Source of the DNA: Elusimicrobiota bacterium
GTDB lineage: Bacteria > Elusimicrobiota > UBA8919
Assembly: GCA_028718185.1 (NCBI GenBank)
Contig: JAQUMH010000007.1
Coordinates: 1 to 64,000, forward strand
Length of the DNA stretch: 64,000 bases
Reading direction: 5' to 3'
Numbering within the stretch: position 1 is the first letter of the stretch; each line of letters begins with the position of its first letter. Below, one piece after another: positions 1 to 64,000 of the stretch. Both the position numbers and the translations under genes were made by a program. The notes beneath the pieces were generated by a model. It had not been told where the DNA came from. It did not search any database and worked only from the letters and a program-made list of their open reading frames with translations.

Positions 1-16
1 ATGTTTTTTTGTTCAT
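1..16 (-). CDS. 5' end of a gene running off the left edge
   Basis: On the minus strand an ATG at 16-14 opens a frame reading M-N-K-K-T before the window ends. An AAAGGGG purine tract at 30-24, seven bases upstream, is a reasonable ribosome binding site. A TATAAT-like box lies at 71-66 without a clear -35 partner. Only five codons are visible, so no product can be named and the call rests on the start context alone. Confidence 0.35.
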
Positions 17-112
17 TATTAAACCCCTTTGATATTGTAAAGTCTATTTTTTACTTTTTCAGACGATTATACAATATTTTAAGGGTTAAAAAAACAACAC
101 AAAAATACTATT

Positions 113-150
113 AAGCCCATTGCGAGGCGTAGCCGAAGCAATCTAACTTG
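113..150. repeat. REP-like intergenic repeat (half copy)
   Basis: The stretch CCATTGCGAGGCGTAGCCGAAGCAATC matches the left half of the longer palindromic repeat at 16131-16206. The sequence class (CATTGCGA ... GAAGCAATC) is a familiar dispersed intergenic repeat in bacteria. It lies downstream of the tRNA-Val gene. Confidence 0.55.
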
Positions 151-162
151 TTAAGTATTATT

Positions 163-236
163 TGGGCGGTACAGGATTTGAACCTGTGACCCCTTGCGTG
201 TCGAGCAAGTACTCTAGCCAACTGAGCTAACCGCCC
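163..236 (-). tRNA. tRNA-Val (GAC)
   Basis: The minus strand folds as a cloverleaf with acceptor GGGCGGT/ACCGCCC, D-stem GCTC/GAGT, anticodon stem CTTGC/GCAAG and T-stem ACAGG/CCTGT. The seven-base loop TCGACAC puts GAC at positions 34-36, giving valine. Position 33 reads C instead of the near-universal T. The discriminator is A and no CCA is encoded. It is the last tRNA of a leftward tRNA run. Confidence 0.88.
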
Positions 237-245
237 ATAAAAATC

Positions 246-317
246 AATTACAAATTAAGAATTAAGAATTCTACATTTACTCTAAATTCTCAATTCTTAA
301 CTTTAAATTCTTAATTG
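246..317. repeat. AT-rich inverted repeat between tRNA-Val and the tRNA-Cys region
   Basis: The left arm carries two AATTAAGAATT-type units. They are mirrored after about 25 bases by AATTCTTAA and AAATTCTTAATTG. The two arms could form a long, weak AU hairpin in the tRNA transcript. No coding sequence is seen here. Confidence 0.5.
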
Positions 318-323
318 CTTTAC

Positions 324-377
324 AAAGGTGCGGGGCGGATTTGCCCGCCACTGAATCTATGGCGGGTTGCAGACTGC
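324..377 (-). pseudogene. chimeric tRNA-Cys fragment with palindromic replacement (3' copy)
   Basis: On the minus strand, 377-367 matches the tRNA-Cys anticodon arm through position 37. A 23-base palindrome, CCCGCCA...TGGCGGG, follows at 366-344. Then 343-327 is identical to the last 17 bases of the tRNA-Cys gene (T-loop, T-stem 3' side and acceptor). The 3' side of the anticodon stem and the variable loop are lost, and the 5' acceptor and D-arm are absent, so it cannot be a functional tRNA. It lies directly downstream of the intact tRNA-Cys. Confidence 0.75.
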
Positions 378-389
378 CCCTTTCCTTTT

Positions 390-462
390 AGGTGCGGGGC
401 GGATTTGAACCGCCGAATCGCAGTTTTGCAGACTGCTCCCTTAGCCACTTGGGTACCGCACC
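390..462 (-). tRNA. tRNA-Cys (GCA)
   Basis: The cloverleaf has acceptor GGTGCGG/CCGCACC, anticodon stem GCAGT/ACTGC with loop CTGCAAA (anticodon GCA), and T-stem GGCGG/CCGCC around loop TTCAAAT. The discriminator is T (U). The 5' end lies one base from the stop codon of the GIY-YIG gene, so the two are probably co-transcribed. Two broken relatives flank it at 324-377 and 737-824. Confidence 0.92.
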
Positions 463-463
463 A

Positions 464-727
464 TCAACCTGATTTTTTCGTAATTAACCTATTAAGAAAT
501 TCTCTACCTTTTCCTGACTTAAAAAACCTTTCCCTACTCTGAGATACATTCTTATTTTCGTGTTTTTCAAAATGTACCAATTTAAATGGTCGTCTAAATT
601 TTGTTGAATCTACTAATCCGCTATTATGCTGTTTAAATCTTAGCTCCAAATCAGAAGTATATCCTACATATAACTTATTATCTTTTTCACTACGCAAAAC
701 ATAGACATAAAACTCATTTTCTTGCAT
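464..727 (-). CDS. GIY-YIG (URI-type) endonuclease, 87 aa
   Basis: This is a small single-domain GIY-YIG protein of the UPF0213/URI family. The core is visible: YVYVL (the GIY element) near residue 7, LYVGYT (the YIG element) near 19, the conserved R-x3-H segment near 30, and the metal-binding Glu in SRERFFKSGKGREF near 65. The length is normal for these solo nucleases. The gene sits between a broken and an intact tRNA-Cys and ends one base before the intact one. No good Shine-Dalgarno precedes the ATG. The family is known; its target is not. The position suggests a selfish element associated with the tRNA-Cys gene, which is inference. Confidence 0.85.
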   Translation of the reverse strand: MQENEFYVYVLRSEKDNKLYVGYTSDLELRFKQHNSGLVDSTKFRRPFKLVHFEKHENKNVSQSRERFFKSGKGREFLNRLITKKSG

Positions 728-736
728 TTATTTACT

Positions 737-824
737 GTGGCGGATTTAATCTATGGCGGATTTGCCCGCCAACAAATCTGTGGCGGGTTGCAGACTGCTC
801 CCTTAGCCACTTGGGTACCGCACC
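737..824 (-). pseudogene. chimeric tRNA-Cys fragment with palindromic replacement (5' copy)
   Basis: Bases 824-788 on the minus strand are identical to the first 37 bases of the intact tRNA-Cys, ending just after the anticodon at position 37. The sequence then switches to CCCGCCA...TGGCGGG (787-765), followed by CAAATCCGCC and two copies of a TGGCGGATTT motif (plus-strand 738-747 and 754-763). The 3' acceptor is missing, so it is not a working tRNA. The GIY-YIG gene starts ten bases further on. Confidence 0.75.
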
Positions 825-834
825 GTACTACAAA

Positions 835-906
835 AGCGGGAGACGGGGCTCGAACCCGCGACATTCTCGTTGGCAACGAGACATTCTACCACTGAATTAC
901 TCCCGC
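835..906 (-). tRNA. tRNA-Gly (GCC)
   Basis: Acceptor GCGGGAG pairs with CTCCCGC. The D-arm ATTC...GAAT, the anticodon arm CTCGT-TGCCAAC-GAGAA region and the T-arm CGGG-TTCGAGC-CCCG are all readable. The anticodon GCC gives glycine. There is no encoded CCA. It lies between tRNA-Pro and the tRNA-Cys region in a leftward cluster. Confidence 0.93.
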
Positions 907-972
907 ATTCACTTATATTGAACTTATATTATTATATTCTTTTCTAACGAAATGTCAATATTGCACATCAAA

Positions 973-1046
973 TCGGGGTGACTGGACTTGAACCAGCGGC
1001 CTCTTGCTCCCAAAGCAAGCGCTCTAGCCAACTGAGCTACACCCCG
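973..1046 (-). tRNA. tRNA-Pro (TGG)
   Basis: The cloverleaf has acceptor CGGGGTG/CACCCCG, D-stem GCTC/GAGC, anticodon stem CTTGC/GCAAG with loop TTTGGGA (anticodon TGG), and T-stem CTGG/CCAG. The discriminator is A. It starts 45 bases after the rdgB stop codon and is the first tRNA of the cluster. Confidence 0.93.
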
Positions 1047-1091
1047 TAATTAAAATTATAAGAAAAAATCCTACTAATGTCAAATTTATCT

Positions 1092-1688
1092 CTATTTAAC
1101 TAATTGTTTCAACAATATTTGTTTAGCTTTTTTAAATGCAATTGCTCTATGACTTATCTTGTTTTTTTCGGTAGTTATAATTTCAGCAAATGTTTTCTTA
1201 AGTTTTGGGGAATAAAACACAGGGTCATAACCGAAACCGTTTGTTCCTTTGGGTTTTTCGGTGATGTAACCCAAAACTGACCCCTCAGCTGTTTTTACTC
1301 TACCATCCGGAAACACAATAGCAACTACTGTTTTAAATTTTGCTTTTCTTTTTTTATATGGAACATCCTTAAGAAGTTTTAAAAGTTTTCTATTGTTATC
1401 TTCATAACTGCAATTTGAACCTGCAAATCTCGCTGAACGGACACCCGGTTTACCATTTAAAAAATCTACCTCTAACCCGCTATCGTCTGCAAGTGTTAAT
1501 TCTTTGGTCAATTTATTTATTGTTTTTGCTTTTTTGATAGCATTTTCTTCCAAAGTTTTTCTGTCTTCAACTATTTCCGGAAATCGCTTTAAAGTTACTA
1601 TTTTAAATCTACTTCCAAGAATTTCCTTTATTTCTCTAATTTTATCTTTATTTTGAGTGGCAAGTACAATTTTATTTTTTAATAACAT
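1092..1688 (-). CDS. rdgB: XTP/dITP diphosphatase RdgB (HAM1 family)
   Basis: This house-cleaning enzyme hydrolyses non-canonical purine triphosphates (XTP, ITP, dITP) to monophosphates and keeps them out of nucleic acids. The 198-residue length is typical. Family motifs are intact: ATQNKDKIREI near residue 10, LADDSGLEVDFLNGKPGVRSAR near 66-87, GFGYDPVF near 152 and ISHRAIAF near 178. The start overlaps the end of rph by 17 bases, so translation is probably coupled. The rph-rdgB pairing is common in bacteria. Confidence 0.95.
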   Translation of the reverse strand: MLLKNKIVLATQNKDKIREIKEILGSRFKIVTLKRFPEIVEDRKTLEENAIKKAKTINKLTKELTLADDSGLEVDFLNGKPGVRSARFAGSNCSYEDNNRKLLKLLKDVPYKKRKAKFKTVVAIVFPDGRVKTAEGSVLGYITEKPKGTNGFGYDPVFYSPKLKKTFAEIITTEKNKISHRAIAFKKAKQILLKQLVK

Positions 1689-2382
1689 TTTTTTGTATTT
1701 TTATAATTTCCAAAATACCTTTTTTAGCAACAAATAACATCCTTTCAAGATCTCTTTGTGAAAAAGTCGCTTCTTCTCCTGTTCCCTGAATTTCAACAAA
1801 TCTTCCCGTATCCGTCATAACAACATTCATATCGACATCTGCGCCATTATCTTCTTTAGCACATAAATCCAAAAGAACTTTATCATCAGTAATTCCGACA
1901 GATACTGCAGCAATATAATTTTTTATGGGAATTCTTTCAATTAATCCTTCATTCCTCATTTTATTCAAGGCATCATACAGTGTAATAAATGCACCGTTGA
2001 TTGCAGTAGTTCTGGTTCCACCATCTGCTTGTATAACATCACAATCAAGTAAAACAGATTGTTCTCCTAAAGATTGTAAATCTACAACCGCCCTTAGAGA
2101 TCTTCCTATCAATCGTTGTATTTCTTGCGTTCTACCAGCCGAAATTGACCGCTGTCGCGAAGTTCTTGTGTTTCCTGCCCGCGGAAGAAGTGAATATTCA
2201 GCAGTAACCCAGCCGGTACCGGAATCTTTAAGATGCGGTGGAACTGACCGCTGTATTGTGGCTGCACATAAAACCCTGGTATTTCCGCATTGGATAAGAC
2301 AAGATGCATCTGCGAATTTTTGAAAATTTCTTATTATTTTCATTTTCCGCAGTTCATCAAATTTTCTTCCGTCTAACCTCAT
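1672..2382 (-). CDS. rph: ribonuclease PH
   Basis: RNase PH is a phosphorolytic 3'-5' exoribonuclease that trims tRNA 3' ends and forms a hexameric ring. The 236-residue length is normal. Hallmarks include SVPPHLKDSGTGWVTAEYSLLPRA near residues 46-70, RSLRAVVDL near 93, and the phosphate-binding DGGTRTTAINGAF near 120-132. The start codon sits in an ATGA overlap with the upstream lipoprotein stop. A strong GGAGG lies six to seven bases before the ATG, inside the lipoprotein gene. Its position just before four tRNA genes in the same direction fits its tRNA-processing role. Confidence 0.96.
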   Translation of the reverse strand: MRLDGRKFDELRKMKIIRNFQKFADASCLIQCGNTRVLCAATIQRSVPPHLKDSGTGWVTAEYSLLPRAGNTRTSRQRSISAGRTQEIQRLIGRSLRAVVDLQSLGEQSVLLDCDVIQADGGTRTTAINGAFITLYDALNKMRNEGLIERIPIKNYIAAVSVGITDDKVLLDLCAKEDNGADVDMNVVMTDTGRFVEIQGTGEEATFSQRDLERMLFVAKKGILEIIKIQKNVIKK

Positions 2383-2948
2383 TTTTTATCCTCCACAGAT
2401 ATTTTCTTAACTATTTTTTCTATTCCGGCATTTACGACATCCGAGAGTAATTCTATTGGATAAATCCAGTTGCTCTTTGTCGCCCGCAACTCAACTGATG
2501 ATTTTATAACTCCGCTCTCAACTTCTACTACCTTTAACGTTACTTGTAATACTGCTCTCGGGTAAATTGTTCTCCCGTATTGTGTAATACTTCCAAAAAT
2601 CATAGCATCAACATTTGCAAGTTTTCCAAGCTGAACAGCTGTTGCAACATCGGTTATCCCCGTTGCCTGAAATTTTTGCTCGGCAATTATCTTATCAATA
2701 TTTTCCCGTTCAATGACCTGAAATTTACCGTCCCGCGATAATCCTGCTATTAATTTTTCCTGAATTATTTTTGACGGGTTCTGGTACTTTGCTTTTTCTT
2801 TCTCTATTCTTTCATCTTTGAACTCTAAAATAGCAATCTTTTTAATGTTTTGAGAAACCACAACCTTATCAGGTCTCAATACATAACTTGCACATCCAAC
2901 CAACAAAACACCGGCAACCAGCCCTAACACAAAAACATTTTTACTCAT
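2379..2948 (-). CDS. CsgG-like outer-membrane lipoprotein
   Basis: A 189-residue secreted lipoprotein. The N-terminus is a hydrophobic signal ending LLVGC, with the lipidated Cys at residue 19. The mature part has the CsgG/penicillin-binding-protein-activator-like layout: IAILEFKDERIEKEKA, then QEKLIAGLSRDGKFQVIERENIDKIIAEQKF, then a VAVQLGKLANVDAMIFGSI-type segment. This fold occurs in curli secretion and in many uncharacterised envelope lipoproteins; no curlin genes are nearby. It is ATGA-overlapped with valS upstream and rph downstream. A GGAGG lies six bases before the ATG. The exact function is unknown. Confidence 0.8.
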   Translation of the reverse strand: MSKNVFVLGLVAGVLLVGCASYVLRPDKVVVSQNIKKIAILEFKDERIEKEKAKYQNPSKIIQEKLIAGLSRDGKFQVIERENIDKIIAEQKFQATGITDVATAVQLGKLANVDAMIFGSITQYGRTIYPRAVLQVTLKVVEVESGVIKSSVELRATKSNWIYPIELLSDVVNAGIEKIVKKISVEDKK

Positions 2949-5779
2949 TTCACACCTCCAATATCTCTTACTATTTCCTCGATTTTATTTTTTTTCTCTA
3001 ATGTCTCCTGCATCTTCTGTTTCACCCTTTCAACTTCTTCAGGGTCTGCTTTTTTAATAAAATTATCATTCGATATTTTAGATTCATAAACTTTTAATTC
3101 CTGGTTGATTTTTTGCAGCTGCACCCCTAATCGCTTCTTTTCTACTTCAAAATCTATTTTACCTTCTAAAAGAACAAATATTTCCATATCACCGGTAATT
3201 GCCGAAGCGGACAACTCCGGCTTCCGGGTAGTATCTGTAATTTTTATCTCTTTTACTTTTGCCAAGGAAATTATGTGCTGCATATTTTCAGAAATAATAT
3301 CTTTTGTTTCTCCGGAAGCTTTAATAACAATGTCTACAAAATCCGATAACTTTATATTCATAGCTGAACGAATATTTCTTATTGCAGTAATTATATCTAT
3401 AACTTTTTGCATTTTTGCTTGGGCGGATAAATCGATGACTTTGTTTTCCGCTTGTGGATATTCCGAAATCATAACGCTTTTATCTTGTTTTTTTATACTT
3501 TGATAAATTTCTTCAGTTATAAAAGGCATTATTGGGTGAAGCAGTTTTAATGTTTTTTCTAGAATTTCTATTAAAATTTCCTGCACTATTAATTTCTTGG
3601 TTTCATTTTTACCATAAAGCCTGACCTTTGAAAATTCTAAATACCAGTCGCAATATTTTGACCAGATAAATTCATAAAGTAACCGGGATGCTTCTGCTGA
3701 ATTATAATTTTCTATTGCTGTTGTAACACCTTTTATTGTTAGATTTAATTCTATCAGAATCCATTTGTCCGTCAATTCCAAATCTGCATAATCTGAATTC
3801 TTTAAATCGGTAATCTGCGTTTCCATATTCATCAGAATAAATCTTGAAGCATTCCATAACTTATTGGCAAAATTCCTTGCCATGAGAAAATTCTCATCTG
3901 ATATTTGCATATCTCTTCCTGGAATTCCCTGGAAGGCAAGAGCAAACCGCAGAGCATCGGTTCCATATTTATCCATTATAGTTAAAGGGTCAATTACATT
4001 ACCTAATGATTTTGACATCTTTTTGCCTTTGGAGTCACGAACTATACCGTGAATATAAACATCACTGTAAGGCACTTCATTTTTAAATTCCAAACCCATC
4101 ATAATCATTCTTGCTACCCATAAATATAAAATTTCATGACCGGTTACGAGAACGTCAGTTGGATAGTAATATTGCAATTCTTTTGTTTCATCAGGCCAGC
4201 CAAAAACGGACATAGGCCAAAGTGCAGAAGAAAACCATGTGTCAAGAACATCCGGGTCCTGAACAAAATCTGATTTACCGCAAATCGAACATTTACCCGG
4301 TTGAGTTACCGACGCATAAACACCTTTTGTTTGTTTCGAAACATTAGCAACAAAATATTTATTTTTTTTAAGACCATTTTTAATATTTTCTATAGATTCC
4401 CCTTCATTCACTCTTATTTCTATACTAGGGTTAATTCCTTTTTTTTCAGGATTTATTTCAATTATATTACTGCCTGCACAATGTAAACAATACCACAATG
4501 GAATTCTATGTCCCCACCATATTTGACGGGAAATACACCAATCTCTTAAATTTTCGAGCCACAGGAGATATGGTTTTGACCATTTTTCCGGAAAGAATTT
4601 CGTTTCTTCTTTTCCTGAAGACTCAATTGCATGTCCAGCCATTTCAGACATTTTCATAAACCATTGTTCAGATGTGAACGATTCAACCATAGTATTGCAA
4701 CGGTAACATCTTTTTTTTGGGCCCGTATAATTTTCTTCTTTTTCTAAAAATTGATTTTTGTTAAGTCGTTCTATTATAATTTTTCTTGCCTCATCCCTGT
4801 CTTTACCTACTAAATCGGCAACTTCATTGTTTTTTATTTCTTTTCTATTTAAATCAACTACTATATCGCTTGTAATTCTTGCCTTTTTATCAATGGCGTT
4901 AATGTAAATAAGATTATGTTTTTTTGCTATAGCATCATCATTTGAATCGTGCGCAGGTGTTATTTTTACTGCACCGGTACCAAACTTTGGGTCAACCATT
5001 TCATCCGCTATAATAGGTATAATACGATTTACCAAAGGAAGAATGGCACTTTTACCAATAAATTTCTTATATCTTTCATCATTTGGATTTATAGCTACAG
5101 CAGTGTCACCAAGCATAGTTTCCGGACGTGTCGTTGCTACAGTAATGTAATTGTCAGGTTCATTTTGTATCGGATATTTTATATACCAAAGTTTGCCTTT
5201 TTCATCTTCCTGCTCTACTTCACTTTCATTTAGAGCAGTTTCGCACCTCGGACACCAGTCGACAAATCTAGTATCTCGATAAATCAATCCTTTATTGTAA
5301 AGTTCTATAAAAGCATAGTTAACTGATTTTGAACGTTTTTCATCCATTGTAAATGAAGTTCTGTCCCAATCGCACGAACATCCCATTTTCTTTAACTGAC
5401 TCAAAATTGTATTGCTCGTTTTTTGAGCCCAATCTACCATAATTTTAGTAAATTCTTCCCTGCTGAAATCATCCCGTTTTTTGCCGTCTTTTTTTAATTC
5501 TTTTTCAATAATATTTTGGGTGGCAATTCCACCGTGGTCAGTCCCCGGGACCCAGCAAGCGTTGAAACCATTCATTCTTTTAAATCGGATAAGTATATCC
5601 TGAAGAAGATTGTTCAGGGCATGCCCAATATGTAAAGAACCTGTCACATTAGGCGGAGGAATTACTATTGTAAATGGTTCTTTTTTATCGGGTTCTGAAT
5701 TGAAAAGTCTTTCTTTCTCCCAATATTTAAGCCATTTTTCTTCAACTTCTTTTGGTTCGTAAATCTTTGAAATTTCCAT
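2945..5779 (-). CDS. valS: valyl-tRNA synthetase
   Basis: This class Ia synthetase charges tRNA-Val. The HIGH signature (GSLHIGHALN) is at residues 48-56 and KMSKS (GKKMSKSLGNVIDP) is near 587. An editing domain, anticodon-binding domain and C-terminal coiled-coil arm (about 870-944) are present. At 944 residues it is slightly long. About 60 extra residues sit between a CLHC pair (near 433) and a CSICG pair (near 498), inside what is usually a compact zinc-knuckle region. It is the first gene of the leftward valS-lipoprotein-rph-rdgB-tRNA run and has its own promoter at 5825-5853. Confidence 0.97.
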   Translation of the reverse strand: MEISKIYEPKEVEEKWLKYWEKERLFNSEPDKKEPFTIVIPPPNVTGSLHIGHALNNLLQDILIRFKRMNGFNACWVPGTDHGGIATQNIIEKELKKDGKKRDDFSREEFTKIMVDWAQKTSNTILSQLKKMGCSCDWDRTSFTMDEKRSKSVNYAFIELYNKGLIYRDTRFVDWCPRCETALNESEVEQEDEKGKLWYIKYPIQNEPDNYITVATTRPETMLGDTAVAINPNDERYKKFIGKSAILPLVNRIIPIIADEMVDPKFGTGAVKITPAHDSNDDAIAKKHNLIYINAIDKKARITSDIVVDLNRKEIKNNEVADLVGKDRDEARKIIIERLNKNQFLEKEENYTGPKKRCYRCNTMVESFTSEQWFMKMSEMAGHAIESSGKEETKFFPEKWSKPYLLWLENLRDWCISRQIWWGHRIPLWYCLHCAGSNIIEINPEKKGINPSIEIRVNEGESIENIKNGLKKNKYFVANVSKQTKGVYASVTQPGKCSICGKSDFVQDPDVLDTWFSSALWPMSVFGWPDETKELQYYYPTDVLVTGHEILYLWVARMIMMGLEFKNEVPYSDVYIHGIVRDSKGKKMSKSLGNVIDPLTIMDKYGTDALRFALAFQGIPGRDMQISDENFLMARNFANKLWNASRFILMNMETQITDLKNSDYADLELTDKWILIELNLTIKGVTTAIENYNSAEASRLLYEFIWSKYCDWYLEFSKVRLYGKNETKKLIVQEILIEILEKTLKLLHPIMPFITEEIYQSIKKQDKSVMISEYPQAENKVIDLSAQAKMQKVIDIITAIRNIRSAMNIKLSDFVDIVIKASGETKDIISENMQHIISLAKVKEIKITDTTRKPELSASAITGDMEIFVLLEGKIDFEVEKKRLGVQLQKINQELKVYESKISNDNFIKKADPEEVERVKQKMQETLEKKNKIEEIVRDIGGVK

Positions 5780-5824
5780 AATTTCTTTAAACCCAACCGA
5801 TTTTATGACTTTTTCAGTGGTCTC

Positions 5825-5853
5825 AATATATCAAATTTTATCCTAAAAATCAA
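5825..5853 (-). promoter_or_regulatory. sigma70-type promoter for valS
   Basis: On the minus strand, TTGATT (5853-5848) and TATATT (5830-5825) are separated by exactly 17 bases. The start codon of valS is about 45 bases downstream. It lies eight bases from the divergent promoter at 5862-5890. Confidence 0.65.
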
Positions 5854-5861
5854 TAAAATTC

Positions 5862-5890
5862 TTGACAAAACAATGAAAATACTTTATACT
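5862..5890 (+). promoter_or_regulatory. sigma70-type promoter for the M23 peptidase gene
   Basis: TTGACA (5862-5867) and TATACT (5885-5890) are spaced by 17 bases, which is near-consensus. A GGAGG ribosome binding site follows at 5929-5933 and the ATG at 5938. This is the best sigma70 promoter seen in the window. Confidence 0.8.
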
Positions 5891-5937
5891 TGCTTATAGA
5901 TGATTTTTAGTCGGGTTTTTTTAGCTTTGGAGGATTT

Positions 5938-6843
5938 ATGAAAAAATCAAAATACAAAATGCTAACAATAATGATTGTTCCACATTCAATGGCAAAAACA
6001 ATCACAATGGACGTTTCTAAAGAGTTTATTGCATCATTGATTTTTATTTTGATAGGTATCGTTGGTTGGGCAGGGTTAATAATTAACAAACAAATTGACT
6101 ACTGGGCAATGAAAACCGAGAATCAAACTCTTTCAAAAGAAACAGAATATTTTGCTAAAGAAATGCTTCAAGCAAGACAAATGGCTGATAATTTGAGGGA
6201 AATGGACAGGGAATTAAAAAAAATGCTTGGACTTAAAAACAAAAAGGCAATCATTTTATCTGGCGGACCTACAGTATCTGAACTTAAAAGAATAACAACA
6301 TACCTTTCTGAAAAAAAACTAATCATCACCCCCCAGGAATTCAAGCAACACCTATCTGCACTTGAGAATGAGACACAAAGTCTCAATACTGATTTCAAAG
6401 AAACGACCAATTTTATAAAAACCGAAAAATCCAGATGGTCAGCAACACCATCATTAATGCCCTGTTATGGAAATATTACTTGTGGTTTTGGTCCAAGAAT
6501 TCACCCGATAAAAAAGTATAAAGAAATTCATTTGGCAATTGATATCGCTGCCGATAGAGGAACTCCGATAAAATCTTCTGCTGACGGAGAAGTAATCCTT
6601 GCTGACTGGCAACCCGGTTATGGAAAATTAGTTGTTATTGAACATGGCTGGGGATATATGACAAGATACGGTCACTGCTCTAAAATTCTTGTCAAACGAG
6701 GACAGGAAGTAAAAAAAGGACAAACGATTGCTCTAATCGGCTCTACCGGTTCTGCAACAGCCCCGCATCTTCATTATGAAATCTGGAAAAATGGATTAGC
6801 GACAAATCCACAAAGATATTTAACAGAAGCAGCACTAAAATAA
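5938..6843 (+). CDS. membrane-anchored M23 (LytM) peptidoglycan endopeptidase
   Basis: A 301-residue inner-membrane protein with a periplasmic peptidase. A short cytoplasmic tail is followed by a membrane helix at about 29-50, a charged, probably coiled-coil stretch at about 55-170, and a LytM domain at about 180-295. Zinc ligands are intact: H198 and D202 in HLAID, and H279 in HLHYE, with H277 also present. The protein should therefore be an active endopeptidase cutting peptide cross-links, unlike degenerate LytM activators. It has a consensus promoter and GGAGG site. The bactofilin downstream suggests a cell-shape or wall-remodelling role, as in other bacteria where M23 proteins and bactofilins act together. 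Confidence 0.92.
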   Translation: MKKSKYKMLTIMIVPHSMAKTITMDVSKEFIASLIFILIGIVGWAGLIINKQIDYWAMKTENQTLSKETEYFAKEMLQARQMADNLREMDRELKKMLGLKNKKAIILSGGPTVSELKRITTYLSEKKLIITPQEFKQHLSALENETQSLNTDFKETTNFIKTEKSRWSATPSLMPCYGNITCGFGPRIHPIKKYKEIHLAIDIAADRGTPIKSSADGEVILADWQPGYGKLVVIEHGWGYMTRYGHCSKILVKRGQEVKKGQTIALIGSTGSATAPHLHYEIWKNGLATNPQRYLTEAALK

Positions 6844-6847
6844 TAAA

Positions 6848-7050
6848 GGCATTCATTTGTTCACTTGTTCACACATCAACATATCAACACATGAACACGT
6901 GAACGCAGTTTGGTGTTATTCGGGAGCAAAAAGCAATCTTAAAATAAAGACGTTCATCTAAAAAAAGACGTTCACATGTTCATTTGTTCACATTTCAACA
7001 TGTCAACACATGAACATATGAACGCAATTTGTTGTTGTTCTGGGGGTAAA
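6848..7050 (+). repeat. 83-bp direct duplication of the bactofilin leader
   Basis: Two imperfect copies (6848-6930 and 6968-7050) align end to end. Each contains palindromic TTCA/TGAA units, such as CAACACATGAACA, and ends in a purine-rich site (CGGGAGC or TGGGGGT). The second copy ends at the bactofilin ATG; the first has AAG in that position. The repeated unit therefore includes the leader and ribosome-binding region. No other gene lies between the M23 gene and the bactofilin. Confidence 0.75.
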
Positions 7051-7464
7051 ATGTTTGGGAAAAAGGAGCTTATTGGTAAAGTTGAAACTATTATATCTGA
7101 AGGCACGGAAATTAAAGGAGATGTTTCATCAGAAAAAAGTATGCGTATTGATGGACTTGTCGATGGGCATATATTAGAATCTAACGGTGTCATTATTGGT
7201 AAAACCGGAAAAATTACAGGAGATGTTAAAGCTGAATTTATTGTTATCGGAGGTGAAGTGTCAGGGAATGTTATAGCAACAGATAATTTAGAATTACTCC
7301 CAACTGCAAGGATTTATGGTGATATAAAAGCACAAACGCTTTCAGTACAGGAAGGTGCTATTTTTGAGGGAAAATGCACGATGAACGCAAAAAAAGAAGT
7401 TAATAAAGATGTTGATATTGAAAAGACCGAAAAACCAGAAAAGACTGAAAAGCATGTTAAGTAA
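7051..7464 (+). CDS. bactofilin
   Basis: Bactofilins polymerise without nucleotide into filaments that guide cell shape and wall synthesis. The predicted protein has 137 residues. A short N-terminal tail is followed by the right-handed beta-helix, with its spaced hydrophobic/glycine turns: ISEGTEIKGDVSSEKSMRI, GHILESNGVIIGKTGKI, GGEVSGNVIATDN. The tail at about 115-137 is charged and Lys/Glu-rich. The frame is open back to 6976, but that extension is encoded by the leader repeat. The ATG at 7051 has GGGGG four bases upstream and gives the conserved N-terminus. The M23 peptidase gene is just upstream. Confidence 0.92.
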   Translation: MFGKKELIGKVETIISEGTEIKGDVSSEKSMRIDGLVDGHILESNGVIIGKTGKITGDVKAEFIVIGGEVSGNVIATDNLELLPTARIYGDIKAQTLSVQEGAIFEGKCTMNAKKEVNKDVDIEKTEKPEKTEKHVK

Positions 7465-7470
7465 ACAAAT

Positions 7471-7520
7471 AAAAACTCCGCACTCTTTTAGTAATCATAC
7501 TGAGAGAATGCGGAGTTTTA
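7471..7520. terminator. bidirectional intrinsic terminator
   Basis: The near-perfect inverted repeat AAAACTCCGCA...TGCGGAGTTTTA has a T run on both outer sides. It sits between the convergent bactofilin (ending 7464) and Ig-repeat gene (ending 7541), so it can terminate both transcripts. Confidence 0.88.
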
Positions 7521-7540
7521 TTTATCTACTATCTACTAAA

Positions 7541-10396
7541 TCATTTAACTACTGCTATCTTCTTACTTGAAGTAAAATCGCCTGCTTTTATCCTAACGAT
7601 ATATACTCCACTTGCTACAATGTCATTTTCGAAATTCCTGCCATCCCACATTGACTGATATTCGCCAACAGCCATATCTTCATCTATAAGCGTTTTCACA
7701 AATTCGCCCCTCGCATTATAGATTGTAACAGTAACATGGACCATTTCACCAGATTGATTTGTTTTCCCTCCAATACTGTAATTAACTTTCATTTTCTGCC
7801 CACCCATAGTCATGGGATTTATAACAGTATCTTTAGGTCCAATAACAGCTCTTATTCCACGACCTGCTGTAGATGTTGAAATATGCACTGCTGCGTTGTC
7901 AAATGTAACAGATATCTGATTAGTCGCTGTTTGACTACTCGTATTAACTGCAACTGCTTTTATTGTATGCGAACCATTGGAGTATGCCTTCGTATCTAAT
8001 GACCATCCATATGGTACTGATGTATCTATTGATTTTAATACATTATCTACATAGAAACCGACTTGCGTTACAGCTATATCATCTGTCGCATTCGCTGTTA
8101 CATTAACACTACCGGATACCTTTGCGCCATTAGCAGGACTTGTAATAGATACCGTTGGCGAATTGCCTACTACCGGCGCAACTACGGTTATAGATACAGT
8201 TGCTAGATTACTAAATAAATCACCATCCATTGCTTTGAAAGTGAAACTATCTGTCCCTGTATATCCACTCGCTGGTGTGTAGATTAGCTTTGGCGCATTA
8301 CCTGTCAGTGTTCCATGAGCAGGTTGAGTTATAATGGCGTAGTATATTAACGAATCAGTCTCTGTATCAGTCGCAACCAAGGTTATTGTCTTAGCTGTGT
8401 CTTTAGGTGTACTAACACTTTGGTTATACGCCACAGGCGGGTTGTTCGGAGTATTTGACACATCTGGTGCATCTACTTGCCATGTTGCAGTTACTCCTGT
8501 TGCTATTGCGTTATTTATATCCTGCGCTTCAAATTTATAGGAGTAATCATTGCCTAATTCCGTTAGTTGTTTTGCATAACTATACACACGACCACTACTA
8601 TATGCATTGGTGTCAACCGCTGTCATTACAAACGGACTGCCACTTATCTGTATTCCACCTTTCTCTATATGCACTCTTGGATACCCTGTTTTAGGTGCAT
8701 CATTGTCCGCATCTGTATATTTTACTCTATACACAAATGTAGTAGTGCTTGTACCTGTCTCAGGATACAAACCACGAGCTCCTGGGTAATTAGGCTCACC
8801 TGTCCAACTTAATACGGGTGCTGTGTTAGGTGTAGGTGTAGAAATAACTACATTATTAACTGTAACAGATATCTGACTTGTCGCTGTTTGGCTACTTGTA
8901 TCTACTGCTACTGCTTTTATTGTATGACTACCATTGGAATATGCTGTTGTATTTAATGACCATGCATATGGTGCTGATGTATCTATTGATTTTAACACAC
9001 TATCTACATAGAAACCTACTTGCGTTACTGCTATATCATCTGTCGCATTAGCGGTCACACTAACACTACCGGATACCGTTGCACCATTTGCCGGATTTGT
9101 TATAGTTACTGTTGGTGGATTGTCCACTGGCGGAGGAGTCACTACATTATTAACCATAACGGATATCTGGGCAGTCGCTGTTTGACTGCTTGTATCAACC
9201 GCTACCGCTTTTATTGTATGACTGCCATTTGTATATGCTGTTGTATCTAATGACCATGCATATGGTGCTGATGTATCTATTGACTTTAATACATTGTCCA
9301 CATAAAAATCAACTTGTGTTACTGCTTTATCATCTGTAGCATTAGCGGTTACATTAACGCTACCGGATATCGTTGCACCGTTAGCTGGACTTGTTATAGA
9401 TACTGTTGGCGGATTGTCTACCGGTGGCGGAGTCACTACATTATTTATCGTAACAGATATCTGACTAGTCGCTGTTTGGCTGCTCGTATCAACTGCTACC
9501 GCTTTTATTGTATGACTGCCATTTGTATATGCTGTTGTATTTAATGAATATGCATATGGTGCTGAGGTGTCTATTGACTTTAATACATTATCTACATAGA
9601 AACCGACTTGCGTTACTGCTATATCATCTGTCGCATTAGCGGTCACACTAACACTACCGGATACCGTTGCACCGTTAGCTGGACTTGTAATAGATACTGT
9701 TGGTGGATTATCTACTGGCGATGATATAGTTGTAAAACTATAATCACCAGTCATTGTTGGATTACCTGCCATATCTACTGTTACTATCCTGTAATGATAA
9801 AGTGTCTTTTCAGTAAGACCACTTAGTGTAACACTATGTGAGTATATACCATTGACATCTGCCAGTGGCGTTGCCTTACCATAACTTGTCGTTAAACCAT
9901 ACTCTACCTTACTGTTGGCTAACTCATTTGTTGTCCATTTAATCAATGCTCCACTACTCGTTATATTTGTTGATGTTACTGCACTTACTAATGGTGGTGT
10001 GGTGTCTGCTGGTGTAGGTGTAGAAATTATCGGTGGAACCACTACATTATTTATCGTAATAGATATCTGACTAGTCGCTGTTTGGCTGCTCGTATCTACT
10101 GCAACTGCTTTTATCGTATGACTGCCATTTGTATATGCTGTCGTATTTAATGAATATGCATATGGTGCTGAGGTGTCTATTGATTTTAATACATTATCTA
10201 CATAAAAACCCACTTGCGTTACTGCTACATCATCTGTCGCATTAGCAGCAACACTAACACTACCAGATACCGTTGCACCGTTAGCTGGACTTGTTATAGA
10301 CACTGTTGGTGGATTGTCTGCTGCTGATAGAGTTCCAAATAAACAACTTAACTCTATCATTCCTACTACTAAAAACAACAAACTTCTTTTTGCCAT
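7541..10396 (-). CDS. secreted multi-Ig-repeat surface protein with FlgD-like C-terminal domain (951 aa)
   Basis: A signal peptide ends near ALSAA (residue 26). Then come an Ig-like unit (27-118), a fibronectin-III-like domain (about 130-228), three almost identical tandem Ig-like units of about 95 residues, and a domain starting VLSWTGEPNYPGARG. A Big_9/cadherin-like domain (NNPPVAYNQSVSTPKDTA), a fifth Ig-like unit and a C-terminal FlgD-like/T9SS-type domain (GVYIVRIKAG...KKIAVVK) complete it. It is probably an adhesin or other exported surface structure; no enzyme domain is seen. A GGAGG site precedes the ATG. An ECF-type promoter lies about 165 bases upstream, tying it to the sigma factor at 15483. 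It is a paralogue of the protein at 12605. Confidence 0.85.
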   Translation of the reverse strand: MAKRSLLFLVVGMIELSCLFGTLSAADNPPTVSITSPANGATVSGSVSVAANATDDVAVTQVGFYVDNVLKSIDTSAPYAYSLNTTAYTNGSHTIKAVAVDTSSQTATSQISITINNVVVPPIISTPTPADTTPPLVSAVTSTNITSSGALIKWTTNELANSKVEYGLTTSYGKATPLADVNGIYSHSVTLSGLTEKTLYHYRIVTVDMAGNPTMTGDYSFTTISSPVDNPPTVSITSPANGATVSGSVSVTANATDDIAVTQVGFYVDNVLKSIDTSAPYAYSLNTTAYTNGSHTIKAVAVDTSSQTATSQISVTINNVVTPPPVDNPPTVSITSPANGATISGSVNVTANATDDKAVTQVDFYVDNVLKSIDTSAPYAWSLDTTAYTNGSHTIKAVAVDTSSQTATAQISVMVNNVVTPPPVDNPPTVTITNPANGATVSGSVSVTANATDDIAVTQVGFYVDSVLKSIDTSAPYAWSLNTTAYSNGSHTIKAVAVDTSSQTATSQISVTVNNVVISTPTPNTAPVLSWTGEPNYPGARGLYPETGTSTTTFVYRVKYTDADNDAPKTGYPRVHIEKGGIQISGSPFVMTAVDTNAYSSGRVYSYAKQLTELGNDYSYKFEAQDINNAIATGVTATWQVDAPDVSNTPNNPPVAYNQSVSTPKDTAKTITLVATDTETDSLIYYAIITQPAHGTLTGNAPKLIYTPASGYTGTDSFTFKAMDGDLFSNLATVSITVVAPVVGNSPTVSITSPANGAKVSGSVNVTANATDDIAVTQVGFYVDNVLKSIDTSVPYGWSLDTKAYSNGSHTIKAVAVNTSSQTATNQISVTFDNAAVHISTSTAGRGIRAVIGPKDTVINPMTMGGQKMKVNYSIGGKTNQSGEMVHVTVTIYNARGEFVKTLIDEDMAVGEYQSMWDGRNFENDIVASGVYIVRIKAGDFTSSKKIAVVK
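8840..9715. repeat. three tandem near-identical Ig-unit repeats (~290 bp each)
   Basis: Three consecutive units of the large Ig gene are almost identical in DNA as well as protein. The same GGTGGATTGTC / ATATCATCTGT / ATACATTATCTACATA blocks recur every 290 bp or so. Further copies lie at about 7900-8160 and 10030-10320. Such identity invites recombination and makes copy number hard to assemble. Confidence 0.85.
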
Positions 10397-10452
10397 AAAA
10401 CCTCCGTTATTTAATATGTCCCTCAGTTATTTTATGACTGCTTATGTTAACA

Positions 10453-10548
10453 TTATTCTACTTTTGCTTTTATCGACCGATTCTTAGATTTAATACCAAT
10501 GATGCAAATTGCAATAATATTTTTACATCCTCCTAAGTCACTATACCT
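10453..10548 (-). pseudogene. remnant of a second anti-sigma factor (C-terminus)
   Basis: The minus-strand frame ending at TAA 10455-10453 reads DLGGCKNIIAICIIGIKSKN, then RSIKAKVE. It aligns without gaps to DLDKGENIIAIYVIGVKPGN, then WSINASIK, near the C-terminus of the anti-sigma factor at 14763-15449. The DNA identity is roughly 70 per cent over 80 bases by eye. No start codon or zinc-finger/membrane portion is present. It lies between the ECF-type promoter at 10559 and the large Ig gene, where an intact anti-sigma gene would be expected. Confidence 0.7.
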
Positions 10549-10822
10549 TTCTATTACGTTAGACGATTTATTAAAAAAAATGTTCCAGAGTTAAAATATT
10601 TTTCTGTTTTTATTTATGTCCAGTAGATATTATTTTTCGAAGATAATATTGGTTAGGAAAATTTAACAGCCTACAGAAGATGATTTATATCATAGAAATT
10701 TGAAAGATGAAGACAGAGCAAGCTCTGCCACTACAGTGTTGTTGTAGTTACCGACCTCGATCGGCATTAACTTATGTTGGTTAGTTATTTGCTGTTTTCG
10801 GAGAGGAACTTACAGGAGAATG
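10549..10822. other. non-coding stretch between the PorV-TPR gene and the large Ig gene
   Basis: Apart from the ECF promoter at 10559-10586, no gene is seen here. Minus-strand bases just above the promoter read N-S-G-T-F-F, like the last codons of the ECF sigma gene (K-S-G-T-F-F). This may be a trace of a lost sigma gene. A CAGAGC...GCTCTG palindrome lies near 10714-10727 and a CCGACCTCGATCGG palindrome near 10751-10764. Neither has a T run. Confidence 0.5.
10559..10586 (-). promoter_or_regulatory. ECF-type promoter, copy 3 (large Ig gene)
   Basis: Minus-strand GGAAC (10586-10582) is followed after 17 bases by GTCTAA (10564-10559), and preceded and followed by the same A/T-rich bases as copies 1 and 2. 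It is oriented toward the 951-residue Ig protein, with a leader of about 155 bases that contains the anti-sigma remnant. Confidence 0.75.
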
Positions 10823-12448
10823 TTATCTTACTTTATATAAAAATTCACTTATTTCGGGGTCTGATGGGTCTATTTTTTTTGCTTGTTTCCACATTTTTAT
10901 TGCCATGTTTTTATTATTAAGAGCATAATAAGCAGAACCTGCACGTTTTAATGCAAGCACATTATCAGGTTCTAATTCTAAGACATCTTCACATTCCATA
11001 ATTCCCCGTTCGTAATCATTATTATAGATACAATCAAGAGCTGTCTTGAGTTTTTGCTCAATAATTGTCTTTCCTTTAACTGTCGTTTCTCTTTTAGCTA
11101 TACCTGGATATTCCTGTTCCATAAATTCTGACAGTTTACCGATAGTCTGGTTTTCAGGCTCTATCTGTTGTGCATATTTAATTGCAAACACAGCAATTCT
11201 TTCATTCCCTTCTATTCTTAAATACGAATTAATACTTTTTCTAATTAAATTATGGATTTTGCCTTTTTCCGCATCACGGAAAATAATTGCAATTATTTTT
11301 CTGAGTTGTACTTTCAATTTTTGAATGTTGTTATCTGTAGGTTCTGTTTTTAGTAAATCGTCAACATTTGACAGCGCTTCTAAATACATACCTTCTAAAC
11401 ACAGGGAATTAACTTCATCAGTTAAAAGTCTTTTTCTTTCTTTTTTGGAAATAGGTGGTTGATATACAACTTTGGGAGTTTCCTCAATTTCCTCACTGAC
11501 TTTTTCTTTATCTACCTCTTTTACCTCTTCATCTTTGCTTCCAAATTGTATTAGACTAACTGAAAAAATATGAACGATTTCTAAATTTTTTCGTGACACC
11601 ATACTATAATCAATTTTAATTTTAGACCACTCAAATCCTAAACCAAAACTATAGTTTTCCAGATCATACCCTATCTTGTATCCAGCTCTTAAAGCAAGCA
11701 TATCTCCAATCCAACATTCTAAACCGACATTTTCTTTAATATCACTATCATTTGGCTTCACAATATCCATTTCAACTGTTAAATCAGTCTTCTGGGATAA
11801 GCTTAACTGATATCCAACTCCAACGCGAAAAGTGGTTGGCATAGGGTCTGATACTGCAATATATTTTATTGGTGTACCTATATTTTGCATAACCGTACCA
11901 ACACTTAACCCTTCCACAGGAGTTATATATAACCCGCCAATATCCGCACCATATGCTGTAGCATTATATTTTTCTACTAAAGTAGAAGAAAATAATTTCG
12001 CATTAACCCCTACTGAAAAATTATATAGAATTTCCTTTGCATAACCAAGGGTATAAAGATAATCCCTCTGAACACTTAACTTGGATACATTACCGCTGTC
12101 ATCTTCCCATTCAATTTTCCCGGCATCATATGTAAATACACTTCCAGCTAATACTCCCATTTTGCCAATATTTTGACCATATCCAACCAGGCCATAATTA
12201 AAACTTACTTCCGGCTCTTGAAAATACGTACATGTAAATTCTCGTTCCAAATTAGCCATTCCAGCAGGATTATAGTGAAGTCCATATAAATCATCGGATA
12301 TTGCTACATACGCTTCGCCCATTGAAGAAGCACGACCGCCAACATATTGTTTAAGGAGAGTACCACCGCTAGTACTTGTACCAGAAGAATACAATATAGT
12401 ACAGGATTGAAAAAAAAAGGTTACAACAATTAAGTCCCTCAGGAACAT
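10823..12448 (-). CDS. PorV/PorQ-like outer-membrane barrel with C-terminal TPR region
   Basis: After an N-terminal signal-like segment, residues about 30-290 carry PorV/UPF0164 family hallmarks: GGRASSMGEAYVAISDD, HYNPAGMANL, and repeated amphipathic strands ending FGLGFEWSKIKIDYSM. They predict an outer-membrane beta-barrel. A charged linker (about 300-340) leads to helical repeats that end in a clear TPR (about 470-541: NDYERGIMECEDVLELEPDN). PorV is known as a shuttle partner in type IX secretion. The two Ig proteins beside it end in T9SS/FlgD-like domains, so a shared export role is plausible but unproven. AGGAG precedes the ATG. Confidence 0.8.
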   Translation of the reverse strand: MFLRDLIVVTFFFQSCTILYSSGTSTSGGTLLKQYVGGRASSMGEAYVAISDDLYGLHYNPAGMANLEREFTCTYFQEPEVSFNYGLVGYGQNIGKMGVLAGSVFTYDAGKIEWEDDSGNVSKLSVQRDYLYTLGYAKEILYNFSVGVNAKLFSSTLVEKYNATAYGADIGGLYITPVEGLSVGTVMQNIGTPIKYIAVSDPMPTTFRVGVGYQLSLSQKTDLTVEMDIVKPNDSDIKENVGLECWIGDMLALRAGYKIGYDLENYSFGLGFEWSKIKIDYSMVSRKNLEIVHIFSVSLIQFGSKDEEVKEVDKEKVSEEIEETPKVVYQPPISKKERKRLLTDEVNSLCLEGMYLEALSNVDDLLKTEPTDNNIQKLKVQLRKIIAIIFRDAEKGKIHNLIRKSINSYLRIEGNERIAVFAIKYAQQIEPENQTIGKLSEFMEQEYPGIAKRETTVKGKTIIEQKLKTALDCIYNNDYERGIMECEDVLELEPDNVLALKRAGSAYYALNNKNMAIKMWKQAKKIDPSDPEISEFLYKVR

Positions 12449-12536
12449 TAAGTTCTCCTATTGGAGTTTATTATAGGTTTTGTATTTTATAATAATATAT
12501 TTTATTTTCATTATGAATTTTCTGTTTAAACTCACC

Positions 12537-12594
12537 CCGCACCTCTTTTATTTTGTGCCCTGAGGGACATTTTTATTAAGAAGTGCGAGGTGCT
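12537..12594 (-). terminator. possible terminator hairpin after the 712-aa Ig gene
   Basis: CGCACCTCTT (12538-12547) pairs with AAGAAGTGCG (12578-12587) with one mismatch; alternatively GCACCTC pairs with GAGGTGC. The loop is about 30 bases and there is no good T run on the minus strand. A weak terminator or a simple inverted repeat are both possible. Confidence 0.35.
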
Positions 12595-12604
12595 TTGTCC
12601 TTGA

Positions 12605-14743
12605 TTATTTGATAACTACAATTTTTTTGCTTACGCTATCTTTTCCAGCTTTCATTCTGACAACATAAACCCCGCTTGCAACAATGTCTTCTTCAAAATT
12701 TCTCCCGTTCCACATAGATTGATAGGCACCGACAGCCATGTCTTCATCTATTAGGGTTTTTACCTTTTCTCCTCTTGCATTATATATTGCCACTGTTACA
12801 TGTACAACCTCTCCAAATTGTGCTGTTTTACCTCCAACTGTAAAGTTGATTTTAGTAGATTGTCCGCTTACAGGGTTAATAACAGTATCTGTTGGTTTTA
12901 TTTCAGCAGTAATTCCTATATTTGTTGGAGTTGAATTTACGATAGTATATACATTAGAAACTGTAACTGTAATTTCGGTATTAGTGGTTTGATTGGCTGT
13001 GTCAGTTGCTATTACTTTAATTATGTGAGAACCATTTGAATATCCGGTAGTATTCCATGACCAGGAATAAGGAGTAACACTATCAGTGCTTTTGAAAACA
13101 TTGTCAATATAGAAACTGACCTGAGTTACACCGTTATCATCTGATGCACTTACAGTAACATTAACATTACCAGATACAGTTGCGCCACTAGCAGGACTGG
13201 TAATAGATACTGTTGGCAGATTGTCTGCTACCGGTGCAACTACAGTTATAGATACTGTTGCTATATTGCTGTCAACTTTACCATCATTCACCTTGAAAGT
13301 GAAACTATCTGTTCCTGTATATCCGCTAGCTGGTGTATAGGTGCATTTTGAATTTTCCTGTTCTGGTATAGTTATCATTTGTTCCAGTGTCCCATGAGCA
13401 GGTGAGGTAACAATACTGTATGACAACAAGTCACCATCTGCATCACTCGCAGTCAAGGTTATTGTCTTGGCTGTATCTTTGGTTGCACTAACACTTTGGT
13501 CACTTGCAACAGGCGGAGTGTTTACTGTGACAGTACTATTATTAACCGTAACACTGATTTGACTGCTGGTTGACTGGCTTATTGTATCATACGCCAGCAC
13601 CTTAATTGTATGTGAGGCATTTGAATATACCGTTGTATCCCAACTCCATGTATATGGGGCACTTGTATCTGTTGATTTGCATACATTATCTATGTAAAAC
13701 TCTACTCGGCTTACTCCATGGTCATCAGATGCTATTGCAGTTATATTAGCCAATCCTGCTACCGTATTGCCGTTTGTATACGTAGATATGCTTACAGTAG
13801 GCGGATTGTCCGCTACATTGTTATTAACCGTAACACTGATTTGACTGCTGGTTGACTGGCTTATTGTATCATACGCCAGCACCTTAATTGTATGCGAAAC
13901 ATTTGAATATACCGTTGTATCCCAACTCCATGTATATGGGGCACTTGTATCTGTTGATTTGCATACATTATCTATGTAAAACTCTACCCGGCTTACACCA
14001 TGGTCATCAGATGCCACTCCGGTTATATTTACCAGTCCCGCTATTGTATTGCCGTTTGTATATGTAGATATGCTTACAGTAGGTGGATTATCTGATGGTG
14101 CCGTAGATGTTGTAAAACTGTAATCACCAGTCGTTGTTGGGTTAGTTGCCATATCCGCTGTCACTATTCGATAATGATATATTGTGTTCGCAGCAAGCCC
14201 ATTTAGTGGAACATTATGGGTGAATACACCGCCGGTATCTGTCACTGACGTTTCACTGCCATAAATTGTCGTTAAGCCATATTCTACCTTACTGTTGGCT
14301 AACTCATTTGTTGTCCATGTTATTACTACTGAACTGCTGGTTACATTAATTGGTGTTACTCCACTTACTACTGGCGGTGTGATATCATTATTATTAACAG
14401 TAACACTGATTGTTGCAGTACTTGTGTTCGTAGCAGTATTTGTTGATGTTCCAAAAGTATCATAAGCTTTAACCGTAATTGTATGTGCGGCATTTGTATA
14501 TAACGTAGTATCCCAAGTCCACATATACGGAGAACCCGTATCAGTTGACTTACATACACTATCTATATAAAACAATACTTTACTTATACCATCACCATCC
14601 GATGCATTAACATTTATATCTGTACTTCCTGATACATTTGCTCCATTAGTAGGTGTAGAAATAGATACTGTTGGTGGTGAAGAAAATAAATACCCTAACC
14701 CAACTGTACCTGTTATTAACAATATTAAGATTTTTTTTAACAT
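12605..14743 (-). CDS. secreted multi-Ig-repeat surface protein with FlgD-like C-terminal domain (712 aa)
   Basis: A signal peptide (about 1-22) precedes an Ig-like unit, a fibronectin-III-like domain, two nearly identical Ig-like units (each starting DNPPTVSISTYTNGN), a Big_9-like domain, a fourth Ig-like unit and a FlgD-like C-terminal domain ending SKKIVVIK. The order parallels the 951-residue protein at 7541, so the two genes share a common origin. Many units hold a single Cys (FYIDNVCKSTDT). It starts 20 bases after the anti-sigma gene with an AGGAGG site, so it is probably in the sigma/anti-sigma operon. It is probably an exported surface protein; its ligand is unknown. Confidence 0.85.
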   Translation of the reverse strand: MLKKILILLITGTVGLGYLFSSPPTVSISTPTNGANVSGSTDINVNASDGDGISKVLFYIDSVCKSTDTGSPYMWTWDTTLYTNAAHTITVKAYDTFGTSTNTATNTSTATISVTVNNNDITPPVVSGVTPINVTSSSVVITWTTNELANSKVEYGLTTIYGSETSVTDTGGVFTHNVPLNGLAANTIYHYRIVTADMATNPTTTGDYSFTTSTAPSDNPPTVSISTYTNGNTIAGLVNITGVASDDHGVSRVEFYIDNVCKSTDTSAPYTWSWDTTVYSNVSHTIKVLAYDTISQSTSSQISVTVNNNVADNPPTVSISTYTNGNTVAGLANITAIASDDHGVSRVEFYIDNVCKSTDTSAPYTWSWDTTVYSNASHTIKVLAYDTISQSTSSQISVTVNNSTVTVNTPPVASDQSVSATKDTAKTITLTASDADGDLLSYSIVTSPAHGTLEQMITIPEQENSKCTYTPASGYTGTDSFTFKVNDGKVDSNIATVSITVVAPVADNLPTVSITSPASGATVSGNVNVTVSASDDNGVTQVSFYIDNVFKSTDSVTPYSWSWNTTGYSNGSHIIKVIATDTANQTTNTEITVTVSNVYTIVNSTPTNIGITAEIKPTDTVINPVSGQSTKINFTVGGKTAQFGEVVHVTVAIYNARGEKVKTLIDEDMAVGAYQSMWNGRNFEEDIVASGVYVVRMKAGKDSVSKKIVVIK

Positions 14744-14762
14744 AAGTCCTCCTTTCCCTAAC

Positions 14763-15449
14763 TTATATTATTGAAAATGGGACTTTTATTTTTTTTTCTA
14801 TTGAATCTTGTTTTATACTTGCATTTATTGACCAATTCCCAGGTTTAACTCCAATTACATAAATTGCTATTATATTTTCACCTTTATCCAAATCACCACA
14901 CCATTCAATTTCTTCCTGTCCTGCATTTATCTGTCCATTCTTTACAAATCTGATTCCATTTGATAATTCTACTTTTACCGTAGCTTGGTTTACTTTTGTC
15001 AGACTATTTATACGAAGCTTAAATACACTGATTTGATTAAGGTTGAGTGTAGTTATAATACCGGGTTCAATTGTTTGTTTTTTGTTTTTGTATATTTTAT
15101 ATACAGGTATTAATAGAAAAAACAATAGACAGATAGCGGCATATTTTAATTGCGGATATAATATCCTTAATGTGAAATTTGAGGTAACTTTTTGCCGGGA
15201 TTCGGTAGCAGCCTTTACGAGTTTATAGTGGAGTTCATGTGTATAACCTACAGGTAATTTTTTCACTTCAGATGTCTTTAATGTGTTTTGTATTTTTTGA
15301 AGTATTGCTAACTCTGAAGAACATTTACTGCAAACTGAGAGGTGACTTTCAGTTTTATTTCTTTCACCTGCTGAAATATGACCATTTGCAAGATAATCAT
15401 TTAAAATCTTCTTAACCTTCCTACATTTAAACCAGTTTAGTATATTCAT
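14763..15449 (-). CDS. zinc-binding anti-sigma factor, membrane-spanning
   Basis: A 228-residue protein with the ZAS signature H36-x3-C40-x2-C43 (HLSVCSKC) in the N-terminal cytoplasmic domain. One membrane helix follows at about 102-119, then an extracytoplasmic beta-rich domain. The N-terminal domain should hold the ECF sigma encoded just upstream; the outer domain would sense an envelope signal. The start has AGGAG and lies about 20 bases below its own ECF-type promoter. A decayed copy of its C-terminus is at 10453-10548. The sensed signal cannot be read from the sequence. Confidence 0.88.
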   Translation of the reverse strand: MNILNWFKCRKVKKILNDYLANGHISAGERNKTESHLSVCSKCSSELAILQKIQNTLKTSEVKKLPVGYTHELHYKLVKAATESRQKVTSNFTLRILYPQLKYAAICLLFFLLIPVYKIYKNKKQTIEPGIITTLNLNQISVFKLRINSLTKVNQATVKVELSNGIRFVKNGQINAGQEEIEWCGDLDKGENIIAIYVIGVKPGNWSINASIKQDSIEKKIKVPFSII

Positions 15450-15469
15450 CTTTTTGCTCCTTCACTATA

Positions 15470-15497
15470 TTAGACGATTTATTTAAAAAAATGTTCC
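15470..15497 (-). promoter_or_regulatory. ECF-type promoter, copy 2 (anti-sigma and Ig operon)
   Basis: Minus-strand GGAAC (15497-15493), 17 bases, then GTCTAA (15475-15470). The -35 element is encoded by the last sense codons of the sigma gene (Ser-Gly-Thr) and the -10 lies after its stop. A transcript would begin just at the AGGAG site of the anti-sigma gene. Confidence 0.8.
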
Positions 15498-16058
15498 GGA
15501 TTTCATAATCATTTTACTAAGTAATTTTCTTCCACGATTTAACCTCGATTTTATCGTACCTATAGAAGATTTACTAATTTCGGCAATCTCGTCATATGAA
15601 AATCCTTGTATATCATACATTACTACTGTAATACGATACTTCACCGGTATCTTTAATAATGTCTGTTCTACATTTTCACTAAACTGGCTTTTCTCTACTT
15701 CCTTTTCAGGACAATCTCTTTCATCTTTAACATGTAAAATAGATTCTAATGATATTGATTGAGATAAATTCTTTTTATATGAACTTTTACATTCATCTAA
15801 AAAGGTATTATGGATTATTCGCCAAACCCATGTAGAAAATCTTGATTTCTCTTCAAAATTATTTATTGAACAAAATATTTTTATTAAAACATCCTGTGAA
15901 AGGTCTCTGGCATCAGGTTCATTTCCGGTTAGATAATATGCAAAATTATATATTCTTTCCTGATGTATAGAAATAAGTTTCTCAAAAGCATTAACATCGC
16001 CACTTTTCGCTTTTTTTACAAGATTGTTTTCTTCAACGTGGTTTTGATTATTATCCAT
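15483..16058 (-). CDS. ECF (sigma-E-like) RNA polymerase sigma factor
   Basis: A 191-residue group IV sigma factor with region 2 (YLTGNEPDARDLSQDVLIKIF near 45-65, FSTWVWRIIHNTFLDECK near 82-100) and region 4 (YDIQGFSYDEIAEISKSSIGTIKSRLNRGRK near 148-178). Regions 1 and 3 are absent, as expected. The gene is preceded by one copy of its presumptive target promoter and contains another at its 3' end. It is therefore probably autoregulated and held by the adjacent ZAS anti-sigma factor. There is no Shine-Dalgarno: the -10 box ends 12 bases before the ATG, so the autoregulated transcript would be almost leaderless. Confidence 0.93.
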   Translation of the reverse strand: MDNNQNHVEENNLVKKAKSGDVNAFEKLISIHQERIYNFAYYLTGNEPDARDLSQDVLIKIFCSINNFEEKSRFSTWVWRIIHNTFLDECKSSYKKNLSQSISLESILHVKDERDCPEKEVEKSQFSENVEQTLLKIPVKYRITVVMYDIQGFSYDEIAEISKSSIGTIKSRLNRGRKLLSKMIMKSGTFF

Positions 16059-16069
16059 CTACTATATAG

Positions 16070-16097
16070 TTAGACGATTTATTTAGAAAAATGTTCC
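16070..16097 (-). promoter_or_regulatory. ECF-type promoter, copy 1 (sigma gene)
   Basis: Minus-strand GGAAC (16097-16093), 17 bases, then GTCTAA (16075-16070). The core and the A/T spacer match the copies at 15470 and 10559 almost base for base. It sits directly upstream of the ECF sigma gene. Confidence 0.8.
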
Positions 16098-16127
16098 AGA
16101 TTTTTTTGATAAGTACATTTACATTTG

Positions 16128-16208
16128 CCGTCATTGCGAACGGAGTGAAGCAATCCCTTTTGTATTATAAAAAACGAGATTGCCACGACCTTCGGTCTCA
16201 CAATGACA
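16128..16208. repeat. bipartite palindromic REP/MITE-like repeat
   Basis: GTCATTGCGAACGGAGTGAAGCAATC is mirrored after about 20 bases by GATTGCCACGACC...TCACAATGAC. The whole is an imperfect palindrome of about 80 bp with two inner hairpins. A half copy is present at 113-150. It lies between etfA and the sigma gene. Confidence 0.75.
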
Positions 16209-16249
16209 ATCTGTCAGACGACAATTTTAATGAACATCTGTGAAGTATA

Positions 16250-17464
16250 TTACTTCTTAATTTCTTTAACTATTTCTGGAATTACCTGATAGAGGTCGCC
16301 TTCAATGGCATACGTGGCAAGTTTCATCATCGGACATTCGGGGTCTTTATTAATTGCAACTATCGTTTCGGAGGATTGCATTCCAACAAGATGTTGGATT
16401 TGCCCTGAAATTCCGCAAGCAAAATAAATTTTAGGTGCAACTGTTCTCCCTGTCTGACCTACCTGATGAGAATAGGGAATCCAACCGGCATCAACAGTAG
16501 CACGGGAAGCACCGACTGCGCCTCCAATCGCTTTAGCAAATTCTTCTATTAATTGAAAACCTTCGGGTTTTCCAAGTCCTCTCCCACCTGAAACGATTAT
16601 ATCCGCTTCGGCAAGATTTACTTTTTGCGATAAATCAGCAACAAACTGCAGAAAATTTGTTCTATTTTTTACTTTGCTTTTATCAAATGTCTTTTTTATT
16701 ATTTCACCTTTTGCATTTTCTCTTTTTTCTGCTTTTTTGAAAACCTTATGTCTTACTGTAGCCATTTGAGGTCTATGATTTTTTGTTAATATTGTTGCCA
16801 TTATATTTCCGCCAAAAGCGGGGCGGGTTTGCATTAAATATCGTGTTTTAGGGTCAATGTCCAGACCGGTGCAATCAGCGGTAAGTCCTGTTCGTATTTT
16901 AGCAGCTACTCGTGATGCAAAACTTCTTCCGATATTAGTTGCACCCATTAAAATTATTTCCGGTTTTTCTTCTTTGATAAGTTGTGCTAAAAGTTCTGAA
17001 TATGGATCATCCTGGAATTCATTTAATATCTCATCATCATATAAATAAACTTTGTCTGCTCCATGGTTAATTAAATCAATAGCTTTGCTTTCAATTTTAT
17101 TTCCCATTAAGATAGCACATAACTGAACTTTAAGCTTATCTGCTAACTCTTTACCCTTTGATAAAAGTTCATATACAACCGGTGAAATTTCTCCATGTCT
17201 TTGCTCTGCATAAACCCAAACATTTTTATATTGTCCAATGTCTGAGGTTTTAGAAACAATATCATCTTTCTCAATAACAATTGCCTGGTATTTCTTACAT
17301 GCATCAAGACATGCCCCGCAATAATTGCATTTTAATTCATCAATTACAGCAAGTTTTATTTTTTTATCCGGTCTGGCAGTTAAAGTAATCGCCGCAAAAG
17401 GACAAGATTTAATACAAAGCCCGCAACCGATACACTTATCAGATATTACATATATCTTAGACAT
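16250..17464 (-). CDS. etfA: EtfA with N-terminal two-[4Fe-4S] ferredoxin domain
   Basis: This is the electron-transfer flavoprotein alpha subunit, 404 residues. Residues 1-60 carry two CxxCxxCxxxC clusters (C11, C14, C17, C21 and C46, C49, C52, C56). The rest is EtfA: an N-terminal alpha/beta domain, then the FAD-binding C-terminal domain with GGAVGASRATVDAGW, HQVGQTGRTVAP, YFACGISGQIQHLVGM and AINKDPECPM. A fused ferredoxin is known in CarE of the caffeyl-CoA reductase/Etf complex of Acetobacterium, which bifurcates electrons. The order acd-etfB-etfA here is the same as carC-D-E. A ferredoxin-linked, possibly bifurcating complex is a good inference. Confidence 0.93.
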   Translation of the reverse strand: MSKIYVISDKCIGCGLCIKSCPFAAITLTARPDKKIKLAVIDELKCNYCGACLDACKKYQAIVIEKDDIVSKTSDIGQYKNVWVYAEQRHGEISPVVYELLSKGKELADKLKVQLCAILMGNKIESKAIDLINHGADKVYLYDDEILNEFQDDPYSELLAQLIKEEKPEIILMGATNIGRSFASRVAAKIRTGLTADCTGLDIDPKTRYLMQTRPAFGGNIMATILTKNHRPQMATVRHKVFKKAEKRENAKGEIIKKTFDKSKVKNRTNFLQFVADLSQKVNLAEADIIVSGGRGLGKPEGFQLIEEFAKAIGGAVGASRATVDAGWIPYSHQVGQTGRTVAPKIYFACGISGQIQHLVGMQSSETIVAINKDPECPMMKLATYAIEGDLYQVIPEIVKEIKK

Positions 17465-17471
17465 TTTTTCA

Positions 17472-17592
17472 CCTTTTTAATCATGAGCGAGGGAAAAACT
17501 TCCGAAGAACCTCAATTTGCGACTTATTTGTTCCAGGAGCAAATTGCAGAGCGACTTCTAACGAGCGTTTCAAGGAAATTTATTCCCGAGCG
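17472..17592 (-). repeat. intercistronic repeat between etfB and etfA
   Basis: Read leftwards it starts CGCTCGGGAATAAATTTCCTTGAA and ends TTTTTCCCTCGC. A related, longer copy lies at 18404-18572. The ends are partly self-complementary (GCGAGGGAAAAACTTCC against GGAAATTTATTCCCGAGCG), so the RNA between the two cistrons can fold. Confidence 0.6.
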
Positions 17593-17596
17593 TATT

Positions 17597-18382
17597 TTAA
17601 ATAATTTTCGTTTCCTTTAATTTAGCTACTAATTTTACTGCCTGTTCCGACGGCTCTCCTGCAATACGTTCCCCACCCTTTCTTTGTGATGGAGAAAACA
17701 CTTTCATTACATTCGTTGGAGAACCGGAAAACCCTAACTTTGTTTTATCTGCCTCAATCATTTTTGCTGTATAATGCTTAATTTCTGCTTTTTTAGAAAA
17801 CATCATCCCTCTAAGAGACGGAAGTCGTGGCGTGTTTATTTCTTTTACTACAGTCAAAAGACATGGAACCGGTGATTCAATCAAATCATAACCATCTTCC
17901 ATCATTCGTTCAACTGTAATTTTATTATTTTCTATTTTTTCTATTTTTTTAACATATGCTATGTGCGGTATATCAAGCATTTCTGCAACTCCAGGTCCTA
18001 CTTGTGCGGTATCACCATCAATAGCTTGTTTCCCGCATAAAATAACATCGTAAGAACCGAACTTCTTTATTGATTGTGACAAAGTATAAGATGTAGCCCA
18101 AGTATCAGAACCGGCAAATTCCCTGTCAGAAACAAGGATAGCCTCATCACAACCCATAGAAAGACATTCACGAAGCGCTTTTTCTGCCTGTGGCGGACCC
18201 ATAGTTAAAACAGTTGCTTTTCCGGAATATTTCTCTTTCAACCGTATCGCTTCCTCAACAGCATACATATCAAAAGGATTTACCTGCGCCTCTACCCCTT
18301 CTCTTTTTAAAGTTCCGGTTTTTTCATCAATTTTCACATCAGTTGTTGCCGGAACCTGCTTAATTAGAACTATAATATTCAT
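17597..18382 (-). CDS. etfB: electron-transfer flavoprotein beta subunit
   Basis: A 261-residue EtfB. It starts with MNIIVLIKQVPATTDVKID and holds the nucleotide-binding segments GPPQAEKALRECLSMGCDEAILVSD (near 60) and CGKQAIDGDTAQVGPGVAEML (near 117). The frame is open back to 18460, but that extension lies inside a structured repeat and is not EtfB-like, so ATG 18382 is chosen. In bifurcating Etfs this subunit binds the extra FAD and NADH. Whether this one does needs a family alignment. It pairs with the etfA downstream and the acyl-CoA dehydrogenase upstream. Confidence 0.93.
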   Translation of the reverse strand: MNIIVLIKQVPATTDVKIDEKTGTLKREGVEAQVNPFDMYAVEEAIRLKEKYSGKATVLTMGPPQAEKALRECLSMGCDEAILVSDREFAGSDTWATSYTLSQSIKKFGSYDVILCGKQAIDGDTAQVGPGVAEMLDIPHIAYVKKIEKIENNKITVERMMEDGYDLIESPVPCLLTVVKEINTPRLPSLRGMMFSKKAEIKHYTAKMIEADKTKLGFSGSPTNVMKVFSPSQRKGGERIAGEPSEQAVKLVAKLKETKII

Positions 18383-18403
18383 ATTATTTTCCAACCTTTT
18401 CAA

Positions 18404-18572
18404 TCGCCAAGTTAGGGAAAAAGTCCATTCTAGCGAGGGAGTTGTTGAGCAGAACTTCACGGAGTTCCGCTTAAAACATTCAGCGGAACGAGTGAGAGTG
18501 CCAGCACAAGCTGGACACGGTTCTGCGAGACAAGCTCCCGAGCGATATTCAAAGAAATTTGTTCCCGAACGC
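18404..18572 (-). repeat. structured intercistronic repeat between acd and etfB
   Basis: The RNA can form a three-way junction. GCAGAAC (plus-strand 18449-18455) pairs with GTTCTGC (18520-18526). This closes over hairpin GTTCCGCT/AGCGGAAC (18464-18471 with 18482-18489) and hairpin CCAGC-acaa-GCTGG (18501-18514). The outer ends share CGTTCGGGAACAAATTTC and TTTTTCCCTaa with the copy at 17472-17592. Confidence 0.65.
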
Positions 18573-18575
18573 TAT

Positions 18576-19733
18576 TTATTTCTTTTTTGCAGATTTTTTT
18601 ATTAAATCAAGTGCTATGACATTTCTTTGTATTTGGTTTGTTCCTTCATAAATCTGTGTAATTTTAGCATCACGCATCATTTTTTCAACCGGATATTCTT
18701 TCATATAACCATACCCGCCGAAAATTTGAACTGCATCTGTTGTAACTCGCATAGCAACATCTGATGCAAAAAGTTTACACATTGCAGAAGGGCCTGAAAC
18801 CTCTTTATCACCTTTATCAATCGCCCGTGCAACTGCATAAATTAAAGTCCTTGCCGCTTCAACTTCTGTTGCCATATTCGCTAACATATGCTGGATTGCC
18901 TGAAATGATGAAATAGGATGATCAAATTGCTTTCTTGTTTTAGCATATTCTAATGCTTCATCAAGTGCTCCTGCTGCTATTCCAAGTGCCTGAGCAGCTA
19001 CACCAGGCCGTGATTGGTCAAGTGTTTTCATTGCAACAATAAAACCCGCACCTTCCTTTCCTAAAAGGTTTGCCTTTGGAATCTTACAATCTTGAAATAC
19101 AAGTTCACAGGTTGCCGATGCGCGGATACCCATTTTATTCTCTTTTTTACCGAATGAAAAACCAGGTGTTCCTTTCTCGACTATAAATGCAGATGCACCA
19201 CGGGAACCTCTTGCTTTATCAGTCATCGTTATTACAGCATAGACCTCTGCAACCCCGCCATTTGTAATAAAACATTTTGTACCGTTTAAAATATAAAAAT
19301 CGCCTTCTTTCCTTGCAGTTGTTTTTGTCGCTCCCGCATCACTTCCTGACTCGGGTTCAGTCAAACCAAAACCTGCAAGTATTTCACCTTTTGCAATTTT
19401 AGGAAGATATTTCTTTTTTTGCTCATCACTACCGAATAAAAGTATCGGGAATGTTCCAAGTGCAGTGGCTGCAAGCGAAAGAGCTATACCACCATCAACT
19501 TTGCAAAGTTCCTCTACTGCAAGACACAACTCCATTACCCCGCCGCCAAACCCGCCGTATTCTTGAGGAATGTAAAGTCCCATCAAATCTGCCTGCGAGA
19601 GTTCCTTAACAATTTCCCATGGAAATTCACCGGTTTCATCATAATGCTGTCTTACAGGTTTAATTTTTTCTTGTGCAACCTTCCGTGCCAACTCAACAAT
19701 CATCTTTTGTTCATCAGTTAAAAAATAATCCAC
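18576..19733 (-). CDS. acyl-CoA dehydrogenase (short-chain/butyryl-CoA type)
   Basis: A 385-residue FAD enzyme of full length. Typical segments are GLTEPESGSDAGATKT near residue 125, FITNGG near 151, RKQFDHPISSFQAIQHMLA near 265-283 and IYEGTNQIQRN with the catalytic base Glu at 363. That Glu position is the one used by short-chain and butyryl-CoA dehydrogenases. The start is GTG with AAGGAG five bases upstream. Followed by etfB and a ferredoxin-fused etfA, it probably passes electrons to, or takes them from, that Etf. The substrate (crotonyl-, caffeyl- or another enoyl-CoA) is not determined by the sequence. Confidence 0.93.
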   Translation of the reverse strand: MDYFLTDEQKMIVELARKVAQEKIKPVRQHYDETGEFPWEIVKELSQADLMGLYIPQEYGGFGGGVMELCLAVEELCKVDGGIALSLAATALGTFPILLFGSDEQKKKYLPKIAKGEILAGFGLTEPESGSDAGATKTTARKEGDFYILNGTKCFITNGGVAEVYAVITMTDKARGSRGASAFIVEKGTPGFSFGKKENKMGIRASATCELVFQDCKIPKANLLGKEGAGFIVAMKTLDQSRPGVAAQALGIAAGALDEALEYAKTRKQFDHPISSFQAIQHMLANMATEVEAARTLIYAVARAIDKGDKEVSGPSAMCKLFASDVAMRVTTDAVQIFGGYGYMKEYPVEKMMRDAKITQIYEGTNQIQRNVIALDLIKKSAKKK

Positions 19734-19745
19734 AAAATCTCCTTT

Positions 19746-20411
19746 TTAAATCTTAGATAACACATTCTTTGCAGCGTTTTGTTCTGCTTCTTTTTTTGAC
19801 TTGCCAAAACCGGTCCCAAGCTGCTTTTTGTCTATAAAAACAGCCATTTTAAATATTTTATCGTGATCCGGACCTTTTTCTTCTATTACACTATAGTTCG
19901 GAATTAATTTGTACTTTGACTGAATAATTTCCTGCAACTCTGATTTATAATCAGACGTTGTAATTCCGTGTTTATTTAACACAACGTGTACAAATTTCTC
20001 AGCAGTCTTATAACCTTTATCAAGAAATATTGCGCCAATAATAGATTCCATTGTATTGGCTAATATTGATTCCTTTTCCCGCCCGCCGGTTGCTTCTTCG
20101 CTTTTTGAAATCTTAACAAATTTAGATATATCATATTTTCTTGCAATTAAATTCAATGTCGTTCTGCTGACTGCTGAAGATTTCATTTTTGATAGTTTGC
20201 CTTCGTTAAAATTAGGATATTTCTGATAAAGATATACAACCGTTGCTGCCGATAAAATGGCGTCACCTAAAAACTCCATACGTTCATTAAATTCTTTAAG
20301 GTTATTTTCAACAGCATATGATTTATGTGTAAGCGCAATATTCAAGAAATTAATATTTTTGAATTTTACACCTATTTTTTTTTGTAAAATATCGTTATTA
20401 TTTAAAATCAT
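19746..20411 (-). CDS. rnc: ribonuclease III
   Basis: This double-strand-specific endoribonuclease processes rRNA and mRNA. The signature NERMEFLGDAIL carries the metal-binding Glu and Asp near residues 39-46. A second catalytic segment, ANTMESIIGAIFLDKG, follows near 115-130. A double-stranded RNA-binding domain occupies the last 70 residues (YKSELQEIIQSK to EAEQNAAKNVL). ATG 20411 is taken; a TTG at 20423 in frame is also possible. Either start overlaps the end of fabF. rnc next to acpP-fabF is a classical arrangement. Confidence 0.95.
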   Translation of the reverse strand: MILNNNDILQKKIGVKFKNINFLNIALTHKSYAVENNLKEFNERMEFLGDAILSAATVVYLYQKYPNFNEGKLSKMKSSAVSRTTLNLIARKYDISKFVKISKSEEATGGREKESILANTMESIIGAIFLDKGYKTAEKFVHVVLNKHGITTSDYKSELQEIIQSKYKLIPNYSVIEEKGPDHDKIFKMAVFIDKKQLGTGFGKSKKEAEQNAAKNVLSKI

Positions 20412-21642
20412 ACTTTTTGACAACTATTGTACTATTATGTCCTCCAAAACCAAGTGAATTAGAAATTGCTGCATTTATTTGTTTTTGTCGTGCTTTGTTA
20501 GGTACATAATCTAAATCACAATCAGTATCCGGAAATTCATAATTTATGGTAGGATGAACATATCCCCGTTCCATGCAAAGAGCAGTTGCAATAATCTCAA
20601 CCGCTCCTGCTGCTCCCAAAAGATGTCCCATCATAGATTTAGTAGAAGATATCGCTAATTTCTTTGAATGCTCACCAAATGCCTTTTTTATCGCCATAGT
20701 TTCTATCTTGTCATTGAGTATCGTTGAAGTACCATGTGCGTTAACATAATCAATATCTTCAGGTTTAAGTTCTGCATCATTTATTGCTAATTTTATTGCC
20801 CTTGAGGATGCAATAGCATTTGGTTCCGGCGCTGTTATGTGATATGCATCATCAGTAGCTCCATAACCGGCTAGTTCACAATAGATTTTTGCACCTCTTT
20901 TCTTTGCATGTTCCTCAGTTTCAAGGACTACTATTCCTGCACCCTCACCCATCACAAATCCATTTCTTTTTATATCAAAAGGACGCGATGCTTTCTGAGG
21001 TTCGTCATTCATTGTAGAAAGAGCCTTTATAGCACAAAATCCTCCAAAACCCAAAGGAGTTATGGCAGCTTCTGTTCCACCTACAACCGCCACATCCATA
21101 TCGCCATACCTCATAAGCCGTAAAGCGTCACCTATACAATGCGTTGAAGTTGCACATGCTGAAGATATTGAATAATTAGGTCCCTGTAAGTTGAACATCA
21201 TGGCAATTTCCCCGGGTGCCATATTTGTTATAAGCATCGGGATGAGAAATGGTGATATTCTTCCGGGACCTTTTTCTAAAAGTACTTTTGCCTGGTCTTC
21301 AATAGTCTGCATACCGCCAATACCGCTTCCGACAATTGAACCGCATCTCTCAGGATTCTCTTTGGAAAAATTAATCCCGGAATCTTCTACCGCAAGTTTT
21401 GAAGCGACAATAGCGAACTGAACAAACCTATCCATTCGTCTTATTTTTTTCTTATCTATGTAACTATCAGGATTAAAATCTTTTACCTCACATCCGATTT
21501 TTACTGAAAAATTAGTAGTATCAAAATGGGAAATAAATCCTGCGCCTGATTTACCTTCAATAAGGGATTTCCAGAAATTTTCTTTTCCTATACCGATCGG
21601 TGATACTACTCCCAAACCGGTAACAACAACCTTCTTTTGCAT
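20398..21642 (-). CDS. fabF: beta-ketoacyl-ACP synthase II
   Basis: This condensing enzyme elongates acyl-ACP with malonyl-ACP. The 414-residue length is normal. The Cys-His-His triad is visible: Cys in SSACATSTH near residue 163, His in NAHGTST near 303 and His in KSMMGHLLGAAGA near 340. GGAG lies five bases before the ATG. It belongs to the leftward rpmF-plsX-fabH-fabD-fabG-acpP-fabF-rnc run. Confidence 0.97.
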   Translation of the reverse strand: MQKKVVVTGLGVVSPIGIGKENFWKSLIEGKSGAGFISHFDTTNFSVKIGCEVKDFNPDSYIDKKKIRRMDRFVQFAIVASKLAVEDSGINFSKENPERCGSIVGSGIGGMQTIEDQAKVLLEKGPGRISPFLIPMLITNMAPGEIAMMFNLQGPNYSISSACATSTHCIGDALRLMRYGDMDVAVVGGTEAAITPLGFGGFCAIKALSTMNDEPQKASRPFDIKRNGFVMGEGAGIVVLETEEHAKKRGAKIYCELAGYGATDDAYHITAPEPNAIASSRAIKLAINDAELKPEDIDYVNAHGTSTILNDKIETMAIKKAFGEHSKKLAISSTKSMMGHLLGAAGAVEIIATALCMERGYVHPTINYEFPDTDCDLDYVPNKARQKQINAAISNSLGFGGHNSTIVVKKYDFK

Positions 21643-21793
21643 AATTTCTCCATTATAACAAACGAAAACTAACTATTAAAAGCGTTAACTCAAAATTACA
21701 TTTGCTTTAATCTGAAATAAATATCCTTCAGCCGTACAATACAGACATTGATTATCCATAACTATACGCGAAACGCGAAAATTATTTATTTCG

Positions 21794-22030
21794 TTATTTT
21801 CCGTGTGCTTTTATGTAATCAATTGCTTGTCCAACTGTTGTAATTTTGGAAGCTTCATCATCAGGAATTTCAAGCCCGAAAGATTCTTCAAACGCCATAA
21901 CCAATTCAACGGTATCTAATGAGTCAGCTCCTAAATCATTTATAAATGATGCGGTAGGAACAACCTTTGCCACATCTATACCCAACTGTTCCGCTACAAT
22001 TTCCTTTACCTTCGTTTCTACATCTACCAT
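21794..22030 (-). CDS. acpP: acyl carrier protein
   Basis: A 78-residue carrier of growing fatty acids. The phosphopantetheine Ser is in [12 protein letters not shown] near residue 38. The acidic helix II and the C-terminal IDYIKAHGK are normal. The frame is open to 22054, but ATG 22030 has GGAGG six bases upstream and gives the standard length. It lies between fabG and fabF. Confidence 0.97.
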
Positions 22031-22054
22031 AAACACCTCCAAAAATTCACGCAT

Positions 22055-22148
22055 AAAACATCACGAATACTATCACGAATTATCACGAATTAAATCTATT
22101 TGCTATTCGTGTATTGTTCGTGATTCAATTCGTGGCTATGTTCGTGTG
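22055..22148. repeat. CACGAAT/ATTCGTG palindromic cluster
   Basis: Three ATCACGAAT units on the left (22061-22090) are mirrored by ATTCGTG, TTCGTGA, ATTCGTGG and TTCGTG units on the right. They can form a long interrupted hairpin in the fabG-acpP intercistronic RNA. It could trim or stabilise mRNA and so help give the high acpP expression; that role is inference. Confidence 0.6.
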
Positions 22149-22152
22149 TCTC

Positions 22153-22905
22153 TTACATGTACATTCCACCATTAACAGAAATTATTTCTCCTGTTATATA
22201 TGATGACTCTTCACTACATAAAAATGCAACCAAATTTGCTACGTCCTGCGGTTCCCCTAAACGACTTAAGGGAATAATATCAGTGAGTTTCTTTTTTGCA
22301 TCTTCCGAAAGTTTATCTGTCATGGCTGTTTTAATAAATCCCGGTGCAACGGCATTTACCGTTATGTTTCTTGACGCTAATTCACGTGCCAACGTTTTTG
22401 TTAAAGCAATTACACCGCCTTTAGAAGCAGAATAATTTGACTGCCCTGCATTCCCCATTAAACCGACTACGGAAGCAATATTAACGATTTTTCCGCACCG
22501 TTGCTTCATCATTATCTTTGCCGCTGCTTTTGAACAGTTAAAAACACCTTTTAGATTAATTGCTATTACTTTATCCCATTCATCATCCGACATTCTTATT
22601 AAAAGATTGTCACGGGTTATCCCGGCATTGTTTACAATTATATCAATTTTTCCATATTTTTCAACTGTTTTTTTTACCATCTCTTCAGTTTGTTGTGACG
22701 ATGAAACATCTACTTTTAATGAGTATGTTTCAACATTCTTTTCACTCGCTATTTCATCAGCTGTTTTCTTGGCATCACCTTCCATGACATCAGCAATTAC
22801 TACTTTTACCCCTTCACCTGCAAGTTTTTCAGCAATTGCCCTGCCTATACCTTGCGCCCCGCCTGTAATTATCGCAACCTTATCTTTTAATTTCTGTTCA
22901 CACAT
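22153..22905 (-). CDS. fabG: 3-oxoacyl-ACP reductase
   Basis: This NADPH-dependent short-chain dehydrogenase carries out the first reduction of the elongation cycle. The 250-residue length is normal. Cofactor motif TGGAQGIGRAIA is near residue 14, NNAG near 91, catalytic Ser in NIASVVG near 142, and YSASK (Tyr/Lys) near 155. The C-terminal GGMYM ending is typical. Its ATG overlaps the fabD 3' end, and GGAGG lies in fabD coding sequence. Confidence 0.97.
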   Translation of the reverse strand: MCEQKLKDKVAIITGGAQGIGRAIAEKLAGEGVKVVIADVMEGDAKKTADEIASEKNVETYSLKVDVSSSQQTEEMVKKTVEKYGKIDIIVNNAGITRDNLLIRMSDDEWDKVIAINLKGVFNCSKAAAKIMMKQRCGKIVNIASVVGLMGNAGQSNYSASKGGVIALTKTLARELASRNITVNAVAPGFIKTAMTDKLSEDAKKKLTDIIPLSRLGEPQDVANLVAFLCSEESSYITGEIISVNGGMYM

Positions 22906-23840
22906 TTTAACGCCTCCAGCGTGTTAGCTAAAGTTATTTCGTTTTCTATATTTAAAGTTTTAGAAACCGGAGATATTTTTCTTATCATTCCTGAAATAAC
23001 GTTTTTCGGACCAAATTCTACAAATGTTTCACACCCACCTGAAATCATCTTTTTTATAGAATCAACCCATAGAACCGGTAAAGTAATTTGTTTTACAAGT
23101 TTCTCGGCTATTTTTTCAGCTATAGTTGTTATTTCCGCATCACAATTTGTAATTATTGGGTTCTTTGGGTTTTTAAAACTATACTTCAGTACTTCTTCTG
23201 TCATTTTTACTTGCGCTTTCTTCATTAAAGATGAATGAAATGCACCTGAAACAGAAAGTGGTATAGCTTTTACTTTTTTTGTTTTTGCAATTTGTTTTGC
23301 TTTTTCAATCGCTGCAGTTTCTCCGGAAATAACTATCTGGTCCGGTGCGTTGAAATTCACAGCTTCACATACACCCAATTTACCAGCTTCTGTACATATT
23401 TCTTCTACTATACTTCTTTCGGCTCCTAAAATTGCCAGCATTGTACCTTTCGCTTCCTCACAAGCATTTTGTATAAATTCCGCACGTCTATTAACAAGTT
23501 TTAGCCCGTCTTCAAAAGATAAAACCCCTGCTGATACAATCGCTGCATATTCGCCAAGAGAATGTCCTGCTGAAAAATAACTTGAAATTGGTATCTGAAA
23601 ATTAGAATTAAATACTCTAAGACAGACAACAGACGTTGTAAATACAGCTGGTTGGGTATATTTTGTCTGAGTTAGTAAATCTAAAGGTCCTTCAAAAATA
23701 ATTTTTTTTAAATCATAACCAAGTATATCATTTGCACTATCAAATGTTTCCTTAGCTATAGAATATTTGTCGTAAAATTCCTTCCCCATTCCTATATATT
23801 GTGATGCTTGTCCGGGAAAAACAAAAGCAAGTTTATCCAT
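22887..23840 (-). CDS. fabD: malonyl-CoA:ACP transacylase
   Basis: It loads malonyl groups onto ACP. Visible are FPGQASQYIGMGKEFY at residue 8, the nucleophile Ser in AGHSLGEYAA near 93, the Arg-containing NRRAEFIQ near 117, and the catalytic His in SGAFHSSLM near 200. The 317-residue length is normal. It lies 38 bases below fabH and overlaps fabG. Confidence 0.96.
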   Translation of the reverse strand: MDKLAFVFPGQASQYIGMGKEFYDKYSIAKETFDSANDILGYDLKKIIFEGPLDLLTQTKYTQPAVFTTSVVCLRVFNSNFQIPISSYFSAGHSLGEYAAIVSAGVLSFEDGLKLVNRRAEFIQNACEEAKGTMLAILGAERSIVEEICTEAGKLGVCEAVNFNAPDQIVISGETAAIEKAKQIAKTKKVKAIPLSVSGAFHSSLMKKAQVKMTEEVLKYSFKNPKNPIITNCDAEITTIAEKIAEKLVKQITLPVLWVDSIKKMISGGCETFVEFGPKNVISGMIRKISPVSKTLNIENEITLANTLEALKCVNRN

Positions 23841-23878
23841 ATATTATTTTCAAGACCCGCTTAAAAATCAACAGGCAA

Positions 23879-24856
23879 TTATAATCTAATTACTGTCGCC
23901 CCCCAGGTCAAACCACCGCCAAATGCAACAAGAACTACAATATCGCCTTTTTTAACTTTTCCTTCAGAAATTGCTTCTTCAAGTGCTATCGGTGTAGATG
24001 CAGCAGAAGTATTTCCATATTTATGAATATTTAAAAATACCTTTTCCATGGGAACTTTTAACTGATCTGCTACAGCTTCAATAATTCTAATATTTGCCTG
24101 ATGTGGAATTATAAGTTTTACATCATCACAAGTAATATTTGCCATTTCTATTGCTTTTATTGCAGCTTCGGTCATAGCTCTAACTGCGATTTTAAAAATT
24201 TTATTGCCTTCCATCTTCATATAGTGAAGGCGATTATCAATTGTTTTATGGCTTGCAGGATTCCGGGAACCGCCTGCGGGTAAAAACAATAAATCACTTG
24301 CATTCCCGTCTGCTTTAAGATATGTAGAAAGTATGTCACTTGAAGAATCAGTTTTTCTTAAAAGTACGGCACCTGCACCATCTCCTAATAAAACACATAT
24401 ATTTCTATCTTCCCAGTCGGTTATTCTCGATAATGTTTCTGCGCCAATTATCAAAATGGTTTTATATGTATTACATCTTATAAAATCCCGCGCAATTGCA
24501 ATTGAATATATAAAGCCCGAACATGCAGCACTAACATCAAAGGCAGCTGCATTTTTAGCTTTAATTTCTTTTTGTATAAAACAAGCGGTTGATGGAAAAA
24601 ACATGTCCGGTGTAATTGTAGCAACAATTATTGCATCTATTTCATCAGGCGATATTTTGGCTTTCTCTATCGCTTTTCTGGCTGCTTTAATTCCCAAATC
24701 AGATGTTGCTTCAGTGTCTTTTGCAATTCGTCTTTCTTTAATCCCCGTACGAGTGGTTATCCATTCATCGGTAGTATCAACTATTTTTTCAAGGTCATTA
24801 TTTGTCAATATTTTTTCAGGAAGATACGAACCAATACCTATAATTTCAATTCCCAT
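23879..24856 (-). CDS. fabH: beta-ketoacyl-ACP synthase III
   Basis: It starts fatty-acid synthesis by condensing acetyl-CoA with malonyl-ACP. The triad is intact: Cys in VSAACSGFIY near 112, His in IPHQANIRI near 245, and Asn in YGNTSAAS near 275. ATG 24856 is chosen; it gives MGIEIIGIGSYLPEK and has GGAGG eight bases upstream. Earlier in-frame ATGs at 24871 and 24862 lie too near or before that site. It overlaps the plsX stop by 11 bases. Confidence 0.96.
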   Translation of the reverse strand: MGIEIIGIGSYLPEKILTNNDLEKIVDTTDEWITTRTGIKERRIAKDTEATSDLGIKAARKAIEKAKISPDEIDAIIVATITPDMFFPSTACFIQKEIKAKNAAAFDVSAACSGFIYSIAIARDFIRCNTYKTILIIGAETLSRITDWEDRNICVLLGDGAGAVLLRKTDSSSDILSTYLKADGNASDLLFLPAGGSRNPASHKTIDNRLHYMKMEGNKIFKIAVRAMTEAAIKAIEMANITCDDVKLIIPHQANIRIIEAVADQLKVPMEKVFLNIHKYGNTSAASTPIALEEAISEGKVKKGDIVVLVAFGGGLTWGATVIRL

Positions 24857-25877
24857 TGTCATTGCCTCCACTAGTCAAATGACTCACTTTAGCAATTTCA
24901 TCCTTTATGTTCTTAATAATGTTATTGTTCACAGACTCTATACAAACCCTCACGCCATTTTTTATCGCCTTGGCATTTGATGAACCATGCCCAATAATAC
25001 ACACTCCATTCACACCAAGTAACGGAGCTCCGCCATACTCATCATAATCAATTTTCTTTTTTATAAGCTTAAATACACTTTGCAGCATTAGAGTAGCCAT
25101 CATAATACGTATAGGATTTTTCTTAATTTCATCTTTAATTAGTTGTACTAAAAATTCTGCGATACCTTCGCTCAATTTAATAACTACATTACCCACAAAA
25201 CCATCACATACAATAACATTTATCTCACCTTTAATTATATCCCGCCCTTCAATATTTCCGCCAAAATTTAGCCCGGATGTTTCTAATAATTTGTATGCAG
25301 TTAGAGTAAGTTCATTGCCCTTTGAAGCCTCTTCTCCTATAGACAGAAGGCCTACTTTTGGATTTTCAATTTTTAACAGATTTTCACAATAAACTGATCC
25401 CATTACAGCAAATTGCAAAAGGTTTTTCGGTTTTGAATCAACGTTGGCTCCAACATCAATTATAACACAAGGTCTATTCTGTGTAACAAAAACTGTGGCT
25501 AGAGCAGGCCTGGATACTCCATCGATACGTTTTAATATCATCAGAGCCGCGGCACTTACTGCTCCTGAATTACCTGCTGAAAAAAAACCGTCTGCCTGTC
25601 CATTTGCAACAAGTTTAATTCCTTTTATTATTGATGAGTTCGGTTTTTTTCTATATGCATCAACAGGTGAATCGTCCATTGTAATAACTTCTTCAGAATG
25701 GATTATTTGAATTGGTAAGTTATCAATGTTTTTATATTTTTTTAATTCTTCTTTTATTTGTCGTTCATTTCCTACCAGCAATATTTCCTTACCGTATATT
25801 TTTGCGGCTTCTATTGCTCCTTCAACAACTACAGCCGGAGCATTATCTCCACCCATTGCATCTACTACGATCTTCAT
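24846..25877 (-). CDS. plsX: phosphate acyltransferase PlsX
   Basis: PlsX converts acyl-ACP to acyl-phosphate for phospholipid synthesis. At 343 residues it begins MKIVVDAMGGDNAP and has HSEEVITMDDSPVDAYRKK near 60, GFFSAGNSGAVSAAA near 97 and CDGFVGNVVIKLSEG near 217. All are family hallmarks. It starts six bases after the rpmF stop, the usual rpmF-plsX-fabH order. Confidence 0.96.
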   Translation of the reverse strand: MKIVVDAMGGDNAPAVVVEGAIEAAKIYGKEILLVGNERQIKEELKKYKNIDNLPIQIIHSEEVITMDDSPVDAYRKKPNSSIIKGIKLVANGQADGFFSAGNSGAVSAAALMILKRIDGVSRPALATVFVTQNRPCVIIDVGANVDSKPKNLLQFAVMGSVYCENLLKIENPKVGLLSIGEEASKGNELTLTAYKLLETSGLNFGGNIEGRDIIKGEINVIVCDGFVGNVVIKLSEGIAEFLVQLIKDEIKKNPIRIMMATLMLQSVFKLIKKKIDYDEYGGAPLLGVNGVCIIGHGSSNAKAIKNGVRVCIESVNNNIIKNIKDEIAKVSHLTSGGNDNGN

Positions 25878-25882
25878 TTTAA

Positions 25883-26098
25883 TTATTTGCCTTTCTCTTC
25901 AGTAGGTTTTTCAGATTTCTTTTCTTTAATTTTGATAATGGAAACATTATCATAAAATCCACATTTCGGACATACATGATGGGAAAGTTTCGGTGACTTA
26001 CATTGCGGGCATATACTTAGATTCGCAGATGTAATTTTCCAGTTTGCTCTTCTCTTGTTTTGTCTTGATGTAGAATGCCTTCTTTTAGGATTTGCCAT
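25883..26098 (-). CDS. rpmF: 50S ribosomal protein L32
   Basis: The 71-residue protein begins MANPKRRHSTSRQNKRRANW, the conserved L32 start. A four-Cys zinc motif follows (CPQC near 30 and CPKC near 43). A Lys/Glu-rich tail extends beyond the usual length of about 60. The in-frame ATG at 26107 would add three residues; the conserved start at 26098 is preferred. It heads the fatty-acid gene run. Confidence 0.95.
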   Translation of the reverse strand: MANPKRRHSTSRQNKRRANWKITSANLSICPQCKSPKLSHHVCPKCGFYDNVSIIKIKEKKSEKPTEEKGK

Positions 26099-26117
26099 AT
26101 ATAACATTTCTCCTTTT

Positions 26118-26169
26118 TAAACTAGCTATAAAAAACATTATTGCTTATTTCTATCATTTTCAGCTAGTT
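26118..26169. other. inverted repeat upstream of rpmF
   Basis: AAACTAGCT (26119-26127) and AGCTAGTT (26162-26169) face each other across about 34 bases, between ackA and rpmF. There is no T run. It could be a leader structure of the rpmF-fab operon or a weak terminator. Confidence 0.35.
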
Positions 26170-26186
26170 AAAAACTGTTTTAGATT

Positions 26187-27398
26187 TTACCTAATTTTTT
26201 GGAAAGTGTCAAGAAGTTTTTTTGTATGTGCTGCGATTACCATTGCTTCATTAGTCGGTATTACAAAAACTTTTATTTTTGATTTTTTATCAGATATATC
26301 CGATTCGCAGTTATTACATTTCATGTTTTTTTCATCATCGATAATTATGCCGAGTGAATCCATGTCTGATAATATTTTTTTACGTATTAAAGAAGATCTT
26401 TCACCGATTGCCGCAGAAAAAACAATATAATCACAGCCGTTAAGAACCCCAAGATACGAAGATATGTATTTTTTTATACGGTAACAAAACATATCTATCG
26501 CAAGCGTTGCTCTTTTATCGCCTTGTTCTGATTTTTTTATTACAGTTCTCATATCAGGACTTATTCCTGATATTCCTAAAAGACCGCTTTGTTTATTCAA
26601 TAAAGATTGAACATCGTGTGGTTTTAGCGATTCCAGCGACATTAAATGAATAGGTATTGAAGGGTCAATATCGCCGCTTCGGGTTCCCATTATAAGTCCT
26701 TCCAGAGGAGTAAATCCCATAGATGTATCAATAGATTTACCATATTTTATTGCAGTTATACTTGCTCCGCTACCGAGATGACAGTTTATAATTTTCAATT
26801 TTTCTATAGGACTATTAACAATTTGAGACAACCGCTCTGTTATATATTGATTTGATATACCATGGAACCCATATTTCCTGATTTTAAATTGCTGGTAAAA
26901 CCTGTAAGGCAAAGCATATAAATAGGCATATTCCGGAATTGTTTGGTGAAATGCTGTGTCAAAAACAACGACTTGCACGACATCAGGCATTAATACTTCT
27001 ATTGCAAATATCCCTTTTACATTATGTGGATTATGAAGAGGTGCAATATCATAACACATTTCTAATTTCTTTTTTACATCTTTATCTACAATCACAGGTT
27101 CTTTAAAATATTCACCGCCATGGACAATTCTATGACCGACTGCTGAAATTTCTCTGCTATTCTTGATGACTCCATCTTTTGATGAAGTTAATATTTTCAA
27201 TACTTCTTCTATTGCTGCTGTGTGGTCCGCGGCAATAATTGGTATTTTTATTTCCTTGTTTTCCTGAATATGCTCAAGAATTGTACCTTCAGTGCCAATT
27301 GCTTCAATCTGACCTAACGCAATACACATCCCGCTATCAATATCAAACAACTCATATTTTATCGATGAAGAACCACTATTTAATACAAGTGTTTTCAT
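26187..27398 (-). CDS. ackA: acetate kinase
   Basis: This ASKHA-fold kinase interconverts acetyl-phosphate and acetate with ADP/ATP. Motifs: VLNSGSSSIKYELFD at residue 5, HRIVHGGEYF near 84, CHLGSGASI near 193, GTRSGDIDPSIP near 224 and VFSAAIGERS near 325. The 403-residue length is standard. ATG 27398 gives the conserved MKTLVLNSG start, although the frame extends to 27425. It overlaps ndk by 23 bases. It suggests fermentative ATP production. No pta gene is in the window. Confidence 0.96.
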   Translation of the reverse strand: MKTLVLNSGSSSIKYELFDIDSGMCIALGQIEAIGTEGTILEHIQENKEIKIPIIAADHTAAIEEVLKILTSSKDGVIKNSREISAVGHRIVHGGEYFKEPVIVDKDVKKKLEMCYDIAPLHNPHNVKGIFAIEVLMPDVVQVVVFDTAFHQTIPEYAYLYALPYRFYQQFKIRKYGFHGISNQYITERLSQIVNSPIEKLKIINCHLGSGASITAIKYGKSIDTSMGFTPLEGLIMGTRSGDIDPSIPIHLMSLESLKPHDVQSLLNKQSGLLGISGISPDMRTVIKKSEQGDKRATLAIDMFCYRIKKYISSYLGVLNGCDYIVFSAAIGERSSLIRKKILSDMDSLGIIIDDEKNMKCNNCESDISDKKSKIKVFVIPTNEAMVIAAHTKKLLDTFQKIR

Positions 27399-27843
27399 TA
27401 ATTTTTTCCATCCAGTCATTCTCAAAGTACGTAGTTATTTCCATGTCTTTGAAAAAATAATCTATTTCATGTTTAGCTGTTACCGGCGAATCAGACGCAT
27501 GAATAATATTTCTCCTGTCATTTAAACCATAAAGATTCCTAATAGTTCCTTTATCTGCTTTTCTTGAGTCAGTATTACCAATAATTTTCCTTACTTCCTG
27601 TATAACATTACTGCCCTCTAATACACAAAGTACAATAGGAGCCGAACAAATAAATTCCATATACGGCTCAAAAAAAAACTTATCTTTATGATTAGAATAA
27701 AAATCCTCTGCGATTTTGTTTGTTAACTTTATCATCTTCATTCCAACAACCTTAAATCCGACTGTTTCGAACCTATCAACAATTTTTCCTATTAATTTTT
27801 TACATATACCATCCGGCTTAATAATAATAAGTGTCCGTTCCAT
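27376..27843 (-). CDS. ndk: nucleoside diphosphate kinase
   Basis: It transfers the gamma phosphate between nucleoside di- and triphosphates. The start MERTLIIIKPDGICKK and the active-site His in RNIIHASDSP near residue 115 are intact. At 155 residues it is slightly longer than the usual 140-150. There is an extra segment around GSNVIQEVRKIIG and a longer tail that overlaps ackA. GGAGG lies about 13 bases upstream, in the end of the preceding gene. Confidence 0.94.
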   Translation of the reverse strand: MERTLIIIKPDGICKKLIGKIVDRFETVGFKVVGMKMIKLTNKIAEDFYSNHKDKFFFEPYMEFICSAPIVLCVLEGSNVIQEVRKIIGNTDSRKADKGTIRNLYGLNDRRNIIHASDSPVTAKHEIDYFFKDMEITTYFENDWMEKINENTCIK

Positions 27844-27851
27844 AAAAATAT

Positions 27852-28904
27852 CTAAGCCTCCATCTTACGAATAATTTCATCCGCCATTTCCGACGTCTTT
27901 GCTGTTCCGCCCAAATCATATGTTACTACCTTTCCTTCTGCAATTACTTCCGCAACTGCGTCTTCCAATTTCCTGGCTGCTTTTTCTTCTTCCAGATATT
28001 CTAACATTAAAACACCGGAAAGAATCATTGCCGTAGGATTTACTTTATTAAGTCCTTTGTATTTTGGTGCAGAACCGTGAACCGGTTCAAATAAAGCTAT
28101 TTTGTCACCGATATTTGCACCGGGTGCAATCCCAAGCCCGCCAATAAGTCCCGCACATAAATCAGAAATTATATCACCGTAAAGATTTGGCAGAACAAGA
28201 ACGTCATAAAGCTCCGGCTTCTGAACAAGCTGCATGCACATATTATCAATTAACCGTTCTTCATACTCAATATCGGAATAATTTTTCGCTACTTCTCTTG
28301 CCACCTCGTAAAAAAGCCCGTCCGTGAATTTCATTATATTTGCTTTAGTGACTGCTGTAACTTTTTTCCTGTTATTTTTTCTTGCATATTCAAAGGCATA
28401 TTTTACAACTCTTTCGGTGGCAAATTTTGAAATGGGTTTTATACTTATAGCTGAATCGTTTCTTATTTTGCCTTTTGAAAGATCTATTATTTTTTTAGAT
28501 TCATCTGAGCCTGCCGGAAACTCGACTCCGGCATATAAATCTTCAGTATTTTCTCTTACAATAACAAGATTTATATTTTTATATCTGGATTTTACACCCA
28601 CATAAGATTTACACGGTCTCAGACAAGTATATAAATCCAATTCTTTTCTTAACGCAACATTTACAGAACGAAATCCACTGCCGATTGGTGTTGTAATAGG
28701 TCCCTTTATTGCAACCTTATTTTTTCTTATAGAAGTCAAAACAGTTTCAGGTAAAGGTGTACCGTATTTTTTTACTACGTCGATGCCTGCCTCTACAATC
28801 TCCCAATTAATTTTTACTCCCGTGGCATCTAAAACTTTTTTAGTTGCTTCTGCTATTTCAGGACCAGTTCCGTCACCAGGTATTAAAGTTATTTCATAGC
28901 TCAT
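27852..28904 (-). CDS. isocitrate dehydrogenase-like (isocitrate/isopropylmalate DH family)
   Basis: A 350-residue beta-decarboxylating dehydrogenase. The substrate site [23 protein letters not shown] near 70-92 and [12 protein letters not shown] near 118 are of the NAD-isocitrate type rather than Leu[20 protein letters not shown] near 235 and [12 protein letters not shown] near 269 complete the active site and cofactor pocket. No leu or TCA genes flank it. Family membership is certain; isocitrate as substrate is likely. Homoisocitrate or isopropylmalate cannot be wholly ruled out. Confidence 0.85.
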
Positions 28905-28960
28905 GATTTTTACTTTTTATCCGTCAAAAAAATCCGCAACGGCCTCCTCCATCTATTTTT

Positions 28961-28998
28961 TAATTAGTTTTTGTATCTTTTTCAACAAAAACTAATTA
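28961..28998. other. 14-bp inverted repeat at the end of the glycan cluster
   Basis: TAATTAGTTTTTGT (28961-28974) is perfectly mirrored by ACAAAAACTAATTA (28985-28998) across ten bases. It overlaps the stop codon of the GT4 gene at 28992. It could end the long glycan transcript, but there is no clear T run beyond the stem on the minus strand. Confidence 0.5.
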
Positions 28999-30122
28999 GC
29001 AGCTAATGATAAGTATAATTTTTCTTGCTGTGAAACCATCAAATCAATATCAAATTCTTTTACAGTCTTTTTTGCTTCTTCTGATAATTTTTTCCGCAAT
29101 TCAACATCAGCCAGCACCCTTATAATCCTTTCTGCCATTTTTTCAATCTCATGTGGATATGTTACATATCCCGTAAGTCCTTCCTGAACGATTTCTTTTG
29201 TCCCATCAACATATGTAGCAACTACAGGCAAACCACTAGCCATTGCTTCTATTATTACCCTTGGAAGTCCTTCCCAAAGAGATGTTAAAAGAAAAATATC
29301 GAAAATTTTTATAATCTCATTTATATCTTGTCTCCAACCGGTAATAATTATATTTTTTTGTAAATTTAACTTTTTAACCAGCAATTCTATTTGCTTACGG
29401 AGCTTTCCATCACCTACTAAAATAAATTTTACACTGGGGTTCTTGCTACAAACTAGATTTGCGACTTTAACAAAATCAAGCGGTGCTTTTTGCTCCTTAA
29501 AACATGCTACCATACCGACAACTTTTTCATTTGTTATTCCAAATTCCTTTTTCTTTTTTTCAACACTTACTTCAATTTGATAATCCTGAAGTTTTATACC
29601 ACTCCTTATCATCGTGTATCTTTCTTTTAACCCTATTTTATTTTTTAGCCCTTTTAAAATATTCTCATTAGAAACACAAATAAACTGGTCTGTAATTTTT
29701 GCAGTTAACCGTTCAGCTAAAACATAAATAGTTTTAACAATAAATAACTGATAATCGTGAAAACCAAAACCATGAAATGTATGAATGATTTTAGGAACAT
29801 GCGCAAAATAAGCTGCCCAACGCCCCACAATTCCTGCTTTAGATGAATGCGTATGAACTATATCAGGTTTTTCCTTTTTAATAATTTTATAAATCTTAAT
29901 TATAGCGATTATATCATTTATCGGGTGTATTTCACGAATTAACTCATTTACATAATATGTTTTTATATTTTTTGTTTTGCTATCTAATATTCCTCCTTTG
30001 CCACAGATTAGAATTGGTTCAAACTTATTTTTATCTAAATGCTCACATGTATAAAGCGTATTTTCCTGAGCACCACCAAGCTCAAGAAGTGTAATTATAT
30101 GGACAACTTTTATTTTAGGCAC
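28992..30122 (-). CDS. GT4-family glycosyltransferase
   Basis: A 376-residue GT-B enzyme. The N-terminal domain starts IKVVHIITLLELGGAQENTLY. The C-terminal nucleotide-sugar domain shows VGMVACFKEQKAPLDFVKVA near 205, VGDGKLRKQIE near 235, and the donor-binding LTSLWEGLPRVIIEAMASGLPVVAT near 280-305. It is probably cytoplasmic, adding a sugar to a lipid-linked intermediate. It is the last gene of the glycan cluster in transcription order and overlaps the FAD protein gene by 13 bases. Donor and acceptor are unknown. Confidence 0.88.
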   Translation of the reverse strand: MPKIKVVHIITLLELGGAQENTLYTCEHLDKNKFEPILICGKGGILDSKTKNIKTYYVNELIREIHPINDIIAIIKIYKIIKKEKPDIVHTHSSKAGIVGRWAAYFAHVPKIIHTFHGFGFHDYQLFIVKTIYVLAERLTAKITDQFICVSNENILKGLKNKIGLKERYTMIRSGIKLQDYQIEVSVEKKKKEFGITNEKVVGMVACFKEQKAPLDFVKVANLVCSKNPSVKFILVGDGKLRKQIELLVKKLNLQKNIIITGWRQDINEIIKIFDIFLLTSLWEGLPRVIIEAMASGLPVVATYVDGTKEIVQEGLTGYVTYPHEIEKMAERIIRVLADVELRKKLSEEAKKTVKEFDIDLMVSQQEKLYLSLAAN

Positions 30123-31402
30123 CTAACAATTGCTCTCCCGTCTAAAATTGCATCTTCCATTGTTGAATATTTCCAACCCCCATATCTTCCAATGGAAAAT
30201 ATTGAATTCTTTGTTAAATAATTCTGTATTGCACCAAAAGCAAACTCCCTTTTTTGATTATAAATTACATATGCATATGGAATATTTAAATTACATGTTG
30301 AGATTATTCTATCTGTTGCCTTTAATATTCCTATTTTGTTTAAATCAGTTATTGTTTTTTGAAATAATCTTTGCTCATCAATTTTCCGGTTCCTATAAGA
30401 TATCTCCACATACATAGAAGATGTATTTTGAGGACAAAGTGTTTTAGAAAAATTGCAATAAAATCCGACTCTGTAAAAAATATATTTATTTTCCGGAAAG
30501 TATACCCAATGTTTATCCGATACGTTTTTTCTGTTTATCCCGATATTAATATTCAGCAATGATACCCAGTCTAATTCACCGGATAACCTTCTGATTTTTG
30601 ACGGAGAATTCTTTATGAGTTTTATAATCTCGGGAAGAGGTATTGTTGAAACAATATTTTTATATTGCATATCACCCAAATTTGTTTTTATTATTTTAGA
30701 TTTTATATTTATTGACATTATGTTTATATTGGTTTTTATTTTTGTATCCGGTATTTCTTTTTTGATTGAATCAATTAGCGACTGTATTCCTGACTTTCTG
30801 GGATAATAAAAAGTAGAATTATAACCAAACATTTTTTTATTACTATTAAAAGCCCCGTCAATTACTTCTTTCAAATTCGGCTGAGGTATATAATCACCCA
30901 TCCATTTTGTTGTTAATTTCCTTGTATCTATTTTCCATAGTTTCCTATTATATGGAATCATGAAATGTTTTGAAATTCCTTTTCCAAAAGTTTTTAAACA
31001 CCAATCATAAAAACTCAACTGCCCGCCTGCCGGCAAATTAGTGAGTTTTGCTTCAATAACTCCTTCTATGCATTCGTTAATTACCTTTTTAGGAAGCCCA
31101 TATAAATTTGCCTGAAAAGGATATTGCGTGAAAACGCTATTAGAAAAAATCCAGGAATTTCTAATTTTTAGATCTATATTGTTTCTTAATAATTTATGAA
31201 TGAGCATTTTGACATAACTATTTTTTATATGAAGCAGGTGTCCTGTATAATCATACGTAAAACCAGTATCAGTTTTTACCGATTTGCAAATTCCGCCAAC
31301 AGTGTTTTCTTTTTCCAGTAATATAAAATTTTTATTTCTTAAATGATACGCTGTAGATAAACCTGTAAGTCCTCCGCCAATGATTATAGTATCGATTTTC
31401 AT
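30110..31402 (-). CDS. FAD-dependent protoporphyrinogen-oxidase/UGM-like protein
   Basis: A 430-residue flavoprotein with an N-terminal FAD fold (IIIGGGLTGLSTAYHL at residue 6, EKENTVGGICKSV near 34, YDYTGHLLHIKN near 50) and a C-terminal FSIGRYGGWKYSTMEDAI segment near 400. Its relatives include UDP-galactopyranose mutase-like and amine-oxidase-like proteins found in polysaccharide loci. It may rearrange or oxidise a sugar. It is a paralogue of the gene at 52888. An insert, NLPAGGQ near residue 125, is encoded by a GC-rich palindromic stretch unlike its surroundings. Function is uncertain. Confidence 0.78.
   Translation of the reverse strand: MKIDTIIIGGGLTGLSTAYHLRNKNFILLEKENTVGGICKSVKTDTGFTYDYTGHLLHIKNSYVKMLIHKLLRNNIDLKIRNSWIFSNSVFTQYPFQANLYGLPKKVINECIEGVIEAKLTNLPAGGQLSFYDWCLKTFGKGISKHFMIPYNRKLWKIDTRKLTTKWMGDYIPQPNLKEVIDGAFNSNKKMFGYNSTFYYPRKSGIQSLIDSIKKEIPDTKIKTNINIMSINIKSKIIKTNLGDMQYKNIVSTIPLPEIIKLIKNSPSKIRRLSGELDWVSLLNINIGINRKNVSDKHWVYFPENKYIFYRVGFYCNFSKTLCPQNTSSMYVEISYRNRKIDEQRLFQKTITDLNKIGILKATDRIISTCNLNIPYAYVIYNQKREFAFGAIQNYLTKNSIFSIGRYGGWKYSTMEDAILDGRAIVRCLK
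31021..31037. repeat. GC-rich palindromic repeat inside the FAD protein gene
   Basis: GCCCGCCTGCCGGCAAATT stands out in an AT-rich gene and resembles the CCCGCCA...TGGCGGG palindromes beside tRNA-Cys. It is in frame (Asn-Leu-Pro-Ala-Gly-Gly-Gln). The paralogue at 52888 lacks a matching segment. Confidence 0.5.
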
Positions 31403-31405
31403 AAT

Positions 31406-32416
31406 CTATTCCATTTTTATTTTGGAAAGTTTCCATCCACCAAAAACTGATAATCCGATAATTACAATATAAATCAAGATTGCAATCGTTAATTTAACTC
31501 TGGATATTAAAAAAGCCGAGAGACTTAAAATAATCGAAATTGACCATAGTAAAATCACAACTTTTACTTTTGATAGTCCCAATTCTTTAAGTCGAAGTGC
31601 AAAGTGGTCCCTGCTTCCCAAAAATGGCGATTTCCCCTTACGAAATCTCAAATACATTACATAAAATGTATCGAAAATTGGAATGCCAATAATGAGTATC
31701 GGCGAAAAAAGAGCTATGTTGTTTATTTTTGTATAAGACGTCCCTAATGATAATGCAGCCAGCACAAAACCCAAAAACATACTTCCGGTATCCCCCATAA
31801 ATATTTTTGCATTTGGGAAATTGTATCTTATAAAACCAAAAATCCCGCCTGCCAGAGATGCAGCGGCAAAATTTACATATATTTCTTCTGAAGGCAACGC
31901 AATAAAAAGAAATGTCAAAGCAGCTATAAAAGATATGCCGGAAGATAATCCATCCATTATATCTATTATGTTAATTGCGTTTATTATGCCTACAACCCAT
32001 ATTATTGTAAAGATATTTGCAATATATTCCGGTGTTATAAATTTTATTTTTATATCGAAATTAATTAAAATAATTGCAACAACTATCTGCCATAAAAATT
32101 TTGCCTTAAAACCGATTGTTTTTAGATCATCAATAAAACCAATAATTACAACAAAAGTTGTACCTATGAGAATACCTCTCAAAGATCTAAGAGTTCCGGT
32201 AGGAAAACTGGTAATATAACGTATTATCAGCAACGAAATGGTAAACCCGAACCATATTGCAAATCCACCGAGATACGGAGTTGCAATTTTATGCGTTTTT
32301 ACATAAGTATTCGGTTTATCAACTATATGATATTTTTTTGCAATACTTATAAGAAGCGGAGTCAGTAAATAAGAAATAAAAAACGCAATTAAAAATGAAT
32401 AAACATAATAAATCAT
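31406..32416 (-). CDS. WecA/MraY-like polyprenyl-phosphate sugar-1-phosphate transferase
   Basis: A 336-residue integral membrane protein with about ten helices. Catalytic motifs of the family are present: the cytoplasmic DDLKTIG near 98, NIIDIMDGLSSG near 148, and NAKIFMGDTGSMFLG near 202. It would transfer a sugar-1-phosphate from a UDP-sugar to undecaprenyl phosphate, starting glycan assembly. No MurNAc-pentapeptide specificity or cell-wall neighbours are seen, so WecA/TagO-type is preferred over MraY. Its ATG overlaps the TPR gene stop by 4 bases. Confidence 0.88.
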   Translation of the reverse strand: MIYYVYSFLIAFFISYLLTPLLISIAKKYHIVDKPNTYVKTHKIATPYLGGFAIWFGFTISLLIIRYITSFPTGTLRSLRGILIGTTFVVIIGFIDDLKTIGFKAKFLWQIVVAIILINFDIKIKFITPEYIANIFTIIWVVGIINAINIIDIMDGLSSGISFIAALTFLFIALPSEEIYVNFAAASLAGGIFGFIRYNFPNAKIFMGDTGSMFLGFVLAALSLGTSYTKINNIALFSPILIIGIPIFDTFYVMYLRFRKGKSPFLGSRDHFALRLKELGLSKVKVVILLWSISIILSLSAFLISRVKLTIAILIYIVIIGLSVFGGWKLSKIKME

Positions 32417-33402
32417 TTTATTATTAACTTTTCCAAATTTTTAATTTTACTCATTGCAATATCAACCCATATGCTTTCGAGATAATTTGCAACCAACAAT
32501 TTATATGTTCTTACAGCGAGTACCCAGTCCTTAATATCTTCGTAACATTGACCTATGTAGTATTGTGCATAATCAGTATATTGAAAATCATTGTAATTTT
32601 CCAGAAATTTTTTATATGCAATTATTGCTTCATTGTATTTTTGTAACTTTCTATAGGTTTCTCCAATTTTAAATTGTGCGCTTCCTACATATCTATGTTG
32701 GGGTAATTTCTCTACAAGTTGAGAATAATAATTTAACGCAATCGTATAATCTGATTTTTTAAAAAAGAAAATATCGCCAAGAAAATAATATGCCATACCG
32801 GTAAGCTTAGAGTTTGGATGAGTAGCCAGTATTGATTTTAAACATTCAATTGTTTTATCAAAGTTCTGCACTTCAAAATATTTCTCCGCTAAAGCATATT
32901 TTTTCAACGCAGATTCATCATCGGGATAAGCAGATTTTATGAGACTAAGCCTTTCAGCTGCCACCTTTATCCATTTACTGTTTGTATATTCATTTAAAAG
33001 TTTTTCGTAATATTTTATTGATTCGATAAAACTAAAATAATCAAAAAAATACACGTTTGCAATTTTAAACAAAACATCGTCTATTTTTTCAAAATTACTG
33101 TATTTTCCTATAATTTCCGTGTAAACATCACGCAAACGTTTTAATTCGTGTTCAGACTTATTTACTTTATAGAAGTAAAATTCACCAACTAAGAAAAGCC
33201 CTGCTGCTTTTTTTGTTTTATCTGTTAATTTATTTATGACAGCTTCGTAATCTCCTATTTCAGAAATTAGAGGATTTTTCCACATCTCAATCATTTTCTC
33301 TATTTTTTTTACTTTAGTAATCTTTTCGTCTTGTAAATTAAATTGATAAACTAAAAATACAGCAGCTATCATAACGACTATAATTACTATTATTATATTC
33401 AT
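32413..33402 (-). CDS. membrane-anchored TPR protein
   Basis: A 329-residue protein with one N-terminal membrane helix (about 2-21) followed by helical tetratricopeptide repeats to the end. An example is TIECLKSILATHPNSKLTGMAYYFLGDIFFF, then KYNEAIIAYKKFLENYNDFQYTDYAQYYIGQCYEDIKDW. It is like the tetratricopeptide domains of BamD/YbgF-type proteins. It lacks a lipobox. It overlaps both neighbours by 4 bases, so it belongs to the glycan operon and may scaffold assembly or export. No enzyme domain is seen. Confidence 0.8.
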   Translation of the reverse strand: MNIIIVIIVVMIAAVFLVYQFNLQDEKITKVKKIEKMIEMWKNPLISEIGDYEAVINKLTDKTKKAAGLFLVGEFYFYKVNKSEHELKRLRDVYTEIIGKYSNFEKIDDVLFKIANVYFFDYFSFIESIKYYEKLLNEYTNSKWIKVAAERLSLIKSAYPDDESALKKYALAEKYFEVQNFDKTIECLKSILATHPNSKLTGMAYYFLGDIFFFKKSDYTIALNYYSQLVEKLPQHRYVGSAQFKIGETYRKLQKYNEAIIAYKKFLENYNDFQYTDYAQYYIGQCYEDIKDWVLAVRTYKLLVANYLESIWVDIAMSKIKNLEKLIIK

Positions 33403-35312
33403 TGTTTTATCTCATAAACATAAAGTCCTTTATTCTCATAAAGGTTTTTAAGATATTTTTCTTTGAAAATATTTATTATCTCAATAGATTTAGAAGTAAA
33501 ATCAAAAGGTCTGAAACTTCCTTTTAATCGTTCATATTCCGGATAATTCCAAAGGACATGTGTGAAATTTCTTTCTTTTAATTTATACCACAGTTCTTCG
33601 GGTTTTGATGAATTATTCGCTATTTCAACAAAAACGTCAGCATCAAAAGGACTGCTGTTATCTACATTATACTTTGTAAAATAACTTCTTGCTTCACCGA
33701 CAAAAAGAGTTTTAGATTTACTATTAAACGTCTCATTCATAAATTTTACTGCAGGATAATAATTATTTGGATTAATGAATCTGCATAGATATTCGTCTTT
33801 AGACATGTTTCCTGATAAATATAGCGCAGAACCCACATAGTTCTGTATAAATAACAAAATGCATAAATTAGAGACTATTATAACAATAAATATTATTTTT
33901 ACAATATGTTTAAATAATTTTTCTATATTTAATTCATAAATACATGCGGAAAATACAATAGCTGCTATCGGAAGTACCGGAATAAGAAACCTTAGGACTC
34001 TTGCAGAAAATGACCATAGAAAGAAATATATCACCATATAAAAAAAACATAATTTTATTATTTTGTTTGTTTTTCTTATTAAAAGCAATATTGGTAAAAA
34101 TACTAAGTAAAAAGGTCCTATGATGTCAAACCCACCGCCGAAATTAACTCCGTTCATAGTTAAGTCCCACGGCAAAGTTATCAGAGACATACTACCGCTT
34201 ATTCCGTGACTAGAAACATGTTCTAAGTATTTCTGCACATACAAAGGTATTTCACCGAAAACAAAAAAAGGGAAAATAGGATTTTTTGTAAAAATATAAT
34301 TTTTAATAAGCCAGGGCATAAATACAAAAAACATCGGGATGATAAATAATGTTAATATTGAAAATACATTTTTTTTGGTTAAAATACAATTATATAAAAT
34401 TAGTAAAATAAAGATGAATATAGATATGGATGCGGTGTATTTTATGCCTAATGAAAAACCACATAATAAACTTGATAAAACCAGCCATTTCCTTTCAGAT
34501 GTTTTTATCCATTCTAAAAGAGCGATAAAACCTAAAAGCAAATAGAAGGTAAGCCCCATATCTATATAAGTACCGCAGGATACCAAAATAACTGCCGGTG
34601 TTGTAATGAATATTAATGATGCAAATATTGAGACTTCATTATCATATATATTTCTTAAAAAATCATAAATTAACAACAAGGTCAAAGGTAGAAATAAAAA
34701 GTGAATGAGATTGGCAAGAATATCGTCATATAAAAGTAAAGACATGGTATATAACATTTCAATATTTTGCGGGAAATTTGCAAAGATATTCGTATCTATA
34801 TTATATATTTTATGGTGTTTTATATACTGTAAAGGAATTGCCAAATGATAAACAAGTGAATCATAAAACGTGGGTTGAGTGAGAGCGCCAATGAAAGCGA
34901 TTCCAAGAAAAATAAAAAATATATATAAAATATTATTATTTGAACTTAATTTCGGTAATTCTAATTTTTTAAGATTATGTATTCTCAGTAAAGATAAAAC
35001 CAACAAAACTAAAAACAAAATATAAAATAAAGATTTATATAAAATTCCGAATATTCCTATTGTAAAAATAATTATTGAAAATATACTTAATCCTACTCCG
35101 ATGCTAAATGCAATATTTAATGATGTGTTTAAATAAGAACTAAACTTACTTAACAAATAATTTCCTACTTGAAAAGATATAAAAACAATAATGCTGAAAA
35201 ACAATATCTCCCAAAATCGTTCCATGAAATTTGGTAAAGGATACTTTAAGAAATAGCAAAATAATATTAGTACTATCCAAATAAAAATAACATAAAAAAA
35301 TATTTTTTTCAT
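33399..35312 (-). CDS. GT-C (PMT/GT39-like) membrane glycosyltransferase 1
   Basis: A polytopic protein (about 637 residues) with about 12 membrane helices and a periplasmic C-terminal domain. A first-loop acidic motif (TQPTFYDSLVYHLAIPLQYIKHH) fits lipid-linked-sugar transferases. Such enzymes take sugars from polyprenyl phosphate at the periplasmic side. ATG 35312 is chosen because it begins the first helix; an in-frame TTG at 35351 is possible. No strong ribosome site is seen. It overlaps the TPR gene by 4 bases. Confidence 0.8.
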   Translation of the reverse strand: MKKIFFYVIFIWIVLILFCYFLKYPLPNFMERFWEILFFSIIVFISFQVGNYLLSKFSSYLNTSLNIAFSIGVGLSIFSIIIFTIGIFGILYKSLFYILFLVLLVLSLLRIHNLKKLELPKLSSNNNILYIFFIFLGIAFIGALTQPTFYDSLVYHLAIPLQYIKHHKIYNIDTNIFANFPQNIEMLYTMSLLLYDDILANLIHFLFLPLTLLLIYDFLRNIYDNEVSIFASLIFITTPAVILVSCGTYIDMGLTFYLLLGFIALLEWIKTSERKWLVLSSLLCGFSLGIKYTASISIFIFILLILYNCILTKKNVFSILTLFIIPMFFVFMPWLIKNYIFTKNPIFPFFVFGEIPLYVQKYLEHVSSHGISGSMSLITLPWDLTMNGVNFGGGFDIIGPFYLVFLPILLLIRKTNKIIKLCFFYMVIYFFLWSFSARVLRFLIPVLPIAAIVFSACIYELNIEKLFKHIVKIIFIVIIVSNLCILLFIQNYVGSALYLSGNMSKDEYLCRFINPNNYYPAVKFMNETFNSKSKTLFVGEARSYFTKYNVDNSSPFDADVFVEIANNSSKPEELWYKLKERNFTHVLWNYPEYERLKGSFRPFDFTSKSIEIINIFKEKYLKNLYENKGLYVYEIKQ

Positions 35313-35388
35313 AATTATTTTGTAAACTATGTTAGGAATCTCCAATTCCAAACAATAGAATTTCCAACATCCTTATGTTTTTTCAAGG

Positions 35389-36162
35389 TTATTCTGGTGA
35401 TTTCTCCGGCATTACTTTTAACGGGGTAAATATTTGTTGAGAAAATAGTCCTAATTTATGAATTAAAAACCTCAACAGAAAAAGCAGGGCACTTATCCCG
35501 TACTTACTGCTTCTTATAAAATTTATTGATGATGCTTCCGGAAAATATTTTGCCGGAACAGGAATATCACCAATTCTTAATTTACAAGCAACTGCCTCAA
35601 TTAAAAATTGTTGATCAAAAACAAAATCATCAGAGTTCTCTTCCCACCTGATTGTCTTTAAAACATTTTTAGAATAAGCCCTGAACCCGGAATGAAACTC
35701 CCCAAGATTCTGACCAAGCATAAAATTTTCAAATATTGTCAATATTCTATTTGCAACATACTTATATAAAGGCATTCCTCCGGTTATAGCTTCCCGTCTG
35801 GTTCGTATTCTATTTCCCAAAACAACATCACAAATATCATCGGCAACAATACCTGCAATATAAGGTGTTAAACGTGCATCATATTGATAATCAGGATGAA
35901 TCATAACAATTACATCCGCCCCATTTTTTAACGCTTCTTTATAACATGTCTTTTGATTTGCTCCATATCCCATATTTTTTTCGTGACTGATTGTCTTTAT
36001 CCCCAGCGATTTTGCAATTTCAACAGTTTTATCTTTTGAAGCATCATCTACAAGAATTATATCATCAACAACTCCTTTTGGTATATCCATATATGTTTTA
36101 CGAAGAGTTTTTTCTGCGTTATAAGCAGGCATAACTACAATTACTTTTTTATTTTTTATCAT
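35389..36162 (-). CDS. GT2-family polyprenyl-phosphate sugar transferase (DPM1-like)
   Basis: A 257-residue GT-A enzyme: VVMPAYNAEKTLRKTYMDIP at the N-terminus, DIILVDDASKDKTVEIA near 34, and the metal-binding region VIVMIHPDYQYDARL near 86. Then come GEFHSGFRAYSK near 156 and an RWEENSDDFVFDQQFLIEA segment near 172. The order matches dolichol-phosphate-mannose-synthase-like enzymes that feed GT-C transferases. There are no C-terminal membrane helices. It overlaps the next GT-C gene by 4 bases, consistent with that donor-supply role. Confidence 0.88.
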   Translation of the reverse strand: MIKNKKVIVVMPAYNAEKTLRKTYMDIPKGVVDDIILVDDASKDKTVEIAKSLGIKTISHEKNMGYGANQKTCYKEALKNGADVIVMIHPDYQYDARLTPYIAGIVADDICDVVLGNRIRTRREAITGGMPLYKYVANRILTIFENFMLGQNLGEFHSGFRAYSKNVLKTIRWEENSDDFVFDQQFLIEAVACKLRIGDIPVPAKYFPEASSINFIRSSKYGISALLFLLRFLIHKLGLFSQQIFTPLKVMPEKSPE

Positions 36163-37580
36163 TTTAGTTTGTATACCTTTATTATTGGATTTTGAAATTC
36201 CCCTATTGCTTCTTCTGATATTTCACAGATAACTTCTCCGTTTTTTTTCAAGTAGCCGGTAAAAGATTCCGGGTCATCATGCAAAGAACTACTTACTACA
36301 TAATCATATTTCTTTCGTATATCTTTCAAACTACCATTTTTAATATTATCATACCAGTCTATTTTTACAATATAGTTATCATTTGGAAACTCAGGACAAA
36401 AAGGACCTCGCAATATTCTCGCTCCAGCGGGGATATTTTTCAATATCCATTCTCTTGCTATAACACGGGTATCTTTCTGAGATAATAAAATGTCTGTTTT
36501 TACTATTTTTGGTATTACAGTTATTAAAAAAACCAAAATAACAATTATAAATATTGTTTTGTCTTTGATTTTTCCGATAATTTGTGCAGATATTATAGCA
36601 AAAAAAGGATAAAGTGCAAGGATATACCTTCCTCCTGCACCTTGTTTCCAAGTACCGAAAAAAAGCAACATAACCAGTAAAATTATTAATAAAAATATAT
36701 CCTGTTTCTTTCTATTAATTAATAAAACAATAAATCCTATAATTATTGCTATTACTAAAAAATATCCTAATCCGCCTATAAGAATTTGCGGATAATTCAA
36801 AAATGCTGAAAACAGATACAATTTATCCCAACCGACAATAAGATTAAATCTATTAAAAAACCTTTCCATAAATCCCGCATAATCAATAAATGCGTATGGA
36901 CATCCCGCAAAAAATCCGGCAATTGTCGTTAGGAATGAAATTGTTAAATATTTTTTATTTTTCCAACCATACAATATGATAACCAAAAGAACAATCCCGC
37001 CGTAATATTTAGCTGCTATTGAAAGACCACAAAACAATCCTGCAAAAATATAAGATTTTAAATCACCCTTGACATAAACATCCCATGTGAAAACAACGGT
37101 AACTAACATAAAAAATGCTGCGGTAATATCAGTGGTAGCGTAATGAGAACTTAAAATATGCTGCCAGCTAAAAGAAAGAAAAAGTGCAGCTAAAAGACCT
37201 GCTCTCTTGTCAAAAAGTTTTTTAGCAAACAGATACGTCAAATAGATAGTAGCTATTGAAAAAATAGTCGTGAGTATTCTTCCTATTAAGATGAACGGAA
37301 CAGGATTAGAATCGTAAAATGCAATGAAACTAGCTATTGAATTAAACTTTCCAAAAATAAAACCTATTATAAAATATAAATAATAACAAAAAGAAAGCAG
37401 ATATAAATAAAGGGTTGGATAATCAAAAAAAGGGTTTGGGTTAAAATCTCCTGTAAAAAATCTCATCGTATAAAATATTATAACGGATTCATCAATATGT
37501 CCATATCTTAAAGGAAAGGCAAAATTTATTCCCCAGACTCTTACGATTGAAGCAGCTAAAAGTAAAATCCAAATTATCAT
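36159..37580 (-). CDS. GT-C (PMT/GT39-like) membrane glycosyltransferase 2
   Basis: A 473-residue protein with about 10-11 membrane helices. The first external loop holds an Asp-Glu motif (RYGHIDESVIIFY near residue 27), and a PTLYLYL segment follows near 60. The hydrophilic C-terminal part (about 380-473) is typical of the family. It would use a polyprenyl-linked sugar made by the GT2 enzyme immediately downstream. Overlaps of 4 bases exist on both sides. Confidence 0.82.
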   Translation of the reverse strand: MIIWILLLAASIVRVWGINFAFPLRYGHIDESVIIFYTMRFFTGDFNPNPFFDYPTLYLYLLSFCYYLYFIIGFIFGKFNSIASFIAFYDSNPVPFILIGRILTTIFSIATIYLTYLFAKKLFDKRAGLLAALFLSFSWQHILSSHYATTDITAAFFMLVTVVFTWDVYVKGDLKSYIFAGLFCGLSIAAKYYGGIVLLVIILYGWKNKKYLTISFLTTIAGFFAGCPYAFIDYAGFMERFFNRFNLIVGWDKLYLFSAFLNYPQILIGGLGYFLVIAIIIGFIVLLINRKKQDIFLLIILLVMLLFFGTWKQGAGGRYILALYPFFAIISAQIIGKIKDKTIFIIVILVFLITVIPKIVKTDILLSQKDTRVIAREWILKNIPAGARILRGPFCPEFPNDNYIVKIDWYDNIKNGSLKDIRKKYDYVVSSSLHDDPESFTGYLKKNGEVICEISEEAIGEFQNPIIKVYKLK

Positions 37581-38641
37581 TTTATATAACTTTTATAAAC
37601 ATTATCCACAACATTTATCATTTTATCCAATGAATATTCCATTGATTTTATTTTTGCATTTTCCGAAAAACTTTTAAAAAGAGGTTTATCTTCATATATT
37701 GTCAATATTGCATCTGCAAATAATACTACTGTTCGTGTTTTTATAAGAACCCCTGTTTTATTGTCTTCAACAAGTTCAAAAACACCTCCAACATCAGAGG
37801 CAACTACCGGTATACCAAAAGCCATGGCATCAAGTGCCGCTTGTGGAAAAGATTCTTCTTCTGAAGGCAGTAATAATAAATCAAAAGATGTATAAATTTT
37901 TTCTAAATCATTTTGCCATCCGTAAAATTTGACCGAATCTTCTAATTTTAAATTCTTAATTCCTAATTCTAAATTCTGTTTTTCAGGACCATCACCGAAG
38001 ATAAAAAACCTTATATTTTTGTTCTTTTCTATAATAATTTTTGCGATATCAGGAATTAAATATACACCTTTTTCCCTATGAAGTCGTGTAACACACCCGA
38101 CAATAAATTCATTTGTGATTTTATGCTTTATGTTCTGCGGCTTAAAGACACCATTGTAAATAACTATTATTTTTTTTGCCGGTATTTTTTCTCTTTCAAT
38201 TAAAACATTTTTTGCTGTTAAAGAATTTGTAATTATTAAATCGCAAAAATACGAAGCAATTTTATCAAGCCATACATGATAATACTTTTTCCAGCTATCA
38301 ATACTTTGTTGACTTGAAATTACAACCGGTACTCCGGCCGCTTTCCCAATCATTCTTCCCAAAACATTTGCTCTGTAAAGATATGTATGAATAATTTGCA
38401 CCTTATTCTCCTTAAGATATTTTAGAAGTGAAAAAATATTATATTTGTTTACCGGAATCCCAAGCTCCTCAATTTCATCTGCAACCAGTCCCCGCTCCTT
38501 CAAGTAACCGACTGAAAAATCATATTTGTCTTTGAGATTTTTTAAAACCGTTAATAAATATTTTTCTGTACCACCGATATTTAAACTTGTTATTAGGTGA
38601 AATATTTTAGTTTTGCTCATATTTGTGTTGTTTTTAGTCAT
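37577..38641 (-). CDS. GT4-family glycosyltransferase
   Basis: A 354-residue GT-B enzyme. IFHLITSLNIGGTEKYLLTVLKNL lies near the N-terminus, VGCVTRLHREKGVYLIPDIA near 180, FGDGPEKQNLE near 213 and PSEEESFPQAALDAMAFGIPVVASDVGG near 258-285. These are the standard acceptor and donor segments. The start may be ATG 38641 or the second ATG at 38620; no clear ribosome site decides. Substrates are unknown. Confidence 0.88.
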   Translation of the reverse strand: MTKNNTNMSKTKIFHLITSLNIGGTEKYLLTVLKNLKDKYDFSVGYLKERGLVADEIEELGIPVNKYNIFSLLKYLKENKVQIIHTYLYRANVLGRMIGKAAGVPVVISSQQSIDSWKKYYHVWLDKIASYFCDLIITNSLTAKNVLIEREKIPAKKIIVIYNGVFKPQNIKHKITNEFIVGCVTRLHREKGVYLIPDIAKIIIEKNKNIRFFIFGDGPEKQNLELGIKNLKLEDSVKFYGWQNDLEKIYTSFDLLLLPSEEESFPQAALDAMAFGIPVVASDVGGVFELVEDNKTGVLIKTRTVVLFADAILTIYEDKPLFKSFSENAKIKSMEYSLDKMINVVDNVYKSYIK

Positions 38642-38684
38642 TATTGATTTACCGGTATTGTAACTGATTGTTTCGGTTTTATGC

Positions 38685-39878
38685 TTAAGTCCTGCTATAA
38701 ACCTTCAGAAGTTTTGAAACAACCGCATCCCAGGAAAAATTCTCAATTGCGTAAGAATGTCCTTTCAAAGCGAGAACAGTGGCTTCCAAGTAATGATCTC
38801 TGACATATATTATTTTTTCGGCAAGTGCCTTGACATCTTTCTGCGGTACATTATATCCGGTCTTCCCATCAATGATTATATCCACAACACCACCTACAAA
38901 CGAAGCTATTACCGGCTTTGCATAGAAAAGAGCATCCATTGCTACCATCCCAAGTCCTGTTGTATCTCCCCTGGAGTCAATTATGGAAGGAAAAATAAAA
39001 ATGTGGCAGTCTATATATTCCTGAATTAATTTTTCCTTGTATAAAAAACCCTTAAGCATAACCGATTCTGCAAGTCCATAATGTTTTATTTTTTCTACTA
39101 TTTCATCATACATGTAACCTAATCCTGCAATAGACAGAGAGAAAGCAACACCCCGTTCTTTAAGAATTTTCACTGCCTCTATGAGGTACTGCGGTCCAAG
39201 TCTTTCTATGAGTTTTCCGGCATAAAAGAGTTTAACAGGCTCTTTACTAAAATCCGGTATCGCGGTGGTTGCCGGCTGCTCCTTGAAAGGTATGGTATTA
39301 CCAAAATATACAACGTGAACCGGTATCTTTGGTCTAATCATTGTCTCAACCCATTCTTTGGTCGGATTTGAAATGGCAATTATATCGTCAGCAAAAAACA
39401 TCATAAAATCAAATAATTTACTCAAAAATATGTTTTTTCGGATTAGTAAAATCTCAGAAGCATAAAAATGGTATATAAGCCTGGCTCCGCTTAAATATTT
39501 GCCGATTATACCGAATATTGCTTGAGGAAAAGGCCAGTGGACATCTATCACATCAAACTTACGGCGAGCGAAATAAAAAATGGCATTTATGGATCCCAAT
39601 ATAATATAGGATACAAGGACCAACTGCCATAACAGGCTGGAAAGATTAGCAGGTGAAGAATCTTCATGTGTAAGACGCTCGTAGGCAACCGGAGCATAGC
39701 GAAAACGCCATACTTCAGCACCTTCATATTCCTTTTGACAACAACCCATATACGCCGGGACAAAAACCGATAGGCTATTCCCTCTTTTTAAAAGTTCCAG
39801 TGTTGTTTCCCTGAACCACGGGGCGATGTGGTCTGGATATTTTCTTGGAAATGACGATGTTACGAAACAGATTTTCAT
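38685..39878 (-). CDS. GT4-family glycosyltransferase
   Basis: About 397 residues from ATG 39878, which gives the family start MKICFVTSSFPRKYPDHIAPWF. The open frame continues to 40019, but that part would overlap the radical SAM gene and is not GT-like. Donor-domain segments: KLFYAGKLIERLGPQYLIEA near 217, LKGFLYKEKLIQEYIDCHIFIFPSIID near 280 and GMVAMDALFYAKPVIASFVGGVVD near 315. The base composition is slightly richer in G+C than neighbouring genes. Function within the glycan pathway is not resolvable. Confidence 0.88.
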   Translation of the reverse strand: MKICFVTSSFPRKYPDHIAPWFRETTLELLKRGNSLSVFVPAYMGCCQKEYEGAEVWRFRYAPVAYERLTHEDSSPANLSSLLWQLVLVSYIILGSINAIFYFARRKFDVIDVHWPFPQAIFGIIGKYLSGARLIYHFYASEILLIRKNIFLSKLFDFMMFFADDIIAISNPTKEWVETMIRPKIPVHVVYFGNTIPFKEQPATTAIPDFSKEPVKLFYAGKLIERLGPQYLIEAVKILKERGVAFSLSIAGLGYMYDEIVEKIKHYGLAESVMLKGFLYKEKLIQEYIDCHIFIFPSIIDSRGDTTGLGMVAMDALFYAKPVIASFVGGVVDIIIDGKTGYNVPQKDVKALAEKIIYVRDHYLEATVLALKGHSYAIENFSWDAVVSKLLKVYSRT

Positions 39879-39912
39879 TTTATTTATAACTAAAACATTG
39901 AGAATAAAATCA

Positions 39913-41379
39913 TTACATTTTTGTGGTCTGCTTAAAAAGGTTAGTGAAATATTCCACTTTTCTCCTGCTCTTGAACAACGCATGCAGGTAATACTTATCA
40001 AACAAAAAAGACATGACATAAAACATTGATTTCCAGTAATCTAAGTTTAAAGTTAATTTCAGATATTTTGGATGAAAAGTATTCCTGTGAAGATAATCCA
40101 GTATTTCATGCAGGCTTTTGCTGTAATTACCAAATTTATATTTTTTTTCAAGAAGATCTATTGTCATTTTTGAAGGATACTGAAGGATAGTGTTGAAATC
40201 CATCAGTTCAAGACTCTTGCCTAATCCGGAACCCGGAAAAGGCAGGTATACATTCCATAAGACAAGGCTGTACTTCATCCTTTTCGCCAGTTGCACGGAC
40301 ATTTCTATGTCTTCCATTGTTTCACCAGGCAGGTTTATGAGCATGTTGGCAAGATGACGTATGCCTGCTTTGTTGCAAATTTGACCGGTTTCAACTATTC
40401 TTTGTATTGTGGTATTCTTGTTCATCACTTTAAGCATTTTCTCCGAACCGGATTCTATGCCGAAATCTATCTGCAAGCAACCGTTTTCCTTCATGAACTT
40501 TGCCAGTTCCGAATCTAAAAGATTGACTCTGGTTTGACAACCGAAAATAATGTGAATACTCTTGGCATTAAGAAGATTAAATATTTTATAGATGCGTTCC
40601 TTTGATAGGGTAAACAACTCATCCATAAAATATATTGCATCAATCCGGTATTTATTTATCACGTATTCAATATGTTCCGCCACCCGCTCAGGACTCATAC
40701 CGCGCACCTTTCTGCCAAATACAGTGTACTCAACACAAAATTTACAACTGTAGCAACAACCCCGCACGGTAAATAGATTGAAACTTGAAATGTATATAGG
40801 TCTTATTGTCCAAACGTTTGGCCTGCAGTAATATTCCATATCCACTTTGTCATATGCAGGAAAAGGCAAAGAATCTATGTTTTCTATTAAAGGACGGGGG
40901 TCGTTTATTTTTAGTATTCCGTCTTTAATATATGCAATACCTTTGACTGAGTCTACCGGTTTATTAGCCCTAAGTACCTTAATAAGTTCATGAAAGGTCT
41001 GTTCCCCTTCACCAATAACCAGATAATCAAAGGAAACATTGAAATCGATGAAGTGTTGCGGATTACTGCTGGGATGCGGTCCGCCTATTATTATTTTGGA
41101 AAAGGTATTCTCCTTTCGTATAAGCAAGCATAGATTCTTTACCATTTCTATTTCAGAAACCATGCATGTGATACCTACAAATCTCGGTTTTTCCGTAGAA
41201 ATTCGCAGTAGTATTTTATTAAATGCACCGGCCTCGCTAATGTCTTTGTAATCTAATATTACGTTATCATCGCCCTGGGCGCTCAGATATGAAGAAATAT
41301 GCATGAGACCGAAAGGCAGCCACTGGGTATTGGTCCGTGAAGGCGGTACTATAAGAAAGATATCAGAAGTTTTAGTCAT
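39913..41379 (-). CDS. B12-binding-type radical SAM protein 1
   Basis: A 488-residue protein: an N-terminal cobalamin-binding-like Rossmann domain (IIIGGPHPSSNPQHF near 105, YLVIGEGEQTF near 122), then a radical SAM barrel with CCYSCKFC (CxxxCxxC) near residue 210. GESGSEKMLKVMNKNTT-like and INLPGETMEDIE segments follow near 310-345. The cobalamin His motif DxHxxG is not visible, as in many of these proteins. Class B-like members methylate or rearrange carbon centres. It is one of four in this cluster. Substrate unknown. Confidence 0.85.
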   Translation of the reverse strand: MTKTSDIFLIVPPSRTNTQWLPFGLMHISSYLSAQGDDNVILDYKDISEAGAFNKILLRISTEKPRFVGITCMVSEIEMVKNLCLLIRKENTFSKIIIGGPHPSSNPQHFIDFNVSFDYLVIGEGEQTFHELIKVLRANKPVDSVKGIAYIKDGILKINDPRPLIENIDSLPFPAYDKVDMEYYCRPNVWTIRPIYISSFNLFTVRGCCYSCKFCVEYTVFGRKVRGMSPERVAEHIEYVINKYRIDAIYFMDELFTLSKERIYKIFNLLNAKSIHIIFGCQTRVNLLDSELAKFMKENGCLQIDFGIESGSEKMLKVMNKNTTIQRIVETGQICNKAGIRHLANMLINLPGETMEDIEMSVQLAKRMKYSLVLWNVYLPFPGSGLGKSLELMDFNTILQYPSKMTIDLLEKKYKFGNYSKSLHEILDYLHRNTFHPKYLKLTLNLDYWKSMFYVMSFLFDKYYLHALFKSRRKVEYFTNLFKQTTKM

Positions 41380-41452
41380 TTAGATGATATTTTAATAAAA
41401 CCAAAGTGGGCTTTACATCTGCAGAAATCTTGAATATAAAACTAACAAAAAA

Positions 41453-42169
41453 TCAACCGAGATTATAATCTTTGTCAATATCATCTTTCAGGTTTATATT
41501 TGCATACTTTTCGCAAATAATGAAAGATTTTACCATTTTCCCGTCATCTATAGCACATTGAATAAGATCGGGAAGCTCTTTTTCATGCCGTTCGTGATGT
41601 ATGGGGGTAAATTCTATATATTTAAATATCTCATTTTTGAATACACAGTTTCCTGTACCCATATAATCGTTAAGAGGTTTTCTTGGTTTTTCAATAAGTC
41701 TGTAAATAATATCATTATCATCTTTTATAACAGCATACGTTTTTTTTATCAATTCCCTGTTTTCTACTTTCAATATGCCACAGACCACAAATGCTCCGCT
41801 TTTATTGAAATAATCAAGCATTTCTTTTTGCCTTGGTTTTTGCATTATCTCGTCACCCAGCAGCAGCATAAAATCGTCTTTCCCTATCGCTTCTTTAGCA
41901 CATTCAATCGCATGTACCAGACCATTTTGTTCCGATTGAATTATATATTTGATTTTCTTGCCATTATAGCTATTCCCGTAATGATTTATTATCTCTTCGG
42001 CTTTATAACCTACCACCACAATAATCTCATTCACATTGCTGTTGATGGCATTATCCAGACTGTATTCCAGCATCTGCTTACCATTTATCTTAAGCATGCA
42101 CTTGTTCATGTTAGTAGAAAGTTCATCCAATCTTTTACCTCTACCCCCGGCAAGTATAATCGCTTTCAT
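41453..42169 (-). CDS. sugar nucleotidyltransferase
   Basis: A 238-residue enzyme with the NTP-transferase signature: AIILAGGRGKRLDELSTNMNK at residue 3, then KINGKQMLEYSLDNA near 27 and LLLGDEIMQKP near 103, with EKP near 150. It should make an NDP-sugar (NDP-hexose or another). It lies 7 bases from the epimerase gene, so the pair may work in one pathway. The donor nucleotide and sugar cannot be read with confidence. Confidence 0.85.
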   Translation of the reverse strand: MKAIILAGGRGKRLDELSTNMNKCMLKINGKQMLEYSLDNAINSNVNEIIVVVGYKAEEIINHYGNSYNGKKIKYIIQSEQNGLVHAIECAKEAIGKDDFMLLLGDEIMQKPRQKEMLDYFNKSGAFVVCGILKVENRELIKKTYAVIKDDNDIIYRLIEKPRKPLNDYMGTGNCVFKNEIFKYIEFTPIHHERHEKELPDLIQCAIDDGKMVKSFIICEKYANINLKDDIDKDYNLG

Positions 42170-42175
42170 AAAATT

Positions 42176-43207
42176 TTATCTCCCTGAGAAAATGTCCTTA
42201 TTCTCTTTTATCCAGTTTATCAACAAATCTATACCCTGTTCAGGCATAACTTTAGGTTCCCATTTTAATGCTTTTTTTGCTTTTGAAATATCACATATAA
42301 AATAGCTTAAGTCACCGTGGCGTTCCGGGGATATTTTAACTTCAGGTCTCTTTTTATTAATTTTTTCTATAATGTCTATGCAGTTAAGCAGGGAGATTGC
42401 GGTTTTTGTTCCTCCTCCTATGTTATATACGCCTGCTTTCCTTGTTTTATAAAAAGCATCAAAAGCCTCGCATACGTCAGTTGCATAAATAATGTCTCTT
42501 ACTTGTTTGCCTGTCCCAAAAATAGTTATGGGCTGGGATATGACGCTTCGTATAGAAAAATTAGCCACCCAGCCGTGGTCTTCTCCGCCGAATTGCCTCG
42601 TTCCGTAAATTCCGGTTAAACGGAAACTGGCAGCTTCAATTTTATAGGTATCTATGTACGCTCTAACATAAATGTCTCCAGCTGCTTTTGAAGCGTGCAA
42701 TGGAGTGAGAATTCCCTGCAGGATTGTATAATTTTCATCTATAGCAGCCGGCTTCCGCACATATCTGTCTTTTTCTTGTTTCAATTCCTCATTTATTTTA
42801 TTGCCATAAATATGAATGGTAGCACAAGTGGCAACGGGAATTTTGAGTCTTCTTGCCGTCTCAACCACGTTAAATGTTCCTATTACATTGGTGGTAATAT
42901 CCAGCACCGGATCTTCCCAACTGATGGTCATAGCCGGCTGCGCCGCTGTATGGATGATATAGTTGCATCCGTTTGCGTTGTCTATCAATTCCTCTAAATT
43001 CCTCACATCGGCTTTTACCAGTTTAACTCCGATTTTTTTAAGGTAATTCCAGTTATATTCCCTGGCAGCTTCGGTAGCAAAACCGGTCCTGGCAAGTTCA
43101 TGTTTTGTCATGTTGTCGTAGGCAATTACCTGCATACCTTTCTTAATATAGAACTCACATACATGCGAGCCTAAAAAACCGCAGCCACCGGTAACTAATA
43201 CTTTCAT
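42176..43207 (-). CDS. NDP-sugar epimerase/dehydratase-like SDR, catalytic Tyr apparently lost
   Basis: A 343-residue extended SDR with VLVTGGCGFLGSHVCEFY at residue 3. It resembles CDP-paratose 2-epimerase-like enzymes (RQFGGEDHGWVANFSIRSV near 210). The expected YxxxK motif reads L-H-A-S-K near residue 162-166 (TPLHASKAAGDIYVRAY): Lys is present, but Tyr is replaced by Leu. NAD-binding and sugar regions are otherwise intact. Either a different residue acts as the base or the enzyme has a changed function. It lies next to the nucleotidyltransferase. Confidence 0.75.
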   Translation of the reverse strand: MKVLVTGGCGFLGSHVCEFYIKKGMQVIAYDNMTKHELARTGFATEAAREYNWNYLKKIGVKLVKADVRNLEELIDNANGCNYIIHTAAQPAMTISWEDPVLDITTNVIGTFNVVETARRLKIPVATCATIHIYGNKINEELKQEKDRYVRKPAAIDENYTILQGILTPLHASKAAGDIYVRAYIDTYKIEAASFRLTGIYGTRQFGGEDHGWVANFSIRSVISQPITIFGTGKQVRDIIYATDVCEAFDAFYKTRKAGVYNIGGGTKTAISLLNCIDIIEKINKKRPEVKISPERHGDLSYFICDISKAKKALKWEPKVMPEQGIDLLINWIKENKDIFSGR

Positions 43208-43252
43208 TATCTTCCTCCTGAAATGATAAAAACAAAATACTAAAATTATTTT

Positions 43253-44467
43253 TTATTCACACTGTAATATTTTTAACTTCAATAATATTTCTACAATTGT
43301 GTAAGAAGCAAAAATCATTACGTAAGGGTCAACGGGAATCCTGTATCTTAAAACTACAGTAAAAAAAAGATGGACAAATGTGTAAATACTCAATAAAGCT
43401 ATTAAAAGTGATGTTTTTCCAATATTTTTTATTGATAAAACTATCCCTGCAAAAGCAAAAGGTATATATATTCCTGATGTTACCATTGCCATATATTTCT
43501 GCCATTTATACGCCATCATAGGATACAGCCGCCAGAAGTGAATAAATCTTTTATAGAGAAGATAGGTATATTTGTGTGAATTGTTTTTTATCCAGTTAAA
43601 AGATTTTTCTTTACATATTTTATCCCGCTCCGGCAATGGGAGTGTTGAGATATACTCCCAATCTTTCGGTATAGCCGGTGTGACAATAGCATCGGGTGCC
43701 GGAGTGTCTAACTCACCATAAGTTTCCATCCACAACGCCTCATCACATGTTGCACCATAAAAAGAGTACCAGGGAGTGTTAATTGGCATTATATAATTTT
43801 TGCTGTAATAGAAATAATTCCGGAAAGTCCACGGTGCTAACGTAATGATAGTACATATTCCGACAAAAAATCCTACTTTTATTTTTTTTGTCCTCCACCA
43901 TAACCATGCACATGCAAAAAAGAAAAATGGTAATATTGTAGATTTAGTAAGGGCAGTAATTCCGAATAAAATACCCGTAAAAATTATATTTTTTATACTT
44001 GGTTTCTCGCTGCAAATAAGAATATAATATATAGACAAGGCGGTCAGAAATGTATAAAATGTTTCCGAAAGCAGATCACCTGTATAAGCAATTACATAAG
44101 GATAAAAGCACAAAAGAACGGCGGAAATCTTACCGACAACAGGTGAAAATATCTTTTTCCCGACAAAATAAATAATAACACAAGTTAAAGCACTAATTAT
44201 AGAATTGATTACCCTGACGAAAAGAATTGATTTTCCGAAAATGAAAAATATTATAGCTAAGAAAGCAGGATAACCCGGCGGTCGCCATGTATCACCATAG
44301 CCATTCCCGGAAGCTATGCCGGAAGCTATGCTCATCCAACCGTAAGAATCCGGCGATAATTTTTCCGGGCTCAAAGGTATAACATAAATTAATCGTATAA
44401 ATAAAGCAGTTAAAAAAATGAACAATAGATATTTTTTTTCAGAATAAATAAATTTCAATATATTCAT
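43253..44467 (-). CDS. GT-C (PMT/GT39-like) membrane glycosyltransferase 3
   Basis: A 404-residue polytopic protein with about ten helices. Its first loop reads SPDSYGWMSIASGIASGNGYGDTWRPPGYPAFLAI, with an Asp and RPPGYP motif. It is shared with the gene at 57715 (SGNGYQ...RPPGYPFFLA), so the two are paralogues. Family members glycosylate lipids or proteins at the outer face of the membrane. It ends next to the epimerase gene and is 2 bases from the GT2 gene upstream. Confidence 0.82.
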   Translation of the reverse strand: MNILKFIYSEKKYLLFIFLTALFIRLIYVIPLSPEKLSPDSYGWMSIASGIASGNGYGDTWRPPGYPAFLAIIFFIFGKSILFVRVINSIISALTCVIIYFVGKKIFSPVVGKISAVLLCFYPYVIAYTGDLLSETFYTFLTALSIYYILICSEKPSIKNIIFTGILFGITALTKSTILPFFFFACAWLWWRTKKIKVGFFVGICTIITLAPWTFRNYFYYSKNYIMPINTPWYSFYGATCDEALWMETYGELDTPAPDAIVTPAIPKDWEYISTLPLPERDKICKEKSFNWIKNNSHKYTYLLYKRFIHFWRLYPMMAYKWQKYMAMVTSGIYIPFAFAGIVLSIKNIGKTSLLIALLSIYTFVHLFFTVVLRYRIPVDPYVMIFASYTIVEILLKLKILQCE

Positions 44468-44469
44468 CT

Positions 44470-45417
44470 TTAGTTTTCTTTCCTTTCACCCATCATATCG
44501 AACAACATTCCAAAAAGAAAAAGCTGCCCACCAAAAATAATTAAAAGTGCGGAGAAAATTGCAGTTGCACCTGTGGGACTTCCACCGTGTAATTTTGCTA
44601 CTAATATAAATATACCGGTAAGAAACCCTAAAAGAAGCAGTAACATACCTAAAATATACATAAATATTAACGGGTGAAAATCTCCGATTAAGTATCTTTT
44701 GTAAAGACGGTAAAAAAAGTTTCTCAGAAGCATCGGTGACACTCGTAATGCATAAGAAAGCCCTTTTATCTGCGATTGTCTTGCTCCTTGTATATATATG
44801 GTTTCACGGGGAACATCAATAACTTTAAATCCATAAATATTTAAACGAACAAGAAAGTCCATTGGATACCCGTACCTTTTCCACGCTTTATCCCAATCAA
44901 TGACAGAAAGTGCTTTTTTGCTTATTGCAGTAAAACCATCTACTACGTCAAATATTTTATAATATCCTGATGCAATTTTTGTAAGAAGTGATATTATGGT
45001 ATTACCAAGAACACGGGTAAATGGCATATCGGAAAGTCTTTCGCCACCTTCAATAAATCTGTTACCTTTGCTATAATCAGCTTTACCGTCAATTATCGGA
45101 TCCAGCATATTTTTAAGCTGGTTTAACGGCATTTGATTGTCCCCTCCGCAAACAGCAACAACATCATAATTTTCTTTTAATGCCATTTTATATCCGGTTA
45201 TTATTGCAGCACCCGGACCCATACATTTCTGATGACTTAACAATTCAACTCTTTTGTCAGAATGATTTTTTACAAGTTCTGCAGTACTATCCTTTGACGC
45301 ATCGTTAATTACATATATTTTATCTACATAATCCGGAACATTTTTTAAAGTCGGGATAATAAGCTTTTCTTCATTCCTTGCGGGAATCACAAGTGCTATT
45401 TTATTCGCTCTGTACAT
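44470..45417 (-). CDS. GT2-family polyprenyl-phosphate glycosyltransferase with two C-terminal helices
   Basis: A 315-residue enzyme: ALVIPARNEEKLIIPTLKNVP at residue 8, IYVINDASKDSTAELV near 34, VVAVCGGDNQMPLNQL near 86, then VVDGFTAISKKAL near 157. Two membrane helices follow in the last 75 residues. This DPM1/GtrB-like layout suggests synthesis of a polyprenyl-phosphate sugar as donor for nearby GT-C enzymes. It ends 2 bases before the GT-C 3 gene. Confidence 0.88.
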   Translation of the reverse strand: MYRANKIALVIPARNEEKLIIPTLKNVPDYVDKIYVINDASKDSTAELVKNHSDKRVELLSHQKCMGPGAAIITGYKMALKENYDVVAVCGGDNQMPLNQLKNMLDPIIDGKADYSKGNRFIEGGERLSDMPFTRVLGNTIISLLTKIASGYYKIFDVVDGFTAISKKALSVIDWDKAWKRYGYPMDFLVRLNIYGFKVIDVPRETIYIQGARQSQIKGLSYALRVSPMLLRNFFYRLYKRYLIGDFHPLIFMYILGMLLLLLGFLTGIFILVAKLHGGSPTGATAIFSALLIIFGGQLFLFGMLFDMMGERKEN

Positions 45418-45442
45418 TTGTATTTCTCCTCCCTACAATTAC

Positions 45443-46441
45443 TTATAAATTAATCGTACAACCTTTTTTAATTGAATTCTGAACTTCTTCAAGAATTTTT
45501 ACAACCGGTAAAGATTTTTTACCGGAAGTAAAAGGTTCTTTGCCTTCTCTTATACATTCGAGGAAATGTAATGCTTCTATTTCCAACGGTTCCTTAAAGT
45601 CGATTTTTGGTATAAAAATATCACCTGCACGGTGTATCAGCTGGAACTGTCCAAAAGAATGAAAATCATCAAACCTGTCAATTCCTTTATCATAAATCTG
45701 AATTTTCATATCAGATGACACATCATCATAAACTACCATTTTTTTTGAACCGACAATTGTCATCTTCCTTATCTTGTGAGGGTCAAGCCAGGACACATGT
45801 ATAAATGCTGCCGGGCCCGATTCATATTTTATATTAGCTGATACAATATCTTCAATTCCTTTTTGAATAAACGAAACCCCGAAACCACTGACAAGTTTTA
45901 CTTTTTTGGAAAGCCAATACAAAATTATTGAAACATCATGCGGAGCAAGATTCCACCATACATTTATATCTTTTCTTGCAATACCGAGATTTAACCTTTG
46001 GGAGTAAATATAGTAAATATCACCCAGCTCGCCTGAATCAATAATCTCTTTCACTTTTCTTACTGCTGCATTATATAGAAACGTAAATCCAATCATTAAA
46101 ATTAATTTCCTGGTCTCGGCAATTTCTACAAGCTCTTTTGCTTCCTTTAGGGAAGTAGTGAATGGTTTTTCAACAAAAACATTTTTCCTGTGTTCCAGTG
46201 ATTTTTTTACTAATTCATAATGTGAAGAAGCGGGAGTTGAAATTATAACACCTTTTATAGAATCATCATCTAAAATTACATTAAAATCATTTATGCAATT
46301 TATATCGGGGTAATCTTTTTTCAATTTACCCAGAGATTGCTTGTCTGTATCACAAACAGCACTTAATACTCCTAATTTATAAAAATTTCTTACCAAATTT
46401 TTACCCCAGTAACCACAACCGACTACAGCAATATTTTTCAT
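45443..46441 (-). CDS. Gfo/Idh/MocA-family NDP-sugar oxidoreductase
   Basis: About 332 residues from ATG 46441 (the frame is open to 46459). A Rossmann N-terminal domain (NIAVVGCGYWGKNLVRNF), the catalytic Lys in EKPFTTSLKEAKELVE near 95, and NVWWNLAPHDVSIILYW near 163 are visible. These resemble WlbA/WbpB-type 3-dehydrogenases. With a DegT aminotransferase (48428) and a hexapeptide acyltransferase (49558), a 2,3-diacetamido-uronic acid or similar amino sugar is plausible. Only AsnB1 separates it from the other two genes. Confidence 0.87.
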   Translation of the reverse strand: MKNIAVVGCGYWGKNLVRNFYKLGVLSAVCDTDKQSLGKLKKDYPDINCINDFNVILDDDSIKGVIISTPASSHYELVKKSLEHRKNVFVEKPFTTSLKEAKELVEIAETRKLILMIGFTFLYNAAVRKVKEIIDSGELGDIYYIYSQRLNLGIARKDINVWWNLAPHDVSIILYWLSKKVKLVSGFGVSFIQKGIEDIVSANIKYESGPAAFIHVSWLDPHKIRKMTIVGSKKMVVYDDVSSDMKIQIYDKGIDRFDDFHSFGQFQLIHRAGDIFIPKIDFKEPLEIEALHFLECIREGKEPFTSGKKSLPVVKILEEVQNSIKKGCTINL

Positions 46442-46547
46442 AATATCCATTCGCTCCATATCCCAACCTGAAGATCGGGCTACAATTATTTTGTGTTGTT
46501 TCTGGTTCAGGCGGATGGATTAAAATCTACCCGAACCTTCACATTAT

Positions 46548-48413
46548 TTATTGGTAAAATCTTTGCCACAAAAAAAAGGAAATCAAACAACTGATTTTTC
46601 TGGTGTTATCTCTTTTACCTTCCACATGTTCTTTTTGTAAATTCCTGATATAGTTAAAATTAAACATTTCTTTGTTTTTTGACTCCGCTTCTAAAAAAAC
46701 TTCACTGACAAAGCCGCTTAATTCATTTTGAAACCAAAAAGATGTAGGCATGGCAAGTCCTTTTTTAGGCATTTTTGTGATTTCATCCGGTAGATATTCT
46801 TTCAGCGCTTTCCTCAAAATATATTTTGTCGTAAATCCCCGCAGCTTTAAATTAACAGGAATTTTTTCTGATAATCTTATCATTTCTAAATCCAAAAAAG
46901 GTACTCTGCACTCCTGGGAATTCATCATTGTTGTCATATCGGTTACGTGCAATGCACAGTCAGGCAAAAATACATTTAAGTCAAGATATAAAAGCCTGTT
47001 CAGTAATTTTTCATCAACAACATCTCCAAGATGCTGCTGAAAAACATCAAAAGGCTTGTAATCGGGTATATTGCATAAAAGTTTTTGTCTTTCTTCATCA
47101 GAAAAAATCTCTTTATATCTCAAATATGCCATTTCCGGAACCATACCTGCACCTGCTACAAAAGATTTGGCTTTAAAATCAAAACTCAACCTGTTATAAG
47201 AAGCCGGAAGCTGATTAACAACTAATTCTAATAATTGCCTTAATGGTACCGGAATCTTCTTATAAAACCTTGCAATTTTAGCAGCTATTAATGTCGGATA
47301 ACCGCCAAAAAGCTCATCTCCGCCTGCTCCCGAAAGAACAACTGTAATATCTTTCTTAGATTGCTTAGATAAATAATAAAGCGCTACTTGTGTCCAATCG
47401 CCATGCGGTTCTGCCAAATGCTTTATAATTTCAGGGAGATATTCTTCAATATGTTCTGATTTTAACATGCAATCATAATGGTCAGTATTATATTTCTTTG
47501 CCACTAACCTTGCTTCATCAATTTCGTTGTAAGTTCTGCCATTTTCATAACCTATAGTATAGGTCTTTGTTTTTTGACCGAGTTTACTCATCATGGCAAC
47601 AATGGAAGTTGAATCAAGTCCGCTTGACAGAAACACTCCCAACTCTACTTCACTCTGAAGATGCCTTTTTACAGAATCTAAAAGAGTTTTTTTTATTTCA
47701 CATATATAATCCGTTTCACTATTTATGTTTTCGTAGGTAAAAGAATATCTCCAATATCTTGATATTTCTATTTTTCTGTTTTTTATTTTCATATAATGAC
47801 CCGGTTGAAGACGTTTTATGTGTTTATAAATTGTCCGGGGGGATGATACATAGTAAAACGAAAAATAATTTATCATTGCTTGTTCATCCATATCTTTTAA
47901 ATTATTTTTATCCAGTATAATAGATTTTATTTCAGAAGAAAAAACAAGAGTTCCATTATATAGATAATAAAAAAGCGGTTTTATACCTAACCGGTCTCTT
48001 GCAATAAAAAGTTCCTCTTTTTCTTTATCCCATATAGCAAATGTAAACATCCCGTTTAACCGTTCTACGCAATTAACACCTGATTCCTCATACAAATGTA
48101 AAATAACTTCTGTATCACTGTTTGTCTTAAAATGATGTCCTTTGCTTCTTAATTCTGCCCTTAATTCTAAATAATTATATATTTCTCCATTATATACGAT
48201 TATAATAGTATCTGTTTCATTGGATATTGGCTGATGTCCGCCTTTAATATCTATTATATTCAATCGTTTAACACCAAGCCCGACATATCTATCTAAAAAT
48301 ATCCCTTCATCGTCAGGACCACGATGTGACATTGCATCTAATGGAAGTTTTATTTCACTATTTCCTACTTGTTCTTTTTTTTCAAAATTAGTTTTTCCAA
48401 ATATTCCACACAT
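46548..48413 (-). CDS. asparagine synthetase B-like amidotransferase 1
   Basis: A 621-residue protein with the catalytic N-terminal Cys2 (MCGIFGK) of class II glutamine amidotransferases. An RGPDDEG loop lies near 32, VYNGEIYNYLELR near 77 and NSDTEVILHLYEE near 99. The synthetase domain has LGVFLSSGLDSTSIV near 258 and SGAGGDELFGGYP near 358. In glycan clusters such enzymes often amidate uronic acids; that role fits here but is inference. It shares layout with the gene at 59003 but the sequences differ throughout. Confidence 0.9.
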   Translation of the reverse strand: MCGIFGKTNFEKKEQVGNSEIKLPLDAMSHRGPDDEGIFLDRYVGLGVKRLNIIDIKGGHQPISNETDTIIIVYNGEIYNYLELRAELRSKGHHFKTNSDTEVILHLYEESGVNCVERLNGMFTFAIWDKEKEELFIARDRLGIKPLFYYLYNGTLVFSSEIKSIILDKNNLKDMDEQAMINYFSFYYVSSPRTIYKHIKRLQPGHYMKIKNRKIEISRYWRYSFTYENINSETDYICEIKKTLLDSVKRHLQSEVELGVFLSSGLDSTSIVAMMSKLGQKTKTYTIGYENGRTYNEIDEARLVAKKYNTDHYDCMLKSEHIEEYLPEIIKHLAEPHGDWTQVALYYLSKQSKKDITVVLSGAGGDELFGGYPTLIAAKIARFYKKIPVPLRQLLELVVNQLPASYNRLSFDFKAKSFVAGAGMVPEMAYLRYKEIFSDEERQKLLCNIPDYKPFDVFQQHLGDVVDEKLLNRLLYLDLNVFLPDCALHVTDMTTMMNSQECRVPFLDLEMIRLSEKIPVNLKLRGFTTKYILRKALKEYLPDEITKMPKKGLAMPTSFWFQNELSGFVSEVFLEAESKNKEMFNFNYIRNLQKEHVEGKRDNTRKISCLISFFLWQRFYQ

Positions 48414-48427
48414 ATTTTTACATTTAT

Positions 48428-49561
48428 CTATTTTAAAATATTTTTTACATTTTCAATTATATAATCCTGCTCTTTATTTGTCATAGTCGGATAAAGCGGT
48501 AACAACATAGTATTCTTATAACAGAGCTCAGTCACAGGAAGACTTATATTTCCTAATATTTTTTTATAATACGGCTCCTTATGTACTGCCATAATTTTAC
48601 GCGTTGCAATTCCAACAGTATGCAATTTTTGCATTATTTCATCACATGTTTTTGGAGAATCTTCGTTTATTCTGATTATATATGACTGAAAAATATGTTT
48701 TGAATGTTCAGGGACAAAAGGAATAATGATATGACTAACTTCCTTAAAAGCATTATTATATCTTTCTGCAAGATTTATTCTCCTTGCTATTATATGTTTT
48801 ATTCTATTCATCTGTTGAATACCTATTGCTGCCTGAATATCTGTCATTCTATAATTAAAACCTATCAAGTTATATTTCTCTGATGTTATATTTTCTTTTA
48901 CTTTATGCTTCATTATAGAAGATACAAATGAACCATGTGACCTAAGTGCCTTTGCTTTATCAGATAAATTTTTACTATTAGTGGTAATCATCCCCCCTTC
49001 ACCAGTTGTAATTATTTTTCTCGGGTGGAAACTAAAACAAGACAAATTACCCGACGAACCTATCTTTTTTCCTTTATATTCTGTGCCAAGGGCACAGGCA
49101 GCATCCTCAATTATCTTTAAATTATATTTTTTTGCTATTTTAGATATATGTTCCATTTCTGCCGGCAGTCCAATCTGATGTACAGGCACAATTACTTTTG
49201 TTTTTTTTGTTATGGCTTCTTCTATTTTAGTATAATCAATGTTGTAAGTATTTATATCAATATCTACAAAAACAGGTATTGCGCCAAGATGTATTATGTT
49301 ATTTACTGTTGCAATAAAGGTAAAAGACGGAACTATGACCTCATCTTTGGGTTTAATATCTGATAGAAGTAATGATATGTGAAGAGCTGATGTGCAAGAA
49401 TTTGTTGCTATGGCATATTTTGCATTTACATATTTTGAAACTTTTTGTTCAAATTGTTCTACTAATTTTCCCTGACTCAGCCATTTTGACCTTATAACTT
49501 GTATTACTGCTTTTTCTTCTTCTTGATTAAGATAAGGTAAGGTTATTGGTATCTGCTTCAT
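48428..49561 (-). CDS. DegT/DnrJ/EryC1-family aminotransferase
   Basis: A 377-residue PLP-dependent sugar aminotransferase. Visible are ATNSCTSALHISLLL near 52, DEVIVPSFTFIATVN near 77, EDAACALGTEYKGKKIGS near 154, and the cofactor-binding Lys in CFSFHPRKIITTGEGGMI near 185. It would aminate a keto-sugar made by a neighbouring oxidoreductase or dehydratase. It overlaps the acyltransferase gene by 4 bases. The ring position aminated is unknown. Confidence 0.9.
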   Translation of the reverse strand: MKQIPITLPYLNQEEEKAVIQVIRSKWLSQGKLVEQFEQKVSKYVNAKYAIATNSCTSALHISLLLSDIKPKDEVIVPSFTFIATVNNIIHLGAIPVFVDIDINTYNIDYTKIEEAITKKTKVIVPVHQIGLPAEMEHISKIAKKYNLKIIEDAACALGTEYKGKKIGSSGNLSCFSFHPRKIITTGEGGMITTNSKNLSDKAKALRSHGSFVSSIMKHKVKENITSEKYNLIGFNYRMTDIQAAIGIQQMNRIKHIIARRINLAERYNNAFKEVSHIIIPFVPEHSKHIFQSYIIRINEDSPKTCDEIMQKLHTVGIATRKIMAVHKEPYYKKILGNISLPVTELCYKNTMLLPLYPTMTNKEQDYIIENVKNILK

Positions 49562-50079
49562 TTTCTTTTCCTTAAAAGTTTTGCCGGGTTCCCTACGACA
49601 ATTGAGTAAGGTTTAACATCTTTTGTTAAAATACTGCCCGCACCGACAACACTTCCTTTACCAATTTTGATACCTGGTAAAATAATAGCACCTGTTCCAA
49701 TGTCGCAGTCATCTTCTATTACTGTTTTTTCATAAGTTTGTTCTCTTGTAATAATAGGACGGGATATATCCTTATCAATTACATGCTGGAGAGTAATTAT
49801 TTTTACATAAGGACCGATACCGACATAGTTCCCGATTTCGAGCCCTCCGCCGCTATGAAGAAACACTTGTTGTCCAATCCATGTATTACTTCCTATTTTC
49901 ATTGCATTTTTATAGTAACCTTTTAAAAATGCATAATGGCCGATATAAACATTACTTCCTATTTCTATGTTTTCCGGGTGGAATACCAATACACCTTTTT
50001 CAAAAATTACATTCTCTCCAATTTTTTTAAACATTTTTCTGTTAAATTTTCCGGTACCGTGACTTTTATATATTTTCAT
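49558..50079 (-). CDS. hexapeptide-repeat (LbH) acyltransferase
   Basis: A 173-residue left-handed beta-helix protein: IEIGSNVYIGHYAFLKG, MKIGSNTWIGQQVFLHSGG, LEIGNYVGIGPYVKI, VIEDDCDIGTGAIILPGIKIGKGSVVGAGSILTKDV and the closing VGNPAKLLRKRK. The possible catalytic His is in ITLQHVID near 96. It would acetylate an amino sugar or a glycan hydroxyl. It overlaps the DegT gene by 4 bases and the radical SAM gene upstream by 4, so the three are probably translated together. Confidence 0.88.
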   Translation of the reverse strand: MKIYKSHGTGKFNRKMFKKIGENVIFEKGVLVFHPENIEIGSNVYIGHYAFLKGYYKNAMKIGSNTWIGQQVFLHSGGGLEIGNYVGIGPYVKIITLQHVIDKDISRPIITREQTYEKTVIEDDCDIGTGAIILPGIKIGKGSVVGAGSILTKDVKPYSIVVGNPAKLLRKRK

Positions 50080-51461
50080 TTAGTTGCCCTTCTTTTTAAT
50101 CCCGCTATTGAAAAGATAAACGGTAAACACTGGATAGCTTTAGTCAGCCATCTAGCATTATTTATTATAATAAAGAAAAAAAGCTCAAAGATTTTTTTAG
50201 GTCTTACATAAAATTTCTTTGATGCTAAAGAACACAATTCGTCAATTCTTTTTTTAGAAAGTTCGCATACTTTTTTATCCTTGTATTTCTGTTCTATTTC
50301 TGAACCCTCCAGTATAGTCAATGCAAAAAAACCTGTAATGTGCGGATTATTCAAAATAGTATAATCAATACTCTTTTTTATCGTTTCTTCAGTATCACCT
50401 GGCAACCCGAAAATCATTTCTAACTGAACAAGCATACCAAGCTTTTTAGCAATTCTTATTGTTTTAGCAGCTTCTTCCGGTTGTTCGGGACTTCTATTGC
50501 AATTTTTCAATATTTCAGGATGTGCTGATTGTAATCCAAGTATAACATGGTCACAACCTGCTTTTTTCATTATTGAAAACGCCTCTTCTTTCTTTCCCCT
50601 GTAACTAAATGGATTTATCGCGCAACACCAGTGAAAATTATATTTTTTATCAATTAATAACTGGCAGAATTCAAATAACCATTTCATGTTTAATCCAAAG
50701 TTTTCATCAAGAAAGTAAAAATATTTTATATTATTTTTTTCAAGTATAGTGTCTATTTCTTTTATAATATTCTCGGGGCTTCTTAATCTAACTTTTCTTT
50801 TCCAAAATACGTGAGATGTACAATAAGAACAATTATATGAACATCCGCGGGATGTTATCAAAGTTGTAAATGGTGTCCGCATGGTGAATTTATGAAAATC
50901 ATAATACTTATCTGCCTGAGTTTTATCTCTATCTGGAAATGGTAAAATATCTAGATTTTCTATTAACTCTCTATCTTCATTTCTGGTAGTCTTACCATTT
51001 TTCGAAAACGAGATCCCTTTAATATTTTCTATGTGTTTTTCTCCCTTAAGATAATCAACAATTTCACATATTGTTACTTCGCCTTCGCCGTTACAAACGA
51101 TATCGCACCCTGCGTCAAAAAATTCTTTATTGTTCAGTACTCCAGGACCGCCAACGATAACCGTAACATTTAAACTGCTTTTTATATCTTTTATGTATTG
51201 GCAAACAATATTTTTTAACGTAGAATCAGAATAGAATCCCACGAAATCATACTTATTGGCTGATATTTTGTTTTTTAAATCTAAGGAAGATAGATTGTCT
51301 ATTGATTGGTCAAGAAACTCTGTTTTAACACCATGTTTTTCCAAAGATGAACTTACATATAATAAACCAAGAGGCTGGTAACGCTGAAGCCGGTATTCGG
51401 ATTCCGAAACGTTCCAGTAAAACTTATGTTGCTGCTTTAATAAAACCAGTAATGCTTTCAT
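50076..51461 (-). CDS. B12-binding-type radical SAM protein 2
   Basis: A 461-residue protein with a Rossmann-like N-terminal domain (TVIVGGPGVLNNKEFFDAGCDIVCNGEGEVTI near 100-128). The radical SAM motif GCSYNCSYC is near 205, followed by YFYFLDENFGLNMKW near 250 and VILGLQSAHPEILKNCNR near 310. The C-terminal region is helical. It is like the BchE/elongator-type B12 radical SAM family. Neighbouring amino-sugar genes suggest a sugar or lipid substrate. The exact reaction is unknown. Confidence 0.85.
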   Translation of the reverse strand: MKALLVLLKQQHKFYWNVSESEYRLQRYQPLGLLYVSSSLEKHGVKTEFLDQSIDNLSSLDLKNKISANKYDFVGFYSDSTLKNIVCQYIKDIKSSLNVTVIVGGPGVLNNKEFFDAGCDIVCNGEGEVTICEIVDYLKGEKHIENIKGISFSKNGKTTRNEDRELIENLDILPFPDRDKTQADKYYDFHKFTMRTPFTTLITSRGCSYNCSYCTSHVFWKRKVRLRSPENIIKEIDTILEKNNIKYFYFLDENFGLNMKWLFEFCQLLIDKKYNFHWCCAINPFSYRGKKEEAFSIMKKAGCDHVILGLQSAHPEILKNCNRSPEQPEEAAKTIRIAKKLGMLVQLEMIFGLPGDTEETIKKSIDYTILNNPHITGFFALTILEGSEIEQKYKDKKVCELSKKRIDELCSLASKKFYVRPKKIFELFFFIIINNARWLTKAIQCLPFIFSIAGLKRRATK

Positions 51462-51473
51462 ATTTTTATTATA

Positions 51474-52895
51474 TCAATTACATTTACTAAAAGTATGTTT
51501 AAAAAAACCCCTTGTTGCAAGGTATAATGCAGGAATTTGTTTTATATTTGATATTTTTTTTAAATAAGATAAAATTATTCTTGGACGCAAATAGAATTTT
51601 CTCAGTATTTTTCTCTGAATTTTTACTAAATATTCTTTTGTAAGATTCTCCGGTATAAATACCGGGTCAAGATTACAATCCAAACTTTTCCAGTCATCAT
51701 TAAAAAATCCATATTGTTTGGCTGTGCTGAATATTTTCGAACCCGGATATGGGGTAAAAAACGTGATTTTAACATCATCAAAATCTAATTTCTCAATTAA
51801 TTTTATACTTTGTTCTATACTATTTTCCGTTTCTTTCGGGTTTCCCAGCATAAAATAACCCAATGTTTTTATTTTGGCTTCTTTCGTCAACATTATAGCC
51901 CGCCTGATTTGTTCCAATGTTATATTTTTATTAAGTAATTCCAATATTTCCTGAGAACCGCTTTCAATTCCATATGCAATCTGCCAGCAACCGGCTTCTT
52001 TTATAATTTTTAAAATATCAGAGTCTACCATATCAACTCTTGCAAGACAAGACCATGTTATATTGATTTTTTGTTTTTTAATCAGTTCTGATACTTTTTT
52101 TAGCCGTGACCTGATAAGTATAAAATTGTCGTCCATTATTCTAATATCCTTAATATGGTACTTTTTTTGCAGGAAAGTTATCATTTCAATTATATATTCA
52201 GCACTATACGCTCTTACGGTTTCACCAAACCCACTCCTGTCGCAGAATGTACATTTGCCAGTACATCCTCTTGTAGTTATTATTGAAGTTGATGGTAATC
52301 TTTTACAACTGGCAACTGCAGGCGGATAATTTTTCATATCAGGCAGAAGGTGCCATGCCGGAAATGGTAATTCATCTAAATTTTTTATTAGTTCCCTTTT
52401 GCCTGTAGTATGTAATTGTCCTGATTTCCTAAATATTATTCCATTTACTTTCTCAAGAGGTTCTTTTTTTTCAAGTGTTTTGATAAGTTCAATTATTGTA
52501 ATTTCACCTTCCCCTATAACTCCAATATCAAATTCAGGGAATTTACTCATAGTCTCTTCAGGAACTGCAGTTAAATGAGGACCACCGATAATAATAACAA
52601 TATTATTATCTACTTCTTTGATCATTTTGGCTAATTTTGCAGCATTATAAATTGATATAGTTACCGCCGTTATACCGACATATTTTGGTGATTTTTTTAT
52701 TATATGATTTAATGCTTGTTCATATGTTAATCCGAGCGCAGGAATATCTAATATTTCTACATCTATATTTTCCTTAATACATACAGCTGCTAAATTACAT
52801 AAACCATGCGGCGGTTCCAAACTTCCGGCAGCTGCTAGCTTACCGTATCTTTCTTCAAGTGTCAGATTAGGATTAACAAATATTATATCAGGCAT
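51474..52895 (-). CDS. B12-binding-type radical SAM protein 3
   Basis: A 473-residue protein: N-terminal YVGITAVTISIYNAAKLAKMI, IIIGGPHLTAVPEETM and FDIGVIGEGEITI segments (about 70-135), then GCTGKCTFCDRSG near 210, IRIMDDNFILIRSRLKKVS near 250, and AYGIESGSQEILELLNKNIT near 305. This is the standard cobalamin plus radical SAM layout without a visible DxHxxG motif. It overlaps the second FAD protein gene by 8 bases and lies 12 bases from radical SAM 2, so the pair were probably acquired or retained together. Confidence 0.85.
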   Translation of the reverse strand: MPDIIFVNPNLTLEERYGKLAAAGSLEPPHGLCNLAAVCIKENIDVEILDIPALGLTYEQALNHIIKKSPKYVGITAVTISIYNAAKLAKMIKEVDNNIVIIIGGPHLTAVPEETMSKFPEFDIGVIGEGEITIIELIKTLEKKEPLEKVNGIIFRKSGQLHTTGKRELIKNLDELPFPAWHLLPDMKNYPPAVASCKRLPSTSIITTRGCTGKCTFCDRSGFGETVRAYSAEYIIEMITFLQKKYHIKDIRIMDDNFILIRSRLKKVSELIKKQKINITWSCLARVDMVDSDILKIIKEAGCWQIAYGIESGSQEILELLNKNITLEQIRRAIMLTKEAKIKTLGYFMLGNPKETENSIEQSIKLIEKLDFDDVKITFFTPYPGSKIFSTAKQYGFFNDDWKSLDCNLDPVFIPENLTKEYLVKIQRKILRKFYLRPRIILSYLKKISNIKQIPALYLATRGFFKHTFSKCN

Positions 52896-54306
52896 AAAGT
52901 TTTTCCTCGAAAGGAATTTTGCTTATTTCGTTTTTAGACTTTTTATTTAGAATATGGTCTGCTACTGTTTCGCCCATCTCCACTGCAACGTCCATATCAA
53001 CGTATTTAAATAAACCTTGCCTGCCCGTTATGAACAAATTGCTTATATTTTCTATATATTTTGTTATTTTTTCCATTCTTACTTCATAGTCCAAGTCATA
53101 AACCGGATATCCATTTTTTACTTTGAGAATATCATATTTTAACACATCATTTTTATTTATAAATCCCTCTTCTTCCAGTTCCCTGATTACTTTATGACAA
53201 AGAATATTTTTATCGGTATTCCATATATCGTCACCGAAATTACAAGTAATTTCTGCCATCAAACCGGTTTTGCCTTCTTGAATTGCATTTATAGCACCGC
53301 AATTCCTTATATCTGAAAGACGATTAAAAGTCCTGTTTGTAAAATATATCCATTCTGCATCAAATACTTTCGGCTTATTAATTAATAAACAGACTACCAC
53401 GATCGCACGATAAAACATATTTTCAGATAAAGATGTTATGTTATTTGGCGGCAAAGGTTTTAAATATGATATCAAATCAGTTATTGGAATCGTGGAAATA
53501 TAATAATCACCTTTTATTTCCTTAATTCCATCCGCAGTTTTACATATTACTGATTTTACTTTTTTATCTTCTATATTTAACCCTATCATTTTTGAATTTA
53601 AAGATATCTTTCCTTTATTCTCAGATATTATTTTAGCCATTTGGTTTGGTATAAATCCTGCCCCGTTTTTCGGATAAAAAAACTCTATTACCAAAGGTGA
53701 ATATTTGTGTTCTTTGTGGGTTAATTTTTTTACGCCTTTTAAAAAAGATTTCGCAGCTACTGTTATAAGACTTGTATGGGGGATTCTATGCATTGCAAAG
53801 AGAGGAGATAATTGAGACGGTTTTATTCCCCATACTTTCTGGGTATAAGGCCCAAAATAAATATTATATAATGTCTTCCCGAATCCTTTTACAAGCCAAT
53901 CTTCAGTTGATTTTATTTTACCTTTAATGAAATTATTTTTTATATTAACATATATGTAGTTAACTATACATGCTATAGCAAGAAACGGATTTAGCTTAAA
54001 GACAATATCTATCGCCTCTAAAGGATATTTATAATATTTACCTCTAAATTTAATTTTAACATTTTTCTTAAGCTCGACGAAATTGTCGCCTGCCAGTTTT
54101 TTGAGTTTTAATAATATTTCAGTTGTATTGGAATGATAAGCATGGGGACCATAATCAAATATATTTCCGTCAATCTTAACGCTTGCCGCCAGACCTCCGA
54201 CATAATTATTTTCTTCAAGAACTTCGATATCAGTAATGCCCTTTTCGGCTAACTTCAAAGCAGCACTTAAACCGGTAATTCCCCCGCCTAAAATTATTAC
54301 TTTCAT
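52888..54306 (-). CDS. FAD-dependent protoporphyrinogen-oxidase/UGM-like protein 2
   Basis: A 472-residue flavoprotein: VIILGGGITGLSAALKLAEKG at residue 3, EENNYVGGLAASV near 34, FDYGPHAYHSNTTEILLKL near 52, WGIKPSQLSPLFAMHRIP near 165, and VYDLDYEVRMEKITKYIENISNLFITGRQGLFKYVDMDVAVEMG near 415-460. It is a paralogue of 30110 but more complete, without the NLPAGGQ insert. It probably acts on a sugar nucleotide or a lipid-linked sugar. It overlaps the epimerase and radical SAM 3 genes by a few bases. Confidence 0.8.
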   Translation of the reverse strand: MKVIILGGGITGLSAALKLAEKGITDIEVLEENNYVGGLAASVKIDGNIFDYGPHAYHSNTTEILLKLKKLAGDNFVELKKNVKIKFRGKYYKYPLEAIDIVFKLNPFLAIACIVNYIYVNIKNNFIKGKIKSTEDWLVKGFGKTLYNIYFGPYTQKVWGIKPSQLSPLFAMHRIPHTSLITVAAKSFLKGVKKLTHKEHKYSPLVIEFFYPKNGAGFIPNQMAKIISENKGKISLNSKMIGLNIEDKKVKSVICKTADGIKEIKGDYYISTIPITDLISYLKPLPPNNITSLSENMFYRAIVVVCLLINKPKVFDAEWIYFTNRTFNRLSDIRNCGAINAIQEGKTGLMAEITCNFGDDIWNTDKNILCHKVIRELEEEGFINKNDVLKYDILKVKNGYPVYDLDYEVRMEKITKYIENISNLFITGRQGLFKYVDMDVAVEMGETVADHILNKKSKNEISKIPFEEKLYA

Positions 54307-55283
54307 ATATTTATTTCCGGTAATTTTACTTTTTTATACCACTCAATGGCTCGACTTAACCCTTCATCAAGTTCAATCTTCGGACAAAAACCCAATATAT
54401 CTTCAGCTTTTTTTATATTAGGAACACGCAATTCCACATCCACACTCGGATGGGGTATAAATTTAATTTTTGATTTAGAATTCACAAGTCTAATAATTTT
54501 TTCTACAAGTCCCAGTATAGTAATAGTTCCTTTTGGATTACCGATATTAAAAACTTCTCCGTTAGCTTTTTCGTTCTCTATACATAACATTATTCCGTCA
54601 ACCATATCATCGATGTAGCACCACGATCTGATTTGATTACCGTCATTAGTAACCTGAATCTCCTTATTTTTTAATGCAAGCGGTACAAATATTTGCACTG
54701 CTCCCTCTCCGACCTGCCCCGGTCCATAAATATTAAACGGTCTTAGTGATACTATAGGGATATTATATTGTTTCTGGTACGAGAAACAAAGATGTTCTGC
54801 CGCAAGTTTGCTTACAGAATATGTCCAGCGTGAAGCTTTTACTTCTCCTTGAGATGTAATCTGATCTTCTTTTGCTCTAAATATAAAAGGACCATAGACT
54901 TCACTTGTTGAAAAGTTTATAAACTTTTTTATATTTAAATCTTTCACTACTTCTAAAACATTATAAGTTCCTACCATATTCACTTCCATTGTCCTTATTG
55001 GATGACTGTAATAATCTGACACACCGGCCATTGCAGCTAAATGGATTATTATATCAGGTTTATGTTTATGCATACTTTCACTAAGAAATGATTTATCCAA
55101 TATATCACCATTTATGGTTATAATGTTTGGATGTGACTGTAAATCAGTATATTTCAAGGCATTTCTTCTTTCATTATCATAAATTATCAATTCATTATTT
55201 TGAACGATTCTCTGACACAAAGAACTACCTATGAACCCATACCCGCCTGTAATAAATATTTTTTTACCTGTTATCATAGACAT
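54303..55283 (-). CDS. NDP-sugar epimerase/dehydratase (extended SDR)
   Basis: A 326-residue SDR with IFITGGYGFIGSSLCQRI at residue 9, HLAAMAGVSDYYSHP near 80, FSTSEVYGPF near 125, and the catalytic YSVSK near 152. RPFNIYGPGQVGEGAV and FNIGNPKG segments follow. It resembles UDP-glucose 4-epimerase/dTDP-glucose dehydratase-like enzymes and, unlike the 42176 protein, has the complete Tyr-Lys pair. Exact substrate unknown. It overlaps the FAD gene by 4 bases. Confidence 0.9.
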   Translation of the reverse strand: MSMITGKKIFITGGYGFIGSSLCQRIVQNNELIIYDNERRNALKYTDLQSHPNIITINGDILDKSFLSESMHKHKPDIIIHLAAMAGVSDYYSHPIRTMEVNMVGTYNVLEVVKDLNIKKFINFSTSEVYGPFIFRAKEDQITSQGEVKASRWTYSVSKLAAEHLCFSYQKQYNIPIVSLRPFNIYGPGQVGEGAVQIFVPLALKNKEIQVTNDGNQIRSWCYIDDMVDGIMLCIENEKANGEVFNIGNPKGTITILGLVEKIIRLVNSKSKIKFIPHPSVDVELRVPNIKKAEDILGFCPKIELDEGLSRAIEWYKKVKLPEINI

Positions 55284-55293
55284 GTTTTCCTTT

Positions 55294-56880
55294 TTACTTC
55301 TTTTTTAATATTAATATTGTAGGACAAGGGAATTCCCAATCCGAAGGATAAGAATCTTTTTTCTTAAAAGAAAAAATTAAAAAATGTGGAAATGTTTCAA
55401 ATCGTTTTATTTCTTCATATTTTCCGGAAGAAAACATTTGGTAAATTAAGTTATCCGTTTTTGGTGTTATAGGCCGGTTGAGTATAAATTCGGCATCTGA
55501 TGTAACTATATATGCCGGCTTTTCCTTTTCTAATTTTGCAGGATCATATTCTAAATCAACAATTTTATAATCGGGTTTATTATATTCCGGATTTTCACTA
55601 TATCTGCTTAAAGCAAAATATTTCATATTTATGACAGGAGGAGAATACCAATATGGTTTATTTATTACTCCAATTTTTGAACCTCCTTTAATGTTATTAC
55701 TAATCCAGGTGGAAGCTCTATCTTGCGGAGTCGGTCCGACCATCATATTAACATATGACAATGAAAATACAAAAGTAATAAAAAAACATAAAGGTATGAC
55801 TGTTACTTGGATATATTTCTTCATATCACAAACAAATCTTGCTGCCAGAAGAATTAAAAAAGGCGTATATTCATTCTGATATCTAACAATATTGAAACCT
55901 GCCTGCGCCTGGATATAATAGTAAAAAAATATCCATGATAGTAATAATAAATCAGATTTCTCTCTTTTAATTAAGGCAAAAACAATGCCACAGATAGAAA
56001 GTATAAGTATCGGAAACCCTAATCCATAATAAAGCAATCTCGTGATAGGATTAAACCAGTTAACTCCTCTGGAACCTACACCTATAGTTGCTCTTTTAAA
56101 GAAAGGCACTATATTGAGCTTAAAGGTTTTAAAATCCAAAACAGAATATGGGGTTCCGAATGCAAAAAATATAATTACTGTAATATAAAACAAGATAATA
56201 TTTTGATTAATAATTTTGTCTTTTCTCAAAATATGGGCTAGTGTAACTATTGCCACAAAAGGTATAGCTGTATATTTTGAACTCATAGCCAAACCACAAC
56301 TTGCTCCTGCTAAAATATACCATTTGGTTTTACCGGAATAAATAATATTTAATGCGAAAAACATAGTTAGAGTAATCCAAAATGTTACTGTAACTGCCGG
56401 CTCCATGTAATGACAAGATACCACGCTTAACGGAACAACACTAAAAAACAAAGCTGCTAAAATACCTGTTTTTTCCGAATAATATATTTTTCCTATAAAA
56501 TAAACAAAACACATTGTTAGAATACCCATAAGTACACTTATAAAGTGACCAATTAAATATATTTTTGCATATTCTCCTACATTAAAAAGATAAAACTGCT
56601 TTGATGTTGTCAGGGTAATTAATCCTAACATAGAAGAGAATTTAACTGCCGCCCCTACTAAAAAGTAATAGAATGTCGGATTATACATAGGTATTGGCGG
56701 AGTAAAATTAAATTTTGATATATTTATTGTTTGTAAAGTATTAATAACGTTATACTCATCTGCATAATATGAATAGAAATGTTCCTTATTAGGTAATCCC
56801 CACCGTATACCATATAACCGCAAAAACAAAGCAATAAACAAAATAAATATTAACAGTACTGGTTTCCAGTTAATTTTCAT
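55294..56880 (-). CDS. GT-C (PMT/GT39-like) membrane glycosyltransferase 4
   Basis: A 528-residue polytopic protein. The first loop holds ADEYNVINTLQTINIS, with the family Asp-Glu motif, and MYNPTFYYFLVGAAVKFSSML. About ten helices follow and then a soluble C-terminal part (about 410-528). It is similar in layout to the 36159 protein. It is expected to glycosylate a lipid-linked or protein acceptor at the outer face of the inner membrane. Confidence 0.82.
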   Translation of the reverse strand: MKINWKPVLLIFILFIALFLRLYGIRWGLPNKEHFYSYYADEYNVINTLQTINISKFNFTPPIPMYNPTFYYFLVGAAVKFSSMLGLITLTTSKQFYLFNVGEYAKIYLIGHFISVLMGILTMCFVYFIGKIYYSEKTGILAALFFSVVPLSVVSCHYMEPAVTVTFWITLTMFFALNIIYSGKTKWYILAGASCGLAMSSKYTAIPFVAIVTLAHILRKDKIINQNIILFYITVIIFFAFGTPYSVLDFKTFKLNIVPFFKRATIGVGSRGVNWFNPITRLLYYGLGFPILILSICGIVFALIKREKSDLLLLSWIFFYYYIQAQAGFNIVRYQNEYTPFLILLAARFVCDMKKYIQVTVIPLCFFITFVFSLSYVNMMVGPTPQDRASTWISNNIKGGSKIGVINKPYWYSPPVINMKYFALSRYSENPEYNKPDYKIVDLEYDPAKLEKEKPAYIVTSDAEFILNRPITPKTDNLIYQMFSSGKYEEIKRFETFPHFLIFSFKKKDSYPSDWEFPCPTILILKKK

Positions 56881-56933
56881 TTTTATAAGACCTTATGATT
56901 AAAGATACTATCCGACAATAAGTTTTCATTTTT

Positions 56934-57635
56934 CTATTTTTTTACTATTACTATTAAAGACATTCCAATAGGAGGTCTGATATATTCTTCTATTTTTGTT
57001 AAAAATGGAACCATCTTATCAAATAAAATAGGCTGCACAATCGGAAAACTTTTTCTTTTTAGTATCTTACCATTGACAAACCATCCAAATATTCCTATAA
57101 AATTACTATAAAACATTTTTTCTAACTTAAATCCATTCTGCTCTAATAGGTTTTTTAATAATTTTTTATCATACCTGCGACAATGATTTGCATTTTTATC
57201 TAAGGAGCCAAATAGCCAATTTAAAGCCGGAACGAATAATAGTAAATGTCCGTTAGTTTGAAGTAAATTATACATATTCTGCAATGCTTTTTTTTCATCG
57301 GCTATATGTTCAAGTACATTAACGCAAACAATTGTATCAATCTTTCTATTGGATAACGATAGGACATCATTTTTACTAATATCATAATTATAAAGTTCCA
57401 ATTCAGGATAGTCTATTTTTAAATGCGAAAGAAAAGAACCGGAAATATCTATTCCAATTAATTTTTTACAGGATTTAAAAAAATATTTTGTTAAATTTCC
57501 AATACCTGAACCTACTTCTAAAACGCAACTTCCCAAATATGGCTGAAATATCTTGTATATCCACTCATTATAATTATGGGTCAAGGCAAACGCCCTTAAA
57601 ACTTCATATGCAAAAATATCAATATTGTCATTCAT
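56934..57635 (-). CDS. SAM-dependent methyltransferase (class I)
   Basis: A 233-residue enzyme with motif I VLEVGSGIGNLTKYF near 35-49, IGIDISGSFLSHLK near 57, and TIVCVNVLEHIADEKKALQNM near 97. A LLFVPALNWLFGSLDKNANHCRRYDKKLLKNLL segment follows near 125-160. It resembles methyltransferases of glycan clusters acting on sugars or lipids. It lies between two GT-C genes. Confidence 0.88.
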   Translation of the reverse strand: MNDNIDIFAYEVLRAFALTHNYNEWIYKIFQPYLGSCVLEVGSGIGNLTKYFFKSCKKLIGIDISGSFLSHLKIDYPELELYNYDISKNDVLSLSNRKIDTIVCVNVLEHIADEKKALQNMYNLLQTNGHLLLFVPALNWLFGSLDKNANHCRRYDKKLLKNLLEQNGFKLEKMFYSNFIGIFGWFVNGKILKRKSFPIVQPILFDKMVPFLTKIEEYIRPPIGMSLIVIVKK

Positions 57636-57714
57636 ATAAATATTAATGCTGCGTAAGACCCCGACTTTAGTTCAAGGTAGTTTTTATTAATTTTTCTTAC
57701 AAAAACAATTATTC

Positions 57715-58998
57715 CTATAATTCTCTTGTTTTCCTGATTATCAATTTTAATACTGAATGAATAGGTTCTGAATAAATATAAACCAAAACATTACTTACCA
57801 CCCAAATAGTAAAAAAAGAATATCTATAAATATTCTTTTTAAATCTATCAAAAATAGAATATATTCCAATAGCTGCAAAAATAATAATTTCCGAAGAAAT
57901 CGGACTTCTAAGACGTTCATTAGTATAAAATACCAGAGTTGAGATAAAATAAGTAATAATTAATAATAATAATAATAAACTTTGTATATTTCTTAATTTG
58001 ACTGCAAAATACATACCTAATATCCAAAACGGTAGAATAATTCCAAAGGTTAAATCATATTTTGGTACTGGCTTATTAATACGTCCTTCAAAAAAAGGAT
58101 AAAAGAATACAGAAGTTTTGAGTAAATATAATTTTATAATCTGTAAAAAAGATTGATTTTTCAACCACATTAGACCTTCATTAAAATATTTATTATTCTT
58201 CTCAAGTTCAGATAAATTACTGTATTTTCCCCAATCTGGACCATGTTCATTCCACTTTCCTCCTGCGAGAGAATTATTTGCACCCCAAAAAACCATACCG
58301 GCTTGAATGTGTACAGGAACAAAAGCATGATGAACAAGATAATTTCTCATTGTCCATGGTAATAATACTAATAAAAAAAGAATACTAGTTAAAAAAATCT
58401 TTTTAATCATTGCTTTTAGCGGGTATTTCAAAAAAAACCAGAAAAAAATAAAAAAAGGAAATACAAGTGTAGTGGAACGAGTTAAAGTAGCCGTTCCTAA
58501 AAGTATAGGAGCAACAATTTCATATATAGGCTTTCTATCCATCCTTAAATAAAACAAGATAGAAAGAGATAATAAAAAGGTAAATAATGTCTCAGTAAGA
58601 ATGTTAGATGGCATTATGTATAAACTATAAAAAAAACATGAGAAAAAACCTGAAAAAACAGCTACGCTTTTATTGCTTATTTCTAAACCGATAAGAAAAA
58701 TAATTATACAGTTAAAAGCACTAATTATTAATTGTATTATCTGCACAATAATAAAAGAATGTCCAAATATAGCATAAACACCTGCTAGAAAAAATGGATA
58801 CCCAGGAGGACGAAAACTGTGAATACCATTATTTTGATAACCATTACCACTAAGTAAATTTACAGCATAACTATTATATTCTGTTGCATCTGGACCATAT
58901 ATACACTCCAAATCGGAAAATTTTAAAAAATAAACTAATCTTACCGACAAAGCAACTATAAAAATTAATAATATAATATTTTTATCACGTAATTTCAT
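57715..58998 (-). CDS. GT-C (PMT/GT39-like) membrane glycosyltransferase 5
   Basis: About 427 residues from ATG 58998; an upstream ATG at 59031 inside the AsnB2 gene is also possible. The first loop YGPDATEYNSYAVNLLSGNGY and RPPGYPFFLA match the 43253 protein, so the two are paralogues. About ten membrane helices follow. The PNILTETLFTFLLSLSILFYL segment mirrors GDLLSETFYTFLTALSIYYIL of the paralogue. Substrate unknown. Confidence 0.82.
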   Translation of the reverse strand: MKLRDKNIILLIFIVALSVRLVYFLKFSDLECIYGPDATEYNSYAVNLLSGNGYQNNGIHSFRPPGYPFFLAGVYAIFGHSFIIVQIIQLIISAFNCIIIFLIGLEISNKSVAVFSGFFSCFFYSLYIMPSNILTETLFTFLLSLSILFYLRMDRKPIYEIVAPILLGTATLTRSTTLVFPFFIFFWFFLKYPLKAMIKKIFLTSILFLLVLLPWTMRNYLVHHAFVPVHIQAGMVFWGANNSLAGGKWNEHGPDWGKYSNLSELEKNNKYFNEGLMWLKNQSFLQIIKLYLLKTSVFFYPFFEGRINKPVPKYDLTFGIILPFWILGMYFAVKLRNIQSLLLLLLIITYFISTLVFYTNERLRSPISSEIIIFAAIGIYSIFDRFKKNIYRYSFFTIWVVSNVLVYIYSEPIHSVLKLIIRKTREL

Positions 58999-59002
58999 GT
59001 TA

Positions 59003-60889
59003 TTAAGTAACTCTTTTATCCAGATAAACATTATGCCATATTTCCAATATCAAAAGTGCCCACATGCGATAACCATGATTTCTTTTCCCTGAAATATGTT
59101 CATCAAACAGCTGTTCTAATGACTCTTTTCTGAAATATCCACGGGATATTGCTTTTGATGATAAAACAGTTTCTTGGAAATAACTTTTCCAGTCGTTTTT
59201 AAACCATTTCCCTATGGGAATTCCAAAACCCATTTTCCTCCTGTATAATATTTCCTTCGGTAAAATATCCTCAAATGTTTTTTTTATAATATATTTTGTC
59301 GTTAAACCGTGTAATTTCCAGTCAGATGGCAGAGATGCAGAAAATTCCATTAATTTATAATCTAAAAACGGGCTTCTTGCTTCGAGCGAGTTCGCCATTG
59401 ATGCTATGTCCATTTTAACTAAAAGACATTCCGGTAAATATGCTTTTATATCAGTATAAAACGTCCTGTCCATTATATCATTTGCAGGTGCATTTTTAAA
59501 TATATTTTCCATGTAGCTATATTTACTATTATACAATTTTTTTTGCATATTGTCAGTATATAAATTTTCTTTTGCTTCATTTGAAAAAAAGTAATGCCAC
59601 TGTATGTTCCTCAATGCTACCGGTTCAGAAAGTGCTGAAATAAGCCGCCATAGGTATCTGAAATATTTTTTATTTTTAAAAGGTATAAGTGAAGCAAGGT
59701 TTTCTGTTAATTTTTTTCCTAATATTTGAAATGGAAATGAAAAATAGAGTGACCCTTTCATGGCTTTATACCGCAAATATCCTCCGAATGTTTCATCACC
59801 GCCATCGCCATTTAACGCAACAGTAACATGTTTCCTGGTTTCTTTTGAAACAAAATATGACGGTAAAGCAGAGGAATCAGCAAATGGTTGACCGTAATGC
59901 CATATAAGTTTTGGAAGAATATCAATAAAGTTTGGTTTAACTATAAGTTCGTGATGGTCCGTTTTAAAATGTTTAGCAACAATTTTTGCGTATTTTAATT
60001 CTGAAAATTCAGATTCCTCAAAACCGATAGAAAATGTTTTTATCGGCTGAGTTGATAATGAACTCATTAGTCCGACAATTATGCTCGAATCAACACCACC
60101 TGATAAAAATGCCCCCAAAGGGACATCTGATATCATTCTTAATCTTGTTGATTCTATCAACAAATCTTTTGTTTTTTCACATGCATCTTTGAAAGAAATA
60201 TCACTTTTTCTTACAAAATCCAAATCCCAGTATTTTTCTATACGTACACTTCCATTCTTATCGCACGTTAGTGTGTGCGCCGGCATAAGTGATTTTATGT
60301 TAGAAAAGATTGTTTTAGGAGAAGGAATATACTGATAAGTTAAAAAAAGATCAATTGCTTCTAAATCAATTTCCGGTGTCTTATTTATATATTCTATTAT
60401 AGATTTTATTTCAGAAGCAAAAACAAACGAGCCGTTAACCAAAGTATAATAAAAAGGTTTTTTGCCAATTCTATCTTTTGCAACGAAAAGTTTTTTGTTT
60501 TTTTTGTCCCATATTGCAAATGCAAACATTCCCCTAAGATACTGCACACATTTTTCACCATAATCTTCGTATAGATGCACTATAATTTCCGTATCAGTTT
60601 TTGTATAAAACTTATGTTTTTTTTCAAGTTCGGTTCGCAACTCTAAATAATTATAGATTTCGCCGTTAAGAACAATCCAAATAGTATTATCTTCATTATG
60701 TATCGGCTGATCTCCTGTCTTTAAATCAATGATGGCTAACCGTCGTATACCTAATCCAATCTCATTTTCTAAAAAAAGACCTTCCGAATCAGGTCCCCGG
60801 TGCTTTATAATATCACACATTTTACTTAGAATATTTCTTTCTATATGTTTATTATTACCAAAATTATAAATACCGGTTATTCCGCACAT
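59003..60889 (-). CDS. asparagine synthetase B-like amidotransferase 2
   Basis: A 628-residue protein with Cys2 (MCGITGIYNFG), KHRGPDSEG near 29, LNGEIYNYLELR near 73, and TKTDTEIIVHLYED near 94. The synthetase part has LGAFLSGGVDSSIIVGL near 259 and NGDGGDETFGGYLRY near 360, then SPFLDYKLMEFSASLP near 500. Glutaminase and synthetase halves are both intact. It abuts the GT2 gene (shared base 60889) and ends near GT-C 5. Amidation of a uronic acid or aminated sugar is a likely role in this setting. Confidence 0.9.
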   Translation of the reverse strand: MCGITGIYNFGNNKHIERNILSKMCDIIKHRGPDSEGLFLENEIGLGIRRLAIIDLKTGDQPIHNEDNTIWIVLNGEIYNYLELRTELEKKHKFYTKTDTEIIVHLYEDYGEKCVQYLRGMFAFAIWDKKNKKLFVAKDRIGKKPFYYTLVNGSFVFASEIKSIIEYINKTPEIDLEAIDLFLTYQYIPSPKTIFSNIKSLMPAHTLTCDKNGSVRIEKYWDLDFVRKSDISFKDACEKTKDLLIESTRLRMISDVPLGAFLSGGVDSSIIVGLMSSLSTQPIKTFSIGFEESEFSELKYAKIVAKHFKTDHHELIVKPNFIDILPKLIWHYGQPFADSSALPSYFVSKETRKHVTVALNGDGGDETFGGYLRYKAMKGSLYFSFPFQILGKKLTENLASLIPFKNKKYFRYLWRLISALSEPVALRNIQWHYFFSNEAKENLYTDNMQKKLYNSKYSYMENIFKNAPANDIMDRTFYTDIKAYLPECLLVKMDIASMANSLEARSPFLDYKLMEFSASLPSDWKLHGLTTKYIIKKTFEDILPKEILYRRKMGFGIPIGKWFKNDWKSYFQETVLSSKAISRGYFRKESLEQLFDEHISGKRNHGYRMWALLILEIWHNVYLDKRVT

Positions 60890-61899
60890 TATATTTCTCT
60901 TCCTAATTCCTTAAACCATTTTTCCGTTTTTCCAAATTCTTCCGGAGCAAATGCTTTTAATTTTAATGTTCTATATTTTTTATAAAAAAACCTTAAAATA
61001 GCTAATACGAACTTAGGTGTAAATGAAAACGCATAAAGTAAAAATGTTTTATAATTATTCTTTTTATTCCCAATTTTACCTATACATTCCCTTGTTTTTT
61101 CTCCAAATCCATTTTTTAAATATATAACAGCCTGATTATAATATACATAATTTTTTAATGTTTCGGATACTTCAGGCGGAGGATTAGCTGTATCTAAAGA
61201 TATTAAAAAATCCTCCAAACCTTTTTCATATTTTAAAGTTAAACTTTGCGGATTTTTTGATAATGAGTGAATTCTATATACGGAAAGCGGTTCCGGTATA
61301 TAATCTACCTTATAATATTTAAGAACTTTAGTATACAATTCCATATCCTCAAGATGACTCATATCTTCCCTGAAATAACCGATTTTAGCAATCGCTTCTT
61401 TTAGAAACGCTACATTTGTTGTTACATATGGTAACCAGTAATTTGAAATTGCCATATAAGGATATAGTTTTCCGGTAGGTATTTTTCTGTTTTCTCTGAA
61501 AAATTTACCTATAATAGTGTTATCTTGAAATATATATCCGTTAGAAAATATAAATCCAGTGTCATTATTATCTATAGAAAGTTTATAAAATTTTTCTAAT
61601 CTACCGGGCAACCACACATCGTCGGCGTCAAGAAATGTTAAAAATTTGCCATTTGCCTGTTTAATTGCTAAATTTCTGCAATATGCCTGACCTTTATTTT
61701 TTTCAAGTCGTATAAAATTCCAGTTTTGATTATCTGAATATTTTTTAAAAACTTCTGATGTTTCATCGCTGGAACCATCATCTATGACAAACGCCTCATA
61801 ATCACTAAAAATCTGCATTTTAAGACTTTCTAATGTCTGGTTTAGCAGATTAGCTCTATTATATGTCGGAATAATTACTGAAAAAAACGGTTTTTTCAT
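60889..61899 (-). CDS. GT2-family glycosyltransferase
   Basis: A 336-residue GT-A enzyme: SVIIPTYNRANLLNQTLESL at residue 7, AFVIDDGSSDETSEVF near 36, FLTFLDADDVWLPGRLEKFYKL near 87, and the ED-motif HLEDMELYTKVLKYY near 182. It probably transfers a sugar in the cytoplasm. The C-terminal part is helical and positively charged, suggesting membrane association. Overlaps radical SAM 4 by 4 bases. Confidence 0.88.
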   Translation of the reverse strand: MKKPFFSVIIPTYNRANLLNQTLESLKMQIFSDYEAFVIDDGSSDETSEVFKKYSDNQNWNFIRLEKNKGQAYCRNLAIKQANGKFLTFLDADDVWLPGRLEKFYKLSIDNNDTGFIFSNGYIFQDNTIIGKFFRENRKIPTGKLYPYMAISNYWLPYVTTNVAFLKEAIAKIGYFREDMSHLEDMELYTKVLKYYKVDYIPEPLSVYRIHSLSKNPQSLTLKYEKGLEDFLISLDTANPPPEVSETLKNYVYYNQAVIYLKNGFGEKTRECIGKIGNKKNNYKTFLLYAFSFTPKFVLAILRFFYKKYRTLKLKAFAPEEFGKTEKWFKELGREI

Positions 61900-63368
61900 A
61901 TTTTTAATATTATTGTCTTTATTCTGCCAAAAATGCTAATATCATTAAAAATGCGTTGGATAATATTTGTTGCATAAATATTTGCGATTATATTAGCAAA
62001 AACTCCTTTTATGTGTTTATCGCTAAGTTTTTTAATATAAATATTTACTTTTAGTTTTTTGGCAGAATCTCTTGCCAGTTTGAGCATAGATTTGCGTGAT
62101 TTTATTGTAAATTCAATAGTTTCAAACACCGGAACATCCATATTTGAATTAATTTTATTCAAATAATATGACGGCGAATAAAGAAAATGACCATTTTTCT
62201 TTATCCAGTCAAACAATTCAGTTCCGGGATATGGAATTAAATTGAAAAAGAAAACATTATCTACAGGGTATTTAGAAGCAATTCTGATAGAATCTTTAAC
62301 ATCTTCTTCGGTTTCGCCCGGAGAACCAACTAAAAAAAATAAATCAATATAATACCCGATTTTACAAGCATCATTTATCGCTTTTTCAATTGTTTCTATA
62401 GTTTCATGCTTTTTTAAATTTTTAAGTATTTTATTGTTCCCGCTTTCTACACCGAACCCGATATATCTGAATCCTGCTGAATACATCTTTTCAAGAAGTT
62501 CATAATCAATTTTATCTGCACGGATCCCGTTTGGTAAATTTAATATCAATCCTTTTAAGTTCTGTCTCTCTATTTCTTCACAAAGTTGCCATACTCTTTC
62601 TCTAATTAAAGTAAAATTATCATCGACAATTGAAAATCTTTTATAGCCGATGTTATACCAGTACTTTATTTCTTCTGTGATATTATTTATATTACGGTAG
62701 CGAAATTTTTGCCCTATAGTTGTCTTTACCGGACAATAAATACAATCATGCGGACATCCTCGTGAGGTTACAATCGGGATGACTCTTTCGCTTAACAGAG
62801 ATTTTCTTAACGGATAATTTTCTAATTCAAAATTTATATATTTCGGGAAATTAAGTGTATCTAAATTCTCCCTAAAAGGTTTCATTTCATTATAAATTAT
62901 TCTATTTTCGTCACGATAAATTAATCCGGAAATATCTTCATATTTTACACCTGCACAAAGTTGGACAATTACTTCTTCTCCTTCACCTGCAATAGCAAAA
63001 TCTATTTCTGTGCACTCTTCAAGAACCGTTCCCCGAAATGTCGTAACATGGGGACCCCCGCAGACAATTACAATATCCTTAAACCTTTTTTTAATAATTT
63101 TTATAATATCATAGCTATATTTATATTTATAAGATAAAAGAGTGATACCTATGATATCAGGATTAAATTGCTCTATTTTTTTTAACAAGTAATTTACGTT
63201 ATATCCTAAAGAAAGATCTACAACTTTGTAGCTTATATTATTATCATACAAGACTTGTGCTATATAACCCAAACCAGCCCGCAATACAGCTCTCTTTTTA
63301 AAAGCAGAAGTCTCATGCGAAGTTAAATTTGCTAATATTACTTTTTTAAATCTCATAAACTTCATCAA
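61896..63368 (-). CDS. B12-binding-type radical SAM protein 4
   Basis: A 490-residue protein: IIGITLLSYKYKYSYDIIKII near 75, IVIVCGGPHVTTFRGTVLEECTEIDFAIAGEGEEVIV near 98-132, then SRGCPHDCIYCPVKTTIG near 200, FSIVDDNFTLIRERVWQLC near 245, and IGFGVESGNNKILKNLKKHE near 305. It follows the partial methyltransferase gene by 9 bases and overlaps the GT2 gene by 4. Likely a carbon methylation or ring-rearrangement enzyme for the glycan. This is an inference from family and location. Confidence 0.85.
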   Translation of the reverse strand: MMKFMRFKKVILANLTSHETSAFKKRAVLRAGLGYIAQVLYDNNISYKVVDLSLGYNVNYLLKKIEQFNPDIIGITLLSYKYKYSYDIIKIIKKRFKDIVIVCGGPHVTTFRGTVLEECTEIDFAIAGEGEEVIVQLCAGVKYEDISGLIYRDENRIIYNEMKPFRENLDTLNFPKYINFELENYPLRKSLLSERVIPIVTSRGCPHDCIYCPVKTTIGQKFRYRNINNITEEIKYWYNIGYKRFSIVDDNFTLIRERVWQLCEEIERQNLKGLILNLPNGIRADKIDYELLEKMYSAGFRYIGFGVESGNNKILKNLKKHETIETIEKAINDACKIGYYIDLFFLVGSPGETEEDVKDSIRIASKYPVDNVFFFNLIPYPGTELFDWIKKNGHFLYSPSYYLNKINSNMDVPVFETIEFTIKSRKSMLKLARDSAKKLKVNIYIKKLSDKHIKGVFANIIANIYATNIIQRIFNDISIFGRIKTIILKI

Positions 63369-63377
63369 CCTCGTTAT

Positions 63378-64000
63378 CTAATCTTTTAACTGTGCTAAAA
63401 CAAAAATGCTACAACCGTGGTGTTTTATTAATCTATAATATAAAGTGAGCGATATAGTTATCGGTAGCAATAAAACATAGAAAAAGTTTTTAATAAATTT
63501 AACTGTAATTTTTCTTAAAAATAAGTTTCCGAAAAAGATATTAAAAATACCTACCCTATGCTTAATTCTATCATCTTTTTTGTACAATTCCTGAAAATCA
63601 GTTTTCTCAACTTTTGCCGCATTTTCAATAAATAACATTTTTTTTATTTTCGTAATTACTTCTTTTAGAAACTTTTTAAATACTATTCCAAAAACTTGAT
63701 TATAAATATGTTCTATTGGCAAGTAAGAATCTTTAATATCAATAATTTTAAAACCTTTTAATTCTAATAATTTACTTAACGATTGACTGGTCCAGCGAGT
63801 CAAGTGATGCGGTGGATAATCCCATACTTCTCTCTTTAGAAATATTGGTCTTAACTCATTAGGGACTTCTATAGCTAAATATTTACTTGACTTAAGTATA
63901 CTTCTACACAATTCTATTACATGGTTCGGGTCAGATTGATGTTCTAAAAAACCAAAAACAGTAATTATGTCATATTTCGCATCTTTATTATTCTCACAAA
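63378..64000 (-). CDS. SAM-dependent methyltransferase, 5' end beyond the window
   Basis: The frame is open from the stop at 63378 to the right edge, at least 207 codons. The part at the edge reads CENNKDAKYDIITVFGFLEH, then QSDPNHVIELCRSIL, matching motif II and post-motif II of class I methyltransferases. The next part, YPPHHLTRWTSQSLSKLLELKGFKIIDI, is typical of type 11/12 sugar or lipid methyltransferases. There is one membrane-like helix near the C-terminus (FFYVLLLPITISLTLYYRL). A TTG at 63911 has no start context and should not be taken as the true start. Confidence 0.8.
   Translation of the reverse strand, partial: CENNKDAKYDIITVFGFLEHQSDPNHVIELCRSILKSSKYLAIEVPNELRPIFLKREVWDYPPHHLTRWTSQSLSKLLELKGFKIIDIKDSYLPIEHIYNQVFGIVFKKFLKEVITKIKKMLFIENAAKVEKTDFQELYKKDDRIKHRVGIFNIFFGNLFLRKITVKFIKNFFYVLLLPITISLTLYYRLIKHHGCSIFVLAQLKD

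Follow-up and report, generated by a model that had tools for sequence, protein, structure and literature searches.

What is a small gene for a GIY-YIG nuclease doing among broken copies of a tRNA-Cys gene in a member of the Elusimicrobiota, and how does the cell keep the tRNA? As essential genes that hardly differ from one species to the next, tRNA genes make good landing sites for selfish DNA provided that the host survives. We addressed the question starting from the window, i.e. the whole 64,000-nt stretch of contig JAQUMH010000007.1 that was analysed, and extended the comparison to relatives and to other phyla. On the evidence set out below, the locus is probably a selfish mobile GIY-YIG nuclease gene that inserted at tRNA-Cys in a tRNA-preserving, homing-endonuclease-like manner, comparable to SegB of phages.

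On the minus strand, window positions 326–824 hold, in this order, a 5′ piece of tRNA-Cys, a palindrome, the GIY-YIG ORF, an intact tRNA-Cys, nt 24–37 of the same tRNA, a second palindrome and nt 56–73 (Table 1). A preliminary description of the locus had equated the 5′ chimera with the first 37 nt of tRNA-Cys, which the alignment with the intact gene bears out over its full length, and had placed an intact tRNA-Cys and a small GIY-YIG gene between the chimeras, where they are indeed found; the ORF product matches the Pfam GIY-YIG profile PF01541 (E-value 4.7e-16, 59.3 bits against a cut-off of 22.6). The 3′ chimera resumes with the end of tRNA-Cys as reported, with 18 identical bases rather than 17. 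The palindrome said to be common to both chimeras is common in its arms only (CCCGCCA-N-TGGCGGG), the centres being different. In both tRNA-Cys pieces, the stretch swapped for the hairpin is exactly nt 38–55.

Table 1. Features of the tRNA-Cys locus and its neighbours in the window (positions in nt)
Feature	Position	Strand	Remarks
tRNA-Gly(GCC)	835..906	-	upstream neighbour; kept in relatives
tRNA-Cys 5′ fragment, nt 1-37, identical to the intact gene	788..824	-	identical over 37 nt, E about 1e-17
Palindrome CCCGCCACAGATTTGTTGGCGGG in place of tRNA-Cys nt 38-55	765..787	-	23 bp
tRNA-Cys nt 56-65 (CAAATCCGCC, 755-764), then a degenerate repeat of the same motif	738..764	-	
GIY-YIG nuclease ORF, 87 aa	464..727	-	stop codon 1 nt before intact tRNA-Cys
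Intact tRNA-Cys(GCA)	390..462	-	62 bits (Rfam search)
tRNA-Cys nt 24-37, one change, downstream chimera	367..380	-	
Palindrome CCCGCCATAGATTCAGTGGCGGG in place of tRNA-Cys nt 38-55	344..366	-	
tRNA-Cys 3′ fragment, nt 56-73	326..343	-	18 identical bases
tRNA-Val(GAC)	162..237	-	downstream neighbour; kept in relatives

In an Rfam search of window positions 1–1200, the matches were limited to four tRNAs and a single one below the threshold. From tRNA-Gly to tRNA-Cys, the coding strand holds one ORF of at least 50 aa, the GIY-YIG gene. Several familiar arrangements were rejected on these grounds. A group I intron with a homing endonuclease does not fit, the same Rfam search having given no intron RNA core; nor does a split or intron-bearing tRNA, given that an intact tRNA-Cys is present and that the pieces lack nt 38–55. 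A tRNA-targeting integrative element with an integrase was discarded in view of the absence of any other ORF of that size in the interval.

To establish whether the window genome had gained the gene, its tRNA-Cys gene was searched in nine relatives. The order Gly-Cys-Val is kept in six of them (G001, G002, G003, G004, G005 and G008), and the order Cys-Val is found at the same place in G006 and G011, while G007 gave no match to this tRNA-Cys gene. All eight relatives with the locus have a complete tRNA-Cys without an adjacent GIY-YIG gene, and none of them has partial tRNA-Cys copies, strong ones occurring in the window genome only. Given that the relatives have an intact tRNA-Cys and lack both the nuclease gene and the Cys pieces, the window genome carries an insertion. 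The preliminary description had proposed this comparison as a check, and in it the gene-less relatives are free of Cys chimeras; hairpin chimeras without the gene exist at other tRNAs of some relatives.

A second empty site was found in Patescibacteria, at the tRNA-Ser(TGA) gene in the genus of G061. In G075 the site consists of the promoter region and an intact tRNA, with no gene, while in G061 and G073 the promoter region is followed by nt 1–20 of the tRNA, a GIY-YIG ORF and an intact tRNA, and a hairpin sits between nt 12 and 13 of the 1–20 piece. Comparison of the filled and empty alleles thus indicates that insertion yields a second 5′ part of the tRNA and leaves the complete copy in place. 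The suggestion that the host tRNA is kept as an intact copy beside the cassette therefore agrees with what is seen at both the tRNA-Cys and the tRNA-Ser loci.

The arrangement recurs at other tRNA genes. The window genome has five small GIY-YIG genes, and a second locus of the same anatomy, with different sequences, lies at tRNA-Arg(TCT) (L004/L106), where the gene is flanked by two chimeras made of the tRNA-Arg 5′ part and an altered anticodon hairpin, with an intact tRNA after them. When the small GIY-YIG genes of 60 relatives were compared together with their flanking DNA, a same-strand tRNA was found within 320 bp at 19 of the 25 Elusimicrobiota loci of the clade of the window gene, the figure for the remaining small GIY-YIG genes being 9 of 48 (Fisher p = 2.7e-6), some of which belong to another subfamily that is regularly placed after tRNA-Gly(CCC). 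When 85,000 species genomes were scanned with the clade consensus, using no criterion other than protein similarity, 80 loci were returned, mostly from Patescibacteria, with others in Omnitrophota, Cloacimonadota, Elusimicrobiota, Margulisbacteria, Verrucomicrobiota and further taxa. Among these 80 loci in named genomes, 40 have a tRNA within 500 bp, and in all 40 it is on the same strand as the gene.

Of 120 sampled clade loci, 65 lie no further than 320 bp from a tRNA on their own strand, and pieces of this tRNA were detected as well at 38 of the 65, compared with 2.2% when tRNAs of other isotypes served as queries. The fragments are strongly ordered: 55 matches are on the same strand and 2 on the opposite one, the upstream fragments correspond to the 5′ half of the tRNA in 32 of 34 cases and the downstream ones to the 3′ half in 15 of 21. 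At most loci, the sequences of the intact tRNA and of the fragments are identical, and several clade ORFs end inside the following tRNA copy, whose 5′ part provides the stop codon. Each of 12 genomes has between 3 and 8 matches to the gene. The claim that the GIY-YIG gene is an inserted selfish cassette tied to tRNA genes is thus upheld by the empty sites at tRNA-Cys and at the independent tRNA-Ser locus, and by the 18 tRNA isotypes represented in the clade. Clear specialization of protein lineages for particular isotypes was looked for and rejected, the signal being weak (34 label changes against 40.3 in shuffled data).

The clade protein, of about 85 aa, shows no recognizable DNA-binding domain. 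Residues Y9, Y20, G22, R30, H34 and E66 are invariant across 18 relatives, so that the catalytic Tyr, Tyr, Arg, His and Glu are kept. In the protein tree, the window gene falls inside a clade supported at 95/92, in which 18 of 23 rows are close to a tRNA. A single-sequence AlphaFold model of the protein was of low confidence (mean pLDDT 63).

The mobility of this clade is well supported by the empty sites, the copy number and the scatter over isotypes. Insertion is observed at two independent loci, as are the order of 5′ piece, gene, intact tRNA and 3′ piece, the presence of several copies per genome and the conservation of catalytic residues. From these we infer that the protein cuts the DNA of tRNA genes. 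In the mechanism that we propose, the element would have as its only gene a GIY-YIG endonuclease of about 85 aa reduced to the catalytic domain, and a family of such elements, in Elusimicrobiota and many lineages of Patescibacteria, would target tRNA genes of many isotypes, inserting in one direction. The nuclease would make a double-strand break in the tRNA gene, and the nuclease gene would spread when the break is mended by recombination with a copy that bears the cassette, part of the tRNA being duplicated in the process. Insertion would split one tRNA copy, with the 5′ piece ahead of the nuclease gene and, in many cases, the 3′ piece behind it, and a complete copy would stay beside the gene, so that the cell keeps its tRNA. 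The GC-rich palindromes would be no part of the gene, being resident dispersed repeats that settled in tRNA loops or were picked up at the breaks. Some observations count against this homing-like reading, namely the varying junctions, the gene-less hairpin chimeras at other tRNAs, a protein with no DNA-binding domain that can be recognized and, for the cutting itself, the fact that one tRNA-Cys copy in the window is broken at its loops while an identical intact copy remains. Natural cleave-and-rescue, in which the tRNA would have been recoded to resist cutting, was rejected because the intact tRNA equals its fragments at most loci.

Part of the clade lies elsewhere. At about 45% of the clade loci no tRNA is close by, and terminal inverted repeats are present at many of these instead, so that homing into tRNA genes is not the only mode of the family. 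An inverted repeat of at least 9 nt spans the ORF at 35 of 102 clade loci, and one of at least 14 nt does so at 23 of 102, against 0.3% by chance; such repeats occur at 26 of the 44 loci away from tRNAs and at 9 of the 58 tRNA-linked ones. These repeats speak for a rival reading of the family as a transposon and not as a homing gene, with the GIY-YIG protein acting as a minimal transposase on terminal inverted repeats and the tRNA-linked members being derivatives that target the hairpin-forming DNA of tRNA genes. In a Nomurabacteria genome, a 319-bp element (L150) with CCCCCACACC...GGTGTGGGGG ends has TCAAA on either side; at the orthologous site of G105, TCAAA occurs once and the element is missing, and G108 and G109 contain related copies, similar in their ends, at other places. 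Direct repeats also border other inverted-repeat elements (TTAT, ATAA and CGCG), and another member (L122, positions 3001–3261) is located inside the 16S rRNA gene of a Magasanikbacteria genome, in the variable region that precedes the 530 loop. Two palindromes without an ORF (L281, 30 bp, and L136, 71 bp) have CCCCCACACC ends and direct repeats, TCATA and CTTG, and resemble non-autonomous elements.

The same survey also weighs against the transposon explanation. The window gene is not among the clade loci with an inverted repeat of at least 9 nt, no target duplication was seen in the window, and few tRNA-linked loci have the repeats. An exact target duplication was detected at 7 of 33 inverted-repeat loci and at none of the other 26, the chance expectation being about 2% for duplications of at least 4 bp, and a uniform transposon model was rejected for this reason. 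Moreover, a transposase role for GIY-YIG proteins was not found in the literature searched. Considering both sides, we regard the transposon reading of the family as unlikely.

The exact 16-mer GGCGGATTTGCCCGCC is present at two places only in the 3.03-Mb window genome, both in the palindromes of the tRNA-Cys locus, while the looser hairpin CCCGCC-N4..26-GGCGGG has 41 copies genome-wide, including the two at that locus; a control pattern gave 7. In one Patescibacteria genome, hairpins of other sequences also take the place of nt 38–55, at its tRNA-Cys, tRNA-Tyr and tRNA-Trp (L177, L217). In pieces of tRNA-Ser and tRNA-Thr, hairpins lie between anticodon bases 35 and 36, and other dead tRNA pieces have them in the T-loop or in the D-arm (12/13). 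Around position 1500 of two loci (L295 and L298), a CCCGCC/GGCGGG palindrome splits the loop of another dispersed palindromic repeat, of the cattgcgag...caatc type, as if these palindromes may insert into hairpin loops in general. The dispersed copies and these interruptions indicate that the palindrome is a resident repeat favouring hairpin loops or breaks, and not a mark of the nuclease only. A second dispersed repeat, TGCGAGGCGTAGCCGAAGCAATC, lies at window positions 121–143 and has 6 copies in the genome (up to 3 mismatches).

Two parts of the preliminary description consequently have to be given up. The palindromes had been read as scars of the nuclease, whereas they form a dispersed family of 41 copies with no general link to tRNAs, which is one half of what had been named in advance as evidence to the contrary. 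Position 37/38 had been taken as the break, whereas there are junctions in the D-arm, at anticodon positions 35/36 and in the T-loop as well. Furthermore, tRNA chimeras with hairpins and without a gene occur in relatives at tRNA-Val (L248, L250) and tRNA-Ser (L241), from which it follows that the GIY-YIG gene is not always needed in cis. In one of these cases (L248, in G002, between tRNA-Cys and tRNA-Val), the acceptor of the broken tRNA-Val reads GGGCGGT and that of its intact neighbour GGGTGCG; with such differing acceptors, the intact tRNA-Val is not a copy of the broken one.

Gene-less chimeras and a dispersed palindrome are what would be expected if tRNA duplication and palindrome insertion arose on their own, through replication slippage and resident repeats, with the GIY-YIG gene riding as a passenger between the tRNA pieces. 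Against this, the association is a property of one particular GIY-YIG clade (19/25, compared with 9/48 for other genes) and its orientation is fixed; the gene itself is absent at the empty sites, and several of its ORFs end within the tRNA copy. A mere passenger is accordingly an improbable account of the locus.

The shared strand and the close spacing could also point to a domesticated host nuclease, co-transcribed with tRNAs and serving in tRNA processing or quality control, and a UPF0213-like subfamily that is kept after tRNA-Gly(CCC) offers something of a parallel. This subfamily lies 28–58 bp past tRNA-Gly(CCC), or 311 bp in the window genome (L055, L057, L061, L062 and L105), a placement kept in several genera and without tRNA debris. 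UPF0213-type small GIY-YIG proteins (PDB 1zg2 and 1ywl) are the closest solved sequences (3e-15 and 7e-12) and have the same size and domain as the clade proteins, but they form a separate branch of the tree and were not found embedded in tRNA debris. The window clade, for its part, is sporadic in presence, has many copies per genome at many isotypes, is missing from empty sites in close relatives and is surrounded by duplicated tRNA debris, all of which makes a host function very improbable. Finally, the window is at a contig end, as are some other loci, but the same architecture is seen in many assemblies made independently, in sequences that diverge and also well within long contigs, which leaves an assembly or binning artefact with a negligible probability.

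With selfish insertion into tRNA genes as the preferred reading, a broader proposal can be made tentatively, as one that we hold to be possible and somewhat doubtful. The clade may represent a new class of bacterial mobile element that has a bare GIY-YIG domain of ~85 aa as its only mobility enzyme, with an inverted-repeat branch of roughly 290–320 bp, which makes short target duplications and would be among the smallest autonomous DNA transposons known, and a tRNA branch that always leaves a working tRNA, both branches mobilizing or capturing small palindromes. The inverted-repeat relatives raise the possibility that a GIY-YIG domain alone moves an element of ~300 bp. Like REP/BIME palindromes and MITEs, the window palindrome is short, GC-rich and dispersed, and the ORF-less palindromes are MITE-like in sharing their ends with inverted-repeat GIY-YIG elements; the link between such palindromes and the GIY-YIG gene is only suggestive.

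In the open-licence literature searched, we found no account of GIY-YIG genes that sit among broken tRNA genes on bacterial chromosomes, nor of GIY-YIG elements with terminal inverted repeats, and this family of mobile DNA in the tRNA genes of several phyla is apparently undescribed. It suggests a route by which the host survives, one tRNA copy being broken and another kept intact, and could account for broken copies in tRNA arrays and, in the genomes of Elusimicrobiota and Patescibacteria, for part of the clutter of palindromes.

Among known systems, GIY-YIG ORFs have been reported in non-intron insertions of CPR rRNA genes, in a study that argues against their spread by homing there (PMC11270868). 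The clade member inside a 16S rRNA gene is such a case; tRNA genes, inverted repeats and palindromes, which characterize the present clade, are unmentioned in that study. Integrative elements with tRNA att sites likewise target a tRNA gene and leave it functional, but the window insertion is shorter than 0.5 kb, has no room for an integrase and belongs to a family in which the 5′ part of the tRNA, and not only its 3′ end, is usually duplicated.

The comparison with SegB is of more consequence. SegB of phages T4/T6 is a free-standing GIY-YIG homing endonuclease co-located with tRNA genes of many isotypes; it cuts inside tRNA genes at a motif, GTTCSAWTY, corresponding to the T-loop when the other strand is read, and it drives duplication of segments holding segB and tRNA-Tyr (PMC13096335). 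Homology beyond the domain was not apparent, the clade consensus having matched no T4-like phage among the phage records listed; these included distant small GIY-YIG proteins only, and PHROG homing-endonuclease families match weakly. No clade relative was found in viral contigs, so a phage origin is not supported. The clade genes are, like segB, linked to tRNAs, and several of their junctions fall in the T-loop. They differ from it in being bacterial chromosomal genes, in coding for proteins of about 85 aa and in lying amid broken tRNA pieces and palindromes. If their products do cut tRNA genes, the family would be a bacterial chromosomal counterpart of phage SegB.
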